DNA of 64,000 nt from positions 124,001-188,000 of the forward strand of contig NZ_JAHXSA010000003.1 of NCBI RefSeq assembly GCF_019429565.1, written 5' to 3'. The notes below the pieces were generated by a model. The model searched no databases. It was given only the letters and a program-made list of their open reading frames with translations, and was not told where the DNA came from. The DNA comes from Schaalia sp. ORNL0103 (GTDB taxonomy: Bacteria > Actinomycetota > Actinomycetes > Actinomycetales > Actinomycetaceae). Every line of letters begins with the position of its first letter. Position 1 is the stretch's first letter. Below are positions 1-64,000 of the stretch, piece by piece. A program made the translations under genes and the position numbers.

Positions 1-1566
1 TTCTTCGCCTACCTGAACTTCTTCATCGCGGCGATGCTGACCCTGGTCCTCGCGGACTCCTACGCCGGCCTGTTCGCCGGTTGGGAAGGCGTGGGCCTGG
101 CGTCCTACCTGCTGATCGGCTTCTGGAACCACGTGCCCGCCTACGCGGTCGCCGCCAAGAAGGCGTTCGTCATGAACCGTGTCGGCGACATGGGCATGCT
201 GATCGCCATGATGGCGATGGTCGCCTCCTTCCACTCGGTGTCCTTCTCCGTCGTCTCTACCCAGGTCGAGTCGATCCCCACGGCGTCCGCGACGGTCATC
301 GGATTCTTCCTGCTGGTGGCCGCCTGCGGTAAGTCCGCACAGTTCCCGCTGCAGGCGTGGCTGGGCGACGCCATGGCCGGCCCGACTCCCGTCTCCGCGC
401 TCATTCACGCGGCCACGATGGTCACCGCCGGCGTCTACCTGATCGTCCGTTCCGGCGACGTCTTCTGGGCCGCCCCCATCGCGGCGACCGCCGTCGCCAT
501 CATCGGTGCGATCACGCTCCTCTTCGGCGCGATCGTCGGTTGCGCGAAGGACGACATGAAGAAGGTCCTCGCTGCCTCCACCATGAGCCAGATCGGCTAC
601 ATGATGCTGGGCGCGGGCCTGGGCCCCATCGGCTGGGCGTTCTCGATCTTCCACCTCTTCACCCACGGCTTCTTCAAGGCCCTCATGTTCCTCGGAGCCG
701 GTTCCGTCATGCACGGCATGGGCGACCAGGTGAACATGCGTCGCTTCGGCGCCCTGCGCGGCGCCATGAAGGTTACGTGGCTGACGTTCATGATGGGCTG
801 GCTTGCCATCCTCGGCGTTCCGCCGTTCTCCGGCTACTGGTCGAAGGACAAGATCATCGAAGCCGCCTTCAGTGCCGATAGCTTCGGCGGCAACATTGCT
901 CTGTGGGCTGGCTGGGTTTACGGCCCGGTCGCGATGATCGGTGCGGGCGTGACCGCGTTCTACATGTCGCGTCTCTTCTTCATGACGTTCCACGGCAAGG
1001 CCCGCTGGACCACCGAGGCCGAGGGCGCGCCCGTGCACCCGCACGAGTCCGGACCGCTCATGACGATCCCGATGATCATCCTCGCGATCGGTGCGGTCGT
1101 CCTCGGTGGCGCCCTGTCCGTGGGGAACACCTTCACCGAGTGGCTCGTCCCCTCGATCGGTCACGTCATGCACGGTGACCCCGTCCTCAACGAGTACGTC
1201 ATTCAGGGAGCCACCCTCGCCCTCGTCATCCTTGGCGCGGTCATCGCGTGGATGAAGTACGGGCGCGACGAGGTTCCCACCTCCGTCCCCGCAGGCAACG
1301 CCCTGACCGAGGCCGCACGCCGCGACCTCTACCAGGACACCGTCAACGAGACCCTGTTCATGATGCCCGCCAAGGGCCTCGTCACCGTCGCGACCGTCGG
1401 CGATGCGAGCGCCATCGACGGTGCGCTGAACGGCCTCGGCGCCGGCTCTCAGCTGCTCGGACGCATCGTCGGCATCACCCAGAACGGCCTCGTGCGCACG
1501 TACGCCGCCTACATCCTGGGTGGCGTCATCCTCGCCCTGGCCATCGTCCTCGGATTCGGGCTGTAA
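1..1566 (+). CDS. nuoL: NADH-quinone oxidoreductase subunit L (5' partial)
   Basis: This is the proton-pumping membrane subunit NuoL of respiratory complex I, related to Na+/H+ antiporter (MrpA-type) subunits. The reading frame is open from base 1, so the N-terminus lies outside the window; roughly the first hundred residues are missing compared with the usual 600-plus residue length. Visible hallmarks are GWEGVGLASYLLIGFW, the GKSAQFPLQAWLGDAMAGPTPVSALIHAATMVTAGVY stretch (a proton-channel helix with conserved Lys/His), and many hydrophobic helices including a final one at the C-terminus. It ends 13 bases before nuoM, so it belongs to the nuo operon. The family assignment is secure. Confidence 0.97.
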   Translation, partial: FFAYLNFFIAAMLTLVLADSYAGLFAGWEGVGLASYLLIGFWNHVPAYAVAAKKAFVMNRVGDMGMLIAMMAMVASFHSVSFSVVSTQVESIPTASATVIGFFLLVAACGKSAQFPLQAWLGDAMAGPTPVSALIHAATMVTAGVYLIVRSGDVFWAAPIAATAVAIIGAITLLFGAIVGCAKDDMKKVLAASTMSQIGYMMLGAGLGPIGWAFSIFHLFTHGFFKALMFLGAGSVMHGMGDQVNMRRFGALRGAMKVTWLTFMMGWLAILGVPPFSGYWSKDKIIEAAFSADSFGGNIALWAGWVYGPVAMIGAGVTAFYMSRLFFMTFHGKARWTTEAEGAPVHPHESGPLMTIPMIILAIGAVVLGGALSVGNTFTEWLVPSIGHVMHGDPVLNEYVIQGATLALVILGAVIAWMKYGRDEVPTSVPAGNALTEAARRDLYQDTVNETLFMMPAKGLVTVATVGDASAIDGALNGLGAGSQLLGRIVGITQNGLVRTYAAYILGGVILALAIVLGFGL

Positions 1567-1579
1567 GGGGTACACGACA

Positions 1580-3139
1580 ATGGAAAGTGCAATGATTGCT
1601 GCTAACTTCCCGTGGCTGTCCGTCCTCGTGGCCATTCCGGCTGCGGGCGCGGCCCTCCTCGGCTTCGTCTCGCCCCTGAGGCGCGCCGCCGGGCGCGTTA
1701 TCGCCCTGGTGGTCTCCCTCGTTGAGCTCGCGCTCGGCGTGTACGTGGCCGCCTCCGTGTTCGACTGGTCTGCCCCGGCCTCGTATCAGGTGTACGAGTC
1801 CCACCTGTGGATCCCGCAGATCGGCATCACCTGGTCCCTCTCCGTCACGTCCCTGGGCCTCGTCATGATCCTCCTGGCGATCGCCCTCGTGCCGCTCGTG
1901 CTGATTGCGGGTTGGGACGAGGACGACGCCGCGGACCGCGGCGCCTACCCGGCGCTTGTCCTGGCCCTCCAGGCGTTCATGGTCGTCATCTTCGCGGCCT
2001 ACGATCTGACGGTCTTCTACTTCGCCTTCGAGGCGATGCTCGTGCCGCTCTACCTCATGATCGGACGCTACGGCGTCGGTGACGAGGCCGCGCGTCACAA
2101 GGCCGCCATGAAGTTCCTGCTGTACTCGCTGTTCGGTGGACTGGTGATGCTCGGTGGCATCCTCTATGTGTGGGCCATCGCCTATCAGGCGTACCCCGAT
2201 GCCTCGACCTTCTTCCGCATGGACATGCTTGCCCAGCTCCTGCCGACCGCCCCGGACACGGTTCAGATGGTCGTCTTCGTGACCTTCATGGTTGCCTTTG
2301 CGATCAAGGCCCCCATGGTCCCGGTTCACACCTGGCTGCCCGACACGGCCGCCGTTGCACGCCCCGGCACCTCGGTGCTGCTCGTCGGCGTCCTGGACAA
2401 GATCGGCACCTTCGGCATGATCACCCTGTGCCTGCAGCTCACCCCCGGTGCGGCCGTCTCCGCGAAGTGGGTCATGTGCGTGCTCGCCGTCATTTCCATC
2501 CTGTGGGGTGGCCTGTCGGCGAACGGCCAGAACGACATCATGCGTCTGGTGTCCTACACCTCGGTGTCGCACTTTGGCTTCATGGTTCTGGGCATCTTCA
2601 TCGGCTCGCAGATCGCCCTCGTCGGTGCCATGTTCTACATGGTCGCCCACGGCGTCTCGATCGCCGCAATGTTCCTGCTCTCCGGCTGGCTGTCGCGCCG
2701 CGGTGGCACGCAGGACATGCGCGAGTACGTCGGCATGCAGCGCGTGACGCCGGTCCTCGCTGGCCTGTGGCTCGTGTCCGGCCTCGCTTCGATCGCGCTG
2801 CCCGGTCTGTCCGGCTTCGTCCCCGAGTACCTCGTGCTGATGGGTACGTGGACGGTCAGCGGTCCGCTGGCGCTATTCGCGGTCCTGGGCGTCGTCATCG
2901 CCGCCCTCTACGTGCTCATGCCCTACCAGCGCGTCTTCACCGGTGCGCCCGGCAAGGGTAAGGAAGAGCTGGCGGACCTGAACGGCCGTGAGCGCGGCGT
3001 CATGGTGCCGCTCGTGGCCGCGATGCTCATCCTTGGTATCTGGTCGGCGCCTCTCGTGAGCGCCCTGACCCCGGTTGCTTCAGACCTCGGCCTGCCCACC
3101 ACGCAGGTCGGCGCCACCGCTGAAGGGAGCGCACAGTGA
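1580..3139 (+). CDS. nuoM: NADH-quinone oxidoreductase subunit M
   Basis: NuoM is the second antiporter-like proton-translocating subunit of complex I. The protein is 519 residues, normal for the family, and almost entirely membrane helices. The block KAPMVPVHTWLPDTAAVARPGTSVLL followed by a conserved Lys-containing helix (DKIGTFG) matches the NuoM signature. An upstream in-frame ATG at 1520 lies inside nuoL and is unlikely. The ATG at 1580 gives the typical N-terminus and follows a GGGG tract at 1566-1570. The stop overlaps the GTG start of nuoN by four bases, indicating translational coupling. Confidence 0.96.
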   Translation: MESAMIAANFPWLSVLVAIPAAGAALLGFVSPLRRAAGRVIALVVSLVELALGVYVAASVFDWSAPASYQVYESHLWIPQIGITWSLSVTSLGLVMILLAIALVPLVLIAGWDEDDAADRGAYPALVLALQAFMVVIFAAYDLTVFYFAFEAMLVPLYLMIGRYGVGDEAARHKAAMKFLLYSLFGGLVMLGGILYVWAIAYQAYPDASTFFRMDMLAQLLPTAPDTVQMVVFVTFMVAFAIKAPMVPVHTWLPDTAAVARPGTSVLLVGVLDKIGTFGMITLCLQLTPGAAVSAKWVMCVLAVISILWGGLSANGQNDIMRLVSYTSVSHFGFMVLGIFIGSQIALVGAMFYMVAHGVSIAAMFLLSGWLSRRGGTQDMREYVGMQRVTPVLAGLWLVSGLASIALPGLSGFVPEYLVLMGTWTVSGPLALFAVLGVVIAALYVLMPYQRVFTGAPGKGKEELADLNGRERGVMVPLVAAMLILGIWSAPLVSALTPVASDLGLPTTQVGATAEGSAQ

Positions 3140-4704
3140 ACGTTCTACCCATGGATAACTTCCAGGCCCCCGAGGTTCACTGGGTGAGCCTCGCGCCTAT
3201 CCTCATCGTGCTGGGCGGAGCGGTCCTCGGCGTCCTCGTCGAGGCCTTCGCCCCGGCCAAGGCACGCCGTCCCCTCGTGATCGCGCTGTCGATCCTGGCG
3301 ACCGCCGGCGCGTGCGTCATGCTCGCCCTGCGCTGGATCCCCGTCCTGGAGACCCCGGTGACGCTGGGGGAGTACATGGAGGATCCGCTGACGGTCGCCG
3401 CTCAGTCGGCACTCGCCATCATCGGCTTCTTCGCCGTCCTCGTGATGGCCGACCGCACCTCCGTCGGTGACGGCGCGTTCGCCGGCCAGCCCTCGGATCG
3501 TCCGGACTCTGCCGCCGAGGAGCTGTCGGAGCGCAAGGGCTACCAGCGCTCCGAGATCTTCCCGCTGACCCTGTTCTCCCTGGGCGGGATGATGATCTTC
3601 CCCGCGGCGGACAACTTCGTGACCCTGTTCGTGGCCCTCGAGGTCATGTCGCTGCCCCTGTACATCATGGCTGCCACGGCCCGCCGTCGTCGCCAGCTGT
3701 CCTACGAGTCGGCCCTCAAGTACTTCGTGCTCGGTGCCTTCTCCTCGGGCTTCCTGCTCATGGGCTCCGCCTTCCTCTTCGGCTTCTCCAACTCGCTGCG
3801 CATCTCTGCGCTGGCCGAGGCCATCTCCGCCCACACCAACATGGAGTGGATGGTCCTCGTGGGCGTGTTCTGCGTGATGGTGGGCCTGCTGTTCAAGGTG
3901 GGTGCTGCCCCCTTCCACGCGTGGACCCCCGACGTCTACACGGGCGCCCCGACCCCGGTGACGGGCTTCATGGCTGCCGCCGTGAAGATCGCGGCCTTCG
4001 CTGCGATGATCCGCTTCTACACGGTCGCCGCCGCCTACCTGCAGTGGGACTTCCTGTACATCTTCGCGGCCGTGGCGGTCCTGACGATCCTCGTCGGTAC
4101 CTTCGCCGGCCTCGTACAGGATGACGTCAAGCGACTGCTGGCCTACTCCTCGATCGCCCACGCGGGCTTCATCCTGATGGGGATTCTCGCGATGGAAAAG
4201 GGCGGCACGGGCCATGTGTTGTTCTACACGCTCGGTTACGGTCTGGCGACGGTCGGTGCCTTTGGCGTGGTCACGCTCGTGCGCGGCCGCGACGCGGACG
4301 GTAATGTCCTGGGCGAGGCGACGAGCCTGCGCAAGTGGGCGGGCATCGGCCGCACCAACCCGTGGCTCGCGGGCGCGATGCTGATCTTCCTGCTGTCGTT
4401 TGCGGGCATCCCGCTGACGGGCGGTTTCATTGGTAAGTTCGTGATTTTCTCCGACGCGATCAAGGGCGGCGTGGGCTGGCTCGCGATCGTCGGCCTCGTG
4501 GCCTCGGCGATTACCGCGTTCTACTACTTCCGCCTCGTGCGCCTGATGTTCTTCACTGAGCCCAGTGACGAGTCCGTCGTGGTGAAGTCGGAGGGTCTGT
4601 CCGCTCTGGCGATCGCCGTGTGCGCGATTGGGACGCTCGCCCTGGGCGTCTTCCCCGGTCCCGTGTTGAGTCTGCTCGAAAAGATCGTCATACTGATTCC
4701 GTGA
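3136..4704 (+). CDS. nuoN: NADH-quinone oxidoreductase subunit N
   Basis: NuoN is the third antiporter-like subunit of complex I. The GTG start at 3136 overlaps the nuoM stop as GTGA. The 522-residue product has the family block KVGAAPFHAWTPDVYTGAPTPVTGFMAA and multiple transmembrane helices. A charged insert near residues 110-135 (rich in Ser, Asp, Arg and Glu) sits in a loop between helices. Its own stop overlaps the start of the downstream prenyltransferase gene in the same GTGA manner, so three genes in a row are coupled. Function follows from established complex I architecture. Confidence 0.96.
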   Translation: MNVLPMDNFQAPEVHWVSLAPILIVLGGAVLGVLVEAFAPAKARRPLVIALSILATAGACVMLALRWIPVLETPVTLGEYMEDPLTVAAQSALAIIGFFAVLVMADRTSVGDGAFAGQPSDRPDSAAEELSERKGYQRSEIFPLTLFSLGGMMIFPAADNFVTLFVALEVMSLPLYIMAATARRRRQLSYESALKYFVLGAFSSGFLLMGSAFLFGFSNSLRISALAEAISAHTNMEWMVLVGVFCVMVGLLFKVGAAPFHAWTPDVYTGAPTPVTGFMAAAVKIAAFAAMIRFYTVAAAYLQWDFLYIFAAVAVLTILVGTFAGLVQDDVKRLLAYSSIAHAGFILMGILAMEKGGTGHVLFYTLGYGLATVGAFGVVTLVRGRDADGNVLGEATSLRKWAGIGRTNPWLAGAMLIFLLSFAGIPLTGGFIGKFVIFSDAIKGGVGWLAIVGLVASAITAFYYFRLVRLMFFTEPSDESVVVKSEGLSALAIAVCAIGTLALGVFPGPVLSLLEKIVILIP

Positions 4705-5714
4705 GCGCTCAAACACCCGATCTTCATGTTCCCGACCTCGAGTCCCGTATTACCCCGGGGCTCGAGGTCGTCGAGCGTCGTCTCCTCGACGCTGTCTCCT
4801 CGTCTCGCGACCTGACGGACGAGCTGACTCGTCACCTCGCGGTCGCGGGCGGCAAGCGGATGCGTCCGCTGCTCACCCTCGTGTGTGCGCAGCTGGGCGA
4901 GCCCGAGCGCGCGCTCGACAAGCAGGTCATCACGGCCGCGACGGCGGTTGAGCTCACGCACCTGGCGTCCCTGTACCACGACGATGTCATGGACTCGGCG
5001 CCCACGCGTCGCGGTGTTCCCTCGGCTCAGCACCTGTGGGGCAACAACCGCGCGATTCTGGCCGGCGACATTCTGTTCGCCCGCGCGTCGCTGCTGGTGG
5101 CCTCGCTGGGCCCGGAGATGGTCGCGCACCATGCACGCACGTTTGAGCGTCTGTGCGAGGGCCAGCTCAACGAGACCTTCGGTCCGACGGACGGTGCCGA
5201 TCGCGTGGACTTCTACCTGCAGGTCCTGGCGGATAAGACGGGTTCGCTCGTGTCCACCGCCGCGTCCTTCGGTGCGCTCCTGTCGGGCGCCGGCCAGCTG
5301 ATGGCGGACGTGGTGAGCGACTTTGGTGAGAAGGTGGGCGTGGCCTTCCAGATCGCCGACGACGTGCTCGACCTGGCGTCTTCGGGCGAGCAATCGGGTA
5401 AGACGCCCGGCACCGATCTGCGCGAGGGCGTGGAGACTCTGCCCGTCCTCCTCCTGCGTCGCCGAGAGGCGGCTGGCACGATCGACGAGGCCGGCGCGCG
5501 CATCCTGCGCGAGCTGACGGGCGACCTGTCCTCGGACGAGGCCCTGGCGTCGGTCGTCGAGCAGCTGCGCAACCACGATGTGCTGGAGGAGACCCGTGAG
5601 CTTGCGCGCACCTGGGCGAACGACGCGGTCGCCGCGCTGGCGCCGCTGCCCAAGGGGGAGGCGAAGACCGCGCTGGAGGCGTTCGCGAACCTCATGGTGG
5701 ATCGCCTGGTCTGA
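4701..5714 (+). CDS. All-trans polyprenyl diphosphate synthase (menaquinone side chain)
   Basis: This is a class I isoprenyl diphosphate synthase. It extends allylic diphosphates with isopentenyl diphosphate and most likely makes the side chain of menaquinone, the electron acceptor of complex I. The 337-residue product has both aspartate-rich motifs: DDVMD near residues 94-98, and ADDVLD near residue 220, plus GGKRMRPLL near the N-terminus. The GTG start at 4701 overlaps the nuoN stop by four bases; a longer in-frame ATG at 4620 lies inside nuoN and is not favoured. Coupling to nuo genes supports a quinone role rather than carotenoid or undecaprenyl synthesis. Product chain length cannot be read from sequence. 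Confidence 0.9.
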   Translation: MSAQTPDLHVPDLESRITPGLEVVERRLLDAVSSSRDLTDELTRHLAVAGGKRMRPLLTLVCAQLGEPERALDKQVITAATAVELTHLASLYHDDVMDSAPTRRGVPSAQHLWGNNRAILAGDILFARASLLVASLGPEMVAHHARTFERLCEGQLNETFGPTDGADRVDFYLQVLADKTGSLVSTAASFGALLSGAGQLMADVVSDFGEKVGVAFQIADDVLDLASSGEQSGKTPGTDLREGVETLPVLLLRRREAAGTIDEAGARILRELTGDLSSDEALASVVEQLRNHDVLEETRELARTWANDAVAALAPLPKGEAKTALEAFANLMVDRLV

Positions 5715-5723
5715 TTGTCGATA

Positions 5724-5774
5724 ACGAGGCCGGGGCTCGGCTGCGCGGGATTGCGTGGCTGGCCCCGGCCTCGT
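5724..5774. terminator. Inverted repeat after the nuo operon (GAGGCCGGGGC-type stem)
   Basis: Bases 5724-5736 pair perfectly (13 bp) with 5762-5774 across a 25-base loop, starting 10 bases after the prenyltransferase stop. The arms carry the CGAGGCCGGGGC core that recurs in other gene gaps of this window. No clean T-run follows, so intrinsic termination is possible but unproven. Confidence 0.5.
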
Positions 5775-5822
5775 CGTATGTGTATCCCGCGCCCGGGCTC
5801 GATGCCGCGCGATTGACGCGCC

Positions 5823-5881
5823 GCGAGTTGCCCGCTCGGCGGTCCGCCCGCTGTCAGTGCTGCGAGTTGCCCGCTCGGCGG
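5823..5881 (+). repeat. Two direct copies of a 20-bp sequence
   Basis: A 20-base sequence beginning GCGAGTTGCCC occurs at 5823-5842 and again, identically, at 5862-5881, a 39-base period. It lies in the 745-base gap between the prenyltransferase and fprA, which contains no credible coding sequence. Confidence 0.7.
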
Positions 5882-5988
5882 GGCGTCTCGATGGCCCGCC
5901 TGGCCCTGCCGTCCCTGTGCCCGGCACCTGTCGGGTCCGTCGACCTCCATTCGGGATGTCCGCATGTGAGCTTGTTACGGATGGTGCT

Positions 5989-6052
5989 GTGCACCCGATC
6001 CGTAGGCATTGCACCCTTTCTGATCGGGTGCACTGCCCCTTAACGGGTGCAT
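5989..6052. repeat. Palindromic array of a GCACCC motif (two forward, two inverted)
   Basis: The motif KTGCACCC occurs at 5989-5996 and 6009-6016, then as its complement GGGTGCAY at 6026-6033 and 6045-6052. The centre-to-centre step is 19-20 bases. Bases 5989-5999 and 6023-6033 form an 11-bp perfect inverted repeat. The layout resembles the larger arrays near 24.2, 33.9, 56.7 and 56.9 kb. Confidence 0.6.
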
Positions 6053-6109
6053 AGTCTCACGACCAGTCCTGGTCTTGGTCGGATCTTGTATGGGGCGTGG
6101 TCTTGGTTT

Positions 6110-6236
6110 CCCAACAATGTCGCATGCAATTTCCCGATCAACCTTTTGGGTATTGAAATAGTCTCGTTGTGATTCCAATGTTTCTGGGTGATAAGAAAAA
6201 TATGGTCAGTCGAATTGCATGCGACTTTTGGGTGGG
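6110..6236. repeat. AT-rich element of about 125 bp with terminal inverted repeats, copy A
   Basis: The left end (6110-6132, with core GTCGCATGCAATTT) is the approximate reverse complement of the right end (6213-6236, with core AATTGCATGCGAC). The interior is clearly AT-richer than the surroundings and can form at least one smaller hairpin. It matches in size and end structure the elements at 24355-24479 and 62552-62676. No open reading frame of note lies inside. Confidence 0.6.
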
Positions 6237-6459
6237 CAGCGCAGAGGTTGCCTCTGAACCGAACATGGCAAGGCCTTGTACGTGGGGGGAGACTCCCCGG
6301 CCCCATGCGTGGGGGAGAGACCGCGCCCCGGCCTCGTCGTATGCCCGGGGCCTTGAGGTGTGTGAGGGGTCTCAGCTAAGGTTGCCCTTGGCAACGGCGC
6401 GCTAGACTTAGTGCCCAGGTGCGCGCACACGCGCGCGGTCACGAAGAAGGAGAAATCGG

Positions 6460-7971
6460 TTGGCACCGCTCAACGTCGCCGTCATCGGCGCTGGTCCCGC
6501 TGGCATTTACGCGTCGGACATCCTGTCCAAGTCGGGGCTCGAGGTGAATATCGACCTGTTTGAGCGTCTTCCCGCGCCCTACGGTCTCGTGCGCTACGGC
6601 GTCGCTCCGGATCACCCGCGTATCAAGCAGATCATTGTGGCGCTGTACAAGATCCTGCAGCGTGGCGACATCCGCCTGCTCGGCAACGTCGAGGTCGGCC
6701 GTGACGTGACGATCGACGACCTGCGTGACCACTACGACGCGATCATCATTGCGACGGGCGCGGACCGTGATCACCCGCTCGACATTCCGGGCGTGGATCT
6801 GCCCGAGTCCTACGGCGCCGCCGACTTCGTGTCCTGGTATGACGGCAACCCGGACTACCCGCGCACGTGGCCGCTGAAGGCCCGCGAGGTCGCGGTCCTG
6901 GGCGTCGGAAACGTGGCGCTGGACGTGGCTCGCGTCCTGGCTAAGCATGCCGAGGACATGCTCAAGACCGAGGTCCCGGCCAACGTGGCCGAGACCCTGG
7001 CCGAGAACCCCATCACCGACGTGCACGTGTTCGGTCGTCGTGGCCCGGCCCAGGTGAAGTTCACGCCGCTGGAGTTGCGCGAGCTGGGCAAGGTGCCGGA
7101 TGTGGACGTCATCGTCTCGGAAGAGGACTTCGATTTCGACGAGGGCTCGGAGGAGGCGCTGCGCGCGTCGAACCAGCAGCGTCAGGTCGTCAAGACCCTG
7201 ACGAGCTACGCGATGGCGGATCCGGAGGAGCACACGGCCTCGCGTCGCATTCACATTCACCTGTTCCAGACTCCGGTCGAGGTCGTCGCGGACGAGAACG
7301 GCCATGTGAAGGCTCTGCGTACGGAGCGCACCGCCCTGAACGGCGATGGCAGCGTGTCGGGCACGGGCGTCATCACGACGTGGCCCGTGCAGGCCGTGTA
7401 CCGCGCGGTGGGTTACTACTCCTCGCCGATTCCGGGTCTGCCCTTCGACGAGCGCGCCGGCGTCGTGCCGAACGTTGAGGGCCGCGTCATCGAGGGTGAC
7501 ACCACGAAGGACGAGTCCGCCCCCGTTATCCCGGGCGTGTACGCAACGGGCTGGATCAAGCGCGGCCCTGTCGGCCTCATCGGCTCGACGAAGTCGGACG
7601 CCCAGCAGACGATCTCTCACCTCGTCGAGGATGCCTCCGAGGGCCGCCTGCACGCGAACACCGCCGAGGTGGGCCACGAGGCCATGGTGGCGCTCCTGGA
7701 GTCCCGTGGCGTCGAGTTCACGACGTGGGAGGGCTGGGAGCTTCTGGACGCCTACGAGCAGGCTCTGGGCGAGGCCTACGGCGAGCTTCCGGGCGGCCGC
7801 GGCACGCGCGAGCGCATCAAGGTTGTGTCGCGTCGCGCGATGACGGACATTTCGCGTGGTGCGCAGGTGGATCCGCAGGCGACGGATCTTATCGGCGAGA
7901 TGGGCGAAATGGGTGTGCCGAGCGCCCCTGAGCGCTTCGATGACTACACGGGTCCGGGCCGCCGTCACTGA
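6460..7971 (+). CDS. fprA: Ferredoxin/flavodoxin-NADP+ reductase, FprA type
   Basis: This is an adrenodoxin-reductase-like flavoenzyme that moves electrons between NADPH and ferredoxin in the cytoplasm. The 503-residue protein has the FAD-binding GAGPAGIY motif at residue 10, GVAPDHPRIKQ, the NADP-binding GVGNVALDVARVLAK, FGRRGPAQVKFTPLELREL, and the C-terminal ATGWIKRGPVGLIGSTKSDAQQT typical of FprA. The start is TTG at 6460, supported by a strong AAGGAG site at 6447-6452. A weak promoter candidate upstream is TTGCCC (6382) and TAGACT (6403) with a short 15-base spacer. It appears monocistronic, ending in a hairpin. Confidence 0.93.
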   Translation: MAPLNVAVIGAGPAGIYASDILSKSGLEVNIDLFERLPAPYGLVRYGVAPDHPRIKQIIVALYKILQRGDIRLLGNVEVGRDVTIDDLRDHYDAIIIATGADRDHPLDIPGVDLPESYGAADFVSWYDGNPDYPRTWPLKAREVAVLGVGNVALDVARVLAKHAEDMLKTEVPANVAETLAENPITDVHVFGRRGPAQVKFTPLELRELGKVPDVDVIVSEEDFDFDEGSEEALRASNQQRQVVKTLTSYAMADPEEHTASRRIHIHLFQTPVEVVADENGHVKALRTERTALNGDGSVSGTGVITTWPVQAVYRAVGYYSSPIPGLPFDERAGVVPNVEGRVIEGDTTKDESAPVIPGVYATGWIKRGPVGLIGSTKSDAQQTISHLVEDASEGRLHANTAEVGHEAMVALLESRGVEFTTWEGWELLDAYEQALGEAYGELPGGRGTRERIKVVSRRAMTDISRGAQVDPQATDLIGEMGEMGVPSAPERFDDYTGPGRRH

Positions 7972-7987
7972 GCGTCCCTGATCGTTG

Positions 7988-8022
7988 CGAGGCCGTGGCC
8001 GGGTTTTCCGGTCGCGGCCTCG
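7988..8022 (+). terminator. Hairpin after fprA
   Basis: Bases 7988-8002 pair with 8008-8022 (15 bp with two mismatches) around a GTTTT loop, 17 bases after the fprA stop. The arms again contain CGAGGCC. It is followed by TTATG, not a long T-run. Confidence 0.55.
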
Positions 8023-8151
8023 TTATGTGGGGGAGCGGGGCTGTGGCGGATCTTGGTGCGCCTGGTGGCTGGGGGCGCAGATGGTTGTTTCCCATTGGAG
8101 CTTCGGCTGATTCTCAGCAGCTTCCCAGGTAACCCCCATAGGATCGCCGAT

Positions 8152-9027
8152 ATGGTGCACCGCAACTATCACAACGGTCTGAAGACGACGCTCCTGCTGG
8201 GAGGCATGTGGGCGCTGCTGCTTGCCATTGGCGCGTTGGTTGCTTCGGGAACGGGGCGCATGGTGTGGATTGTTGTGTTTGCGGGCATTGGGCTCGTCCA
8301 GACCGCGTACTCGTACTGGAACTCAGCGACGATTGCACTGCGGTCCATGGGTGCGTACCGGGTGACTGAGGCGCAGTACCCGCAGCTGTACGCGATTGTC
8401 CGTGAGCTGTCGGCGCGCGCGCAGCAGCCGATGCCGTCGATCTGGGTGGCGCCCTCCTTGACGCCGAATGCCTTTGCGACGGGGCGTAACCCGAACAATG
8501 CGGCGGTGTGCTGCACGGAGGGCATCCTGGCTATTCTGAATGAGCGGGAGCTGCGCGGAGTGCTGGGTCATGAGCTGATGCATGTCTACAACCGCGACAT
8601 CCTGACGACGTCTGTCGCTGCGGCGATGGGCGGTCTGATCACGTCGATCGCGCAGGGACTGCTCTTCTTCGGAGGAGGGAACCGTCGAGAGGGTGGGGGA
8701 GTGGGCTTCCTTGGGCTCCTTGCGATGAGCATCATGGCGCCTATTGTGTCGATGCTTATCCAGTTCTCGCTGTCGCGTACGCGTGAGTTCGATGCTGACG
8801 AGGATGGCGCGATGTTGACGCAGGACCCGCTGGCTTTGGCCTCGGCTCTGCGCAAGCTGGAGATCGCGACGGATCGCCGTCCGATGGAAGACACCCCGCG
8901 CACTCGCAATGTGGCGGCGATGATGATTGCGAACCCGTTCCGCGGCCAGTCCCTCATGCGCATGTTTTCGACGCATCCGCCGATGGAGCAGCGCATTGCG
9001 AGACTGGAGAAAATCGCGGGTTATTGA
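8152..9027 (+). CDS. htpX: Zinc metalloprotease HtpX homologue
   Basis: HtpX is a membrane-bound M48-family protease that degrades misfolded membrane proteins. The 291-residue product has two N-terminal membrane helices (about residues 10-50), the zinc motif HELMH at about residues 140-144, a hydrophobic segment after it, and the third-ligand region SRTREFDADEDGA. The length matches the family. A longer in-frame ATG at 8053 exists, but the ATG at 8152 gives the usual N-terminus (MVHRNYHNGLKT). It is flanked by fprA and convergent yajQ and seems to be transcribed alone. Confidence 0.93.
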   Translation: MVHRNYHNGLKTTLLLGGMWALLLAIGALVASGTGRMVWIVVFAGIGLVQTAYSYWNSATIALRSMGAYRVTEAQYPQLYAIVRELSARAQQPMPSIWVAPSLTPNAFATGRNPNNAAVCCTEGILAILNERELRGVLGHELMHVYNRDILTTSVAAAMGGLITSIAQGLLFFGGGNRREGGGVGFLGLLAMSIMAPIVSMLIQFSLSRTREFDADEDGAMLTQDPLALASALRKLEIATDRRPMEDTPRTRNVAAMMIANPFRGQSLMRMFSTHPPMEQRIARLEKIAGY

Positions 9028-9033
9028 GCCTTG

Positions 9034-9082
9034 TTCATACGGGGGCGGGCGGCCGGAGTGAACCGGCCGCCCGCCCCCGCAC
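9034..9082. terminator. Bidirectional hairpin between htpX and yajQ
   Basis: The short gap between these convergent genes holds a GC-rich inverted repeat: GGGGGCGGGCGGCCG near 9040-9054 and its complement near 9061-9077. Such a stem can stop transcription from both sides. Confidence 0.6.
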
Positions 9083-9091
9083 ACGCGTTGA

Positions 9092-9595
9092 TCAGCGGTA
9101 GTTCACGAACTGGAGGGCGACGTCGAGCTCTTCGCCCTTGGGGCCCTTCAAGAGGGCGATGACAGCCTGCAGGTCGTCACGGGACTTCGAAGAAACGCGA
9201 AGTTCGTCACCCTGAATCTGGGCCTTGACGCCCTTGGGGCCTTCCTCACGGATGAGCTTGGAGATCTTCTTGGCGGTGTCCTGGGGGATGCCTTCCTTGA
9301 GGGGGCAGGCGAGCTTGAAGAGCTTGCCGGAGGCCTTGGGTTCGCGGTCCTTGTAGTCAAGAACCTTCAGTGACAGGCCGCGGCGGATCAGCTTGGACTG
9401 CAGCACGTCGAGGATTGCCATGACGCGGGAGGCGGAGTTCGCCTCCATCGCAATCGTGTCGCCGCTGAGGGTGATGGCGGCGTCGACGCCGCGGAAGTCG
9501 TAGCGGTTGGCGATCTCCTTGGCGGTCTGGTTGACGGCGTTGTCGACCTCCTGGCGGTCGAGCTTGGAGACAACGTCGAAGGAGGAGTCTGCCAT
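9092..9595 (-). CDS. YajQ family nucleotide-binding protein
   Basis: This 167-residue protein matches the YajQ/DUF520 family throughout: start [23 protein letters not shown], then the block [14 protein letters not shown], and end VALQFVNYR. The family is cytoplasmic; some members bind cyclic di-GMP or nucleic acid, but the role in this organism is unknown. The ATG start has a GAAAGGTG site upstream. A 7-bp inverted repeat (GCCAATC...GATTGGC, about 9620-9641) lies in the promoter region shared with the divergent tRNA cluster. Confidence 0.92.
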
Positions 9596-9636
9596 GGGTG
9601 CACCTTTCGTTGGAATTCAGCCAATCATCGTTCCGA

Positions 9637-9667
9637 TTGGCGCTCGGGATCATTTTAATGCTATTCT
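9637..9667 (+). promoter_or_regulatory. Candidate promoter of the tRNA-Tyr/Thr/Met-rpmG cluster
   Basis: TTGGCG at 9637-9642 and TATTCT at 9662-9667 are separated by 19 bases, 27 bases before tRNA-Tyr. The spacer is on the long side, so this is tentative. Confidence 0.35.
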
Positions 9668-9693
9668 TTCACGGCACCGCGCGAGCGGCGCAT

Positions 9694-9778
9694 GGCAGGT
9701 TACCAAAGCGGCCAAATGGATCTGACTGTAAATCAGACGCTTCGTGCTTCGGGGGTTCGAATCCCTCACCTGCCACCA
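9694..9778 (+). tRNA. tRNA-Tyr (GTA)
   Basis: The sequence folds as a class II tRNA with a variable arm. The acceptor stem is GGCAGGT/ACCTGCC, the anticodon loop contains GTA, the T-loop is GGTTCGAATCC, and CCA is encoded. Confidence 0.95.
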
Positions 9779-9869
9779 CTCGCTGGTTCCAGTGAGTAAC
9801 GCCTGTGATGTCATTCTCAGGCTCCGGGATTGCTTCGGCAGTCGGAGATGAGATAGGCTTTCCGGCGTT

Positions 9870-9942
9870 GCCCCGATAGCTCAGTAGGCAGAGCGTCTCC
9901 ATGGTAAGGAGAAGGTCAAGGGTTCGATTCCCTTTCGGGGCT
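9870..9942 (+). tRNA. tRNA-Thr (GGT)
   Basis: The acceptor stem GCCCCGA pairs with TCGGGGC. The D-arm is AGCTCAG-like, the anticodon loop ATGGTAA gives anticodon GGT, and the T-arm is present. CCA is not encoded. Confidence 0.95.
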
Positions 9943-9969
9943 CCGGTCGCGGATTTATCCGCTTCCGGC

Positions 9970-10046
9970 GGCGGGGTAGCTCAGCTGGTCAGAGCGCACG
10001 ACTCATAATCGTGAGGTCGCGGGTTCGAGCCCCGCCCCCGCTACCA
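9970..10046 (+). tRNA. tRNA-Met (CAT)
   Basis: The cloverleaf has acceptor GGCGGGG/CCCCGCT, anticodon loop CTCATAA (CAT) and an encoded CCA. The acceptor and D-arm suggest an elongator tRNA-Met; a CAT anticodon could also be a lysidine-modified tRNA-Ile, which I consider less likely. Confidence 0.9.
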
Positions 10047-10100
10047 ATTCTTTGATCCGACAGGTCGCGTGAGCGACGAAACTAAGCGAGGGAAACAACC

Positions 10101-10271
10101 GTGGCAAGCAAGTCCCAGGACGTTCGCCCCAAGATCACTCTGGCCTGCTCGGAGTGCAAGGAGCGCAACTACATCACCAAGAAGAACCGTCGTAACACGC
10201 CGGATCGTCTCGAGCTGGCGAAGTACTGCCCGCGCTGCCACAAGTCGACGGCGCACCGCGAGACCCGCTGA
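10101..10271 (+). CDS. rpmG: 50S ribosomal protein L33
   Basis: This 56-residue protein starts at GTG ([18 protein letters not shown]) after a GAGGGAAA site, 54 bases beyond tRNA-Met. It has the zinc-ribbon form of L33: CSEC near residues 16-19 and CPRC near residues 43-46, with the family's basic middle ([16 protein letters not shown]). The tRNA-rpmG linkage is common in actinobacteria near the secE-nusG region, which here lies about 18 kb downstream. It is likely co-transcribed with the tRNAs and ends in a clear terminator. Confidence 0.95.
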
Positions 10272-10285
10272 CGGCTTCCGTCTCA

Positions 10286-10320
10286 AAGCCCCGAGGAACA
10301 CTGGTTCCCCGGGGTTCTTT
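10286..10320 (+). terminator. Intrinsic terminator after rpmG
   Basis: Bases 10286-10299 pair with the right arm beginning at 10304 (GTTCCCCGGGG), followed by TTCTTTG. The stem is GC-rich and followed by T-rich sequence, 15 bases after the rpmG stop. Confidence 0.7.
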
Positions 10321-10356
10321 GTATCTGGGCAGGAGCCCCTCTGTTATCCTGGGCAC

Positions 10357-11373
10357 ATGACTGACTTCGTTGATTTTCGCTGCATCGTCGCCCCGAAGGG
10401 CGCGGGCGAGGCGCGTATCCCCGGTCTTGTGACGCTCGCGGACGAGCGCACCGTCCTGTTCTTTGACGAGCGGCCGGCCCCGGCCTCGGGCACGGGATCT
10501 GACTTCAACGGGCTGACGATGGCCTCGGATCTGCCGAATCCGAACCGCATCCTGTGGGTGGAGCGCGAGGGGGCGGGACGATGGAGTGAGTCGCGTCCGC
10601 TGTCTGCCGGCGGCCCGCCGGTCTCTTCGGATGCGTGTGTCGGCGTGGACGGCGACGGGCTCATGCATCTGGCGTTCGCGTCGACGGATGGGCGCGTGGG
10701 CTACATGGACTCTTGCGCGGATGGTGAGCGACTGCGAGCCTGGTGGGCGTGGGGGAGCGGTCCCGATGACCTCGCCTATGTGGACATGACGGACGAGCTC
10801 TATGAGCTCACGGGTGCCGACGCGCTGTTTGCGACGTCTGGCGGCACGGTCGCGCTTGATGGGGATGTGGCTCTGCCCTACGTCGTGCGCGCGGGGGATG
10901 AGACGCACGTGCGCGTCGTCTACGCCCGCGCGGGTCGCCTCGTCGGTGCGGCGGACCCGCTTGTTGGCAACGGGGGAGTGCTCCTCGACGAGACGACGCT
11001 CGGCGTGTGGGACGGGCGCCTCGTTGCGAACTGTCGTATTCAGGGCTTTGAAGGGCGAGGCTCGGGTGCGCGCTACCTCGCGTGGGGAGACGGCCGCACC
11101 TGGGAGGGTGGGCGTCTATGGGAGCTCGATGACCCGGGCTGCAACGCGCGCATGATTGGTTCGCTCTTCGTGCACCCCGGGAGGATGGATGCGCGTGCCT
11201 GCGGTGAGATCGTGCGCCTGACGCCCCCGTGGGAGGGTGAGGTGCGCGCCGAGGTGGTCGCCTCCTATGGGGAAGGCGCCTTCGGGTATAGCGACGCGAC
11301 GGTTGACGGGGACGAGGTCGTGGTGGTCTTTGAGCGTGACCGCGGCCTGTGGGAGGCTGCGATTCGTCGCTAA
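10357..11373 (+). CDS. Sialidase-like (GH33) protein, apparently cytoplasmic
   Basis: The 338-residue protein carries sialidase hallmarks. ARIPGLVTLADERTVLFFDERP matches the (F/Y)RIP box with its substrate-binding Arg. SDLPNPNRILWVEREGAGRW matches the D-L-P-N-P loop that follows the catalytic Asp region. The C-terminus FGYSDATVDGDEVVVVFERD resembles the end of the six-bladed propeller. Clear Asp-box repeats are not evident, and there is no signal peptide or membrane segment, so it should be intracellular. It sits beside a sialic acid uptake and catabolism locus and is convergent with its regulator, which supports a role in cleaving imported sialosides. A TATCCT element lies six bases before the ATG at 10357, suggesting a leaderless mRNA. 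Activity is inferred, not proven. Confidence 0.75.
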   Translation: MTDFVDFRCIVAPKGAGEARIPGLVTLADERTVLFFDERPAPASGTGSDFNGLTMASDLPNPNRILWVEREGAGRWSESRPLSAGGPPVSSDACVGVDGDGLMHLAFASTDGRVGYMDSCADGERLRAWWAWGSGPDDLAYVDMTDELYELTGADALFATSGGTVALDGDVALPYVVRAGDETHVRVVYARAGRLVGAADPLVGNGGVLLDETTLGVWDGRLVANCRIQGFEGRGSGARYLAWGDGRTWEGGRLWELDDPGCNARMIGSLFVHPGRMDARACGEIVRLTPPWEGEVRAEVVASYGEGAFGYSDATVDGDEVVVVFERDRGLWEAAIRR

Positions 11374-11379
11374 GTGGAT

Positions 11380-11427
11380 ACAGAAAACCCGGTGCGCGTG
11401 CCCCCACAACGCCCCGGGTTTTTCTGT
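11380..11427. terminator. Bidirectional terminator between the sialidase-like gene and the nan regulator
   Basis: The arms ACAGAAAACCCGG (11380-11392) and CCGGGTTTTTCTGT (11414-11427) form a stem with an A-tract on one side and a T-tract on the other, so it can work on both strands between convergent genes. Confidence 0.75.
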
Positions 11428-11432
11428 GTGCT

Positions 11433-12197
11433 CTAGCGACCTTCGATGATCGCGAGGAGTGGGGCGTAGTGTGCCTCAACGGCGGCGGTGTATGCCTCGA
11501 GGTCGCCGGCCTCGCAGGCTCGTAGGATAGCCGCGTGGGCCTCGGCGGTGTCTTCCATCTCCTGGCGCGACGCTGCGGCCAGCTGAGGAGTCACGCTCTG
11601 ATGGACGAGCCACATGGCGGCCACCAGCTGGTGCATGAGTTCGTTCTCGACGTAGGCGAGGAGGCCGGAGTGGAACGCGATGTCCTGCTCCAAGTAGGTC
11701 GAACCTGAGTGCGCGTATTCGGTCATCGCCTCGACGAGCTCCCACAGGTGCGGGTTCGTCGTGCCCTTCATGGCTCGGGTGAGCGGGACCGCGATCCCGA
11801 GGTCGAGGGCCCGGCGCGTGTCGATGATTGCGTGCAGGGACTGTGCGCCGTTGATCTCGTCGAGGGCGGCGCGCAGGACGAGGGTCTCGACGAGCGGCTG
11901 CATCGACATTTCGCCGACGTAGGATCCAGAACCCTGACGGACGGTTACGATGTCGAGTGCCTGGAGGCGTCGGAGAGCTTCTCGCACGGACGAGCGCGAA
12001 ACGCCAAGGTCGGCGCATAGTGCCGATTCTGTCGGGAGGCGATCGCCCGGATGTAATCCATGTCGCAAAATGTAGGACTTGATTGCATCCATCGTTACCG
12101 AGGATCTTGAGTCAATCTGTGTCGGTACGGGTCGGTTTTGGCTGGTTCCTGGGGGCGATTGTGGTGATATCGCTTGCACTAATTTGTCAGACAACAT
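11433..12197 (-). CDS. GntR-family (FadR/FCD) transcriptional regulator of the sialic acid locus
   Basis: The 254-residue protein has an N-terminal winged helix (DAIKSYILRHGLHPGDRLPTE, then LCADLGVSRSSVREALRRLQALDIV and RQGSGSYV) at about residues 35-100. A C-terminal all-helical FCD ligand domain follows. It is divergent from the Sat-like transporter, so it is probably the NanR-type repressor responding to sialic acid or an intermediate. The chosen ATG at 12197 is supported by a TATACT element 6 bases upstream, implying a leaderless transcript. A longer frame to 12413 would read into the transporter gene and is rejected. An operator-like palindrome overlaps its first codons. Confidence 0.85.
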   Translation of the reverse strand: MLSDKLVQAISPQSPPGTSQNRPVPTQIDSRSSVTMDAIKSYILRHGLHPGDRLPTESALCADLGVSRSSVREALRRLQALDIVTVRQGSGSYVGEMSMQPLVETLVLRAALDEINGAQSLHAIIDTRRALDLGIAVPLTRAMKGTTNPHLWELVEAMTEYAHSGSTYLEQDIAFHSGLLAYVENELMHQLVAAMWLVHQSVTPQLAAASRQEMEDTAEAHAAILRACEAGDLEAYTAAVEAHYAPLLAIIEGR

Positions 12198-12209
12198 AGA
12201 ATTAGTATA
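12174..12209 (+). promoter_or_regulatory. Divergent promoter and GntR operator of the nan/sat operon
   Basis: On the plus strand TTGCAC (12174-12179) and TAGAAT (12197-12202) are spaced by 17 bases and would drive the transporter operon. In the spacer lies TTGTCAGACAA (12184-12194), a perfect palindrome matching the published FadR/GntR consensus TNGTNNNACNA. On the minus strand TATACT (12209-12204) would drive the regulator. A repressor bound here would block the operon promoter and sit at the start of its own gene. The elements are visible; binding is inference. Confidence 0.65.
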
Positions 12210-12264
12210 GCGAGCGGAACAACAGAACCGCACGTCCCAATTCTCGAAGATGAGGAGCGAGAAC

Positions 12265-13839
12265 ATGCGAATGCGCAAACACTTCGCAACTGGCGCTGCA
12301 CTGACCGCAGCTGCCGCCATGATCCTGACCGCGTGCGGCGGCGGATCGTCCACCAGCACCACGTCGACCGACGGTGGCTCGAAGGCCTCCGAAGGACCGA
12401 AGGGTACGATCACCGCCGGTGTCGCCTACGAGACCACCGATTACGGCCCGATCACCACCTCGGCTCTCGGCATGGGTGCGAACTGGCAGGTCCTCGAGGG
12501 CCTGTACCGTTTCAACATGGCCGACTACTCCGTCAGCCCCGCGCTGGCCGCCGGTGACCCGGAGAAGATCTCCGACACCGAGTACGAGGTGAAGCTGCGC
12601 GACGGCGCGAAGTTCTCCGACGGCACCCCCGTGACCGCCGCCGACTTCGTGGCCTCCTACGAGCGCGCGACCTCCGAGAAGTCGATCTACCGTCAGTTCT
12701 TCACCTTCGTCGACTCTGTCGAAGCCAAGGACGACAACACCATTACGATCAAGCTCAAGTACCCCTTCGCCAACCTGAAGGAGCGTTTCGTTAACGTCCG
12801 CGTTGTCCCCGCGTCGATGGACGAAGACTCGCTCAAGGCGAAGCCGATCGGTACCGGCCCCTACAAGTACGAGAACATCACGGCGACCGAGATCACCGCT
12901 GTTCCGAACGAGAACTACACCGGCAACGAGCCCGCGAAGGTCGCCACCCTCAAGTGGCAGTCCCTCAAGGATGACTCCGCCCGCCTCGCCGCCGCCATCG
13001 GTGGCACGGTTGACATCATGGAAGCTGTTCCCGCCTCCGCGCAGGATCAGCTCAAGGGCGCTGGCTGGAACGTTGAGTCCAAGCCCGGCTACGGCAACCC
13101 CTTCCTGATGTTCAACACGCAGAAGGCTCCCTTCGACAAGCCCGAGGTTCGCCGCGCGATCCTCAAGGCCGTCGACAAGCAGAAGCTGATCAGCTCCTCG
13201 CTTGAGGGTCAGGCCGTTGAGGCGACCTCCTTCCTGCCCGAGGCGAACCCCGCCTACAAGAAGCCCTCCACCGATCTGTCCTACGACAAGGATGCCGCTG
13301 CCAAGCTCCTGAGCGACGCTGGCGTCTCCGGCCTCGAGATCAACCTGGTGTCGACGGACCACCCGTGGGTCCTCTCCCTGGTTCCGCAGATCAAGTCCGA
13401 CCTGGAGGCCCTGGGCCTGAAGGTCAACCACACGCAGATGGCTTCGTCTGACCTCTACGCCAACGTCACCGACGTTGACAACCCCACCTACGACATCGTC
13501 CTGGCCCCCGGCGACCCCTCGGTCTTCGGCACCGACCCCGGCATCATCATCTCCTGGTGGAACGGTGACAACGTCTGGACCAAGAAGCGTGACGGCTGGC
13601 AGGCCTCGGACCCCGAGTCCTTCAACAAGCTGCAGTCCATCATGGACGAGGCCGTTCAGCTTGACGGTGACGCCGCCAAGGCCAAGTGGGGCGAGGCTCA
13701 GGATCTGCTCGCCGAGAAGACCGTGATCTTCCCGCTCGTGTTCCGCAACATGATCACCGGCTCCAACCCCCAGAAGGTGGAAGGATTCCAGGCGATCTCC
13801 TCCACCGGCCTGCAGCTGCTGGGTGTGAGCGCTAAGTAA
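12265..13839 (+). CDS. ABC transporter solute-binding lipoprotein (SatA-like, peptide/sialic acid family)
   Basis: This is a family 5 (DppA/OppA-type) extracellular binding protein of 524 residues. The signal peptide MRMRKHFATGAALTAAAAMILTACGGG ends in a lipobox (LTAC), so the mature protein is a membrane-anchored lipoprotein with a Ser/Thr/Gly-rich linker. The ATG at 12265 is preferred over that at 12250 because GAGGAG lies six bases upstream. It is the first gene of the operon with two permeases, two ATPases and nanA. The Sat system of Haemophilus ducreyi uses the same protein family for sialic acid, so that substrate is inferred from context. A hairpin follows the gene. Confidence 0.88.
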   Translation: MRMRKHFATGAALTAAAAMILTACGGGSSTSTTSTDGGSKASEGPKGTITAGVAYETTDYGPITTSALGMGANWQVLEGLYRFNMADYSVSPALAAGDPEKISDTEYEVKLRDGAKFSDGTPVTAADFVASYERATSEKSIYRQFFTFVDSVEAKDDNTITIKLKYPFANLKERFVNVRVVPASMDEDSLKAKPIGTGPYKYENITATEITAVPNENYTGNEPAKVATLKWQSLKDDSARLAAAIGGTVDIMEAVPASAQDQLKGAGWNVESKPGYGNPFLMFNTQKAPFDKPEVRRAILKAVDKQKLISSSLEGQAVEATSFLPEANPAYKKPSTDLSYDKDAAAKLLSDAGVSGLEINLVSTDHPWVLSLVPQIKSDLEALGLKVNHTQMASSDLYANVTDVDNPTYDIVLAPGDPSVFGTDPGIIISWWNGDNVWTKKRDGWQASDPESFNKLQSIMDEAVQLDGDAAKAKWGEAQDLLAEKTVIFPLVFRNMITGSNPQKVEGFQAISSTGLQLLGVSAK

Positions 13840-13862
13840 GTCCCCTAGAGGGACCACAAGAG

Positions 13863-13926
13863 AGGAGGGGTGGAGCCCCGCCCTGAGGCAGACGCCACAG
13901 TCGGGCGCCACCCCTCCTTTCTTATT
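13863..13926 (+). terminator. Intercistronic hairpin between the binding protein and permease genes
   Basis: Bases 13863-13873 and 13908-13918 form an 11-bp perfect stem, with a smaller hairpin in the loop, followed by TTTCTTATT. Partial termination or 3' stabilisation here would make more binding protein than permease, a common arrangement in ABC operons. Confidence 0.65.
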
Positions 13927-13957
13927 GCCAAAATCCGTTGAAAATGGAGGTCTAGCA

Positions 13958-14911
13958 GTGAATAACCTTCTGCGACTCATCGGACGACGTTTGGTGGCTC
14001 TGCCGATCATGGTGGTCGGCGTGTCCTTCCTCGTCTTCTTCATCATGTCGCTGTCTCCGATCGACCCCGCCTACTCGGCACTGGGCGAGACCGCGACCCC
14101 CGAAGCTCTCGAAGAGTACCGTGTGCAGCACGGTCTCAACGATCCCTTCTTCGTTCAGTACGGTCACTACCTGTGGAATATGCTCCACGGTGACCTCGGC
14201 ACCTACGGCGTTGGCACGTCCAACCACGTGACCGATCTAGTTGCTCAGGCTCTTCCGATTACCCTGCAGCTCACCTTCCTCGGCCTGTTCTTCGCCGTCA
14301 TCATCGCTTTCCCCCTCGGTGTTCTCGCCGCTCTGTACCGCGACCGCTGGCCCGACCAGGTCATCCGCGTGTTCTCGGTCATCGGCATCGGCACCCCGTC
14401 CTTCTGGCTGGCAGCGCTGCTGGTCCTGGGATTTGTTCAGAAGCTTCCGGTCTCCGGCCCGCTGCCTGCGTTCAGCGAAGATCCGAGCGGCTGGTTCCTG
14501 CGGATGCTCCTTCCGGCTATCGCCCTGGCGGTTCCCGTCATCGGTCAGATGACGCGAGTCGTGCGTACCTCAATGGTTGAGGAACTGGACCGCGACTACG
14601 TCCGCACTGCGGTCGGCGCCGGCATCCCCAAGGGCATCGTCGTGGCCCGCAACGTGCTGCGTAACGCGCTCATCACGCCCGTGACCGTCCTCGGCCTGCG
14701 CATCGGCTACCTGATGGGTGGCGCGGTCGTCATCGAAATTATCTTCTCCATCGATGGAATGGGTAAGGCGGTCCTGCTCAAGGGCATCCAGGAAAACTGG
14801 GTCACCCTGGTGCAGGGTGGCGCGCTCGTCGTTGCGATCGCGTTCATCGTCGTCAACATCATCGTTGACATGCTCTACCTGCTCATCAATCCGCGTATTA
14901 GGTCGGTGTGA
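13958..14911 (+). CDS. ABC transporter permease (SatB-like, DppB family)
   Basis: The 317-residue inner-membrane permease has the DppB/OppB layout: a first helix at residues 8-30 (RRLVALPIMVVGVSFLVFFIM), a long extracytoplasmic loop, then five helices. The EAA-like loop is VRTAVGAGIPKGIVVARNVLRNALITPV. GGAGG at 13946-13950 supports the GTG start at 13958; an in-frame ATG at 13925 would fall in the terminator region. The following gene starts three bases after the stop. Confidence 0.9.
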   Translation: MNNLLRLIGRRLVALPIMVVGVSFLVFFIMSLSPIDPAYSALGETATPEALEEYRVQHGLNDPFFVQYGHYLWNMLHGDLGTYGVGTSNHVTDLVAQALPITLQLTFLGLFFAVIIAFPLGVLAALYRDRWPDQVIRVFSVIGIGTPSFWLAALLVLGFVQKLPVSGPLPAFSEDPSGWFLRMLLPAIALAVPVIGQMTRVVRTSMVEELDRDYVRTAVGAGIPKGIVVARNVLRNALITPVTVLGLRIGYLMGGAVVIEIIFSIDGMGKAVLLKGIQENWVTLVQGGALVVAIAFIVVNIIVDMLYLLINPRIRSV

Positions 14912-14914
14912 GGC

Positions 14915-16972
14915 ATGAATCAGAAAGAAAAGCTCGGCAAGGTCACCGCGAAGGGCGCGCGTTTCTCGCGTATCGGTGCGATGTCCACCGGATCGAAGAT
15001 CGCGATGGGCATCCTTGCCCTCATCGTCCTCGTCTCGATCCTGGCGCCCTACGTTTCTCCCTACGGTCCCGATGAAATCTTCGACAAGTGGAGCGCCCCG
15101 TCCGGCGAGCACCTGTTCGGAACCGACCACGTCGGCCGTGACATCTTCGCTCGCGTCCTGTACGGCGGACGTTTCTCGCTGATGATCGGTCTGTGCTCGA
15201 CCCTGATCGCCCTCTTCTTCGGCGCGATCATCGGCTCGATCGCAGCGGTCGTGCGCAAGTCCTTCTCCGAAGCGATCATGCGCGTCATGGACATCGTGAT
15301 GGCGGTGCCCGGTATCGCCATGGCGGCTGTCTCTGTCCTGGTCTTCGGGCGCACGCTGTCCAAGTCCGGCAACACCTTCGGCCTGGTCGTCGTCATCATC
15401 TGCTCGATCGCTTTTGTCTACATCCCGCAGCTGTCGCGCATCGTTCGCGCGAACGTGATGGCCGCCTACGGTGAAGACTACGTCCGCGCGGTGATCGTCT
15501 CCGGCGCCCGCGCCCCCTGGATCCTTACCAAGCACGTCATGCGCAACACGGCCGCCCCGGTCCTCGTGTTCGCGACCGTGCTCGTGGCCGACGCGATCAT
15601 CCTCGAGGCCTCCCTGACCTTCATCGGTTCGGGCCTCCAGGCGACCACCGTGGCCACGTGGGGCAACGTCCTGTCCGAGGCCTCGTCGAACCTGTCGGTT
15701 CTGCTGGGCAAGTGGTGGACCGCGTTCTTCCCGGGCCTGTTCATCATGATCACGGTCCTGTGCCTCAACATTCTGTCTGAGGGCATCACCGACGCCATGG
15801 TGGCGGCTCCCGCTTCTGCGGCCGTCGCTCAGGTCGACGAGGACACCGACCGCGAGGCCGACCAGCTTCTGCTCGACCCGCGTCGCGCCTACGCTGAGCA
15901 GGCCGAGTCCCTGCAGGTCCGCCTCGACGACCTCAAGTCCGTCGAGGAGAAGCGCACCGACCGCTTCGAGGCTTCGTTCGAGAAGACACCGCTGCTTGAG
16001 GTCAACGACCTGTGCATCAAGTTCGAGCGTCACGGCAACGTCAACGTCGTCGACCACGTCTCCTTCAAGGTCCGCCCCGGCGAGACCATGGGCCTCGTGG
16101 GCGAGTCCGGCTGCGGTAAGTCGATCACGGCCCTGACCATCATGGGCCTCATCGACCCCAAGGCTGAGATCACGGGTGAAATCCTCTACCAGGGTGAGAA
16201 CCTGCTCGAGAAGTCGGCCGAGGAACGCCGCGCGCTGCTCGGTCACGAGATGGCCATGATCTACCAGGACGCCCTGTCGTCCCTGAACCCCGCCATGCTG
16301 ATCAGGGATCAGATGAAGCAGCTGACCAGGCGCGGTGGTACCCGCAGCGCCGAGGAACTCCTCTGGCTCGTGGGCCTGGATCCCAAGCGCACCCTCGAGT
16401 CCTACCCGCACGAGCTCTCGGGCGGCCAGCGTCAGCGCGTTCTCATCGCCATGGCCCTGACCCGCGACCCGAAGCTCATCATCGCGGACGAGCCGACCAC
16501 CGCCCTGGACGTCACCGTCCAGAAGCAGGTCATCGCACTGCTCAACGAGCTGCGCGAGAAGCTCGGCTTCGCCATGATCTTCGTGTCCCACGACCTGGCG
16601 CTCGTCGCCGAGGTGGCACACCACATCACCGTCATGTACGCCGGCCAGGTCATCGAGCAGGCCCCCACCAAGGAACTGCTCACGCACCCGACCCACGAGT
16701 ACACGCGCGGCCTGCTGGGCGCCGTCCTCTCGATCGAGTCCGGCTCCGGCCGACTCCACCAGGTCCCTGGCACGGTGCCCTCGCCTCGCGACTTCCCCGT
16801 GGGCGACCGCTTCGCCCCCAGGTCTTCGCACCCCGATTACGGACTGGACATCCGCCCGGTCCTCACCGAGGTCGGTCCCGAGCACGTGTACGCGGCTCTC
16901 CCGCCCCGCGAGGAGGTTCTCGTGGCGAGCGAGACCGTCATCATCGAAGAAGGTCAGGAGGACGCGCGATGA
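14915..16972 (+). CDS. Fused ABC permease-ATPase (SatC-like, DppC-DppD fusion)
   Basis: The 685-residue protein joins two subunits. Residues about 1-300 form a DppC-type permease ([19 protein letters not shown], several helices, an EAA loop at [19 protein letters not shown]). A charged linker leads to an ATPase at about residues 355-620 with Walker A GESGCGKS (near 395), signature LSGGQRQR (near 501), Walker [13 protein letters not shown] (near 522) and the switch His in VSHDL. The same fusion occurs in the H. ducreyi sialic acid transporter SatC, which strengthens the substrate assignment. The stop overlaps the next gene's start (ATGA). No frameshift or extra stop separates the halves, so the fusion looks genuine. 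Confidence 0.9.
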
Positions 16973-17829
16973 GCCCCGAAACTCTGATTGTTGAAACCGA
17001 GACGGTGATCGAGACACCCGAACCCCCGATCATCGAACTGAAGAACGTCGAGGTGACCTTCACCTCGCGTACCGGCTCCCTGTTCAAGCCCAACAAGGTC
17101 TACGCGGTGCGTGGCGTCAACATGCGCATCGAGCGCGGACAGACGCTCGGCATCGTCGGCGAGTCCGGCTGTGGCAAGTCCACGACCGCGAACGTCATGT
17201 GTGGCCTGCAGATGCCGACGAAGGGACAGGTGTTCTTCAACGGCAAGGAGGTCACGAAGCGTAGCGCCGCCGCCCGCCGGGAGATCGGTCGCGTCGTCTC
17301 CGTGGTCTTCCAGGACCCCGCGACGGCCCTGAACCCCCGTATGCACGTCCAGGATCAGCTCGCTGACCCGCTGCGTGTGCACGGCATCGGCAACGAGGTC
17401 TCGCGAGCTAAGCGTGTGCGCGAACTGATCTCGCTCGTCGGCTTGCCGTCGAGCGCGCTCGACGCGCTTCCCGGACAGCTCTCGGGTGGCCAGCGCCAGC
17501 GCGTGGCCATCGCCCGAGCCCTGTCCATCGGCCCTGATGCGATCATCGCAGACGAGCCCACCTCCGCACTCGACGTGTCGGTGCGAGCACAGATCCTGAA
17601 CCTGCTCACGGACCTCAAGAAGGAACTGGGCCTGGCGATGGTCTTTATCTCGCACGATATTCAGACCGTGCGCTACGTGTCTGACCGGATCGCCGTCATG
17701 AACGGCGGCAAGGTCGTCGAAGAAGGGCCGGCCGCACAGCTGCTCGCCGACCCGGAGGACCCCTACACCCGCAAGCTCCTGGGCGCTGCGCCCTCGCTGC
17801 TGCACCCCAACCTCGAAGGAGAGATGTAA
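16969..17829 (+). CDS. ABC transporter ATP-binding protein (SatD-like, DppF family)
   Basis: This is the second cytoplasmic ATPase of the importer, 286 residues. It has Walker [10 protein letters not shown] near residue 64, the Q-loop region VVFQDPATALNPR, signature LSGGQRQR near residue 171, and Walker B AIIADEPTSALD near residue 191, followed by ISHDI. An N-terminal stretch of about 20 residues rich in Glu and Thr precedes the domain. It overlaps the fused permease-ATPase gene by four bases and ends two bases before nanA, so uptake and catabolism are expressed as one unit. Confidence 0.9.
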   Translation: MSPETLIVETETVIETPEPPIIELKNVEVTFTSRTGSLFKPNKVYAVRGVNMRIERGQTLGIVGESGCGKSTTANVMCGLQMPTKGQVFFNGKEVTKRSAAARREIGRVVSVVFQDPATALNPRMHVQDQLADPLRVHGIGNEVSRAKRVRELISLVGLPSSALDALPGQLSGGQRQRVAIARALSIGPDAIIADEPTSALDVSVRAQILNLLTDLKKELGLAMVFISHDIQTVRYVSDRIAVMNGGKVVEEGPAAQLLADPEDPYTRKLLGAAPSLLHPNLEGEM

Positions 17830-17831
17830 TT

Positions 17832-18749
17832 ATGTCTTCGAAGATCCGCGGCGTCGTGCCGCCCCTGGCCATTCCGCTCAAGGACGGCGAGCTCGACGTC
17901 CCCTCGCTCGAGCGTCACATCAACCGCCTGATCGAGGCCGGCCTCGACGGCCTGTTCGTGTCCGGCTCCACCGGTGAGGTCGCCTTCTCGACCGCCGAGC
18001 GTCGCGCCCAGATCCAGCGCGAAGCCGTGCGCATCGTCGACGGCCGCATCCCGCTCCTGGTCGGCGTCATTGACACCGAGACCGAGCGCGTCATCGAGAA
18101 CATCAAGGCCGTGGAAGAGATCGGCGGCGCCACCGGCGTCGTCGCGACCGCCCCGTTCTACGCCCTCGGCGGCGAGACCGAGGTCGAGCGCCACTTCCGC
18201 CTCCTCAAGGAGAACACCAGCCTCGAGCTGTGGGCCTACGACATCCCCGTGTGCGTGCACACGAAGCTGTCGCCCGACCTGCTCATGCGCCTGGGCCGCG
18301 ATGGCATCATCGATGGCGTCAAGGACTCCTCCGGCGACGACGTCGCGTTCCGCTGGCTGTGCCTGGCGAACAAGGCCGCCGGCCACCCGATGCAGCTGCT
18401 CACCGGCCACGAGGTTGTCGTTGACGGCGCCTACATGTCCGGCGCGGACGGCTCCGTGCCCGGCCTGGCCAACGTGGACCCCGAGGGCTACGTGCGCCAG
18501 TGGCAGGCCTACGAGCGCCGCGACTGGGAGGCCGTGCGCACCGAGCAGGACCGCCTCGCGGAGCTCATGCGCATCGTCCAGGTGAAGGGCGTGCAGGGCT
18601 TCGGTGCGGGCGTCGGCGCCTTCAAGGCTGCCCTGCACCTGCTCGGCGTCTTCGATTCGCCTGAGATGCCGCGCCCCGTTGCCGCCATCGAGGGCGACAA
18701 CATGGAGCATGTCGCGTCCGTGCTGCGCGCGGTCGACCTGCTCTCCTGA
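17832..18749 (+). CDS. nanA: N-acetylneuraminate lyase (DapA superfamily)
   Basis: This is a class I aldolase that most likely splits N-acetylneuraminate into ManNAc and pyruvate. The 305-residue protein has the superfamily features GSTGE (residues 45-49), Tyr136 in YDIP, and the Schiff-base Lys164 in GVKDSSGDD. Sequence alone does not separate the lyase cleanly from other DapA-family aldolases: the residues after YDIP (VCVHTKLSP) differ from the classical NAL pattern. The sialidase, transporter, kinase and epimerase around it make NanA the best reading. It is followed by a strong hairpin before nanK. Confidence 0.82.
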   Translation: MSSKIRGVVPPLAIPLKDGELDVPSLERHINRLIEAGLDGLFVSGSTGEVAFSTAERRAQIQREAVRIVDGRIPLLVGVIDTETERVIENIKAVEEIGGATGVVATAPFYALGGETEVERHFRLLKENTSLELWAYDIPVCVHTKLSPDLLMRLGRDGIIDGVKDSSGDDVAFRWLCLANKAAGHPMQLLTGHEVVVDGAYMSGADGSVPGLANVDPEGYVRQWQAYERRDWEAVRTEQDRLAELMRIVQVKGVQGFGAGVGAFKAALHLLGVFDSPEMPRPVAAIEGDNMEHVASVLRAVDLLS

Positions 18750-18754
18750 TACGT

Positions 18755-18826
18755 CGACGAGGCCGGGGCAGTTCCGTTCCGCATATTGCGCGCCTTCGGG
18801 CGCGCGCCCCGGCCTCGTCGATTTTC
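18755..18826 (+). terminator. Nested hairpin between nanA and nanK
   Basis: Bases 18755-18769 pair perfectly (15 bp) with 18806-18820, and inside them 18788-18794 pairs with 18799-18805 around a TTCG tetraloop. ATTTTCTT follows. The outer arms carry the recurrent GACGAGGCCGGGGC sequence. It should reduce transcription into nanK and nanE. Confidence 0.7.
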
Positions 18827-18856
18827 TTATACCCCTGACTTTTCGTAAGGATCCTC

Positions 18857-19777
18857 ATGACTACGCTCCTTGCCCTCGACATCGGTGGCACCAAGGTCGG
18901 GTGGGGCATCGTCGAGGCCGGTGACACCTACGAGGTCACCGAGCGCGGATCGATCCCCACCGACGCGATGCGCGGCGGAGCGGACGTGGCGGCTCGCATC
19001 TGTGACCTCGCTTCGTCCCTGGTCGCTTCTCACCCGCAGGTCGCGGGTGTCGCCGTCGCCAGCGCCGGCGTCGTCGACCCGTCGACCGGCGACATCGTCT
19101 CCGCCACGGGCACGATGCCCGGCTGGGGAGGCACGCCCCTGGGCGCTCTGCTGCAGGAGGCAACCGGCCTGAAGGTGCGCGTCCTCAACGACGTGCACGC
19201 GCACGGCCTGGGCGAGGCCACGCTCGGCGCCGGCCAGCCCTACCGCACCGTCCTGTCGATCGCCGTCGGTACCGGCATCGGCGGCGCCCTCGTCGAAGAC
19301 CGCCAGGTCTCCTTCGGGTCGCGCGGCATCGCCGGACACGTGGGCCACATCCACCACCACTTCGCCCCCGACATGACGTGCTCGTGCGGCCGCAAGGGAC
19401 ACATCGAGTCCTTCTGCTCCGGCTCGGGCATCACGGCCTGGTACGACTCGCTGCGCGGCGAGTCCGACCCTGAGGTCGACGGTGGGCGCGCCCTGCAGGA
19501 GCTTGCCGAATCCGGCAACGCCCTAGCTGCCGCCTGCTTCTCCCGCTCCGCGTTCGCGCTCGGCGAGGCCACGGCCTCGTTGGTCAACTGCGTGGACCCG
19601 GCCGTCGTCATCCTATCCGGGTCCATGACCCGCTCCGGGGACATCTGGTGGGACGCCCTGCGCGAAGGCTTCGCGGCCTCCGCGATGACGCCCGTCGCCG
19701 ACACCCCCATCCTCGTTGGTTCCCTGGGCGGCGACGCGCCGCTGCTCGGAGCCGTTTCCTTCTTCCTGCACGCATAG
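18857..19777 (+). CDS. nanK: ROK-family N-acetylmannosamine kinase
   Basis: The 306-residue ROK sugar kinase would phosphorylate ManNAc in the cytoplasm. It shows the ATP-binding start LLALDIGGTKVGWGIV, the segment AVGTGIGGALV, and the zinc-site region GHVGHIHHHFAPDMTCSCGRKGHIESFCSG (His plus three Cys). ROK kinases also include glucokinases; the assignment to ManNAc rests on its place between nanA and nanE. The upstream site GTAAGGAT gives good spacing to the ATG at 18857. It ends nine bases before nanE. Confidence 0.83.
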   Translation: MTTLLALDIGGTKVGWGIVEAGDTYEVTERGSIPTDAMRGGADVAARICDLASSLVASHPQVAGVAVASAGVVDPSTGDIVSATGTMPGWGGTPLGALLQEATGLKVRVLNDVHAHGLGEATLGAGQPYRTVLSIAVGTGIGGALVEDRQVSFGSRGIAGHVGHIHHHFAPDMTCSCGRKGHIESFCSGSGITAWYDSLRGESDPEVDGGRALQELAESGNALAAACFSRSAFALGEATASLVNCVDPAVVILSGSMTRSGDIWWDALREGFAASAMTPVADTPILVGSLGGDAPLLGAVSFFLHA

Positions 19778-19786
19778 GAGTTCACC

Positions 19787-20461
19787 ATGCACCCGCTCAT
19801 TGCAAACCTGAAGGGCAAGCTCATCGTCTCCGTCCAGGCGTACCCGGGCGAGCCCATGCGCCACCCCGAGACCATGGCGCAGATTGCCCGCGCCGCCGAG
19901 ATCGGTGGCGCCGCCGCCATCCGCTGCCAGGGCCTGTCCGACATTTCCGCGATCAAGGGCCGCGTCGACGTGCCTGTGATCGGCCTGTGGAAGGAAGGCC
20001 ACGAGGGCGTGTACATCACCCCCTCGCTGCGCCATGCCCGCGCCTGCGTTATGGCCGGCTCCGACATCGTCGCCCTGGATGCGACGGGCCGCCCGCGCCT
20101 GGATGGTCTGAGCTTCGCCGAGACCGTTGCGGCTCTGCGCGAGGACGGCACCCTCGTCATGGCTGACTGCGGCTCTTTTGAGGACGCCCAGCGTGCCGTC
20201 GACGCCGGCGTGGACATCGTGTCCACGACCCTGGCCGGCTACACGGGCGACCGCGTCAAGACCGATGGCCCCGACCTGGAGCTGCTGCGAGAGGTTGTCG
20301 CCGCGTTCCCGGATGTCCCCGTGATCTGCGAGGGCCGCGTTCACACGCCCGAGCAGGCCGCTGCCGCCATCGAGGCCGGTGCGTTCGCCGTCATCGTCGG
20401 CACCGCCATCACGCACCCCACGTCGATCACGACGTGGTTCAAGGCTGCCGTGGAAGGCTGA
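19787..20461 (+). CDS. nanE: N-acetylmannosamine-6-phosphate 2-epimerase
   Basis: NanE converts ManNAc-6-P to GlcNAc-6-P, feeding nagA/nagB metabolism. The 224-residue TIM-barrel protein matches the family along its length: VSVQAYPGEPMRHPETMAQIA, GGAAAIRCQG, IGLWKEGHEGVYITP, DIVALDATGRPR, and ICEGRVHTPEQAAAAIEAGAFAVIVGTAITHP. The start ATG follows an AGGAG site at 19777-19781. It is the last gene of the catabolic block and is followed by a strong terminator. Confidence 0.93.
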   Translation: MHPLIANLKGKLIVSVQAYPGEPMRHPETMAQIARAAEIGGAAAIRCQGLSDISAIKGRVDVPVIGLWKEGHEGVYITPSLRHARACVMAGSDIVALDATGRPRLDGLSFAETVAALREDGTLVMADCGSFEDAQRAVDAGVDIVSTTLAGYTGDRVKTDGPDLELLREVVAAFPDVPVICEGRVHTPEQAAAAIEAGAFAVIVGTAITHPTSITTWFKAAVEG

Positions 20462-20480
20462 TCCTTTCGCTGATGCTACA

Positions 20481-20525
20481 GTGCGCGGGCGGGTGATCAA
20501 CACCCGCCCGCGCACTGCGTTTTTC
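20481..20525 (+). terminator. Intrinsic terminator after nanE
   Basis: A perfect 15-bp stem (20481-20495 with 20501-20515) and a five-base loop are followed by TGCGTTTTTC. This marks the end of the nan operon. Confidence 0.88.
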
Positions 20526-20553
20526 ACCCGGGAATGCGCGTATATTACCCACC

Positions 20554-21795
20554 ATGTCTGTCCCGTACTCTCGCGCTCACGCCGCCCTTCGCGCTACCGG
20601 TATCGTCTACGTGTGCCTCGGTTTCGGTACCTCCGCGTGGCTCTCGCGCCTGCCCGACGTGCGCGATGACCTCGGGCTGACTCCTGCGACGATCGGCACG
20701 ATGCTGCTCATCGCCTCCCTCGGCTCCTTGCTGACCCTGCCGACCTCCGGTCCGATCGTGACCAAGATCGGCGCGCGGGCCTCGGGCCGCATCGGCGTGC
20801 TCATCTGGGCTCTCGGCATCGTCTGCGCGGGTATCGGTGCACTCAACGTGTCGATCCCCCTGGCTACTCTTGGCCTCGTGCTGCTTGCCGCGGGCAACGG
20901 CCTGTGGGGCGCCACCATGAACATCGAGGCGGGTCTCGTGCAGGCGGCCGTGCGCCGCACCGTCGTGCCCATCATCCAGGCGATGTACGCGGTCGGCATG
21001 CTGGGAGGCGCGCTCCTCGGTGCGCTCGCCGCCCAGATGGGGCTGCCCCTCGGAGCCCACCTCTTCGGCCTGGCGGCCCTCGAGCTCCTCGCCTGCGGCA
21101 CTGCCGTCGGCTTCTACCTGACGAAGGGGGAGGTCGCGGCCCTCGCGCCCGCTCAGGACAAGGGCGAGGGGGACAAGGCCTCGTCGAACAAGGCGAAGGG
21201 CCTCACCCGGGTTGCTTGGCGCGAGAAGCAGACCGTGCTCATCGCCCTCATGGTCATGAGCGCGGGCCTCATGGAGGGCGCGGCGAACGACTGGCTCAAC
21301 CTGTCGATGGTTGACGGCTACGGATACTCGACGGCGGCGGCGTCCGCGGCCTTCGCGTTCTTCCTGCTCATGATGACGATCGTGCGTTTCGCCTCCCCGC
21401 GTCTCGAGGCCCGCCTGGGCTCGCCCATGCTGCTGCGCATCACCTTTACCGGCGCGGTCGTGGGCCTGCTGCTCGTGGCATTCGCGCCGCACCACCTGTT
21501 CGCGGTCGCGGGCATCGCCCTGTGGGGCATCGGATCGGCCCTCGGCTTCCCCCTGGGCATTTCGGCGCTCTCCGTCGACCCCGTGATGACGCCCGCGCGC
21601 GTCTCGGTGCTCTCGACCGTCAACTACGGCGCTGCCCTCATCGGCCCGCCGCTCCTCGGCCTCATCGCCGACCACATCGGTTACCACCGAGCGCTCGCCT
21701 TCGTGGCCCTGCCGGTCCTCCTCGCGATCGTGCTCGCCGGGCAGGTGCCCGACCGCCGCGGGACGAAGCGCACGGACCTCGCCTTCGGCGACTAG
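20554..21795 (+). CDS. MFS transporter
   Basis: This is a 413-residue major facilitator with about 12 membrane helices. It begins with SRAHAALRATGIVYVCLGFGTSAWLSRLPDVRDDLGLTPATIG, resembling the YbjJ/fucose-permease-like branch. A central charged loop (about residues 190-215, rich in Lys, Glu and Gly) separates the two halves. TATATT lies seven bases before the ATG, suggesting leaderless transcription from its own promoter after the nanE terminator. The substrate is unknown; sugar or amino sugar export or import is only suggested by the neighbours. Confidence 0.85.
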   Translation: MSVPYSRAHAALRATGIVYVCLGFGTSAWLSRLPDVRDDLGLTPATIGTMLLIASLGSLLTLPTSGPIVTKIGARASGRIGVLIWALGIVCAGIGALNVSIPLATLGLVLLAAGNGLWGATMNIEAGLVQAAVRRTVVPIIQAMYAVGMLGGALLGALAAQMGLPLGAHLFGLAALELLACGTAVGFYLTKGEVAALAPAQDKGEGDKASSNKAKGLTRVAWREKQTVLIALMVMSAGLMEGAANDWLNLSMVDGYGYSTAAASAAFAFFLLMMTIVRFASPRLEARLGSPMLLRITFTGAVVGLLLVAFAPHHLFAVAGIALWGIGSALGFPLGISALSVDPVMTPARVSVLSTVNYGAALIGPPLLGLIADHIGYHRALAFVALPVLLAIVLAGQVPDRRGTKRTDLAFGD

Positions 21796-21915
21796 GCAGG
21801 CCGCGTATCCGGCTTGTCCTTGTGCCTTTCGTCGTCGACTTGGTCGGCGTATCCTGGTGGGCAGGAACGCCTGTGACGTGGCGCTCCATGTCGCTTTGAC
21901 GAGAGAAGAAGAATC

Positions 21916-22905
21916 ATGGCGCGAATCATCGGATACCGCCGTTTCGGAGGCGTCGAGGTCCTCGAGGAAGGCTCGGTGTCACTCCCCGTGCCTGGAGAGG
22001 GACAGGTGCTCGTCACCGTGCGAGCCGCCGGCATCAACCCCGTTGACTACAAGCTCTTCGGCGGATTGACGAGGCCCCTTGAGGTCCTCCGCACGATCGT
22101 TCACCCCGGCCGTTGGTTCGCTCGCGGGGCGGAACGGCCGCTACGGGGCGTGGGACAGGATTTTGCCGGCGTCGTGACGGCCGTTGGCCCGGGCGTGACC
22201 AACGTAGGGGTGGGCGACGAGGTCATCGGTCTCCTGCGCGCCGCCCCCTGGCAGGTGCGCGAATACGGTTCGCTCGCGACCCAACTCGTTATTTCCGCCG
22301 ACAACGTCGTATCCAAGCCCGCCTCCATGAGCTTCGACGTCGCCGGAGGGCTGGGCGTGGCCGCGCAGACCGCGATGGGTGCCATGCGCAGTGTGAAGGC
22401 CGACGCGGGTGACGTCATCGTGGTCGCTGCGGCCGCCGGAGGAGTGGGAGGCCTCGTCACGCAGCTGGCTGTCACCCGCGGTGCGACCGTCATCGGTGTC
22501 GCCGGTCCCTCGAACGCCGACTACCTGCGTTCTCTCGGCGCGATTCCCGTCTCCTACGGCGAAGGCATCGAGCAACGCATCAAGGACGCGGTGCCCTCAC
22601 CCGTCACTGCCTTCATCGACTGCTTTGGCGGCTACGCGTCACTCGCCCACAGCCTCGGCGTTCCGGGTGAGCGCGTGGGAACGCTCGTCCCGACGCCCGC
22701 AATCGCCCTGCGTCGCGCGCGCTTTACCGGTGGGCGGGACGGGAAGATCGCCGACATCGCGACGGTTGCTGGCCTTATTGACCGTGGGACAGTGAGCCTG
22801 ACCATCGCGGGTACCTACCCGTTCGAGCTGGAGCAGGTGCGCGCCGCCTACAGCGAGCTGATGAGCGGCCACGTGCGTGGCAAGATCGTCATCATGATGG
22901 ACTGA
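21916..22905 (+). CDS. NADP-dependent oxidoreductase, zinc-free MDR (quinone reductase-like) family
   Basis: The 329-residue protein is a medium-chain dehydrogenase/reductase. It has the N-terminal GroES-like domain (GQVLVTVRAAGINPVDYKLFGG, DFAGVVTAVGPGV) and a Rossmann domain with AAAGGVGGLVTQLAVTRGATVIGV. The structural and catalytic zinc Cys ligands of alcohol dehydrogenases are absent, so it is likely a quinone oxidoreductase-type enzyme using NADPH. The ATG has AGAGAAGAAG upstream. The substrate is not predictable. Confidence 0.85.
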   Translation: MARIIGYRRFGGVEVLEEGSVSLPVPGEGQVLVTVRAAGINPVDYKLFGGLTRPLEVLRTIVHPGRWFARGAERPLRGVGQDFAGVVTAVGPGVTNVGVGDEVIGLLRAAPWQVREYGSLATQLVISADNVVSKPASMSFDVAGGLGVAAQTAMGAMRSVKADAGDVIVVAAAAGGVGGLVTQLAVTRGATVIGVAGPSNADYLRSLGAIPVSYGEGIEQRIKDAVPSPVTAFIDCFGGYASLAHSLGVPGERVGTLVPTPAIALRRARFTGGRDGKIADIATVAGLIDRGTVSLTIAGTYPFELEQVRAAYSELMSGHVRGKIVIMMD

Positions 22906-22961
22906 GTCCGTCGCGCCCCGGGGTTAGGCCGAACGCGCGCCGTGCGACTAGGCTTAGGGGC

Positions 22962-24050
22962 ATGACGACCCTTGCTGATCTGACGACCCTGCGCGTGGGC
23001 GGCCCCATCGCCACCTACGTGCGCGTTTCTACGACTGACGCCCTCGTTGAGGCTGTCGCAGCAGCCGATGCCGCTGGCGGCCCGCTCCTCGTCGTGGGCG
23101 GAGGGTCGAACCTGCTGGCCTCCGACGCCCCCTTCGAGGGCACGGTCGTCGACGTGCAACCCTTCGATGAGGTTGCCTCCATCATCCACGAGGACCCCGC
23201 CGGATCCGTCGTCGTGCGCGCCGGCGCGGGCACGGTCTGGGACGCTTTCGTCTCCTGGACGCTGTCTGAGGGCCTGTCCGGCCTCGAGGCGCTCTCCGGC
23301 ATCCCCGGCACCGTCGGCGCATCCCCAGTGCAGAACGTGGGCGCCTACGGCCACGAGGTCTCCGAGACCATCGAGAGCGTCGAGGCCTACGATCGCCTGA
23401 CGGGCATCGTTGTGCGCCTGCTGCCCTCCGACCTTGGCTTCGCCTACCGCTCCTCGGCGATCAAGCGCAGCGTCGGCGAGCCCGGCCTGGGCGACCGTCC
23501 CTGGGGCCCCACCGGCCGCTGGGTGGTCCTCTCCGTCGACTTCCGCCTCGAGCGCTCGGCCCTCAGCGCCCCCGTCATGTACGCCGAGCTGGCGCGCCGC
23601 CTCGGCGTCGAGGCCGGGGAGCGCGCCGACGCGTCCCTGGTCCGCTCCACCGTCCTGGATCTACGCAGCGGCAAGGGCATGGTCCTGGATGCGGACGATC
23701 ACGACACGTGGAGTGCCGGTTCCTTCTTCACGAACCCGATCCTGCCCGAGGCCGTGGCCGCCTCCCTGCCCGAGGACACGCCTCGCTTTAGTGCGGGGGA
23801 GGGCCTCGTCAAGACGAGCGCGGCCTGGCTCATCGACCACGCGGGCTGTGGCAAGGGCTTCCACCTGCCCGAGGCCGGGGATCCGCCGCGTGCGTCCCTG
23901 TCCACCAAGCACGTGCTGGCCCTGACGAACCGCGGCGGTGCGACGGGTGCCGACATCGAGGCCCTGGCCCGAGCCGTGTGCGAGCGAGTCTTTGAGGGAT
24001 TTGGCGTGCCCCTGGTGCCTGAGCCGGTCACGGTCGGCATCGCCTGGTAG
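22962..24050 (+). CDS. murB: UDP-N-acetylenolpyruvoylglucosamine reductase
   Basis: MurB reduces UDP-GlcNAc-enolpyruvate to UDP-MurNAc in peptidoglycan synthesis, using FAD and NADPH. The 362-residue protein has the FAD-binding LVVGGGSNLLASD, SGIPGTVGASPVQNVGAYGHEV, YRSSAIKR, the catalytic Ser region SAGSFFTNP, and AAWLIDHAGCGKG, with the catalytic Glu near the C-terminal EPVTVG. A TAGGCT box lies seven bases before the ATG, consistent with a leaderless mRNA. The 3' end, including the stop, is duplicated just downstream. Confidence 0.95.
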   Translation: MTTLADLTTLRVGGPIATYVRVSTTDALVEAVAAADAAGGPLLVVGGGSNLLASDAPFEGTVVDVQPFDEVASIIHEDPAGSVVVRAGAGTVWDAFVSWTLSEGLSGLEALSGIPGTVGASPVQNVGAYGHEVSETIESVEAYDRLTGIVVRLLPSDLGFAYRSSAIKRSVGEPGLGDRPWGPTGRWVVLSVDFRLERSALSAPVMYAELARRLGVEAGERADASLVRSTVLDLRSGKGMVLDADDHDTWSAGSFFTNPILPEAVAASLPEDTPRFSAGEGLVKTSAAWLIDHAGCGKGFHLPEAGDPPRASLSTKHVLALTNRGGATGADIEALARAVCERVFEGFGVPLVPEPVTVGIAW

Positions 24051-24090
24051 GGGGTTGCCTGATCCGGTCACGGTCGGCAGCGCCTCGTAG
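24017..24090 (+). repeat. Tandem duplication of the murB 3' end
   Basis: About 35 bases ending at the murB stop (TGCCTGAGCCGGTCACGGTC... to TAG) are repeated immediately downstream (about 24055-24090) with a few changes, including a second TAG. It looks like a small tandem duplication of the gene end. Confidence 0.75.
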
Positions 24091-24175
24091 CGAATCGCCC
24101 GATCCTCTCCTCGCCTGTCGTTGGCCGGGTAGCGGCGCGGCCGGTCCGACGCCGGCTGCGTTCGCTCTCTGAAGC

Positions 24176-24322
24176 GTCACGATCTGGATAGGTTGTCACG
24201 ATCCGGATAGGTTATGCGCATCTGGATAGGTTAATAACCTATCCGGATCTTCGTAACCTATCCGGATCTTCGTAACCTATCCAGATCTTCGTAACCTATC
24301 CAGATCTTCGTAACCTATCCGC
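24176..24322. repeat. 19-bp-period palindromic array 1 (GGATAGGTT family)
   Basis: The core CYGGATAGGTT occurs at 24184, 24203 and 24222, then its complement AACCTATCCRG at 24236, 24255, 24274, 24293 and 24312. Every step is exactly 19 bases: three forward and five inverted units around a pivot reading GGTTAATAACC. The variable 8 bases between cores are themselves similar (GTCACGAT in the forward arm, ATCTTCGT in the inverted arm). It lies between convergent murB and the adenosine deaminase gene. Confidence 0.9.
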
Positions 24323-24354
24323 ATGCGAGCCGTCGGTCGCCAAGGCTTGTGCCT

Positions 24355-24479
24355 CCCCAAATTTCGCACGTAATTCCCCGGAGCGTGTTTTGAAGCATGC
24401 CCTGAAAACCGCGGAATATCAACGATCTGATTTCAAAGTTTAAAAAGTTGATATGGGAATTACGTGCGACATTTTGGGG
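24355..24479. repeat. AT-rich 125-bp element with terminal inverted repeats, copy B
   Basis: The ends 24355-24379 and 24455-24479 are near-perfect reverse complements (core TTCGCACGTAATTCC and GGAATTACGTGCGA). Inside are two smaller hairpins: one built on GTTTT/AAAAC near 24387-24410, another on ATATCAAC/GTTGATAT near 24416-24454. The interior is AT-rich and aligns with copy C at 62552-62676, for example the shared CAACGATC. It is non-coding. Confidence 0.75.
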
Positions 24480-24555
24480 TAAACGTGCCGAATCGTGAGA
24501 ATCGTGAGGGCGGTGAGCAACAGCTGCTGCGCGGGCGTAGCCTCGCGCCGCAGCG

Positions 24556-25635
24556 CTACACCGCAGGCGCCGCGAGCCACGCGTCAATATCAGCCTTCCA
24601 GGCCGCCTTGCGCGAGGGCGAGGCCAGTGATGCCTCGATAGAGGACCGCGCCAGGTCGGCCAGGGCCTCGTCGGACAGCCCGAACACGTCGCGCGCGACC
24701 TCGTACTGGGCGACCAAGCGTGAGCGGAACAGCAGCGGGTCATCGGCAGCCAGCGCGATACGAGCCCCCGCCGAGAGCAGCGTCGGCAGCGGCACTTGCG
24801 AAAAGTCCGTGTAGACCCCCAGGTGCACGTTTGACGTCGGGCACACCTCCAGGGCGATACCCGCATCCACGACGGCCTTCAGCAGATCCGGGTCCTCGCT
24901 GGTGCGCACCCCGTGCCCGAGGCGGGCGGGTGCCAGAGCGGACACAACCTCGCGTACGGAGGATGGGCCCAGGAGCTCACCGCCGTGCGGAACACCCACG
25001 AGCCCCGCGCGGCGCGCGATGCGGAACGCCGGAGCAAACGACGCCGTGGAGCCCACGCGCTCGTCGTTCGACAGGCCAAAACCAACGACCTCGCCGGGAC
25101 CATCTCCAGCAAACGAGGCGGCCAGGCGCGCGAGTGTGCGCGCGTCCAGCGGGTGTTTCATGCGTGACGCCGCGACGATCACCCCGATGTCGACGCCGGT
25201 ATCGCGCGAGGCCAGGCGGGCCTCGTCGATGATGATTTCCAGGGCCGGGGTGATACCCCCGACGTAGGGTGCGTAGGACGTGGGGTCGGCCTGAATCTCC
25301 ATGCGCACCGAGCCCTCGGCGGCGTCGTCCTCGGCGGCCTCGCGGATGAGGCGGCGCATCGCGGCCTCGGAGCGCACGAGGTGACGCGCGGAGTCGTAGG
25401 CGCGTTGGAAACGGAACCACCCGCGCCCGTCGGCCGGCATGGAGGCCGCGTCGATGTGCAGCAGGTGAGGAGGCAGGCGCACGCCCTGCGTGCGCGCCAT
25501 CTCGACCATGGTCGTAGGCCGCATGGCACCCGTGAAATGCAGGTGCAGGTGAGCCTTGGGGAGGGCGGCGAGGTCACGCCTGCCCGGTGGGGTGGGGCGC
25601 GGAGCCGTCAGGTTAGGGACAGCGGGCGCTTCCAC
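24556..25635 (-). CDS. add: Adenosine deaminase
   Basis: This zinc hydrolase deaminates adenosine to inosine for purine salvage. The 359-residue protein has metal ligands HLHLH near residue 31, HGGE (catalytic Glu; HAGE in most members), LGHGVRTSEDP, CPTSNVHLG, and DDP near the C-terminus. It starts at GTG three bases after the stop of the upstream hydrolase gene, so it is the third gene of a three-gene unit with an aminotransferase and a hydrolase. Adenine deaminases share the fold; the motif set favours adenosine. Confidence 0.86.
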   Translation of the reverse strand: MEAPAVPNLTAPRPTPPGRRDLAALPKAHLHLHFTGAMRPTTMVEMARTQGVRLPPHLLHIDAASMPADGRGWFRFQRAYDSARHLVRSEAAMRRLIREAAEDDAAEGSVRMEIQADPTSYAPYVGGITPALEIIIDEARLASRDTGVDIGVIVAASRMKHPLDARTLARLAASFAGDGPGEVVGFGLSNDERVGSTASFAPAFRIARRAGLVGVPHGGELLGPSSVREVVSALAPARLGHGVRTSEDPDLLKAVVDAGIALEVCPTSNVHLGVYTDFSQVPLPTLLSAGARIALAADDPLLFRSRLVAQYEVARDVFGLSDEALADLARSSIEASLASPSRKAAWKADIDAWLAAPAV

Positions 25636-25638
25636 GGC

Positions 25639-26448
25639 CTAGTGCTCCCCGAGCCAGATGATGATGTCGCGGATCAGGCCGGGACCCTCGGGTTCGTTGA
25701 GGAGCTCGTGGTAGGCACCGTCGACGATGCGCAGGTGGATGTCGGCATCCGGGTGCGCCGCGCGCGCACCGCGCACGAGCTCGCGCGAACCGCGCAGGTC
25801 CGCCATCAGGTCGCTCGAGCCGTGCATGACGAGTGTCGGTGAGGCCAGGCGGCCGGCGCGCGCGATGACCTCGTCGCCCTGAATGATCATGGTCGCGCCC
25901 GTCAGGATCGGCACGCCGCCCTTGTAGGTCAGCGGGTCCGCGTCGAAGTCGCGCTGGACCTGCGGGTCGCGCGATAGGGGAGAGACCTCCATGTCGGACG
26001 CGCCCTTCGCCACGACGAGGCCGGGGCGTAGCCGGGCGATCGGCAGCAGCCTGCGCGCCTGGGACGGGGAGACGTGGGGGAGGGGGCGCAGCGCGGGCGC
26101 GGACAGGACCGTGCCGCGCAGCCGCGTCGGGTCGAGGATCGTGGAGGCGGCCGCGATGATGCCGCCCATCGAGTGTCCGAACAGGAACAGGTCCGGCGTG
26201 CGCGCGTGTGCGAGGGCCGCCCGGCGCGCGTCACCGAAGTCGCGGATCAGCGCGCCCACGTCCACGCGGGCGCGGGGACCCTCGGAGGTCCCGTGGCCCG
26301 CGTGGTCGTAGTAGGCGACATCGTAACCGGCGCGGGTGAGCGCGGAGCGCAGGTGGGCGTAGCGCCCGCAGTGTTCCGCGTACCCGTGGGCGATGAGGAC
26401 CGTCCCGAGGGGGGCCTCCCGCGCTGTCCGTTCGAACGAGACGTGCAT
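25639..26448 (-). CDS. Alpha/beta hydrolase (monoacylglycerol lipase-like)
   Basis: This 269-residue serine hydrolase has an oxyanion-hole HGYAEHCGRYAHL, YYDHAGHGTSEGPRA, the nucleophile elbow GHSMGG (Ser near residue 96), a late Asp in HGSSDLMADL, and the final catalytic His in IVDGAYHELLNEPE. This pattern is typical of monoglyceride lipase/lysophospholipase (serine aminopeptidase S33) proteins. There is no signal peptide. Its ATG overlaps the aminotransferase stop (TGATG), so the two are translationally coupled. The natural substrate is unknown. Confidence 0.87.
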   Translation of the reverse strand: MHVSFERTAREAPLGTVLIAHGYAEHCGRYAHLRSALTRAGYDVAYYDHAGHGTSEGPRARVDVGALIRDFGDARRAALAHARTPDLFLFGHSMGGIIAAASTILDPTRLRGTVLSAPALRPLPHVSPSQARRLLPIARLRPGLVVAKGASDMEVSPLSRDPQVQRDFDADPLTYKGGVPILTGATMIIQGDEVIARAGRLASPTLVMHGSSDLMADLRGSRELVRGARAAHPDADIHLRIVDGAYHELLNEPEGPGLIRDIIIWLGEH

Positions 26449-27653
26449 CAGGCGAAGAGCTCCTGCACGCGGGTGATGCCCTCGACGAGATCATCGTCGG
26501 CCAGGGCGTAGGAGAAGCGCAGGAAGCCGGAGGGGCCGAAGGCCTCGCCCGGGACCGCCGCGACCTCGACCTCGTCGAGGATCAGGTCGGCGAGCTCACC
26601 CGACGTATTGGCCACGCGGCCGCGGATCTCGCGACCCAGCAGACGCTCGACGGAGGGGTAGACGTAGAACGCGCCCTTGGGGGTGGGAACGTCGAAGCCG
26701 TCGATCTGGCGCAGCATGTCAACGATGAGGCGGCGGCGACGGTCGAAGGCGACGCGCATCTCGTCCACAGCGTCCAGGGAACCCGAGACAGCGGCGCGCG
26801 CGGCCTCCTGGGCGATGTTGTTGACGTTGGAGGTCAGGTGCGACTGGAAGGACAGCGCGGCCTTGATGACGTCGGAGGGGCCGATCATCCAGCCCACTCG
26901 CCAGCCGGTCATCGCGTAGGTCTTGGCCACGCCGTTGAGGATAACGGCCTGGTCGGCCAGCTCGGGCACCAGCTTGACGATGTGCGCGCTCTGCGCGTCC
27001 TCGTACAGCAGGTGCTCGTAGATCTCATCCGAGATGACCCAGATGCCGTGCTCGAGGGCCCACTGGCCGATCGCGGTCAGCTCCTCGGGCGTGTAGACGC
27101 TGCCCGTCGGGTTGGACGGCGAGCACATGAGGAGCACCTTCGTGCGTTCGGTGCGCGCGGCCTCGAGCTGCTCGACGGTCACCTTGTAGTCCTGGTCGGC
27201 GCCCGCGAACACCTCGACGGGGGTCGCGCCGGCGAGCTTGACGACCTCGGGGTACGTGGTCCAGTACGGGGTCGGCAGGATCGCCTCGTCGCCGGGGCCC
27301 AGCAGCGCGGCGAAAGCCTGGAAGACGGCCTGCTTGCCGCCGTTGGTGACGACGATGTCGGCGGGGGAGACCTCGTAGCCGGAGTCGCGCAGGGTCTTTT
27401 CTGCGATGGCCTCGCGCAGCGCGGGCAGGCCGGCAGCGGGCGTGTAGCGGTGCATCGCGGGGTTGCGCGCGGCCTTGACGGCGGCCTCGACAATGTAGTC
27501 GGGCGTGGCGAAGTCGGGTTCGCCGGCGCCGAAGCCGATCACCGGACGGCCGGCGGCCTTGAGGGCCTTGGCCTTCGCGTCCACGGCCAGGGTCGCGGAC
27601 GGGGTGATGGCGTTGAAACGATCAGAGACACGGGTGCGAGGAGTATTGGTCAC
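26448..27653 (-). CDS. Aspartate-type aminotransferase (class I, PLP)
   Basis: The 401-residue fold-type I aminotransferase probably interconverts aspartate and glutamate with their keto acids. It contains [53 protein letters not shown], the PLP Lys in [16 protein letters not shown], and FLRFSYAL with the carboxylate-binding Arg. The GTG start at 27653 gives the family N-terminus ([12 protein letters not shown]); the open frame extends 45 codons upstream but without family similarity. Aromatic or prephenate specificity cannot be excluded. Confidence 0.88.
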
Positions 27654-27834
27654 CCCTCCATGGTCCCACGTCGCGCGCGCGTGTGGCGGAGAGCGCACAC
27701 GATACGTGCGTGGGCTACCTCTCATTTGCGAGGTCGGGGCTGGTATTACGCGGCATGCGACCCGCCGACGCGCATCTCGGTTGGACAAAGCGCCGCCTTA
27801 TCCACTAATGTTCGTCAGGCAGGTTTTCCTGCGT

Positions 27835-27907
27835 AGGGCAGTGGCGCAATTGGTAGCGCACCGGTCTCCAAAACCGGCGGTTGTGGGTTCGAGTCCCGCC
27901 TGCCCTG
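27835..27907 (+). tRNA. tRNA-Trp (CCA)
   Basis: The acceptor AGGGCAG pairs with CTGCCCT, the anticodon loop CTCCAAA gives CCA, and the T-arm GGTTCGAGTCC is standard. CCA is not encoded at the 3' end. It lies 35 bases before secE, the usual actinobacterial arrangement. Confidence 0.96.
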
Positions 27908-27942
27908 CGGATTAGGCTGATCATTTTCGTAGGAGGATTCCC

Positions 27943-28239
27943 ATGGCCGATCGTGTTGCCTCGGATGCTGAATCCTCGCGCCGAGATCGCACTAAGAACG
28001 AAGCTACCCGCAAGCGTAGCGCCGCCACCAAGGAGCAGACGAAGCGTCCTGGTTTCTTCGGTGGCATCTGGCTCTTCTTCAAGCAGGTCATTGACGAAAT
28101 GAAGAAGGTCACCTACCCTACGGGATCCGAGACCTGGACCTACTTCCTCGTCGTCGTTGTGTTTGTCGCCGCAATCATGCTTTTCGCTGGCCTACTCGAC
28201 TTCGGATTCGGTAAACTAAGTGCATTGATCTTCGGCTGA
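27943..28239 (+). CDS. secE: Preprotein translocase subunit SecE
   Basis: SecE is the small essential subunit of the SecYEG channel. The 98-residue protein has a basic, hydrophilic N-terminus, then [43 protein letters not shown], with the conserved amphipathic helix followed by a single membrane segment. The AGGAGG site sits seven bases before the ATG. A hairpin separates it from nusG. Confidence 0.95.
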
Positions 28240-28247
28240 GACCGACG

Positions 28248-28283
28248 AACCCGCCCGCAGGACACTGCAGGCGGGTTTCTTCT
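28248..28283 (+). terminator. Hairpin between secE and nusG
   Basis: Bases 28248-28260 pair with 28265-28277 (13 bp, one mismatch) around a GACA loop, followed by TTTCTTCT. It has the form of an intrinsic terminator inside a normally continuous cluster. Confidence 0.7.
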
Positions 28284-28316
28284 ACGGTCCGGCCCCATTC
28301 GCAGGAGGGAAACGTC

Positions 28317-29099
28317 GTGAGCGACGAAAACTACACCGAGGAACAGGCCTTCGAGGCGCACCAGGAAGAGGTGCAGCAGGAGAGTGCCGAGGCGCTGGCC
28401 GACGGAGCCGCCCAGGAAATCGTTGACGAGGTGGCCGAGGAGGTCGCCGAGAAGGAGACCGAATCGGATGACGAGGCCCCGGCCTCGGTCGAAGAGGAGG
28501 CGATCGCCAAGCTGCGCCGCAAGCTCTACATGTCCCCCGGTGACTGGTACGTCATCCACACCTACTCCGGCCACGAGCGCAAGGTGAAGGCCAACCTCGA
28601 GCAGCGCATCACCACGCAGAACATGGAAGACTACATCTTCGCCGTCGAGGTTCCGGACGAGTACGTCATGGAGTACCGCGGCAACGCGAAGAAGCGCGTG
28701 CGCCACGTGCGCATCCCCGGCTACGCGATCGTCTGCATGGACTTCAACGAGGCCTCGTACCGTGTCGTCAAGGAAACCCCCGCCGTCACCGGCTTCGTGG
28801 GCGACCAGCACAACCCCGTGCCGCTCTCGATCGACGAGGTCGTCATGCTCCTGACGCCCAACGTCCTCGAGGAGGCCGCCGAGGCCGCCAAGGATCAGCC
28901 CGCACCTGTCCAGGTCGTCCAGACCCAGTTCGAGGTCGGCGAGATCGTCACCGTCACCGACGGACCTTTCGAGACCATGTCGGCCACGATCTCCGAGATC
29001 ATGCCCGAGACTCAGAAGCTCAAGGTCCTCGTCACCATCTTCGAGCGCGAGACGCCGCTCGAGCTCGGCTTCGACCAGGTGGAGAAGCTCGAGCAGTGA
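28317..29099 (+). CDS. nusG: Transcription termination/antitermination factor NusG
   Basis: NusG binds RNA polymerase and links it to Rho or the ribosome. The 260-residue protein has an acidic N-terminal extension (residues 1-65, rich in Glu and Ala) typical of actinobacterial NusG. The NGN domain follows ([49 protein letters not shown]), then a KOW domain ([24 protein letters not shown]). The GTG start has a GCAGGAGGG site upstream. Confidence 0.95.
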
Positions 29100-29115
29100 C
29101 ATCACGCACCCGGAC

Positions 29116-29145
29116 TTGGGATCAAGCCCGGAATCGCGTTATGAT
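29116..29145 (+). promoter_or_regulatory. Candidate promoter of rplK-rplA
   Basis: TTGGGA (29116-29121) and TATGAT (29140-29145) are spaced by 18 bases, about 115 bases before rplK. The long leader could carry ribosomal protein feedback control, but I see no defined L1 site. Confidence 0.5.
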
Positions 29146-29260
29146 TCACTTTTGTGTGCGTAGGGCGCACTATGCCCACTGAAACCCAGTGAGCTGACGC
29201 CAAACGCTCCGCCCTGACCGACACCCGTCGGCCAGAACTTCAGAAGAAAGACCCGCATTC

Positions 29261-29692
29261 ATGGCACCGAAGAAGAAGGTCACCGGCCTGATCAAGCTTC
29301 AGATCGCAGCCGGCGCCGCTACCCCCGCACCGCCCGTCGGCCCCGCTCTGGGCCAGCACGGCGTGAACATCGTTGAGTTCACCAAGGCTTACAACGCGGC
29401 CACCGAGTCGCAGCGTGGAAACATCATCCCCGTTGAGATCACCGTCTACGAGGATCGTTCCTTCACGTTCGTCCTCAAGACGCCGCCCGCCGCTGAGCTC
29501 ATCAAGAAGGCTGCTGGCATCCAGAAGGGTTCCGGCACCCCCAACACCGTCAAGGTTGGTTCGATCACGATGGATCAGGCTCGCGAAATCGGCCAGTCCA
29601 AGATGGCTGACCTCAACGCCAACGACATCGAGGCCGCGGCCAAGATCATCGCCGGCACCGCCCGCTCCATGGGCATCAACGTCGAGGGCTGA
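29261..29692 (+). CDS. rplK: 50S ribosomal protein L11
   Basis: L11 forms the GTPase-associated centre with 23S rRNA. The 143-residue protein has the conserved [24 protein letters not shown] region, the proline hinge [13 protein letters not shown], and the C-terminal rRNA-binding part [25 protein letters not shown]. It is 69 bases upstream of rplA. Confidence 0.97.
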
Positions 29693-29761
29693 CCTCAACC
29701 AACCCCCCCGTGGTAGGGCAGGCGCTGCCCGACACCCACGACTGCAAGGAGAAGAAGCAGA

Positions 29762-30469
29762 ATGACCAAGCGCTCCAAGAGCTACCGCGCAGCGGCCGAG
29801 AAGGTCCACGCGGATGTGCTGTACACCCCCTTCGAGGCCATGAAGCTGGCCAAGGAGACCACCGTCACCAAGTTCGACTCGACCGTTGAGGTCGTCTTCC
29901 GACTGGGTGTCGACCCCCGCCAGGCGGACCAGATGGTCCGTGGCACCGTTTCCCTGCCGCACGGCACCGGCAAGACCGCCCGGGTCTTGGTCTTCGCCGT
30001 TGGTCCGCGCGCTCAGGAAGCGATCGACGCAGGCGCCGACGAGGTCGGCGGCGACGAGCTCATCGAGAAGGTTGCCAAGGGCTACACCGACTTCGATGTT
30101 GCCGTTGCTACCCCCGACCTCATGGGCAAGGTTGGCCGCCTCGGCCGCGTCCTCGGCCCCCGTGGCCTCATGCCGAACCCCAAGACGGGCACCGTGACCA
30201 TGGATGTCGCGAAGGCCGTCAAGGAGATCAAGGGTGGTCGTATCGAGTTCCGCGTCGACAAGCACGCCAACCTGGCGTTCATCGTCGGCAAGGCCTCCTT
30301 CACCGCCGAGCAGCTGACCGAGAACTACGCCGCCGTCCTGGACGAGGTGCTGCGTCTCAAGCCGACCTCTTCGAAGGGCCGCTACCTGATCAAGGGCGCC
30401 GTCGCCACGACGATGGGCCCCGGCATCCCGCTGGATGTCACCAAGGTCAAGGACCTCATCGAGAAGTGA
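29762..30469 (+). CDS. rplA: 50S ribosomal protein L1
   Basis: L1 forms the mobile L1 stalk of the large subunit and can repress its own mRNA. The 235-residue protein shows the L1 signature around [19 protein letters not shown], preceded by [39 protein letters not shown] before the ATG gives a strong site. It ends in a perfect 14-bp terminator stem. Confidence 0.97.
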
Positions 30470-30493
30470 GCCTCGCTCGCTGATCAAGCATCC

Positions 30494-30535
30494 GGGCCCC
30501 GCGCAGCACTGCTGCGCGGGGCCCCGCTTTATTCG
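30494..30535 (+). terminator. Intrinsic terminator after rplA
   Basis: Bases 30494-30507 pair perfectly with 30511-30524 (14 bp, ACT loop), followed by CGCTTTATT. It ends the rplKA transcript, so rplJL needs the separate promoter found downstream. Confidence 0.8.
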
Positions 30536-30677
30536 TTGTGCGCCGTTACGTGTGCACGCACGTGCCGACGCAGCCACGAGAGCCGTGGCGGGGACCTCGC
30601 AGCTGTGCGAGTGCGGTGTGAGCGGCGCTCGTTGACGGGCGCAACCCCGGCCTCGTCTGTGATGCTCGCCCCGTTGC

Positions 30678-30706
30678 TTGCGCGCCATTGCCTGCCCTGT
30701 TAAACT
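30678..30706 (+). promoter_or_regulatory. Promoter of rplJ-rplL
   Basis: TTGCGC (30678-30683) and TAAACT (30701-30706) are spaced by 17 bases. Transcription from about 30713 gives a leader of roughly 150 bases with an attenuator. A single CCCCGGCCTCGTC copy lies just upstream at 30645-30657. Confidence 0.65.
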
Positions 30707-30712
30707 GATCCG

Positions 30713-30859
30713 TGCCGAAGACCGTTGGTGTCCACGCTAGTGGAGGAAAATCCAACGCAGGTGAGTGAGCAGCCCTGTGCTGCAATCGAGCGTATGCCCG
30801 ACACGATCCTGCGTGTCGGGTTTTTTCTTACCTACGGTCACGTATCTGGAAGGAGGACC
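30713..30859 (+). promoter_or_regulatory. L10-type ribosomal protein leader with attenuator
   Basis: The leader contains a purine-rich stretch (GGAGGAAAATCCAACGCAGG, 30742-30761), followed by a terminator hairpin (30797-30805 with 30812-30820, perfect) and six Ts. In many bacteria the L10-(L7/L12) complex binds an RNA of this kind upstream of rplJ. Here position, size and a terminator before the gene support autoregulation by premature termination. The exact L10 kink-turn fold was not modelled. Confidence 0.65.
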
Positions 30860-31384
30860 ATGGCGAAGTCCGACAAGGTGGCAGCAGTTGCCGAGCTCGT
30901 GGAGCGTTTCCGCGCAGCCGACGCTGTCCTGCTGACCGAGTACCGCGGCCTGACCGTCGGCCAGCTCAAGCAGCTGCGTCGCGGCCTGGGCGAGAACGCG
31001 ACCTACGCCGTGGCAAAGAACACGCTGGCGCGCCTGGCGGCCAAGGAGGTCGGTCTCGACTTCCTGGCTGAGGACCTCAAGGGTCCCACGGCCATCGCTT
31101 TCGTCTCCGGCGAGCCCGTTGAGGCCGCCAAGACCCTGCGTGATTTTGCTAAGGACAACCCCGCCCTCGTGCTGAAGTCTGGCGCGATGGACGGTGCTCA
31201 GCTGAGCGCCGAGGGTGTCAAGAAGCTTGCCGATCTCGAGTCCCGCGAGGTCCTGCTGGCCAAGGCCGCAGGCGTCCTCAAGGCCAAGATTGGTCAGGCG
31301 GCGTTCGCATTCAACGCTCTGCCCGTCAAGGCAGTGCGCACCATCGATGCTCTGCGCGAAAAGCAGCAGGGCGAGGCGGCCTGA
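30860..31384 (+). CDS. rplJ: 50S ribosomal protein L10
   Basis: L10 anchors the L7/L12 stalk. The 174-residue protein has the family block AVLLTEYRGLTVGQLKQLRRGLGENATYAVAKNTLARLA near the N-terminus and a C-terminal helix (VRTIDALREKQ) that binds L7/L12 dimers. The ATG at 30860 follows GGAAGGAGG. A longer frame from 30725 would be translated across the attenuator and is rejected. Confidence 0.96.
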   Translation: MAKSDKVAAVAELVERFRAADAVLLTEYRGLTVGQLKQLRRGLGENATYAVAKNTLARLAAKEVGLDFLAEDLKGPTAIAFVSGEPVEAAKTLRDFAKDNPALVLKSGAMDGAQLSAEGVKKLADLESREVLLAKAAGVLKAKIGQAAFAFNALPVKAVRTIDALREKQQGEAA

Positions 31385-31476
31385 CGAGACAGGCCATGTT
31401 CCACGCCGCCACCCCGGCTGCGTGAAACTACCCAACAATCTGCACTCGTGCAGGCCAATTAGGAAGGATGCCACTC

Positions 31477-31857
<381 letters not shown>

Positions 31858-31905
31858 CTTTCCCCGTCTGAATCGTTCAGACTTCTCCACCCGACTGGGT
31901 GAGCG

Positions 31906-31940
31906 AAACCCCGTCCCGCATCCGCGGGGCGGGGTTTCCG
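31906..31940 (+). terminator. Intrinsic terminator after rplL
   Basis: Bases 31906-31919 pair with 31924-31937 (14 bp with one G-U) around ATCC, ending in TTTCC, about 50 bases after the rplL stop. Confidence 0.72.
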
Positions 31941-31956
31941 CATGTCTGGGTGTGCG

Positions 31957-32195
31957 GTGTTGCTTGTGGCGCCGCTGGTGTTCCGGGCGCCGCGTGGTCT
32001 GTTTGGGCCGGGCTGCTGGTTGTGCCCGTGGGCGGCGGCCCGCCCGCGAGACGTCCGCGCCGCGAGCTTCGCTCGGCGCGTCGTCTCGAAGCCCGGCCAG
32101 GCCCCGCCACCGCCCACGGGCACCGCAGCCAGGCCCTGCCACCGCCCACGGGCGCCGCAGCCAGGCCCTCCGGTCCCTCCGGCGCCCTCCACACC
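31957..32195. repeat. Non-coding repeat block R1 (inverted partner of 33953-34180)
   Basis: Bases 31957-31992 are, with one mismatch, the reverse complement of 34059-34094. Bases 32165-32195 are the reverse complement of 33953-33983, also with one mismatch. Between them are a 32-bp unit repeated in tandem (32099-32130 and 32131-32162) and an imperfect hairpin near 32047-32090. The open frames here have no codon-usage or family support. This fills the 537-base gap after rplL. Confidence 0.75.
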
Positions 32196-32339
32196 GGCAA
32201 CACCCTCCGCACCAGTGGGGCCAGCATCCACATACTGTATGTTCACAGCGCGCCTTGCCCCGACCTCGTTCCTCTGAGGCTCGCCAGCCCTCACGCAACG
32301 TGACGTGACCGCGAATGTGTTTATCGGGCTCGCATAACG

Positions 32340-32370
32340 ACGTCCCCCGAGCGCAGTGCCCGGGGGACGT
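32340..32370 (-). terminator. Hairpin downstream of the phosphatidylcholine-synthase-like gene
   Basis: Bases 32340-32349 and 32361-32370 form a perfect 10-bp stem, 24 bases beyond the stop of the minus-strand gene. The T-run on that strand is weak. Confidence 0.5.
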
Positions 32371-32394
32371 TCGTAATCGTTCGTGGCGGGAAGC

Positions 32395-33162
32395 TTACTT
32401 GTCCTCGCCGGTTGCCGTGCGGATAAAGCCGGCGATCATGAACCAGCCACCGCCAACCCAGAACAGGATCAGAGTCCACAGGGGCTGGACCGGGTAAAAG
32501 ACCACCAGGTACGCGCACGCGACGATCCACGCGGCCGCACCGATGATGTTCGGGATCTGGAAACGCTTCACACGCGCCGGGTGCGTGTAGTGCAGCGGGA
32601 CCAGCGTCATGATCGCCAGGAAGATCGTCGCGGCGATATTGACCCACGCGGGAGTCTGAAGCACATACATGACAATCGCAACGCAATTCCACGCCGCCGG
32701 GAAGCCCACGAAGTAGTTGTCGTTCGACTTCTCTCCGTCGTTCGCATAGCAGAACACAGAAGAGACGATGATGACGACCATCATGATGACCGGGATGGGC
32801 TTGGGCCCAAACGGCAGGTACATCGCCATGAAGAGCGCCGGCAGGAACGTCCACGTCAGGTAGTCAACGAGGTTGTCGACGACGCCGCCATCGAACCAGG
32901 GAATGACCTGACGGACTCCGACCTTGCGGGCCAGCGTGCCGTCGACACCGTCAACAATCAGGGCGATGACGAACCACAGCCACATCATGGGGATGTTGTT
33001 GTCGAGCATCGCGAACAGAGCGAGTGTCGCCCACGCGAGCCCGGAGATCGTGAATGCGTGCACTGCCCAGGCGGCGATCACGCGGCCCAGGCTCGGTTTG
33101 CTAGCAGTCTCAGACGAGGCCTGGGCCTGCTCAGTTGTAGTGGGGACGTTTTGCTCAGGCAC
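32395..33162 (-). CDS. Phosphatidylcholine synthase-like CDP-alcohol phosphatidyltransferase
   Basis: This 255-residue integral membrane enzyme belongs to the CDP-alcohol phosphatidyltransferase family. Its motif region VDGVDGTLARKVGVRQVIPWFDGGVVDNLVDYLTWTFLPALFM has the DGxxAR...D...D core. The spacing and following residues (VVDYLTYVFVPA-like) fit phosphatidylcholine synthase (Pcs), which joins CDP-diacylglycerol and choline, better than PgsA or PssA. About eight membrane helices are visible. The first 40 residues are hydrophilic. AGGAG six bases before the GTG at 33162 fixes the start; the frame is open to 33249. It stands alone between repeat blocks. Choline would presumably come from the host. 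Confidence 0.72.
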   Translation of the reverse strand: MPEQNVPTTTEQAQASSETASKPSLGRVIAAWAVHAFTISGLAWATLALFAMLDNNIPMMWLWFVIALIVDGVDGTLARKVGVRQVIPWFDGGVVDNLVDYLTWTFLPALFMAMYLPFGPKPIPVIMMVVIIVSSVFCYANDGEKSNDNYFVGFPAAWNCVAIVMYVLQTPAWVNIAATIFLAIMTLVPLHYTHPARVKRFQIPNIIGAAAWIVACAYLVVFYPVQPLWTLILFWVGGGWFMIAGFIRTATGEDK

Positions 33163-33625
33163 GGACGGCTCCTGTGATGGCGGATGATTTCCGCCCCTCA
33201 GTATGCCAAAGATGGGTGGGCTTTTGGTAGTACTTCGACCAAATGGCACGCGTTCGGGGCGTTCTCACAGAACACGTTTGGCATTGGCCCTGTTGACCGT
33301 GGCATTGCTTCATGACGCTTCGTACCTGTACCCGTTGGTGGCTGGAGTGCCTGGGCCTATGCGCGGGGGCTCAGGTCCAGCAGTCGCCATTCTGGACCCT
33401 TTGATGCGCACGCGGGCCCGCTCATGCGCACGTGGACCCGACAGGTGGCGACCTTAACCCAGCAGGTGGCCGCCTGGGCGGGCTGCCCACCATGCCACCA
33501 ATAGGGTTTAGCTGCGCATTGAAGGGTTAACACTGCCAGTAGAGCGGCCCGGCTGCCGGGACCGAGGCGAGCATGACACCGTGCAGCGCCGCATCAATCA
33601 GCCAACGCACTGGCACCCGATGATT

Positions 33626-33702
33626 CCGCCAAAGTGCAGACCCATTGCGCCAAAACAGCCTGTTTTCAGCGTTTTTCACTTAATGGGTCTGCAGTTTGGC
33701 GG
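33626..33702. repeat. 21-bp inverted repeat with AT-rich loop
   Basis: Bases 33626-33646 and 33682-33702 are reverse complements with one mismatch (core AAAGTGCAGACCCATT), enclosing 35 bases with short T-runs. It lies in the 1.08-kb gap upstream of the phosphatidylcholine-synthase-like gene, where I find no coding sequence. Confidence 0.75.
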
Positions 33703-33848
33703 CCACACCGCCACCAATCGGGGGAATTGCAGCACTAGAGGCGCGACACGCTGCCAGGGGGCTTCATGTCGTGCAAAACCCCCACTGCCACACAGCAAGA
33801 AAGCCGCCGGGCTGACACACACCACCAAACTGAATAGGAAACAAAAAT

Positions 33849-33930
33849 CTGGATAGGTTACTGCGTTCTGGATAGGTTAATAAGCTATCCAGAAGCGCCA
33901 TTCCTATCCAGAACAGAGCTTCCTATCCAG
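33849..33930. repeat. 19-bp-period palindromic array 2 (GGATAGGTT family)
   Basis: CTGGATAGGTT occurs at 33849 and 33868, then inverted copies (NNSCTATCCAG) at 33882, 33901 and 33920. All steps are exactly 19 bases, and the pivot reads GGTTAATAAGC. Two forward and three inverted units. Confidence 0.88.
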
Positions 33931-33952
33931 AACACGCACACCATGAACCACT

Positions 33953-34180
33953 GGTGTGGAGGGCGCCGGAGGGTCCGGAGGGCACGGGCGGGCTTCGAGA
34001 TCGACCACTCCGAGCCGTCAGGCTCGCGTGTGGCGATCTCGCGGGCGGCCGGGCCCGACGGCGCCCGGAACACCAGCGGAGCCACAAGCAACACAAGCAG
34101 GAAGGCCGCCGCCCACCGGCACACACAGCGGCCGGAACCGACGGCGCCCGGAACACCCGTGGGGCCACAGATCAAGCACC
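33953..34180. repeat. Non-coding repeat block R2 (inverted partner of 31957-32195)
   Basis: It contains the inverted counterparts of both conserved segments of R1. A further direct copy of the CGGCGCCCGGAACACC unit starts at 34142, 83 bases after the first at 34059. R1 and R2 flank a segment of about 1.76 kb that carries the Pcs-like gene. Confidence 0.75.
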
Positions 34181-34190
34181 AACACAGCAC

Positions 34191-34220
34191 AGGGGCGCGG
34201 GCCCGCAGGCCCGCGCCCCT
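34191..34220. terminator. Hairpin downstream of purL
   Basis: A perfect 13-bp stem (34191-34203 with 34208-34220, CGCA loop) lies 26 bases past the purL stop on the minus strand. It has no strong T-run. Confidence 0.6.
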
Positions 34221-34245
34221 AGCGCTACAACTCAGACGCGAACGC

Positions 34246-36615
<2,370 letters not shown>

Positions 36616-36672
36616 TCGAAAGGTCTGGGACGAGGCCGGGGCTCCCTCACGGGTGAGGGCGCGGTGGCGTCG

Positions 36673-37380
36673 TCAGCCGACGAGGGATGCGAGGACGGAA
36701 CGGAAGATGCCCAGGCCGTCGGTGCCGCCGTGGTGGCTGGCGCCGTCGGGTCCGAGGGAGAGCGGGCCGAAGCCGGCCTCGGTCGCGTGCTCGGGGTGGG
36801 GCATGAGGCCAACGACGTTGCCCGCGGCGTTGGTGACGCCCGCGATGTCATTGGCGGAGCCGTTGGGGTTGAAGTCGACGTAGCGGAACACGACGCGGCC
36901 TTCGCCCTCGAGCCGTTCGAGCTCGGCGGGGGACGCCTGGAAGTTGCCTTCACCGTTCTTGAGGGGGACGGTGATGGTGTCGCCGACGCTGTAGGCGCGC
37001 GTCCACTCGGTGTCCGCGTTTTCGATGCGCAGCACCTGGTCGCGGCATAGGAACTTCTGGTGGTCGTTGCGGATGAGCGCGCCGGGCAGCAGGTGCGACT
37101 CGCACAGGATCTGGAAGCCGTTGCAGATGCCCAGGACGGGCAGGCCTCGTCCGGCTTCGCGCACGATCTCGCTCATGACGGGAGCGGTCGCCGCGATCGC
37201 GCCGCAGCGCAGGTAGTCGCCGTAGGAGAAGCCGCCGGGGATGACGACCGCGTCGACGCCGTGCAGGTCGGCGTCCTTGTGCCACAGGGACACGGCCTCG
37301 GCACCGGAGATTTCAACCGCGCGGGCGGCGTCGCGGTCGTCGAGGGTGCCGGGGAAGGTGACGACTCCGACGCGGGTCAC
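36673..37380 (-). CDS. purQ: Phosphoribosylformylglycinamidine synthase subunit PurQ
   Basis: PurQ is the glutaminase that supplies ammonia to PurL. The 235-residue class I amidotransferase begins [21 protein letters not shown], has the nucleophile Cys in GICNGFQIL, and the His-Glu pair in MPHPEHA. The GTG start at 37380 overlaps the purS stop by four bases (GTGA), so PurS and PurQ are coupled. The frame is open upstream through purS, which explains a longer but false start. Confidence 0.95.
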
Positions 37381-37655
37381 TGCACGCCTCCCGCGTAACG
37401 AGCGTCGGCCTCGTCGATGGCCTCGACGCGCACGACGTCCTCGATGATCGGGTTGGACAGGACCTCTTCGGCGGCCTTGCGGGCCTGGTCCAGGAGCTCG
37501 TCGGTGACGGGACCGTCCACGCTCAGGTGGAAGCACTTACCCTGGCGCACGGCCTCAAAGCTCGTGATTCCGAGCCTGGGCAGCGCCGAACCGACAGCCT
37601 TACCCTGGGGATCCAGGATCTCCGGCTTCGGCATCACTTCCACGATGATTCGCCC
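37377..37655 (-). CDS. purS: Phosphoribosylformylglycinamidine synthase subunit PurS
   Basis: PurS is the small bridging subunit of the PurLQS complex. The 92-residue protein contains [21 protein letters not shown] and [21 protein letters not shown], typical of the family. The GTG at 37655 follows AAGGAGGA with good spacing; an ATG 15 codons upstream lacks a site. It overlaps purQ. Confidence 0.95.
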
Positions 37656-37722
37656 CACGGCGTTCCTCCTTGTGTTGTTGGTGAGGATCCCGCCGTGCAT
37701 CTTGCCCGGCGGGCAAGTCTAA

Positions 37723-38724
37723 TTACAGGATGGGGTCCGACCCGGTGAGTCGGCGGTATGCCTCGACGTAGCGCGCGGCGGTCGCGGCGGCCACGGATTC
37801 GGGCAGCGCGGGCGGGTTGGCGCCCGAGGAGCGGTCCCAGCCGGACTGCTCGGAGACCAGCCAGTCGCGCACGTACTGCTTGTCGAAGCTGGGTGCGACC
37901 TGGCCCTCCACCCACTGGTCGGCGGGCCAGAATCGCGAGGAGTCCGGCGTGAGGATCTCGTCCGCGAGCACGAGCGCGCCCGTGGTCACGTCGATGCCGA
38001 ACTCAAACTTGGTGTCCGCGATGATGATGCCGCGCTCGGCGGCGATGTCGCGGGCCGCCCGGTACAGAGCGATCGACAGGTCACGGATCGCAACCGCGAG
38101 CTCCTCGCCGATGCGCTCGACGGTCTGCTCGAAGGTGATGTTTTCATCGTGCTCGCCCAGCTCAGCCTTCGCGGCGGGCGTGAAGATCGGCTCCTCGAGG
38201 CGCGAGGCCTCGGTCAGGCCCTCGGGCAGCTTGATGCCGCACACGGATCCGGACTCGCGGTACTCGGCCAGGCCGGAGCCCGTCAGGTAGCCGCGCACGA
38301 CGCACTCGATCGGGATCATGAGCAGGCTGCGGCACACGACCGCGCGCCCATCGACCTCGGCGGGCACCGTGAAGCGCGTGGGCTGGGCGCCCTCCAGGGC
38401 GCGCGAGGCCTCGGCCGGCGCCTTCGTGCCGACGGCCAGCAGGTGGTTTTCCACGAGGGGACGCAGCTGGCCCATCCACCAGATGGCAAGCTGGTTGAGG
38501 ACCGCGCCCTTGCCGGGGATCAGCGTGGGCAGCACGTAGTCGTAGGCGCTGATGCGGTCCGAGGTCACCATGAGGAGCGCCTCCGGGCCAGCCTTCGCGT
38601 GGCGCGGCCGGCCCGCCGGGGTGGCGGCCTGCGGCGCGGGGCCAACCACGGCCTCGTCGGGAGCGTAGATGTCGCGAACCTTGCCCGCGCTCAGCGGGGT
38701 CCAGCCGTGGAGGGTGGCGGTCAT
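37723..38724 (-). CDS. purC: Phosphoribosylaminoimidazole-succinocarboxamide synthase
   Basis: PurC joins CAIR and aspartate. The 333-residue protein has GKVRDIYAPDE near the N-terminus, MVTSDRISAYDYVLPTLIPGKG, PIECVVRGYLTGSG, and DTKFEFGID. An insert of about 25 residues (Pro- and Ala-rich, after residue 25) sits between the first strand and MVTSDRIS. AGGAG four bases before the ATG at 38724 sets the start. It follows purD by 19 bases. Confidence 0.95.
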   Translation of the reverse strand: MTATLHGWTPLSAGKVRDIYAPDEAVVGPAPQAATPAGRPRHAKAGPEALLMVTSDRISAYDYVLPTLIPGKGAVLNQLAIWWMGQLRPLVENHLLAVGTKAPAEASRALEGAQPTRFTVPAEVDGRAVVCRSLLMIPIECVVRGYLTGSGLAEYRESGSVCGIKLPEGLTEASRLEEPIFTPAAKAELGEHDENITFEQTVERIGEELAVAIRDLSIALYRAARDIAAERGIIIADTKFEFGIDVTTGALVLADEILTPDSSRFWPADQWVEGQVAPSFDKQYVRDWLVSEQSGWDRSSGANPPALPESVAAATAARYVEAYRRLTGSDPIL

Positions 38725-38743
38725 GATGCTCCTCAGTGGGTTC

Positions 38744-40078
38744 TCAGTCGAGGGTGACGACCAGGTCGGCGGGCCACGTCGCAATGTCGCTGCGGTGGTG
38801 CTCCCCGTCGAAGTGGATGAGGTCGACGCCGCGGTAGGCGAGCGCCCGGGCCTCGTCGAGCGTGGCCGCGCGGGCGACGACGTCGAGGACTCGGCCGCCG
38901 GAGTTCACCAGTGCGTAGGTCGGTTCGAAGCCGCAGCATCCCGCCGCGACGTCGGTCGGGTCGTCGGTGATCTCCTCGGAGGTGCCGGCGTGGATGACGT
39001 GGACCCCGTCGAGTTCCTCGGCCGCTTCGATACCGGTGATCTCATGCCCGGTATCCGTGGGGCCCGGGTAGCCGCCCGAGGCCATGACGACCGTGACGGC
39101 CGCATCCTCGCTCCACACGGGGGCGGGGACCTTGGCGAGAGTGCCGGTCGCGGCCGCGTACAGGATGGGGGCCAACGGGGAGTCGAGGCGCTCGAGGACC
39201 GCCTGGGTCTCCGGGTCGCCGAAACGCACGTTGAACTCGACGACGCGGATGCCCTTCGAGGTCATCGCGAGGCCGCAGTACAGGAGGCCACGGAAGGGGG
39301 TGCCGCGACGCGCCATCTCGGTGATGACGGGCTGAGCGACCTCGTCGACGATGCGCTGCGTGGCCTCTTCGGGGAGCCACGGGAGGGGGCTGTAGGCGCC
39401 CATGCCGCCCGTGTTCGGGCCCTCGTTGCCGTCGCCCACGCGCTTGAAGTCCTGCGCGGGCTGCAGCGGCACGACGGTAGCACCGTCGGCGAAGCAGAAG
39501 AGAGAGACCTCGGGGCCATCGAGGTAGTCCTCGATGACGACCGCTCCCCCGTCGCGCGACAGGCAGGCGCGCGCATGCTCCGAGGCCTGGGCGCGGTCGG
39601 TGGTCACGACAACACCCTTGCCGGCGGCAAGCGCGTCGTCCTTCACGACGTAGGGGGCACCCAGGTCGTCGAACGCGGCCTCGACCTCGTCCATCGTGGT
39701 GCACGTGAAGGCGCGAGCCGTGGCCACGCCGGCATCAGCCATGACCTGCTTCGCGAAAGACTTGGAAGCCTCGAGGCGCGCCGCGTCCTTCGTCGGGCCG
39801 AAAACGGGGATTCCGTAGTCCAGGACCGCATCCGCGACACCCGCAACGAGCGGGGCCTCGGGGCCGACGACCACGAGGTCGACGTTCTCAGACGTGGCGC
39901 GACGGACGACGTCCTTCGGATCCAGGGGATCCATGGTCAGGGAGCGGCCCAGCTGCTCCAGCGCGGGGTTACCCGCCTGGACGACGAGCTCAACAGGATG
40001 CTCGGGGGTGGACGTTCGTACAAGCGCACGGGCGATCGCGTGTTCGCGACCCCCGTTACCAACGAGAAGAACCTTCAC
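38744..40078 (-). CDS. purD: Phosphoribosylamine-glycine ligase
   Basis: PurD is an ATP-grasp enzyme that makes GAR. The 444-residue protein starts VKVLLVGNGGREHAIARAL and contains VVVGPEAPLVAGVADAV, GPTKDAARLEASKSFAKQ, and EFNVRFGDPETQ. The GTG start at 40078 is preceded by TAGGCT and a six-base gap, so the operon mRNA is probably leaderless. First gene of purD-C-S-Q-L. Confidence 0.95.
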   Translation of the reverse strand: MKVLLVGNGGREHAIARALVRTSTPEHPVELVVQAGNPALEQLGRSLTMDPLDPKDVVRRATSENVDLVVVGPEAPLVAGVADAVLDYGIPVFGPTKDAARLEASKSFAKQVMADAGVATARAFTCTTMDEVEAAFDDLGAPYVVKDDALAAGKGVVVTTDRAQASEHARACLSRDGGAVVIEDYLDGPEVSLFCFADGATVVPLQPAQDFKRVGDGNEGPNTGGMGAYSPLPWLPEEATQRIVDEVAQPVITEMARRGTPFRGLLYCGLAMTSKGIRVVEFNVRFGDPETQAVLERLDSPLAPILYAAATGTLAKVPAPVWSEDAAVTVVMASGGYPGPTDTGHEITGIEAAEELDGVHVIHAGTSEEITDDPTDVAAGCCGFEPTYALVNSGGRVLDVVARAATLDEARALAYRGVDLIHFDGEHHRSDIATWPADLVVTLD

Positions 40079-40170
40079 GATTTAAGCCTATCGGTGTTTG
40101 GTGGCCTTCCGGGCCACCGTGGTGTTTTATGGGTGCACGTCACAGCGAAAGTGAGACGGGCTTGCGGCCC

Positions 40171-41205
40171 TCACCAGGCGCCGTTCGGGTTGCCGCTGCG
40201 GCGGTCATCCTTCTTGTCGCGCTGATCCTTGTTGCGCTGATCGTTCTTGTGCTCCAGCTCCTCACGGCGCTGCTTCTCTCCCGGGGTCTCGCCCTCGTAG
40301 GGATTCTGCGAGGGGCTCGGGCTGGGACTCGGGTTCGTCTGCTGATCCTTCGATCCCTTGTCCTGCTGGTCCTTCTGCTGGTCCTGCTGCTGGTCCTGCT
40401 GCTGGTCGCCCTGCTCCTGGGACTGCTCCTCAGCCTTCTGCTTCTTGTCCTCGACGCGTTCCTTGTTCTGGTCGGCGGGGTTGTCGGACTGCTTGCCAGA
40501 CTGCTGCTGGTCACCGGACTGGTTCTGGTTACTCGACTGGTCCTTGTTATCGGACTGGTTTTGGTCGTCAGACTGGTTCTGGTCGGACTGGTTCTGGCTG
40601 GAGTTGGAGGCGGTCTGACAGGGGGCGACAGTCTCTTCCGCTTCCTGGTAGGTGGTCGCGGCGTTTCCGTAGGCGCCGGCAGCAGCCTGCGCGTCACCCT
40701 GAATCTCGATGCCGATCGCGAGGTTGACGCGAACGCGGCATTCGTAGGAGAAGGGCTCGAGTCGGCCAGGCTGAACCTCGGTGGCCTTGGGGACGAGGTC
40801 GAAGGCGGTACGCAGCTCCGTCACCCCCTCGTCGGTCTGTCCCTGACGCACGAGAGTGGTGCCGCGGTTGTAGTGCGCGACCCAGCGCTCGATGCCGATC
40901 TTCGTCCACGCCATCTGGCCTTCGTAGCCCGTCTGGGCGACGTCGTATTCCTTCGCCTTCCAGTGGTTCAGGGACGAGCGCGACCAGAGTGAGAGCCCGA
41001 TCAGGTACGCGGCGACGCTCAGCACGATGACGAGGATCGGGATGGAGTACCACAGAGGGCGCAGCGCACGGGGGTTGCGCTGGATCTTCTGTTTGCCCGA
41101 CGAGGCCTTGGTGAGCTTCGCGCGAACGGACGCATCGACGGGATCGACCTGCGGTGCGCCAAAGGGGAGGAGGTCTGCTTCGGGCTGCGAGTTCTCAGAT
41201 GGCAT
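40171..41205 (-). CDS. TPR-like membrane protein with Gln/Asn/Asp-rich tail (BatC-like)
   Basis: The 344-residue protein has a cytoplasmic start, one membrane helix at about residues 50-70 (WYSIPILVIVLSVAAYLIGL) and a TPR-like helical region (KAKEYDVAQTGYEGQMAWTKIGIERWVAHYNRGTTLVRQGQTDEGVTELRTAF...). The long low-complexity tail from about residue 205 is built from Gln, Asn, Asp and Ser (QNQSD-type repeats), then Lys/Glu/Arg-rich sequence. It is the last gene of the MoxR-DUF58-VWA operon and overlaps the VWA gene before it. The position and TPR fold match BatC of Bat (aerotolerance) operons. Its function is unknown. Confidence 0.72.
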   Translation of the reverse strand: MPSENSQPEADLLPFGAPQVDPVDASVRAKLTKASSGKQKIQRNPRALRPLWYSIPILVIVLSVAAYLIGLSLWSRSSLNHWKAKEYDVAQTGYEGQMAWTKIGIERWVAHYNRGTTLVRQGQTDEGVTELRTAFDLVPKATEVQPGRLEPFSYECRVRVNLAIGIEIQGDAQAAAGAYGNAATTYQEAEETVAPCQTASNSSQNQSDQNQSDDQNQSDNKDQSSNQNQSGDQQQSGKQSDNPADQNKERVEDKKQKAEEQSQEQGDQQQDQQQDQQKDQQDKGSKDQQTNPSPSPSPSQNPYEGETPGEKQRREELEHKNDQRNKDQRDKKDDRRSGNPNGAW

Positions 41206-42229
41206 GGGAGTTCCTCAACTGTTGGGCGCGCAGCGCCAGCGTGGCACCCTCCCACGCGAGGAGAGCCCCAAGAAGGAGCGCGAAAGGCCAGATGATGTAG
41301 CGATACGTGTCTTTCAGGTTGCGTGACTCGGCCATCGTCGTCGCCTTATCGAGCACGGAACGAGCGTGCGATTCGATCGCTGACTTGTCGGGCGAATGCA
41401 CGTAGTCGACGCCCACGCGTGAGGCGACATCCTTCAGGGCGGCCTCGTCGATCTTCGAAATGGCGATCGGGTTGTCGGGCTTCGAGGAGTCGTGGATGTA
41501 CTCGGGTTCACCGCCGCTCTGGGAGCCGCTGTCGCCCAGGCGCAGCACCCTCATGGGGCCGCCTTCCTCGGTGCCGTAGCCGAGGACGAGGCCGCCGTCA
41601 ATGTACTCCTTGACGGCATCCCAGTCGCTGGCATTGCCGGAGGGGGCGCTGCTCCAGTGGTCCTGGTTAGAGGTCTCGCCGTCGGACAAGACGAAGAGCG
41701 CGCGCACGTTCTGGGGGTGGCGTTCCTTGTTTTTCTTCAGGAGCTTGGCGAGGTCTTGGGCGGGTCGGTTCACCGACGATCCCTGGGAGGAACTGGAGAG
41801 CTCGCGGTCGAAGGAATCCATGTACGAGACGACCGCGGAGGCGTCGGAGGTCAGCGGCAGGTCCGTGTGGACCCTTGAGTCCCAGGACATGATGGAGAAG
41901 CGCGATCCGGTGAGGATGTTCATCATGATCGAGATGTCGTTGCGCACACCGTCGATGCGGGGCTTACTGCCGTCCCAGTCCTCGGCGGCCATGGAGCCGG
42001 TGCGGTCAATGACGAAGTAGACCTCGAGGGTCGAGGTCACTTCCTGGGCCTCGCCGGGGATCGACGGGCCTGCGCCCATGATGATGACGGTGACGACGAT
42101 GAGGAAGCGACGCAGGACGTCCATGACGTGGCGGCGGGTGGCGCGCTTGGCCGACAGGAACACGAAGAGCGCGCCGAGCGCGGCAATGATGCCCAGGAGG
42201 GCCAGGTGAAAAACGGGGCGAAAAATCAT
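41195..42229 (-). CDS. Membrane-anchored von Willebrand factor A protein (BatB-like)
   Basis: The 344-residue protein has two N-terminal hydrophobic segments, a VWA domain at about residues 65-270 with the MIDAS start VIDRTGSM (the third motif residue is Thr), FVLSDGETS as the later MIDAS-related loop, and a C-terminal membrane helix (FALLLGALLAWEGATL). This is the Bat layout: the VWA domain exposed between membrane segments. It overlaps the following TPR-like gene by 11 bases and starts two bases after the preceding VWA gene. The partner and ligand are unknown. Confidence 0.82.
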   Translation of the reverse strand: MIFRPVFHLALLGIIAALGALFVFLSAKRATRRHVMDVLRRFLIVVTVIIMGAGPSIPGEAQEVTSTLEVYFVIDRTGSMAAEDWDGSKPRIDGVRNDISIMMNILTGSRFSIMSWDSRVHTDLPLTSDASAVVSYMDSFDRELSSSSQGSSVNRPAQDLAKLLKKNKERHPQNVRALFVLSDGETSNQDHWSSAPSGNASDWDAVKEYIDGGLVLGYGTEEGGPMRVLRLGDSGSQSGGEPEYIHDSSKPDNPIAISKIDEAALKDVASRVGVDYVHSPDKSAIESHARSVLDKATTMAESRNLKDTYRYIIWPFALLLGALLAWEGATLALRAQQLRNSHAI

Positions 42230-42230
42230 G

Positions 42231-43247
42231 TCAGAGCCTCCCGAACGCCAGCAGACCGAGCAGGGACACGACGCCGACGAGTGTCCACCCCAAGGCGGCG
42301 CCGGGGCGGTCCGTCTCCATCATCTTTCCAGCGGAGTCGAGTTCTTCTTTCTGTTCGGCCTCGATCTGCTTCACCACGCTATCCACGGCCGACGGGGAGG
42401 AGGCATCGTAGAAGTCGCCGCCGGTCTTACGGACCTCGTCACGCAGCTGCAGGGCCGCGGAGCTCAGGCTGATATCCGATCCCGGGTACAGGGCGGTGAC
42501 CGTCACGCCCTGGCTCTTCGCGAATTCGATCGCCTCGCTCAGGTCGTAGACGCCGGCGCCGTACACCTCGTTGTCGGTGGCCAGCAGGATGGTACGAGAC
42601 CGCTGCTTGTCGTTATGGTCGAAGCCCATGACGCACGAGGCCAGACCGTCGCCGACGAGCGAGGAGACTTCCTGATTCTCGTCCAAGACGGGCTCCAAGT
42701 ACTCGAAGAGTTCCCTTGTTCCAGACACCTTTCCACCAATTTGGATGAGGCCGGTGTCGATCGTGTCCGACATGTCCTGGAGAACGTCGGTGGCCATGTC
42801 GTAGTCGTCGGTGAGCGGGAACATCGTCATCGAGTAGGCGTCCCACAGCTGGAGCGAGATTCTCTCGCCCTCGAAGTGGGAGATGATTTGCCGGAAGGCC
42901 CCGCCGATCTTTGAGTCGTAGGGCAGCATCGATCCGGACGAGTCCAGGCACAGGACGATGTCGCGGCTCGCAGACTTGTCGTGCTTGACGTAGCGGTCGA
43001 CGGGCGCGCCCGCCGACACGGAGGTCGCGATGACGGCGATCAGGAAGCAGACGAAGGCTATGGCCAGCGAGGCGCGAGTGCGACGCACGAGCGCCTGGTA
43101 CTTCGGCAGACCCCGCAGGTAGCCGGTGTTAGCAACCCAGCCCTTCTTGCCCGAACGCACGCCGGCGCGACGCGCGAGCAGCCACCCGACGACCGTCGCG
43201 ATTGCGACAACCGCCAGGACGATGGGAATCAACCACCAGAACCTCAT
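42231..43247 (-). CDS. Membrane-anchored von Willebrand factor A protein (BatA-like)
   Basis: The 338-residue protein has membrane helices at about residues 5-25 and 60-80, a VWA domain with a complete MIDAS motif LCLDSSGSM near residue 100, and a final membrane helix (GWTLVGVVSLLGLLAFG). The VWA fold binds a divalent metal and typically a protein partner. It overlaps the small membrane gene upstream by four bases. Two different VWA proteins in tandem with MoxR are typical of MoxR-Bat operons. Confidence 0.83.
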   Translation of the reverse strand: MRFWWLIPIVLAVVAIATVVGWLLARRAGVRSGKKGWVANTGYLRGLPKYQALVRRTRASLAIAFVCFLIAVIATSVSAGAPVDRYVKHDKSASRDIVLCLDSSGSMLPYDSKIGGAFRQIISHFEGERISLQLWDAYSMTMFPLTDDYDMATDVLQDMSDTIDTGLIQIGGKVSGTRELFEYLEPVLDENQEVSSLVGDGLASCVMGFDHNDKQRSRTILLATDNEVYGAGVYDLSEAIEFAKSQGVTVTALYPGSDISLSSAALQLRDEVRKTGGDFYDASSPSAVDSVVKQIEAEQKEELDSAGKMMETDRPGAALGWTLVGVVSLLGLLAFGRL

Positions 43248-43732
43248 ACGTTCACCGCCTCCACGGCCATGGTCAAGACGTTGGTGACGGCCTCATGAGA
43301 AGGCTGCCCCTGCGGGATCTCATCGCCCGAGAAACTGGGGATTTCGCAGGCCTGCAGGATGTCGGCCAGGCCCGGCCACACGGGGACAAGCTCGCGCACC
43401 TCGGACACGGTCGCGACCTCGAGGTCTCGGCCCGTTCGCTCAGTGCCCAGGGCACGCATGAGGCCCGCGAGCGCCAGGTGAACGCCGCGCGCATCCAGGT
43501 CACCGTCGGCGTAGCGGTCGGCAATCTGATCGATGTAGGTGAGGTACTTCTTGCGGCGAGCATCCGTGATCGTCTGAAGTTCCATGACCTCGCCGATACG
43601 CGACGTCCACCAGCGCCAGATGCTGTAGACAATCCACCCGAGGACGGCCACGACGAGTACCGTCCCCAGGATCCACATCCAGTTCGGGTAGAGCGCGGGA
43701 TCGTTCAGGCCGTTGGTAAGATCACCGGACAT
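43244..43732 (-). CDS. Small membrane protein of the MoxR-VWA operon
   Basis: The 162-residue protein has one membrane helix at residues 19-40 (WMWILGTVLVVAVLGWIVYSIWRWW) followed by a soluble helical domain (RKKYLTYIDQIADRYADGDLDARGVHLALAGLMRAL). The position between DUF58 and VWA genes is that of DUF4381-like proteins in other MoxR operons, but similarity is too weak to claim membership. A GGGGAG site precedes the ATG. It overlaps both neighbours, so it is certainly co-expressed. Confidence 0.75.
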   Translation of the reverse strand: MSGDLTNGLNDPALYPNWMWILGTVLVVAVLGWIVYSIWRWWTSRIGEVMELQTITDARRKKYLTYIDQIADRYADGDLDARGVHLALAGLMRALGTERTGRDLEVATVSEVRELVPVWPGLADILQACEIPSFSGDEIPQGQPSHEAVTNVLTMAVEAVNV

Positions 43733-44615
43733 GTGCTCCCCTTTCGAGGGCTCGCATGAGTGCGCGCGGGACGTCCTGACTGGAGCCCACGTCCACGCGG
43801 ATCACCCCACGTTTATCGAGCATTTGGGCGACCGCGTGTCGGCGCATCGCCACGAGATTGGCGGCTTCCCCGGCTAGCTGCGAGTCGCGCAGCAGGAAGT
43901 CCGGGAGGGGCCCTTCGGTCACGTCGACCACGTTCGTTCCCTCCTCAAGGGAGGTCGGGTCGATGTCCTCGACGCTCACGAGGATGACCTGGTGGCGCAC
44001 GGACAGGGACTTGATGAGGTCATCGGACAGGCGGGTTGGCTCCGGCTGGGTTGCGTCGGTGACGATGACGATGAGGCTGCGGCGTCGGGTCACCGTCCGC
44101 GCGCGCGCTAAGAGCTTGGGCACGTCCGAGTGCGGGGAGGACAGCGTGATGTCCTCCTCGATGCGACGCATGATGGTTTCGGCGTGGGCGTTGCCGGATC
44201 GGGCGGGCATGAAGCGCACGCGCTCGGCGTCACCGGCGACGAGGCCGATCTGGTCTCCGCGCGCGACGCTCAGCCATGCGATCGCCTCGCATGCGGCGAG
44301 GGCAACCTCTTCCTTCGTCTCACCCGACGGGGCGAGAGCACCCATTTCGCGGCCCGTGTCGACGACGAGCATAACCTGCAGGTTCGCCGTGGCCTCGTGC
44401 CTCTTGATGACCGGCGAACCGGTGCGAGCCGTCGCCGCCCAGTCGATTTCGCGCACGTCGTCGCCCGGCTGATAGGGAGCCAGGTCCATGAACTCCCAGC
44501 CGCGTCCCTGCCGCAGCGCGGAGTGCTGTCCATCCATGATGGACAGCAGCTTGCGCATGACGGGCAGCTGGATGCGCGTGGAGAGCGCGTGGATTTCGCG
44601 CGAGCGTACAGGCAT
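43722..44615 (-). CDS. DUF58 domain protein
   Basis: The 297-residue soluble protein has the DUF58 signature YQPGDDVREIDWAATART near residue 50, followed by a VWA-like fold (VMLVVDTGREMGAL, IVIVTDATQPEP). DUF58 proteins accompany MoxR ATPases and VWA proteins and are thought to act with them in assembling or activating complexes. It ends 11 bases inside the next gene. There is no membrane segment, unlike several DUF58 relatives. Confidence 0.88.
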   Translation of the reverse strand: MPVRSREIHALSTRIQLPVMRKLLSIMDGQHSALRQGRGWEFMDLAPYQPGDDVREIDWAATARTGSPVIKRHEATANLQVMLVVDTGREMGALAPSGETKEEVALAACEAIAWLSVARGDQIGLVAGDAERVRFMPARSGNAHAETIMRRIEEDITLSSPHSDVPKLLARARTVTRRRSLIVIVTDATQPEPTRLSDDLIKSLSVRHQVILVSVEDIDPTSLEEGTNVVDVTEGPLPDFLLRDSQLAGEAANLVAMRRHAVAQMLDKRGVIRVDVGSSQDVPRALMRALERGAHVR

Positions 44616-44654
44616 TGCGTTCCTCGAGGGCGTTGGCGGCGGGCGGGAGAATCG

Positions 44655-45644
<990 letters not shown>

Positions 45645-45805
45645 GGGCTCTCCTTGCGTGCGCGGTCGGATGCTGTCCCAGTGTAGCCCCTCCGGCTCCT
45701 CGTTGACACAACCCGGTCAGTTTTCGCTTCGTTATCGACGAGGCTGGGGCTGGCCGCGCTCGAGATCTTTCCTCTGTGTTTCAGCACTCCACCGGTGAGA
45801 AAAAG

Positions 45806-45839
45806 GGGCGAGCCCCGGAGTTTCCTCCGGGGCTCGCCC
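45806..45839 (-). terminator. Intrinsic terminator after pckG
   Basis: A perfect 15-bp stem (45806-45820 with 45825-45839, TTTC loop) is followed on the minus strand by CTTTTTCTC, 15 bases past the pckG stop. In the gap beyond it, 45736-45750 carries a GACGAGGCTGGGGC copy. Confidence 0.88.
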
Positions 45840-45854
45840 TCAGGTCCGCTTTGA

Positions 45855-47693
45855 TCAGGCCTGCTTCGCGGCGGCGATACGCGCGCGGAACTTGGCCAGC
45901 TGCTCGGTGATGGCGGCGGGAACCTTGTCGCCGAACTGCGAGAAGTATTCCTCGGTGTCGTCCATCTCGGCGGCCCAAGCGTCGGGGTCGATCGCGAAGA
46001 GCTTCGCCCAAACGGCCTCGTCGATGTCCAGACCGTCGAGGTTGAAGTCCTCGAACTTCGGGTAGCGGCCGGTCACGCCGTCGATGGCCTCGACCTCGCC
46101 GGCGGCGCGGCGAACGATCCAGTCCAGGACGCGGGAGTTGTCGCCGTAGCCGGGCCACATGAAGTTGCCGTCTTCGTCCTTGCGGAACCAGTTGACCTGG
46201 TAAACCTTCGGGAACTTCTCGCCCAGCTTGTCCTGCATCTCCAGCCAGTGGCCCCAGTAGTCGGCCATGTTGTAGCCGCAGAAGGGCAGCATGGCGAAGG
46301 GGTCGTGGCGCAGCGAGCCGGCCTTGACGTCGGTCGCAGCAGCGGTGACCTCGGAGGCCACGGAGGCGCCGATGAACACGCCGTGGGCGGGCTCGTACTG
46401 CTCGGCAACCAGCGGGACGTTGGTGGCGCGGCGGCCACCGAAGAGGATGGCGTCAACGGCGACACCCTCGGGGGCTTCCCAGTCGGGGCAGATGATGGGG
46501 CACTGCGCGGCGGGGACGGTGAAGCGGCTGTTCGGGTGAGCAGCCTTCTCGCCGGACTCGGGGGTCCAGTCGTTGCCATGCCAGTCGATCAGGTGCGCCG
46601 GAACGTCGCCGTCGATGCCTTCCCACCACACGTCGCCATCGTCGGTCAGGGCGACGTTCGTGAAGATGGAGTTGGCCTTGGCGGTCTCCATGGCCATGGG
46701 GTTGGTCTTGTAGGAGGTGCCGGGGGCAACGCCGAAGAAGCCAGCCTCGGGGTTGATGGCGCGCAGGCGGCCATCCTCACCGGGACGCATCCACGCGATG
46801 TCGTCGCCGACGGTCTCGACCTTGTAGCCGGGGATCGTGGGCTGGAGCATGGCGAGGTTGGTCTTGCCACAGGCGCTCGGGAAGGCGGCGGTGACGTGGA
46901 ACTGCTGGCCGGTGGACTCGCGGGTCAGGCGCAGGACGAGCATGTGCTCGGCCATCCAGCCGTCACGCTTTGCCATGGTCGAGGCGATACGCAGGGCGAA
47001 GCACTTCTTGCCGAGCAGGGCGTTGCCGCCGTAGCCCGAACCGAAGGACCAGATCTCGTTGGTCTCGGGGAAGTGGGTGATGTACTTCTCGTCGTTGCAG
47101 GGCCAGTTGTCGTCTTCCTGACCGGGCTCGAGGGGAGCGCCGACGGAGTGAACGGCGGGAACCCACACGCGACCCTCGTTGATGAGGTCCATGGCAGCAG
47201 CACCCATGCGGGTCATGATGCGCATGTTGACGACAACGTAGGGGGAGTCGGTGATCTCAATACCGAGCTGGGAGATGGGGCCGCCCAGGGGACCCATGGA
47301 GAAGGGCACCACGTACATGGTGCGGCCCTTCATGGAGCCCGTGAACTTCTCACGCAGGGTGGCCTTCATTTCCTTGGGGTCGGCCCAGTGGTTCGTCGGG
47401 CCGGCGTCCTCTTCCTTCTCACAGCAGATGAAGGTACGGGACTCAACACGCGCAACGTCGGACGGCTTGGAGCGAGCCAGGAACGAGTTGGGGCGCTTCT
47501 CCTCGTTGAGCTTGGTGAACATGCCGCTCTCGACCATCTGAGAGGTCAGGCGATCCCACTCCTCCTGGGAGCCGTCGGAGAACTCGATGGCGTCAGGCGT
47601 GGTCAGCTCAGCAATTTCAGCAACCCACTTGATGACATCTTCGGGAGCGTTCGCCGGAGCGGCTGCACGCACGTCCTGTTCGGTCACGGACAT
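45855..47693 (-). CDS. pckG: Phosphoenolpyruvate carboxykinase (GTP)
   Basis: This enzyme interconverts oxaloacetate and PEP with GTP. The 612-residue protein has the GTP-type features: [51 protein letters not shown], the kinase-1 loop [12 protein letters not shown], and [18 protein letters not shown] five bases before the ATG at 47693 fixes the start; an in-frame ATG at 47756 lacks support. It is monocistronic with a strong terminator. In organisms without a complete TCA cycle it often works toward oxaloacetate. Confidence 0.96.
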
Positions 47694-48064
47694 TTTGCCT
47701 CCTGAGGCATTTCGGATTGTCGAGGCCGCAGTTGCGTCCTCGATTGACAGAATCAATCATGCCGGACCTCTCACCCGCGCTTGCGGGAGCTTGGTCCCGG
47801 TCACACCTCAATCGTAGTCGAACAAGTCACACACCGCCCGGCCGATAGGGACCTTTAACCCATCTACAAGGCCCATTCTCGGCGCCCTACCCCGCCCCGA
47901 CCTCGTGAATGCGACGGAAGTCGTCCATTCACCCATCGCCGTGAGATAGAACACCCAATATGGGGTCACAATTCCATCTCTGAACTTGAAGTCTCACCAT
48001 CCCATGACCGACGATTACACGTAGCACAACAGTGCTGTTCACCATTGGAAGGACCGAATACACC
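47694..48064. promoter_or_regulatory. Divergent regulatory region between pckG and the phosphate transport genes
   Basis: This 371-base gap must hold the promoters of both divergent units. I see an inverted repeat ATTGACAGAATCAAT (about 47743-47757) on the pckG side. On the phosphate side, scattered TTCACC-like words (about 47927 and 48037) recall PHO-box half sites but lack regular spacing. No promoter is assigned with confidence. Confidence 0.35.
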
Positions 48065-48697
48065 ATGGGATTCCGAAACAAGACCCAAGGCCCTGACTTT
48101 TTTGAAGACTTCACATCCCAGGCCCGCCAGCTCGTGCAGGCCGTCGAGTTCCTGACGCACATCTACGCCGCCTCCCCCGAGGAGCGCATCGCCCTGCGCG
48201 ATCAGCTCCACGAGGTCGAGCACCGCGGTGACGAACTGAACCACGCGATCGTTCAGCGCATCAACTCCTCGTTCATCACGCCTTTCGACCGCGAAGACCT
48301 GCAGTCCCTGGCTTCCCACCTGGACGACTGCCTCGACTTCATCGACGAGGCCGGCGACCTCCTGGTCGTCTACGGCATTGCCGACATCCCCACTTCCCTG
48401 GTTTCCCTGCTCAACGAGCAGATCGCCGTCATCAAGCACTGCGCGGACCTGACCGCCGAGAACATGCCCAAGCTCAAGTCGCCCGTGGATATGCGCGACT
48501 ACTGGATCGAGATCAACCGTCTCGAAAACGAGGGCGACCTGGCCTACCGCCGCACGCTGACGGCCCTGTTCGACTCCGGCCTCGACGCGATCACGATCAT
48601 CAAGCTCAAGGACATCGTCCAGGGCCTCGAGTCCTGCACCGACGCCTTCGAGGAGCTGGCCAACGTCATCGAGTCCCTCGCACTGAAGGAATCCTGA
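48065..48697 (+). CDS. DUF47 family (PhoU-like) phosphate transport regulator
   Basis: The 210-residue all-helical protein starts MGFRNKTQGPDFFEDFTSQARQLVQAVEFL and contains VEHRGDELNHAIVQRINSSFITPFDREDLQSLASHLDD, the DUF47/PhoU-like pattern with acidic metal-binding helices. DUF47 genes usually sit directly before a PiT transporter, as here (three bases apart), and modulate phosphate uptake. The ATG has GGAAGGACC upstream. The mechanism is not established. Confidence 0.9.
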   Translation: MGFRNKTQGPDFFEDFTSQARQLVQAVEFLTHIYAASPEERIALRDQLHEVEHRGDELNHAIVQRINSSFITPFDREDLQSLASHLDDCLDFIDEAGDLLVVYGIADIPTSLVSLLNEQIAVIKHCADLTAENMPKLKSPVDMRDYWIEINRLENEGDLAYRRTLTALFDSGLDAITIIKLKDIVQGLESCTDAFEELANVIESLALKES

Positions 48698-48700
48698 GCC

Positions 48701-49765
48701 GTGGATCTGAATCTGATCCTCGTCTGCGTCGTCATCGCCGTCGCGCTGTTCTTCAGCTACACGAACGGCTTCCACGACGCGGCGAACGCGATCGCGACCT
48801 CCGTGTCGACGCGCGCGTGGACTCCTCGCGCGGCGCTCCTCATGGCCGCAACGATGAACGTCATCGGCGCCATGATGGGCACGGCCGTCGCAAAGACGGT
48901 CGGCAAAGGCATCATTTCGATCAGCGACTATGCCGAGTCTCCCCTGCCGGAGATGCAGCAAAAGGGCCTGGTCATCATCCTGGCCGCCCTGCTGGGCGCC
49001 TGCATCTGGAACCTGATCACCTGGTGGTTCGGACTCCCCTCGTCCTCCTCGCACGCCCTCATCGGCGGCATGGTGGGCGCGGGCCTCATGAGCGGCACGG
49101 TCGTGCACTGGTGGGGCATCATGAGCCACGTCGTGATCCCGATGTTCGCCTCCCCCATCATCGGCTTCGTCATCGGCTACATCGCCATGAAGATCGTGCT
49201 GTGGGCGCTGCGCAAGGCGCAGTATCACCGCACGATGCGCCGCTTCCGCGCCGGTCAGCGTTTCTCCTCGGCGGCCATGGCCCTGGGCCACGGCATCCAG
49301 GACGCGCAGAAGACGATGGGCATCATCGTCATGGCGCTGCTGGCTGGCGGCTACGGCGAGACCCACAACATCCTCGATCCCGTCACGGGTGAGATGAACG
49401 TGCCGCTGTGGGTGAAGATCTCGGGTGCTCTGGCGATCTCGCTGGGCACGATGGCCGGCGGCGGACGCATCATGCGCACGATCGGCCGTAAGATCATCGA
49501 CCTGGACCCGGCTCGCGGTTTCACGGCCGAGGCCGTGTCCTCCTCGATCCTATACCTGTGCTCCTACGTCATTCACGCCCCCATCTCGACGACGCAGGTC
49601 GTGTCGACGGCGATCATGGGTGTGGGTTGCACGAAGCGTTTCTCGGCGGTCCGCTGGGGCGTCGCGGGCAACATCGTCATCGCGTGGTTCCTCACCCTGC
49701 CGGCCGCCGCTCTGGTGTCGGGCATCGTGTACATCATCGTGGCGCTGCCTCTGGGAGTTCACTGA
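48701..49765 (+). CDS. pit: PiT-family inorganic phosphate transporter
   Basis: This is a low-affinity phosphate:cation symporter in the membrane, 354 residues. The N-terminal signature SYTNGFHDAANAIATSVSTRAWTP and the mirrored second-half repeat (GHGIQDAQKTMGIIVMALL and YVIHAPISTTQVVSTAIMGVG) are typical. About 10 membrane helices are visible. The start is GTG at 48701. The stop overlaps the next ATG (TGATG), so a lipoprotein gene is translationally coupled to it. Confidence 0.93.
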   Translation: MDLNLILVCVVIAVALFFSYTNGFHDAANAIATSVSTRAWTPRAALLMAATMNVIGAMMGTAVAKTVGKGIISISDYAESPLPEMQQKGLVIILAALLGACIWNLITWWFGLPSSSSHALIGGMVGAGLMSGTVVHWWGIMSHVVIPMFASPIIGFVIGYIAMKIVLWALRKAQYHRTMRRFRAGQRFSSAAMALGHGIQDAQKTMGIIVMALLAGGYGETHNILDPVTGEMNVPLWVKISGALAISLGTMAGGGRIMRTIGRKIIDLDPARGFTAEAVSSSILYLCSYVIHAPISTTQVVSTAIMGVGCTKRFSAVRWGVAGNIVIAWFLTLPAAALVSGIVYIIVALPLGVH

Positions 49766-50202
49766 TGCGTGGTCGCCTCGTCGTGACGGCTGCGGTCGTC
49801 GCTCTTGCCGCCGCCCCGCTCGCGGCATGCTCGGATTCGTCCGTCATGCACATGCGGGTCGGGCAGTGCATCCTCCTGCCGGAGGATAAGAGCGTGACCA
49901 CGGCGACGACGATCGATAAGACCAGCTGCACGCGCGAGCACGACGCTGAGGTCTTCGCCTTGGCGTCCGCGCCGGACGGGGATTTCCCGGGCGCCGAGGC
50001 GCTCAACCGGCAGGCCGAAACCGAGTGCATTTCCGCGTTCGACGCGTACGTGGGGTCGGATTACCTGACCTCGTCCCTCGACGCGACGTGGATGATCCCG
50101 ACGAAGGATTCGTGGGCGCAAAAAGATCGATCAATTGTGTGCCTGGCGCGTCCGTTGGATCATTCGAAGCTCACCTCGTCGGTGAAGGAGTCGGGCCTGT
50201 AG
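49765..50202 (+). CDS. Small lipoprotein, septum-formation (Septum_form)-like
   Basis: The 145-residue protein has a signal peptide with lipobox LAAC (MRGRLVVTAAVVALAAAPLAACSDSS) and a short domain with VGQCILLP, TSCTREHDAEVFALA, and paired Cys. That pattern is seen in actinobacterial 'septum formation family' proteins (Pfam Septum_form), whose role is unknown. It overlaps pit by one base. The next gene is a diverged paralogue. Whether it serves phosphate uptake or is only carried along is open. Confidence 0.75.
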   Translation: MRGRLVVTAAVVALAAAPLAACSDSSVMHMRVGQCILLPEDKSVTTATTIDKTSCTREHDAEVFALASAPDGDFPGAEALNRQAETECISAFDAYVGSDYLTSSLDATWMIPTKDSWAQKDRSIVCLARPLDHSKLTSSVKESGL

Positions 50203-50310
50203 GGTCCGTCGAGCCTCCGAACATCATCGGGGATCTTGATCATTATCGTGCGTATCGCGAGTCCTCCTCGACCATCACGCCTCATCGACCACGCCCCATC
50301 AAGGAGAATC

Positions 50311-50847
50311 ATGTCCCCTCACTCTTTCACATCCCACGCCGCGCGCCCAGCGCTGATCCTCGGGGTCTCGGCAGCCATCCTGAGCCTGGGGTTGTCCGGA
50401 TGCTCCAAGCCGAAGTCCGGATCCCCCAATCCCTCACAAGGCATGCCCACACCCGCATCGTCAGCAGCAGCGCCGCCGGCCTCCGCGAGTGCGAACACTT
50501 ACCTGCAACCCCAGGTCGGAGAGTGCTACCAGTTCGCTTCGGGCGATAACACTAACGTCACGGTTGTCGACTGCAACCAGCCACATGACGCGGAGACCTT
50601 CCATATCTTTCAGTTCGCAGGAACTAGCTATCCATCTGAAGACGAGTTTGTCCAGGAGAGCGATGAGATCTGCGCCCTCATCTTCGAGCACTACGTCGGC
50701 AAGCCCGTCGAGGAATCGACACTGGACTACGGCGAGGTTGCCCCCAAGGCGGAGACCTGGGCAAAAGGCGATCACACGGTGGAATGCTATGTCTTTGCCA
50801 AGGACGACAGTAAGCTCACCCGGTCGGTGAGGAACTCAAACATGTAA
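50311..50847 (+). CDS. Lipoprotein paralogue, septum-formation-like
   Basis: The 178-residue protein has a signal peptide with lipobox LSGC, a Ser/Pro/Ala linker, and a domain colinear with the preceding gene: VGECYQF, VVDCNQPHDAETFHIFQF, EICALIFEHYVG, ETWAKGDHTVECYVFAKDDSKLTRSV. The four Cys (CYQF, DCNQ, EICA, VECY) likely form disulphides. AAGGAGA before the ATG at 50311 sets the start. It probably arose by local duplication. Confidence 0.75.
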   Translation: MSPHSFTSHAARPALILGVSAAILSLGLSGCSKPKSGSPNPSQGMPTPASSAAAPPASASANTYLQPQVGECYQFASGDNTNVTVVDCNQPHDAETFHIFQFAGTSYPSEDEFVQESDEICALIFEHYVGKPVEESTLDYGEVAPKAETWAKGDHTVECYVFAKDDSKLTRSVRNSNM

Positions 50848-50896
50848 CCTGCACTCATGCGCGCTCTGATGGCGGTTCGGCTGTGGCCGGGCCGCC

Positions 50897-52156
50897 TCAG
50901 TGCTTCTTGGAGGCCTTGCGCGGGTGGGCGGCGGGGTCCTTCGTGGTGACGCCGTGCGTTTCGAGGGCGGCGACCGTGGGGGCGTCGCCGGCGTGTTCGA
51001 CGTGGGCGACGAGGACCTGGCCGTGCCTCAGAGACGGGGCCTCGCTGCCGGCGACGGGAGCCGACGCATAGGCGCGGATTTCCTCGATGATGGCGTCGCG
51101 AGCCGTTCCCGCAACCGACAGGACCGTGGGTGCGGCGTGCTCGCGCAGACGCTCGGCCGCGAAGGCGCGGACGCGTCCGAGGCGCGCCTCGGCATCGACC
51201 TGCGCGTCAGAGCCGGAGGCGGCCAGGTCGAGGGAATCGACGAGGGTCACCGATCCTCCACCCATCGACGCCCAGGGCGTGAGGCTCTGGCGCGAGCGGG
51301 CGGCCGGCGACGCGAACGCGCGGGCCACACCAAAGCTCGAGAGCAGGTCGATGAGGTCGAAGGCCTGCCGCACGCCGAATCGGCTGAGCGGCGGGTCGAC
51401 AGGTTCCGGCGCGTTCTCAACCTTCTTCGCCGAGGCCTGCTCCACCTGGGCGGCCCTCCTGGCCGCAGCGGAGGCCACCATCGCGGGGGTCGGCGCGGGG
51501 CGAGCCTTGGCCGGAGCCGCTGCCTCGGCGGGTGCCGCGGAGCCGCCGGAAGAAGCGGAAGGAGAGGCGGACGCGTGGGCGTCCCCGGCCTCGTCGAGGC
51601 GCGGAGTGAGGCCCTGCCCGGGACGCAGGACGAGGAGCGTCGTGGTCACGAGGCGACCTTCGCGGGCGCGAGCGACGATGTCGGCGAGGAGGCGGCGATC
51701 GCCTCGGCGCGTGAGCATGTCGGCGGCGCGCTCGGGCGAGGTCCACGTGGTCTGGTCGATTTCGGTGCGCGGGGCGCGCGCGACGGGGGCACGCAGGCGC
51801 TCGGACGCGTGACCGGCGGGGACAGGGGTGCCCACCCAGTAGTGGACTTCCTTCGTCTGCCCGCCGCCGAGGCGGTAGCGCTGTGTCGTCAGGGGCGCGC
51901 CGAGCGTGATGATCTGGCCGGTTTCCTCCTCGACTTCGCGCACCGCGGCGGCGACGAGGGATTCACCGTTTTCGGTCTTGCCCTTGGGCCAGGACCAGTC
52001 GTGGTAGCGCGGCCGATGGACCATGAGGACTTCGATGTCCGCGGGGTCGATGGGCTCACCGGGGACGGCGACGCGCTCGGGGTCAGTGAAGCGCCAGACG
52101 AGTGCACCCGCAGAGCGAACGAGTCGCTGGGGGCGGGGGGCTGGCATCGGACGCAT
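50897..52156 (-). CDS. Nudix hydrolase with degenerate histidine phosphatase domain (MutT1-like)
   Basis: The 419-residue protein starts with a complete Nudix domain: SWPKGKTENGE and REVEEETG give the Nudix box with all catalytic Glu. It then carries an Ala/Pro/Ser-rich segment and a second domain related to the histidine phosphatase half of mycobacterial MutT1. In that half the usual RHG motif is replaced by LVLRPGQG and the second catalytic His region reads LSVAGTARDAI, so phosphatase activity is probably lost. The ATG at 52156 lies seven bases after TACCCT (leaderless type); a longer frame to 52231 is unsupported. The likely role is hydrolysis of oxidised or signalling nucleotides. Confidence 0.82.
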   Translation of the reverse strand: MRPMPAPRPQRLVRSAGALVWRFTDPERVAVPGEPIDPADIEVLMVHRPRYHDWSWPKGKTENGESLVAAAVREVEEETGQIITLGAPLTTQRYRLGGGQTKEVHYWVGTPVPAGHASERLRAPVARAPRTEIDQTTWTSPERAADMLTRRGDRRLLADIVARAREGRLVTTTLLVLRPGQGLTPRLDEAGDAHASASPSASSGGSAAPAEAAAPAKARPAPTPAMVASAAARRAAQVEQASAKKVENAPEPVDPPLSRFGVRQAFDLIDLLSSFGVARAFASPAARSRQSLTPWASMGGGSVTLVDSLDLAASGSDAQVDAEARLGRVRAFAAERLREHAAPTVLSVAGTARDAIIEEIRAYASAPVAGSEAPSLRHGQVLVAHVEHAGDAPTVAALETHGVTTKDPAAHPRKASKKH

Positions 52157-52281
52157 AGGGACAAGGGTAGTCGCCCGCGCGCGCCCGTGCCCTGGTGGGC
52201 GCGCTACGTCACCCCGGTTCGGGCCTTCCACGAGGCCGTCCAGGGGACGCCGAGATCAGCGCCGACGCCGCAAACGCGGGC

Positions 52282-52911
52282 TCAGTCGAGGGTGCCGACG
52301 GCCGCCTCGCGAGCGGCGACGTCAAGCTCGTCGGCAGTGACCAGCAGCGCGGAGTGGCGCATGGTGACGCGGTGGGCAAGCGGGTCGGCGGGGTCTTCGA
52401 TCCACAGGGCCCCGGCCTCGCCGGCGGCGAGCACGCGCATGGCGCGCGAGGCCTCGCTGAGCACGTAGTCGAGGTCGTCGTCGGTCAGGTCGCCGCGCAG
52501 CAGCGAGTCGACCTCCTCCATGATGAGGCTCAGGGGCCGCAGCTCAACGGGGGCTTCGAGGCCCTGGATGATGGGCGCGCGCGAACCCTCGGCGTAGCGC
52601 TCGGCGACTAGGAGAGGGTCTCGGTGGTACCACTCGTGCAGCAGGTAGACGCGCCACAGCGCCCCGGGGAGCGTGAACTCGGGGCTGCGCGACCACACGT
52701 GCGCGATCGTGTCGACCCCGCTGGTACGCACGGTCTCGCGCAGGCGCGCGACGTCGGCGTCGGTGAAGGTCTCGTCGCCCACGCCCATGAGGGCCCAGGC
52801 GGCGGTGTGTGCGACGGCCGCGGTGGCCGCGGGGTCTTCGTCGCCGATGATGGCGTCAGCCCGGGCGGCGTCGAGCATGGCGGGGCGTCGCGGCATCTTC
52901 GATTGGGCCAT
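52282..52911 (-). CDS. Conserved-looking protein of unknown function
   Basis: The 209-residue soluble protein is mostly helical and acidic, with the segments FTLPGALWRVYLLHEWYHRDPLLVAERYAEG and ELRPLSLIMEEVDSLLRGDLTDDDLDYVLSEASRAMRVLAAGEAGALWI. I do not recognise a family. AGGAGGAAG nine bases before the ATG at 52911 and strong codon bias support a real gene. It precedes the Nudix gene on the same strand, 125 bases apart. Its 5' end overlaps the promoter of the divergent tRNA-Lys. Confidence 0.7.
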   Translation of the reverse strand: MAQSKMPRRPAMLDAARADAIIGDEDPAATAAVAHTAAWALMGVGDETFTDADVARLRETVRTSGVDTIAHVWSRSPEFTLPGALWRVYLLHEWYHRDPLLVAERYAEGSRAPIIQGLEAPVELRPLSLIMEEVDSLLRGDLTDDDLDYVLSEASRAMRVLAAGEAGALWIEDPADPLAHRVTMRHSALLVTADELDVAAREAAVGTLD

Positions 52912-52933
52912 GGGGACTTCTTCCTCCTACAAT
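52903..52933 (+). promoter_or_regulatory. Candidate promoter of tRNA-Lys
   Basis: TTGGGC (52903-52908) and TACAAT (52928-52933) are spaced by 19 bases, and tRNA-Lys begins 10 bases after the -10 box. It overlaps the start of the divergent minus-strand gene. Confidence 0.45.
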
Positions 52934-52942
52934 GGGGCTGCT

Positions 52943-53014
52943 GGGCCTATAGCTCAATGGTAGAGCAGCGGACTTTTAATCCGTAGGTTGGGGGTTCGAG
53001 TCCCCCTGGGCCTA
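52943..53014 (+). tRNA. tRNA-Lys (TTT)
   Basis: The acceptor GGGCCTA pairs with TGGGCCT using G-U pairs, the anticodon loop CTTTTAA gives TTT, and the T-arm GGGGTTCGAGTCCCC is perfect. CCA is not encoded. Confidence 0.94.
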
Positions 53015-53084
53015 CTGGTCGCCTCGGAATTTTCCGGGGCGTTCACGCTATCTGCGGGCGCGCGCCCGCGTTCGGAGGTGCAGC

Positions 53085-55181
53085 ATGGATCCTCGTTTTT
53101 CTCGCGCGTACGGTGCCCTGGCCGGCCTTGCGCTCGGCGACGCGCTGGGCATGCCGACGCAGGCAATGTCCCCTCAGGAGATCCGCTCGGTGTACGGGCG
53201 CATCACCGGCCTCGTCGACGGTGACGCCTCGCAGCCCTACGCTCCGGGGATGCCGGCGGGCTCGGTCACGGATGACACGGAACAGGCGCTGTTGGTCGCG
53301 TCTCTCTTACTACGAGGCCGGGCCTCGTCCTCGGGTCGCGTTGCCCTCAATGCGGTCGAGTTCGCCCACGCCCTGCTGGCCTGGGAGGATTCGATGATCG
53401 AGCGCGGCTCACTCGACCTGTTGGGCCCCTCGACGAAGGCTGCGCTCGAGCGCGTGCGCGCGGGCGAGGACCCGCTGACCGTGGGCGGCGAGGGCACCAC
53501 GAACGGTGCGGCAATGCGCGTCACGCCGATCGGTATTGCGGTCTCGACGGAGGATCCGGAGGCTTTCGCCGAGGCCGTGTGGTCGTCATGCCGGGTCACG
53601 CACGCGACGCGACAGGGCTTCCAGTCAGCCGCCCTCGTGGCGGCGGCCGTGTCCATGGGTATCGACGCGGCACGCTCACCTTCCCTGGACCTGAGGAGCC
53701 TGCTGTGGAAGGCCCTCACCTACGTCGATTCCCTCCCCGAGCGCGGCGCGTGGACCCCGGACCCGGACGTCGTTGCCGCGACGCGCAGGGCCATGCAGCT
53801 GGCCGCCAACCCCGCGTCCTCGTCCCTAGAATGCCTCGTCGAGCAGGTGGGCACGTCCGTGGCCTCGGCCCACGCGATCCCCATGGCCTTCGCGCTGCTC
53901 GCTCGAGATCCCTCCCCGCAGGCCCTCCTGGACGCCGCTAACTTGGGCGGCGACACCGACACGATCGGCGCGATCGCGGGTGCAATCCTGGGCGCGGCCC
54001 TCGGGGTCGAGGTTCTCCCCGCAGACAGCCTCTCGATGATCGAGGAGGTCTCCCAACTCGGCCTGTCCAGCGTCGCCGGGGATCTCCTGGCGCTGCGCGA
54101 TCAGGCGATTGTCGGACCTTCGGACGCCAGGCCCGAGGTTTCACGCATCGTCACATCTCCGGAGGAGCCTGCCCCGACCTCGTCGCCGGCCTCCCCCGCG
54201 GGCCGTGTCGTCCTCATGGGCCAGATCCTCGTGGACCTCGCCGTTCGTGGCGAAGCTCTGCCCTCGCCCGGCGGCGACGTGTGGGCCATCGACGAGGGAA
54301 TGCACGTGGGCGGAGGCTTCAATGCCCTCGTGGCGGCGCGCCGCATGGGGGCCGAGGCCGTCTCCCTCAGCCCAATCGGCGACGGCCCCTACTCCTCGCT
54401 CATCCAGGCGGCGCTCGCGCGAGAGGGAATCACGGACTTCGGGCCTCGCATCGCGGGCATTGACAACGGGTTCTGCATCGCGTTCACGGACCGCACGGGC
54501 GAGCGCACCTTCATCTCCACAAAGGGCGCCGAGACGATGGCACCCGCGAGCGCATGGGCGGACTTCGTACGCACGATGCACCCGGGCGACGTACTCTACG
54601 TCGACGGATATCTCATGGACCACCCCGCGAACCGCGTGGCTGCGGAGGCGGCGCTGCGCGTCCTGCCCGAGGGCGTGCGCGTCATCCTGGACGTCTCCCC
54701 CGTCATCGGGATCCCAGAGGAGCTGCCCTCCGATGACGTCATTGTGTCGATGAACCACAGGGAGGCCCAGGAGATTGGTCAGCAGAGCGAGGATTCGAGC
54801 GTCTGCAACCGGTGCCGTGAGCCTCACGAAGCGGCGCTCGCGATGCTCGGCCTGCTGGGCCGTCCCGTCCTCGTGCGCGCGGGAGCGGCGGGGGCATACT
54901 TTGTGCGCCCCGCCGGGACAGCGCCGAATGCCAGCAATGAGGATGCGGCCCACATCCCGACGCCTCACGTCGAGGCGATCGATACGAACGGCGCGGGGGA
55001 CGCACACTCCGGTGTCCTGGCGGCCTCCCTCGCGCATGGTATCCCCATGGGGAGGGCGCTCCTGCTGGCCAACTGCGCGGGCGCACTGTCCACGACGGCC
55101 GTCGGCCCAGCCTCGTGCCCGACGCGCAGCCAGATCGAGGCTGCGGCGGATGCGCTGGAGGCACTCGCGGACGAGGAGTGA
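53085..55181 (+). CDS. ADP-ribosylglycohydrolase-PfkB kinase fusion
   Basis: The 698-residue protein fuses two enzymes. Residues about 1-345 form an ADP-ribosylglycohydrolase: ALAGLALGDALGMPTQ, GSVTDDTEQALL, TTNGAAMRVTPIGI, and NLGGDTDTIGAIAGA with the dinuclear-metal Asp residues. After a short Pro/Ser linker, residues from about 373 form a PfkB (ribokinase-like) domain: VGGGFNALVAARRMGAEAV, GERTFISTKGAE, and the anion-hole signature DTNGAGDAHSG with the catalytic Asp. The reaction order could be release of ADP-ribose or ribose from a conjugate, then phosphorylation of the sugar or nucleoside. GGAGG upstream supports the ATG. No stop or frame change splits it. Confidence 0.85.
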   Translation: MDPRFSRAYGALAGLALGDALGMPTQAMSPQEIRSVYGRITGLVDGDASQPYAPGMPAGSVTDDTEQALLVASLLLRGRASSSGRVALNAVEFAHALLAWEDSMIERGSLDLLGPSTKAALERVRAGEDPLTVGGEGTTNGAAMRVTPIGIAVSTEDPEAFAEAVWSSCRVTHATRQGFQSAALVAAAVSMGIDAARSPSLDLRSLLWKALTYVDSLPERGAWTPDPDVVAATRRAMQLAANPASSSLECLVEQVGTSVASAHAIPMAFALLARDPSPQALLDAANLGGDTDTIGAIAGAILGAALGVEVLPADSLSMIEEVSQLGLSSVAGDLLALRDQAIVGPSDARPEVSRIVTSPEEPAPTSSPASPAGRVVLMGQILVDLAVRGEALPSPGGDVWAIDEGMHVGGGFNALVAARRMGAEAVSLSPIGDGPYSSLIQAALAREGITDFGPRIAGIDNGFCIAFTDRTGERTFISTKGAETMAPASAWADFVRTMHPGDVLYVDGYLMDHPANRVAAEAALRVLPEGVRVILDVSPVIGIPEELPSDDVIVSMNHREAQEIGQQSEDSSVCNRCREPHEAALAMLGLLGRPVLVRAGAAGAYFVRPAGTAPNASNEDAAHIPTPHVEAIDTNGAGDAHSGVLAASLAHGIPMGRALLLANCAGALSTTAVGPASCPTRSQIEAAADALEALADEE

Positions 55182-55342
55182 GCGCCAACAGGGAATGAGC
55201 GCCGCTCAAACCCGGTTAACCGCCAACTGAACGACCTCTGCGGCACCGCATCTGCGCAGGTCGGGAGAATCAAACGTGCGAGATGCGTCAAATAATCAAC
55301 CGCAGTGTCTATTTAGCGCCCTAAAGGGTGCACAATCGCACC

Positions 55343-56587
55343 ATGACGACTAACGACACCCGGGACCGAGGCGGAATCGTCGGCGGGGCGCTCACGGTCG
55401 CCCTGCTGATCACGCTGGCCGTGCAGAACGCCGTGCCGCCAATGGCGACCGACATGTATTCGGCCGCGTTCCCGCAGATCACAGCGGACCTGGCGACAAA
55501 CTCGACGATGCTCGGCTTCACGCTCACAACCTTCTTCGTGGGCTACGCGTCCGGCCAGGTCCTGGGCGGAGCCATCTCGGACCAGATCGGGCGCCGCCGC
55601 CCCATCGTCGCGGGCGGCATCATCGCCCTCGTCGGCTCCATGATCTGCGTGTTCACGCCCAACATCTGGGTGCTCCTCGTAGGCCGAGTCTTCCAGGGCC
55701 TCGGCGGCGGCGTCGCCTCCTCGGTGGGCCGCGCGATCCTCGTCGACGTCGCGCACGGCAAGACACTGGCTCGCGCGATGAGTCTCCTCCAGGCGATCGT
55801 CGGCTTCGCTCCGATGCTCGCCCCGGTCCTCGGCGCCTTCATCATCACGCACGCGACGTGGAGGGTCGTCTTCTGGGCGCTCGCCGCCTTCACGCTGCTC
55901 ATGGCGGCCCTCGCGTGGTTCGTCGTGCCCGAGTCCCTGCCCGAGGAGCGCCGCCACCCCGGCGGTATTCCGCGGTTCTTCCAGGGCCTCGTCCAGGTCG
56001 TGCGCATCCGCCCCTTCGTGGGCTTCATGCTGACCAACGCCTTCTCGAGCTTCTGCATGTTCGGCTACATCTCGAACGCCACCTACGTGCTGCAGGGGCC
56101 GTTGGGCCTGTCCCCCATGGCCTTCGCGTGGGTGTTTGCGTTTAACGCGCTGCTGTCGACCGGCTTCGCGCTGGTCAACGTGCGCCTGATCTCCCACTTC
56201 ACGCCACGCACACTCATCATCGCGGGCCTCACGATCGCGGCGACCGGCGTGGTAACACTGGCAATCTCGACGTTCCTCCTCGACCTGCCGCTGATCCTCA
56301 CGTGCGTGGGCTTCGCGCTCATCATGACGGCGAACGCGTTTATTTTCGGCAACTCCGGCGCGCAGGCCATGAGCGAGGCACGCGAGCACGCGGGCACGGC
56401 ATCATCCGTGATGGGTGTGTTCCAGTCGATCGCGAACGGCATTGCCGCTCCCCTGGCGACCTCGGGCGGCGACAGCGCCGTGCCGATGGTGCTCGTCATG
56501 ATCGTCGGCTCGGCCGGCGCGTGGTTCGCGTTCTGGGTGATCGCCCGCGGCGGCAAGCGCGCGCCTCGCCACCTCAGCCTCGACTGA
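55343..56587 (+). CDS. Bcr/CflA-family drug resistance MFS exporter
   Basis: The 414-residue transporter has 12 predicted helices and Bcr/CflA features: DMYSAAFPQITADL, GYASGQVLGGAISDQIGRRRPIVAGG, GRVFQGLGGGVASSVGRAILVD, and APMLAPVLGAF. The family exports bicyclomycin-type drugs, sulfonamides or other small molecules; this member's substrate is unknown. An ATG at 55343 is preferred (CACAAT lies six bases upstream); a GTG at 55328 is in frame. It is convergent with the EamA gene, and the gap between them is full of repeats. Confidence 0.87.
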   Translation: MTTNDTRDRGGIVGGALTVALLITLAVQNAVPPMATDMYSAAFPQITADLATNSTMLGFTLTTFFVGYASGQVLGGAISDQIGRRRPIVAGGIIALVGSMICVFTPNIWVLLVGRVFQGLGGGVASSVGRAILVDVAHGKTLARAMSLLQAIVGFAPMLAPVLGAFIITHATWRVVFWALAAFTLLMAALAWFVVPESLPEERRHPGGIPRFFQGLVQVVRIRPFVGFMLTNAFSSFCMFGYISNATYVLQGPLGLSPMAFAWVFAFNALLSTGFALVNVRLISHFTPRTLIIAGLTIAATGVVTLAISTFLLDLPLILTCVGFALIMTANAFIFGNSGAQAMSEAREHAGTASSVMGVFQSIANGIAAPLATSGGDSAVPMVLVMIVGSAGAWFAFWVIARGGKRAPRHLSLD

Positions 56588-56652
56588 GGGTATTCAACAT
56601 CCCCGGATAAAACCCATAGGAACCCCTCGAAAGGCCGACGCGCCCGGCTGTT

Positions 56653-56833
56653 GTTACAAACGTCGTCAATCCGCAGCATTTTCAACGCGTCTCCGACCCC
56701 GCATGTTACAAACGTCGTCAATCTGCGGGCTAAAACGCCAGAAAATGCCGATTTCGGGCTCGGATTGACGACGTTTGTAACAAGGAGCGCTAAACCCCCT
56801 GGAAAAACGGGGTGGTTTGACGACGTTTGTAAC
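56653..56833. repeat. 52-bp-period palindromic array of GTTACAAACGTCGTCAA
   Basis: The motif GTTACAAACGTCGTCAAT occurs at 56653 and 56705 (52 bases apart). Its reverse complement occurs at 56764-56781 and 56816-56833 (again 52 bases apart; the last copy has one change). Two forward and two inverted copies of a 17-18 base motif at a fixed period. Between the inverted copies is a small CCCC...GGGG hairpin. Confidence 0.9.
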
Positions 56834-56851
56834 ATCGCAACGCACGTGCAT

Positions 56852-56971
56852 CCGGATAGATAACGCGCATCCGGATAGGTTGCGCACTTCCGGATAGGTA
56901 ACACGCATCCGGATAGGTTAATAAGCTATCCAGATCGTCACAACCTATCCAGATCGTCACAGCCTATCCGG
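56852..56971. repeat. 19-bp-period palindromic array 3 (GGATAGGTT family)
   Basis: CCGGATAG(G/A)T(T/A) occurs at 56852, 56871, 56890 and 56909, then inverted copies at 56923, 56942 and 56961, every step exactly 19 bases, with pivot GGTTAATAAGC. Four forward and three inverted units. It starts 19 bases after the 52-bp-period array ends. Confidence 0.9.
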
Positions 56972-57084
56972 ATCGGGCGCCTTATTGCGACGACATCAGC
57001 GAACGGCGCCAGCTTTGCCGCCGACAGGCTGCCCCTGTCGGCTGACATGGCATATCGCGCCCCACAAAGCCCGCTCATACGCCC

Positions 57085-57945
57085 TTACTCGCGCGAGGCC
57101 AGCCAGACCGCGACCGACACGAGGACCAGGCCGATGAGTTCGAAGACGCCGGGGATCTGGCGCAGCATGACGGCTCCGACCAGGGCGGATGTGGCCGGCA
57201 GAATCGCGGCAAACAGCGCGAAGGTCGACGCGGCCAGGCGCCGCATCGCGAGCGCCTCGAAGGTGTAGGGAATCGCGGTGGACAGCAGGCCCACACCGAC
57301 GACGATCGCCATCAGCTTCCACGAGGCCAGGGCCGCCATCGCGCCCGGACCGAGGAAGGGCGCGAAAAACAGGGTGCCCCACGCGCATCCGAGCGCCAGG
57401 TTCGTGACCCCGTCGCGCGTGGTCGAGGCCTTCTGCCCGACGACGATGTAGGCCGACCAGGCTAGGGCCGCGAGGAGGATCCAGGCGACACCGACGCGCA
57501 CGCTCGGCACGCTCAGGTCGAGGGCGAGCCCGCCGATGCACGCCACCCCAGCGAATGCGAGAACGGCGGCGATGCGCGGCCGCCAGCCGCGGCCCCTGAT
57601 GACGGCGACGGCGACGGGGCCGATGAACTCGATGGAGACGGCGGTGCCCAGGGGGATGCGCGCGATCGACTCGTAGAACGAGGAATTCATCGTCAGGATG
57701 ATGATGCCGAAGAGCGCGGAAATAGCCAGGTCGGAGCGCGTGAGGCCGCCGCGCCACGGACGCTTCCAGGCCAGCAGGACGACCGCGCCGGTCAGGACGC
57801 GCCACCAGGCGACGGAGGCAGGTTCGACGGACGCGAAGGCAATAACCGCGAGCGCCGCGCCGACGTACTGGATGAGGCCGGAGCCGACGATGTAGAGCTG
57901 GGGCGGAATGCGGTCGGTGACGGGGCGCTGCGCGGGCGCGTTCAC
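57085..57945 (-). CDS. EamA/RhtA-family transporter
   Basis: The 286-residue membrane protein has ten helices arranged as two EamA repeats: [34 protein letters not shown] and, later, [21 protein letters not shown]. The RhtA-like branch exports amino acids such as threonine and homoserine, so export is likely, but the substrate is not known. The GTG at 57945 overlaps the msrB stop by four bases (GTGA). The frame is open upstream through msrB in a shadow frame. Confidence 0.86.
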
Positions 57946-58346
57946 TGGGCGGGCGCGAAGGTGAGGGCCGCCGAGTTCATGCAGTAGCGCATGCCGGTGG
58001 GCTGATCGGGCGCGTCGGGGAAAACGTGGCCGAGGTGGGAGCCGCAGGTCGCACAGCGCACCTCGGTGCGGATCATGCCGTGGCTGGTGTCGACGCTCTC
58101 GACGGTCGCACCGTCGTGCGCCTGGAAGAAGGAGGGCCACCCACAGGAGGAGTCGAATTTCGCGTCGGAGTCGAAGAGCTTGGATCCGCAGGCCGCGCAC
58201 GAGTAGGTGCCGACGCGCGCCTCGTCGAGGAGCTCACCGGTGAAGGGGCGCTCGGTGCCGGCCTCGCGCAGCACGTGGTAGCGCATGGGGCTCAGGAGCT
58301 TCTTCCACTCGGCGTCGGTGCGGGCAGCGAGATCAGTAGCGTTCAT
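57942..58346 (-). CDS. msrB: Peptide-methionine (R)-S-oxide reductase
   Basis: MsrB repairs methionine-R-sulfoxide in proteins. The 134-residue protein has two structural zinc CxxC pairs (CAAC near residue 50, CATC near residue 99), [11 protein letters not shown], and the catalytic Cys in [11 protein letters not shown]. The ATG at 58346 is preceded by GACAAT and a six-base gap, suggesting a leaderless mRNA. It is coupled to the EamA transporter gene. Confidence 0.94.
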
Positions 58347-58364
58347 GGATCTATTGTCCCGCGC

Positions 58365-58600
58365 CGTCCGCGCCCTCGCACGCGTGCGGCCGCTTTCCTT
58401 GCGCTCCTCCATCGACGAGGCGGTGGCTCAGTTCGCGGTCACCGCTCCGGGCCGGGCGTCTCACTGTGGGCGGCAGGATCGGGAGCAGTCATGCCTCTAT
58501 TGTCGCGGACCGCCCGCGCCCGTGCACGTATGTGCGTGGGCGCGGGCGGTCCGTTTTCCTCGCGCTGGCCTCAGTGACGAGGCCGTGGCCCGTTCACCTG
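58365..58600. repeat. Partly duplicated intergenic segment upstream of msrB, with a terminator-like stem
   Basis: The msrB promoter side (about 58347-58425) and a second stretch (about 58490-58590) share TCTATTGTCSCGS, CGTCCGCGCCC-like and GACGAGGCSGTGG words in the same order, so the region looks duplicated. The second copy contains a perfect 16-bp stem (58506-58521 with 58538-58553) followed by TTTTCC. This fills the 260-base gap between msrB and the MscS gene. Confidence 0.55.
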
Positions 58601-58606
58601 TCCCCA

Positions 58607-61600
58607 TCACTCATTGGTGGCGGGTCCTGCGTTGGAGGTCTTCTTCGCCGCTGCCTTCTTGGGAGTCGCCTTCTTGGCGGCACCCTTCTTGGCGGCGGGC
58701 TTCTTCGCGGTGGCCTTCTTGGCGGGAGCCTTCGCGTCCTTTTCAGGGGTCGCGTCGGCTACCTTGTCGGCCGCGTCGGAGGACTTTTTGGCGCCCTTCT
58801 TTGCGGTCGAGGCCTTCTTGGTGGCCGCCTTCTTTGCGGGAGCCTTCTTCGCGCCAGCCTTGGTGGAGGCCGTCTTCTTGGCGGGCTCCTTCTTCGCCGG
58901 GGCTTCCTCTTCCGCCGCAACACCCTCTGTCGCGGCGGCATCCTCAGCCTTCGCGGCCTCAGAAGCCGGCTCGGCGATGGCCGCAGCGGGCATTACGAGG
59001 GTCTCGTCCGCGGGCTCGTCGACGGCGGGCAGGACCTGCGTGGCGTCGGAGTCGAGCGCGCCGGCCTCTTCGGCCTCCACGGGATCCATGACGATGGTCG
59101 CCTCGGCGTCGGCAGTGGGTTCGTCGGCGGCGTCCTTCTGCGCAGCATCAACCTCGGGGGTCTCGACCTCGGGGGCCGAGTCCTCCGCGGGCGCACTCTC
59201 GGGGGCCACGGCCTCGTCGGTCGCGGTCTTTTCGGCCACCACAGACTCGGCGTTCTCGGCCTTCGGCTCACGCGGCTCGACGGCCGGGATCTGGCCGGTG
59301 ACGGCGCGCAGCATATCGGCCTCGGCGCCGGTGGGGGCAACGGCGGGGAAGAAGTCCATGATGGACACGCGCGCGGGCTTCACCGTGGGCGTGGGGCGTG
59401 TTTCCGCGTCGAGGCGCGCCTCTTCCGCGACCGCGTACCAGCCGGGGTGGACGGCGGGTTCGTCGGCCTCGTCCTCGGGCGCGCGCGATGCGGCCATCTC
59501 GGCGGGGGTCGGCGCGGGCGGCGGCACGAGTGCCGGCGCGATCGCCTGAACCGTGTCGGTCATGACGGGCCGACCGGTGCGCACGGGCGGGGGCACCTGC
59601 ACGGGATGTTTCACGGATGTTTCACGCGCGGGGATCGGCATGGTCTCCTGCTCGTCCGGGGAAAGTTCAACGTCCGACGAGGCCTGGGCCTCCCCCTCGT
59701 CGCCCGTTTCCTCGGGCGCGTCGGGGGCGGGTGCGCCCTCACGCTCAGCATCCTCGACGGGGGCGCTGTCCTCCTGCGAATCGGCGGCGCGCGAGTCGCC
59801 GGAATCGGCGGATGCGCCAGCGTCGGTGGCCGCGTCGGCGGGGGTCTCACCCTGCGCGGGGGCAGGCTGCGCGTCGGCGGCCTGTTCCTCAGCGGAAGCG
59901 ACATCGGCAGACTCCGCGTCGGCCTCTGGCTTCACGCCCTCGACCTGGTCGTCGACGGTTTCGGATCCGGCGGCGCCAGATTCGGGCTTCTCGTCGGCGG
60001 AATCATCTGCGACAGAATCAGCCGCGGCCTCCTTCACGGTCGCATCGTCCGCGCGCTCGGCACCCGTACCCTCCGCAGAATCGGCGGCTGCAGAATCGGG
60101 GACCGTATCCTGAGCATCCTCGGGCTCCTCGTTCTCGGGCGCCTCGTTGTCGGCAACAACCGGCTCAACGCCGACGGCTGCCAGGGCGAGGGTGGCCTCG
60201 GGGTCAAGGGCCTCGGCTTCGCGGCGCTTGTGGGCTTCGCGGCGCTCCTGGGCGCGGCGGGCCTCGGCCTCGCGCTCGGCGTAGACCTCTTCACCCGGGC
60301 CCTCGAGGGCGGCGGCGCGTTCCTCGGCTTCGGCGGAGCCGGAGAAGAAGCGCTCGCCTCGGCCGATGGAGGTGGCGGTGAGGGTCTGGGTGAGCTGCGG
60401 GTTCGCGTTGCCGGCGGCCTCGATGATCTTGCGCAGAGCGCTCTTGGAGATCACCTGGGTTTCGTCGCGGGAGGCGCTGGGGCCGCCCTCGGCGAGTTCG
60501 CGCTGGCGGTCGGCCATGGCACGGCGGCGGGCGCGCTTGGCCTTGCGGCGGGCGGCGACCATGCGCGCGGCGTGCGCGGGGTCCTTGGGAGCGGCGGGCG
60601 CGGCACCGGACGCGGAGATCGCGGAGGCGGCGCCACCCGTCGCGACGCTGGACTGCTCACCGGCCGACGCGGGCGTACCCGCGTGGGAAGCCGACGTGCC
60701 CGTGGCGGCCACGGCCTCGTTCGTGCCGGAGATCCCGGCGAGCTCGGCGGCCAGGCGCGCGATGCGTTCGCGGCTCATGTCCTGCTCGACGGTGACGGTC
60801 TGGCGCGGCTCGATGCGCTGGGCGGGGCGTGCCCACGGCTCTTCGGTGACGATCCACGCGATGATCTGCTCACGCAGGTACGCGCGCAGGTCGGAGAGGT
60901 GGCCGGAGTTCTTCGCGGAGACGAGGACCCGCACGGTGACGGTGTACTCGTCGGAGTCCGTGATCTGCACGCCCCACGTGCGACCGTCCCACAGGTCGGT
61001 GGCGGTCAGGAGCTGCTCGACCTTGGCTCGGATCAGGGTCATTGGTGCGGACCAGTCGAGTTTGAGCTCGACGGTGCCGAGCTGGGCGGCGGCACGGCGC
61101 GTCCAGTTCTCGAAGGGCGTCTGCGTGAAGTAGCGGCACGGAATGATGAGGCGGCGCTCGTCCCAGATGCGCACGACCACGTAGGAGAGCGTGATTTCCT
61201 CAACGGAACCCGTCTCATGCTTGTCGCCGGCAACCACGACGTCGCCCACGCGGATCGCGTCGGTGAAGGCCAGCTGCAGGCCGGCGAAGACGTTGCCGAG
61301 GGTCTGCTGGGCGGCGAGACCGGCGATCACCGAGATGACGCCGGCGGAGGCCAGGACGGTCGTCATGGCCTGGCGGGCGACCTCGAAGGTGCCGATGATG
61401 GCGACCACGCCCACGACGACGACGATCGACTGGGTGAGCCGGCGCAGCACCTGGGCCTGAGTCTCGAAACGGCGTGAACGCCCCTGGTCAGAATCCTGGC
61501 GAGCCTTGGCGGCGTCCTCGAAGACCCACGCGGCGGCGTACGCCATCCACGTCAGGCAGGCGAGGGCGACGACGAGCAGCACGTGCATGAGGAACGTCGT

Positions 61601-61942
61601 GATCGACGTGCCGTTCCAGTCGGACAGGTGTGGATTGACCAGCGCGATGCCGAGCCCCGCCCACGCTCCCCAGGCCGCGAAGGTGAAGTGACCCGGACGA
61701 CGCACGCGCGCCAGGATCGACGAGGCCGTGGCCGCCTTCGAGAGCGCCTTACGTGCCAGGGCGGAGAGGAGAACCGAGAGGACGATACCCACGAAGGCGC
61801 CGACGAGCGGGCCGAGGATCAGGAGGGTGATGTCGATGGTCGTGGCCACGGCGCCCTCCGCCCCGGATTGTGGGTCGGCGATCGCCCGCGTGAGGGCGTC
61901 CGAGGCCTGGGCGAGGGCACCGACTGCTGGTGTCATAGTCAT
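58607..61942 (-). CDS. MscS-family mechanosensitive channel with long disordered and histone-like C-terminus
   Basis: The 1111-residue protein begins as an MscS channel: helices at about residues 35-65, 88-105, 115-140 and 165-190. The pore helix ASAGVISVIAGLAAQQTLGNVFAGLQLAFTDAIRVGDVV (about 198-236) and the beta domain (TGSVEEITLSYVVVRIWDERRLIIPCRYF) follow. After about residue 385 comes some 600 residues of low-complexity sequence rich in Ala, Glu, Asp, Pro and Ser. The last 100 residues (about 1011-1111) are Lys/Ala/Pro-rich with repeated AKK and KKA units, like histone H1-type tails. TACCCT six bases before the ATG suggests a leaderless mRNA. MscS proteins protect from osmotic shock; the tail's role is unknown. 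Confidence 0.88.
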   Translation of the reverse strand: MTMTPAVGALAQASDALTRAIADPQSGAEGAVATTIDITLLILGPLVGAFVGIVLSVLLSALARKALSKAATASSILARVRRPGHFTFAAWGAWAGLGIALVNPHLSDWNGTSITTFLMHVLLVVALACLTWMAYAAAWVFEDAAKARQDSDQGRSRRFETQAQVLRRLTQSIVVVVGVVAIIGTFEVARQAMTTVLASAGVISVIAGLAAQQTLGNVFAGLQLAFTDAIRVGDVVVAGDKHETGSVEEITLSYVVVRIWDERRLIIPCRYFTQTPFENWTRRAAAQLGTVELKLDWSAPMTLIRAKVEQLLTATDLWDGRTWGVQITDSDEYTVTVRVLVSAKNSGHLSDLRAYLREQIIAWIVTEEPWARPAQRIEPRQTVTVEQDMSRERIARLAAELAGISGTNEAVAATGTSASHAGTPASAGEQSSVATGGAASAISASGAAPAAPKDPAHAARMVAARRKAKRARRRAMADRQRELAEGGPSASRDETQVISKSALRKIIEAAGNANPQLTQTLTATSIGRGERFFSGSAEAEERAAALEGPGEEVYAEREAEARRAQERREAHKRREAEALDPEATLALAAVGVEPVVADNEAPENEEPEDAQDTVPDSAAADSAEGTGAERADDATVKEAAADSVADDSADEKPESGAAGSETVDDQVEGVKPEADAESADVASAEEQAADAQPAPAQGETPADAATDAGASADSGDSRAADSQEDSAPVEDAEREGAPAPDAPEETGDEGEAQASSDVELSPDEQETMPIPARETSVKHPVQVPPPVRTGRPVMTDTVQAIAPALVPPPAPTPAEMAASRAPEDEADEPAVHPGWYAVAEEARLDAETRPTPTVKPARVSIMDFFPAVAPTGAEADMLRAVTGQIPAVEPREPKAENAESVVAEKTATDEAVAPESAPAEDSAPEVETPEVDAAQKDAADEPTADAEATIVMDPVEAEEAGALDSDATQVLPAVDEPADETLVMPAAAIAEPASEAAKAEDAAATEGVAAEEEAPAKKEPAKKTASTKAGAKKAPAKKAATKKASTAKKGAKKSSDAADKVADATPEKDAKAPAKKATAKKPAAKKGAAKKATPKKAAAKKTSNAGPATNE

Positions 61943-62037
61943 GCATCAAGGGTAGGTCGCCTAGCTGATGAAATCCTGTGAATTCCGCACAATTGCAACG
62001 TTTTTCGGTAATGTGTTAGCTGTCACTTGATTTCGTT

Positions 62038-62067
62038 TTGACGCGCCCCGCGCGTTCTGCCTAAACT
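62038..62067 (+). promoter_or_regulatory. Promoter of the tRNA-Glu/Asp/Phe cluster
   Basis: TTGACG (62038-62043) and TAAACT (62062-62067), spaced by 18 bases, lie 39 bases before tRNA-Glu. Both boxes are close to the vegetative sigma consensus. Confidence 0.7.
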
Positions 62068-62106
62068 ATCTCCCGTCTTCGGACGCCAGTTCGACGGCCA
62101 AGCAGG

Positions 62107-62181
<75 letters not shown>

Positions 62182-62230
62182 CCGGTCGCTTATGTGATTG
62201 GAACAATTCAATAGGTCTTACCTGTTGTAA

Positions 62231-62304
62231 GGCCCCGTAGCGCAGTTGGTTAGCGCGCCGCCCTGTCACGGCGGAGGTCGCGGGTTCAAGTCCCGTCGGG
62301 GTCG
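62231..62304 (+). tRNA. tRNA-Asp (GTC)
   Basis: The acceptor GGCCCCG pairs with CGGGGTC, the anticodon loop CTGTCAC gives GTC, and the T-arm is GCGGGTTCAAGTCCCGT. CCA is not encoded. Confidence 0.95.
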
Positions 62305-62331
62305 CCGACCAGACCTTTTGGTTCAGGTCTT

Positions 62332-62407
62332 GGCTCTGTAGCTCAGTTGGTAGAGCGTTCGACTGAAAATCGAAAGGTCACCGGATCGACGCCGGTCGGA
62401 GCCACCA
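62332..62407 (+). tRNA. tRNA-Phe (GAA)
   Basis: The acceptor GGCTCTG pairs with CGGAGCC, the anticodon loop CTGAAAA gives GAA, and CCA is encoded. It is the last gene of the three-tRNA cluster. Confidence 0.95.
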
Positions 62408-62413
62408 GCAAGT

Positions 62414-62445
62414 CCCCGAAGCATTCGCTTCGGGGTTTTTGTTTT
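62414..62445 (+). terminator. Intrinsic terminator of the tRNA cluster
   Basis: A perfect 9-bp stem (62414-62422 with 62427-62435, ATTC loop) is followed by TTTTTGTTTT. Confidence 0.9.
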
Positions 62446-62551
62446 ATCCATTGCACCGACGCGGCCACCAGGACCGAGGCCACGCACATGCTTTTTACCT
62501 GGGGCGGGGGCCACTTTTCAGAAGGTCCATGCGACAGCTCCACACACGCGA

Positions 62552-62676
62552 CCAGACAAATTTCGCACATAATTTCCAACGGTCATTTTTCAAGCACGCC
62601 AGAAAACGTTGCAATCCCAACGATCAACGTTCACAGTTTGAAGCACCTTCAAGGGAATTACGTGCGAAATTTCTGG
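62552..62676. repeat. AT-rich 125-bp element with terminal inverted repeats, copy C
   Basis: The ends 62552-62577 and 62653-62676 are near reverse complements (TTTCGCACATAATTTCC and GGGAATTACGTGCGAAA). The interior aligns with copy B: a TTTTTCAAGCACGCCAGAAAA block matches TTTTGAAGCATGCCCTGAAAA, and CAACGATC is shared. Total length is again 125 bases. The remaining sequence to 63025 is AT-richer than average and holds no recognisable gene. Confidence 0.75.
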
Positions 62677-63025
62677 AGACCGCGAGGCCTTGCGCCACAC
62701 CCAATAAGCGAAGCAGCTCATATGAGCTTCACCACTAATGCGACTGGGCGACAAAAAATAGTAACGCCAGTCAATTAATTACCGAACAACCAGAACGCCG
62801 CCCGAATGCTGACATTTCCAACCGGCTTAATGTCCGTTGAATCGCTAGACGACCAAAACAAACCCTCCATAACGTGGACAAATAGACGACATTAAACGCG
62901 CAGCCCATGACAGACAGGCGTAGCCTTCCCATCAGCATCATTACTTGCTAACCAGAGCGGATGGGCAGCCACCCCGACGCACGCGCCACGGCCTCGGCCC
63001 CCATCCATGACGAATGGAGACTCAC

Positions 63026-64000
63026 GTGCACCCACGCAGTATCGGGCGCCTTTTCCCGCTCGCTGTCGGGATGATCGTCGCCGGCCTGCTGGCCGCGTTC
63101 ATCGCGATCGCCCCCTCCTACGCCAGCTCCGTCGGCGTCGTCACCAAGATCTCGCTGGCGCGCGAGGACAAGGAAACCACCGCGCCCACCGTCGGCATCC
63201 ACGTCATGACCATGTCCTTCGACATTGACACGACCGGCAAGGACGTCGCGCCCGGCGACACGTTCACCATTCAGATTCCCCCCGAGCTTAGGATTATCTC
63301 GGACTCGGGCAGCTCGACGCTGAACTTCAGCATGCTCAACGAGGACAAGGTCCCCGTCGTTGACTGCTCCGTCCCCGTGGGTGAGGGCGTGTCCATGACC
63401 TGCACCTTCGGCGAGTACGCAAGGGACCATCACAGCATCATCGGCCACGGCACCGTGCGCACGAAGGCGGTGCACGCCACGACCTCGTCGACAGTGTCCT
63501 TCCCGGTCAACGGCACCGCTGTCATCGTGGACCTGCCCGGCGGCTCGATCTCCGGCACGTACGAGCGCACCCTGCCCAACACCCAGAAGTGGGGCCTGCC
63601 CAAGGAAGGCGACCCCTCGCGGATCATCTGGGAGATCGACATCAAGGGATCCCAGCTGCCCGAGGGTGCAACCGAGGTCGAGATCGTTGATACCTTCGAC
63701 ATGAGCTCCGGCGGCTACTCGCTGGTGCCCGGGTCGGAGAATCTCTACTACTACAACAACGACGCTGAGTTCCAGGCCGATCAGGCGCCCGCCCTCAAGG
63801 CCGGCGCGTCGATCGGCGACGGCACCTTCACGATGGAGGCCAGCGCCGACGGCACCGGGTTCACCGCGACGTTCCCGCGCCTGACGAACAACGGCACCTA
63901 CGTCCTACAGTACGAGGCCACGATCAACAACTTGGCCACGGTTCGTAACGGCGTCACCTTCCACAACGACGCGCTCATCAACGCGAAGCTGTACACGGGC
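63026..64000 (+). CDS. Secreted adhesin-like surface protein (3' partial)
   Basis: The frame runs open from a GTG at 63026 to the window end (325 codons so far). Residues 1-32 form a signal peptide (basic HPRSIGR start, then a hydrophobic core, cleavage likely after SYAS). The mature part has Ig-like fold sequence such as VAPGDTFTIQIPPELRIISDSG, as found in the N-terminal ligand-binding domains of Gram-positive MSCRAMM/SpaA-type adhesins (SDR-like Ig domains). Several YYYNNDAEF and WEIDIKGSQLPEGATEV stretches suggest a second Ig-like domain near residues 180-325. A cell-wall anchor (LPXTG) would lie beyond the window. A GGAGA site precedes the start. The 240 bases upstream are AT-rich. Confidence 0.72.
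   Translation, partial: MHPRSIGRLFPLAVGMIVAGLLAAFIAIAPSYASSVGVVTKISLAREDKETTAPTVGIHVMTMSFDIDTTGKDVAPGDTFTIQIPPELRIISDSGSSTLNFSMLNEDKVPVVDCSVPVGEGVSMTCTFGEYARDHHSIIGHGTVRTKAVHATTSSTVSFPVNGTAVIVDLPGGSISGTYERTLPNTQKWGLPKEGDPSRIIWEIDIKGSQLPEGATEVEIVDTFDMSSGGYSLVPGSENLYYYNNDAEFQADQAPALKAGASIGDGTFTMEASADGTGFTATFPRLTNNGTYVLQYEATINNLATVRNGVTFHNDALINAKLYTG

What the first reader, a model, noticed from the sequence alone, without database searches (positions are those of the whole stretch)
58607..61942. MscS channel carrying a histone H1-like Lys/Ala tail
A normal MscS core (about 385 residues) is followed by some 600 disordered acidic residues and a final 100-residue AKK/KKA-rich, strongly basic tail like those of DNA-binding histone-like proteins. 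This could tether the membrane channel to the nucleoid, to acidic cell-wall polymers, or to its own acidic linker as a gate. I know of no described MscS protein with this architecture.
Basis: partly seen in the sequence, partly recalled or inferred. Interest (0 to 1): 0.75.

Follow-up and report, generated by a model that had tools for sequence, protein, structure and literature searches.

The report
Pressure-release channel with histone-like tail
A bacterial pressure-release channel in one group of oral bacteria has gained a long, charged, probably flexible arm that ends in a lysine-rich tail like those some DNA-binding proteins use, which may tie the channel's behaviour to the state of the cell interior; this is inferred from sequence and has not been tested.

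Summary
Window 58607-61942(-) is one intact 1111-residue frame: a YnaI-like MscS core (to about residue 378), a hydrophilic arm, and a 101-residue Lys/Ala tail with 30 lysines, mostly KK doublets five residues apart. It is not a join artefact. All 10 sampled members of one Schaalia odontolytica-group clade have the tail; 62 other complete frames from the same family, 13 from named relatives outside it and a chosen 30 long frames from the order and class lack it. The tree fits a single gain (100/99).

(1) The arm is not featureless: conserved islands (basic box, FSGS box, acidic T-x-x-[ILM] motifs, a ~120-residue clade island) alternate with fast-evolving acidic spacers; the FSGS box and T motifs are far more widespread than the tail. 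(2) Acidic spacers and basic tail occur together (arm net charge -44 to -110, against a median of -9 in 66 relatives).

The same genome's topoisomerase I carries the same kind of lysine repeat; its HU does not. I propose a kinase-addressable arm whose polycationic end pairs with its own acidic spacers and exchanges onto nucleic acid or anionic lipid. No function was tested. New variant of a known kind.

The parts
58607..61942 (-). MscS-like channel gene, 1111 aa plus stop
60809..61942 (-). Membrane and cage core, residues 1-378 (most hydrophobic 19-residue stretches at 40-58, 112-130, 171-189, 192-210)
   Evidence: hydropathy; best PDB matches E. coli YnaI (residues 153-313, E 1.3e-9)
61097..61303 (-). 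MS_channel_2nd beta domain, residues 214-282
60485..60574 (-). Basic box HAARMVAARRKAKRARRRAMADRQRELAEG, residues 457-486 (a helix is inferred, not predicted)
   Evidence: residues 457-490 net +8, pN/pS of 455-490 0.17; a basic cluster in 42 of 66 relatives, 13.4 expected from shuffles
60446..60466 (-). DETQVIS threonine motif (T495), residues 493-499
60269..60364 (-). FSGS/GPGEE box GRGERFFSGSAEAEER...GPGEE...AERE, residues 527-558
   Evidence: FSGS part in 51 of 66 relatives and 9 of 10 clade members, about 0 expected from shuffles; FSGS plus a following [AST]GP in 36 of 66 and 3 of 10
59678..60145 (-). Hypervariable acidic spacer 1, residues 600-755
   Evidence: pN/pS 0.71, low conservation
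59288..59650 (-). Clade-specific conserved island, residues 765-885 (QETMPIPARETSVKHPVQVPPPVRTGRP...HPGWYAVAEEARL...VSIMDFFP), includes T767
   Evidence: pN/pS 0.27
59108..59275 (-). Hypervariable acidic spacer 2, residues 890-945
   Evidence: pN/pS 0.72
58988..59047 (-). Paired threonine motifs DATQVLP (T968) and DETLVMP (T981), residues 966-985
58610..58912 (-). Lys/Ala tail, residues 1011-1111, 30 K, net +20, KK doublets mostly 5 residues apart; DNA has degenerate 15-bp repeats
58506..58553 (.). Strong inverted repeat just after the stop codon (about 20 pairs); the T run lies on the + side only

Best explanation
This is a genuine MscS-type channel (family shown; tension gating inferred) whose cytoplasmic end is a layered, probably disordered regulatory arm. 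The older layer, shared by most relatives sampled, is a basic box, acidic T-x-x-[ILM] motifs and an FSGS box; most likely the threonines are phosphorylated by PknA/PknB-type kinases and docked by FHA proteins (inferred). The new layer arose, as far as the tree shows, once, in the S. odontolytica clade: long acidic spacers, a conserved island and a lysine-repeat tail. I propose that the tail is a polycationic latch. It pairs loosely with the acidic spacers of its own heptamer and can exchange onto nucleic acid or anionic lipid when salt, crowding or phosphorylation of the arm changes, so that gating or placement follows the ionic state of the cytoplasm. Shown here: sequence, conservation, co-occurrence, clade restriction. 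Inferred: disorder, phosphorylation, FHA docking, latch, effect on gating.
For: Tail in 10 of 10 clade members with net charge +17 to +25 despite lengths from 60 to 109 residues. In six of the ten tails aligned, 20 of the 30 invariant columns are lysines. Tail pN/pS 0.49, below the acidic spacers (0.71, 0.72) (nine members, 36 pairs). Acidic arm and tail co-occur: arm net charge -44 to -110 in 10 of 10 (L063 only partly readable), against median -9 (range -48 to +11) in 66 relatives. Counting each threonine once, acidic T-x-x-[ILM] occurs 79 times against 25.8 expected in the 66 relatives, in 56 of them; serine control 24 against 27.5. Followed by Pro or Asp: 27 against 3.5, in 25 of 66. The genome has 4 FHA domains and 6 near-full kinase domains plus one partial; one kinase has PTEVMAP between kinase domain and membrane segment. 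Published M. tuberculosis PknA-dependent sites favour acidic residues before the Thr, Pro at +2 and Leu/Val at +3 (PMC7164672, passages).
Against: The acidic arm outweighs the tail about two to five times in charge, so a one-to-one latch is not balanced. Arm and tail were gained on one branch, so their association rests on one evolutionary event. Other spacings also exceed expectation: T+2 in the 66 relatives (47 against 25.5), T+1 (18 against 8.7) and T+4 (15 against 8.5) in the clade, so the motif signal is not fully specific. The motif was first seen in this protein and then tested, and the sequences are related. Published PknA sites also favour a basic residue at +4, which none of the six arm motifs here has; the PknB-depletion motif was not significant. 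The PknB-like kinase's ATEVLPAAG lacks the acidic residue my motif demands, and the FHA protein's TEATILRLAP does not fit at +3, so the same-genome look-alikes are thin.
Confidence: 0.38

Rival explanations
1. Nucleoid tether: the tail binds chromosomal DNA (or RNA at the membrane) like the lysine repeats of TopA and HupS, anchoring the channel cage to the nucleoid so that tension, placement or DNA compaction are coupled.
For: The same genome's TopA ends in an AKK-type five-residue repeat. In Streptomyces TopA such repeats keep the enzyme from falling off DNA (PMC7398561, passages), and HupS carries a lysine-repeat domain likened to histones (PMC11229371, passages). The tail resembles HC2 and H1-like models weakly (16.4 and 16.0 bits).
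Against: Both H1-like hits are far below the curated cut-offs (40 and 80 bits). The adjacent arm carries about two to five times more negative charge than the tail carries positive, which should compete with DNA. The tail was seen in one clade only, so it is not needed for the channel in its relatives. HU of this genome lacks such a tail.
Confidence: 0.22
2. Phospho-scaffold: the arm's T motifs recruit FHA proteins to the channel or to growth zones, and the tail is a minor accessory.
For: T-x-x-[ILM] motifs and the FSGS box are spread far more widely than the tail. Two sister members have a tail of only 60 residues and keep TQVLP-type motifs.
Against: No direct evidence of phosphorylation or FHA binding; motif signal not fully specific; the tail is retained in 10 of 10 clade members.
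Confidence: 0.2
3. Near-neutral expansion: tandem duplication of a 15-bp unit in GC-rich DNA made a tail that is tolerated, with no specific role.
For: The tail DNA includes degenerate 15-bp tandem units (70-75% matches); tail pN/pS (0.49) is the highest outside the spacers; length varies from 60 to 109 residues.
Against: Lysines are conserved while neighbours drift in the six tails aligned; net charge stays +17 to +25 in 10 of 10; no loss seen in the clade; other window ORFs are only 1.3% lysine.
Confidence: 0.2

Closest known systems
MscCG of Corynebacterium glutamicum (MscS-like channel with long C-terminal extension)
   Same: Actinobacterial MscS-type channel with a large C-terminal extension; in MscCG deletions in the extension change glutamate export (PMC7835871, PMC6110860; passages)
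   Different: MscCG's extension holds a fourth transmembrane helix and a periplasmic loop; none is seen here. No lysine-repeat tail is mentioned in the passages read.
YnaI, E. coli low-conductance MscS paralogue
   Same: Closest solved structures by sequence, over residues 153-313
   Different: The YnaI and YnaI-chimera chains in that list have 307-419 residues, too short for such an arm.
Lysine-repeat C-termini of actinobacterial TopA and HupS
   Same: AKK-type repeats at the C-terminus; TopA of this same genome has one with five-residue period
   Different: Those are soluble DNA-binding proteins; here the tail sits on a membrane channel behind a strongly acidic arm.
Histone H1-like HC2 / Burkholderia H1-like protein
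   Same: Lys/Ala-rich basic composition over about 100 residues
   Different: Sub-threshold scores; no common ancestry shown.

Membership tests
MscS superfamily | MS_channel_2nd beta domain above the curated cut-off | tested here: met
   49.2 bits against 20.2; 55.1 bits in the genome search
MscS superfamily | Tension-gated conductance | not testable with these tools
   needs electrophysiology
MscCG-type channel | Fourth transmembrane helix in the C-terminal extension | tested here: not met
   maximum 19-residue hydropathy after residue 378 is 1.18
Histone H1-like (HC2 / hist_H1_lk_Burk) | Model score above the curated cut-off | tested here: not met
   16.4 of 40 bits; 16.0 of 80 bits
Actinobacterial lysine-repeat tail (TopA/HupS type) | C-terminal repeats of KK doublets | tested here: met
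   13 KK doublets, 8 of 12 spacings of 5 residues; TopA of the same genome has the same kind of repeat
Actinobacterial lysine-repeat tail (TopA/HupS type) | Binds DNA | not testable with these tools
   needs a binding assay
PknA-type phosphothreonine site | Acidic residue just before Thr and hydrophobic residue at +3 | tested here: met
   seven threonines in the protein, six of them in the arm (T495, T584, T767, T949, T968, T981); four are followed by Pro or Asp
PknA-type phosphothreonine site | Basic residue at +4 | tested here: not met
   read from the sequence: +4 is S at T495, A at T584, P at T767, D at T949, P at T968 and T981; published preference
PknA-type phosphothreonine site | Phosphorylated in vivo and bound by an FHA domain | not testable with these tools
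   needs phosphoproteomics and binding assays

The most novel reading that the evidence does not exclude
The channel is a direct mechanical or electrostatic link between membrane tension and the nucleoid: its histone-like tail holds DNA (or its own acidic arm) depending on salt and kinase signalling, so that turgor, channel gating and chromosome state are coupled by one protein.
Probability: 0.15. Interest if true: 0.88.

Novelty: new variant of a known kind. Interest (0 to 1): 0.55.

Why it matters
If the tail works like TopA lysine repeats, a mechanosensitive channel would carry a nucleic-acid-type binding end, which I did not find described in the searches made (in an open-licence library; one search listed 20 of 2,850). 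Separately, the widespread T-x-x-[ILM] and FSGS motifs suggest an untested link between actinobacterial MscS channels and Ser/Thr kinase/FHA signalling (a joint search gave no paper), testable by phosphoproteomics and truncation.

Tried and rejected
Frameshift or join artefact: rejected (intact frame; channel plus tail in nine other genomes). Binding to cell-wall polymers: set aside, because MscS C-termini are cytoplasmic (established knowledge) and there is no late membrane segment. MscCG type: rejected on the missing fourth helix. Membership in H1-like families: not met.

That the tail is unique in the genome: I first read (tail as protein query in the own genome, only itself at E <= 0.1) that way, but TopA was then found to carry the same kind of repeat, so one search is not a reliable negative and the claim is dropped. 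HU of this genome has no such tail. How many further proteins of the genome have one is unknown.

Motif counts: my first count (and the motif figures) counted a threonine twice when both preceding residues were acidic; one search showed this, and repeats the counts with each threonine once. The report uses; the enrichment is somewhat smaller (3.1-fold instead of 3.3-fold in the 66) and the conclusion stands. Because the kinase look-alikes turned out weaker than first written, confidence was lowered from 0.40 to 0.38 and the neutral rival raised from 0.18 to 0.20.

A paralogue of the clade-specific island in the own genome: only a chance-level second hit, E 0.08. The class survey fetched 20 regions chosen by long frames; a relative of the core was recognised in 10 of 20 and none had the tail; the other 10 say nothing. 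Structure prediction could not be run, so no fold comparison was made.

Rows dropped before counts: 25 duplicate or truncated loci, L072 (cut by contig end), L017, L066 (run of N), L068 (joined to a PurF-like stretch), L020-L025 (short Nonomuraea extensions), and L073, L086, L112 (extension too short). The 66 left are 57 genomes of the window's GTDB family and 9 named Cellulomonas/Cellulosimicrobium records, some of these 9 closely related and three (L009, L011, L013) cut by the end of the sequence held.
Full report
WHAT IS THERE. The frame at 58607-61942 on the minus strand is intact and 1111 residues long. Residues up to about 378 are an MscS-type channel: Pfam MS_channel_2nd at 214-282 with 49.2 bits, best solved relatives E. 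coli YnaI. It is the only MscS-family hit in the genome at E <= 0.001; the genome also has an MscL. After residue 378 no membrane-like segment follows (maximum 19-residue hydropathy 1.18). The last 101 residues hold 30 lysines, no arginine, and 13 KK doublets, with 8 of 12 spacings exactly five residues. The DNA of the tail includes two arrays of degenerate 15-bp units, 70-75% matches.

WHERE IT OCCURS. The core was found in 206 of 213 genomes of the window's family (one genome of the same genus, G168, had no match and cannot be placed). I read C-termini from 88 non-duplicate loci. Ten of them, the window and the nine genomes with core identity of about 85% or more, end in the lysine tail, with 9-13 KK doublets in the last 100 residues. 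The other 78 have at most 2: 62 complete frames of the same family (two of them, L066 and L068, oddly built), and 16 named Cellulomonas, Cellulosimicrobium and Nonomuraea records, of which 13 are complete and three run off the sequence held. Of 20 long frames chosen from other families of the order, 0 have it; of 20 fetched from the wider class, 10 were recognised as relatives and 0 of these have it. On a tree of 40 cores the tail-bearing rows form one clade (100/99 support, one change). By equal contig lengths the clade includes records titled Schaalia odontolytica FDAARGOS_732, Actinomyces sp. HPA0247 and A. bouchesdurhonensis, so the window comes from the S. odontolytica group (inference).

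In an alignment of nine clade members (L063 left out of the scoring for its N run) conserved islands alternate with fast acidic spacers: a basic box (457-486), DETQVIS (493-499), an FSGS/GPGEE box (527-558), a 580-595 stretch, a ~120-residue island (765-885) and paired DATQVLP/DETLVMP motifs (966-985). Pooled pN/pS over 36 pairs: core 0.18, basic box 0.17, TQV plus FSGS 0.25, island 0.27, T-motif pair 0.39, tail 0.49, spacers 0.71 and 0.72. Alignment of low-complexity stretches is uncertain, so the tail and spacer values are approximate.

OLD AND NEW LAYERS. The comparison set is 66 relatives outside the clade: 57 of the same family and 9 named Cellulomonas/Cellulosimicrobium records. The FSGS part of the box is in 51 of 66 and in 9 of 10 clade members (L063, with its N run, is the exception), against about zero in shuffled extensions; the fuller form with a following [AST]GP is in 36 of 66 and 3 of 10; a basic cluster is in 42 of 66 against 13.4 expected. 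Counting each threonine once, acidic T-x-x-[ILM] occurs 79 times against 25.8 expected in the 66, in 56 of them (68 against 23.9 in the 57 of the family); in the clade 54 against 8.3. The serine control is 24 against 27.5 in the 66 and 1 against 8.1 in the clade. Neighbouring spacings are mixed: in the 66, +1 is 23 against 25.7, +2 is raised (47 against 25.5), +4 is 18 against 25.1, +5 is 26 against 25.0; in the clade +1 (18 against 8.7) and +4 (15 against 8.5) are raised (all). The form followed by Pro or Asp occurs at four threonines of this protein, and four times in 17,241 residues of 40 other mechanical ORFs of the window. T-x-V-[LM]-P sites reappear in channels of other families, for example TPATQVLPP and VDDTRVLPA. 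The lysine tail and the strongly acidic arm are new to the clade: arm net charge is -44 to -110 in 10 of 10 (the -44 is L063, only partly readable), against a median of -9 and range -48 to +11 in the 66.

LINKS TO KNOWN BIOLOGY. M. tuberculosis PknA-dependent sites favour acidic residues at -1 and -3 to -6, Pro at -1 and +2, Leu/Val at +3 and a basic residue at +4; the PknB set did not reach significance (PMC7164672, passages). The arm's motifs fit the acidic and +3 preferences, not the basic +4. The genome encodes four FHA domains and six near-full plus one partial kinase domain. One kinase carries PTEVMAP between kinase domain and membrane segment; the PknB-like one (name inferred) carries ATEVLPAAG, which lacks an acidic residue directly before the threonine; an FHA protein carries TEATILRLAP, which does not fit at +3. 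These look-alikes were not tested for enrichment. The tail matches the lysine repeats of actinobacterial TopA, which keep that enzyme on DNA (PMC7398561, passages), and the lysine-repeat domain of HupS (PMC11229371, passages); TopA of this same genome ends in such a repeat while its HU does not. MscCG shows that a C-terminal extension can matter in an actinobacterial MscS channel (PMC7835871 and PMC6110860, passages), but with a different, membrane-spanning design. An E. coli MscS-FtsZ interaction has been reported (PMC4440785, title and start of abstract only).

HOW IT PROBABLY WORKS. I favour a regulatory arm with kinase-addressable motifs and, in this clade, a polycationic end that pairs loosely with its own acidic spacers and can exchange onto nucleic acid or anionic lipid (confidence 0.38). 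A pure nucleoid tether, a phospho-scaffold in which the tail is minor, and a near-neutral repeat expansion remain open. The arm's excess negative charge argues against free DNA binding by the tail; the steady tail charge (+17 to +25) and conserved lysines argue against neutrality. No step of function was shown here.

LITERATURE. I found no description of an MscS channel with such a tail in the searches of the held open-licence library: no paper; 8 listed; 1 listed; 20 of 2,850 listed. I read only search listings and passages, and that library lacks most subscription papers. The primary TopA lysine-repeat paper was not held.

Noticed in passing
   Followed up: no
L068 (G157:C1:2145588-2151730): The channel frame runs straight into about 300 residues that look like an amidophosphoribosyltransferase (recalled resemblance); real rearrangement or assembly join not decided.
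   Followed up: no
window 58506-58553: Very strong inverted repeat (about 20 pairs) between the channel gene and a gene that looks like msrB (recalled); the T run is on the plus side only.
   Followed up: partly
own genome C3:216709-220476 (L117, L122): An FHA protein lies about 3 kb from a Ser/Thr kinase, roughly 30 kb from this channel.
   Followed up: partly
residues 527-558 of the window protein and relatives: The FSGS box is conserved in 60 of 76 channels examined, yet no Pfam or NCBIfam model matched this part of the window protein at E <= 1.
   Followed up: partly
window 62106-62407: tRNA-Glu, tRNA-Asp and tRNA-Phe genes lie just upstream of the channel gene, on the opposite strand.
   Followed up: no
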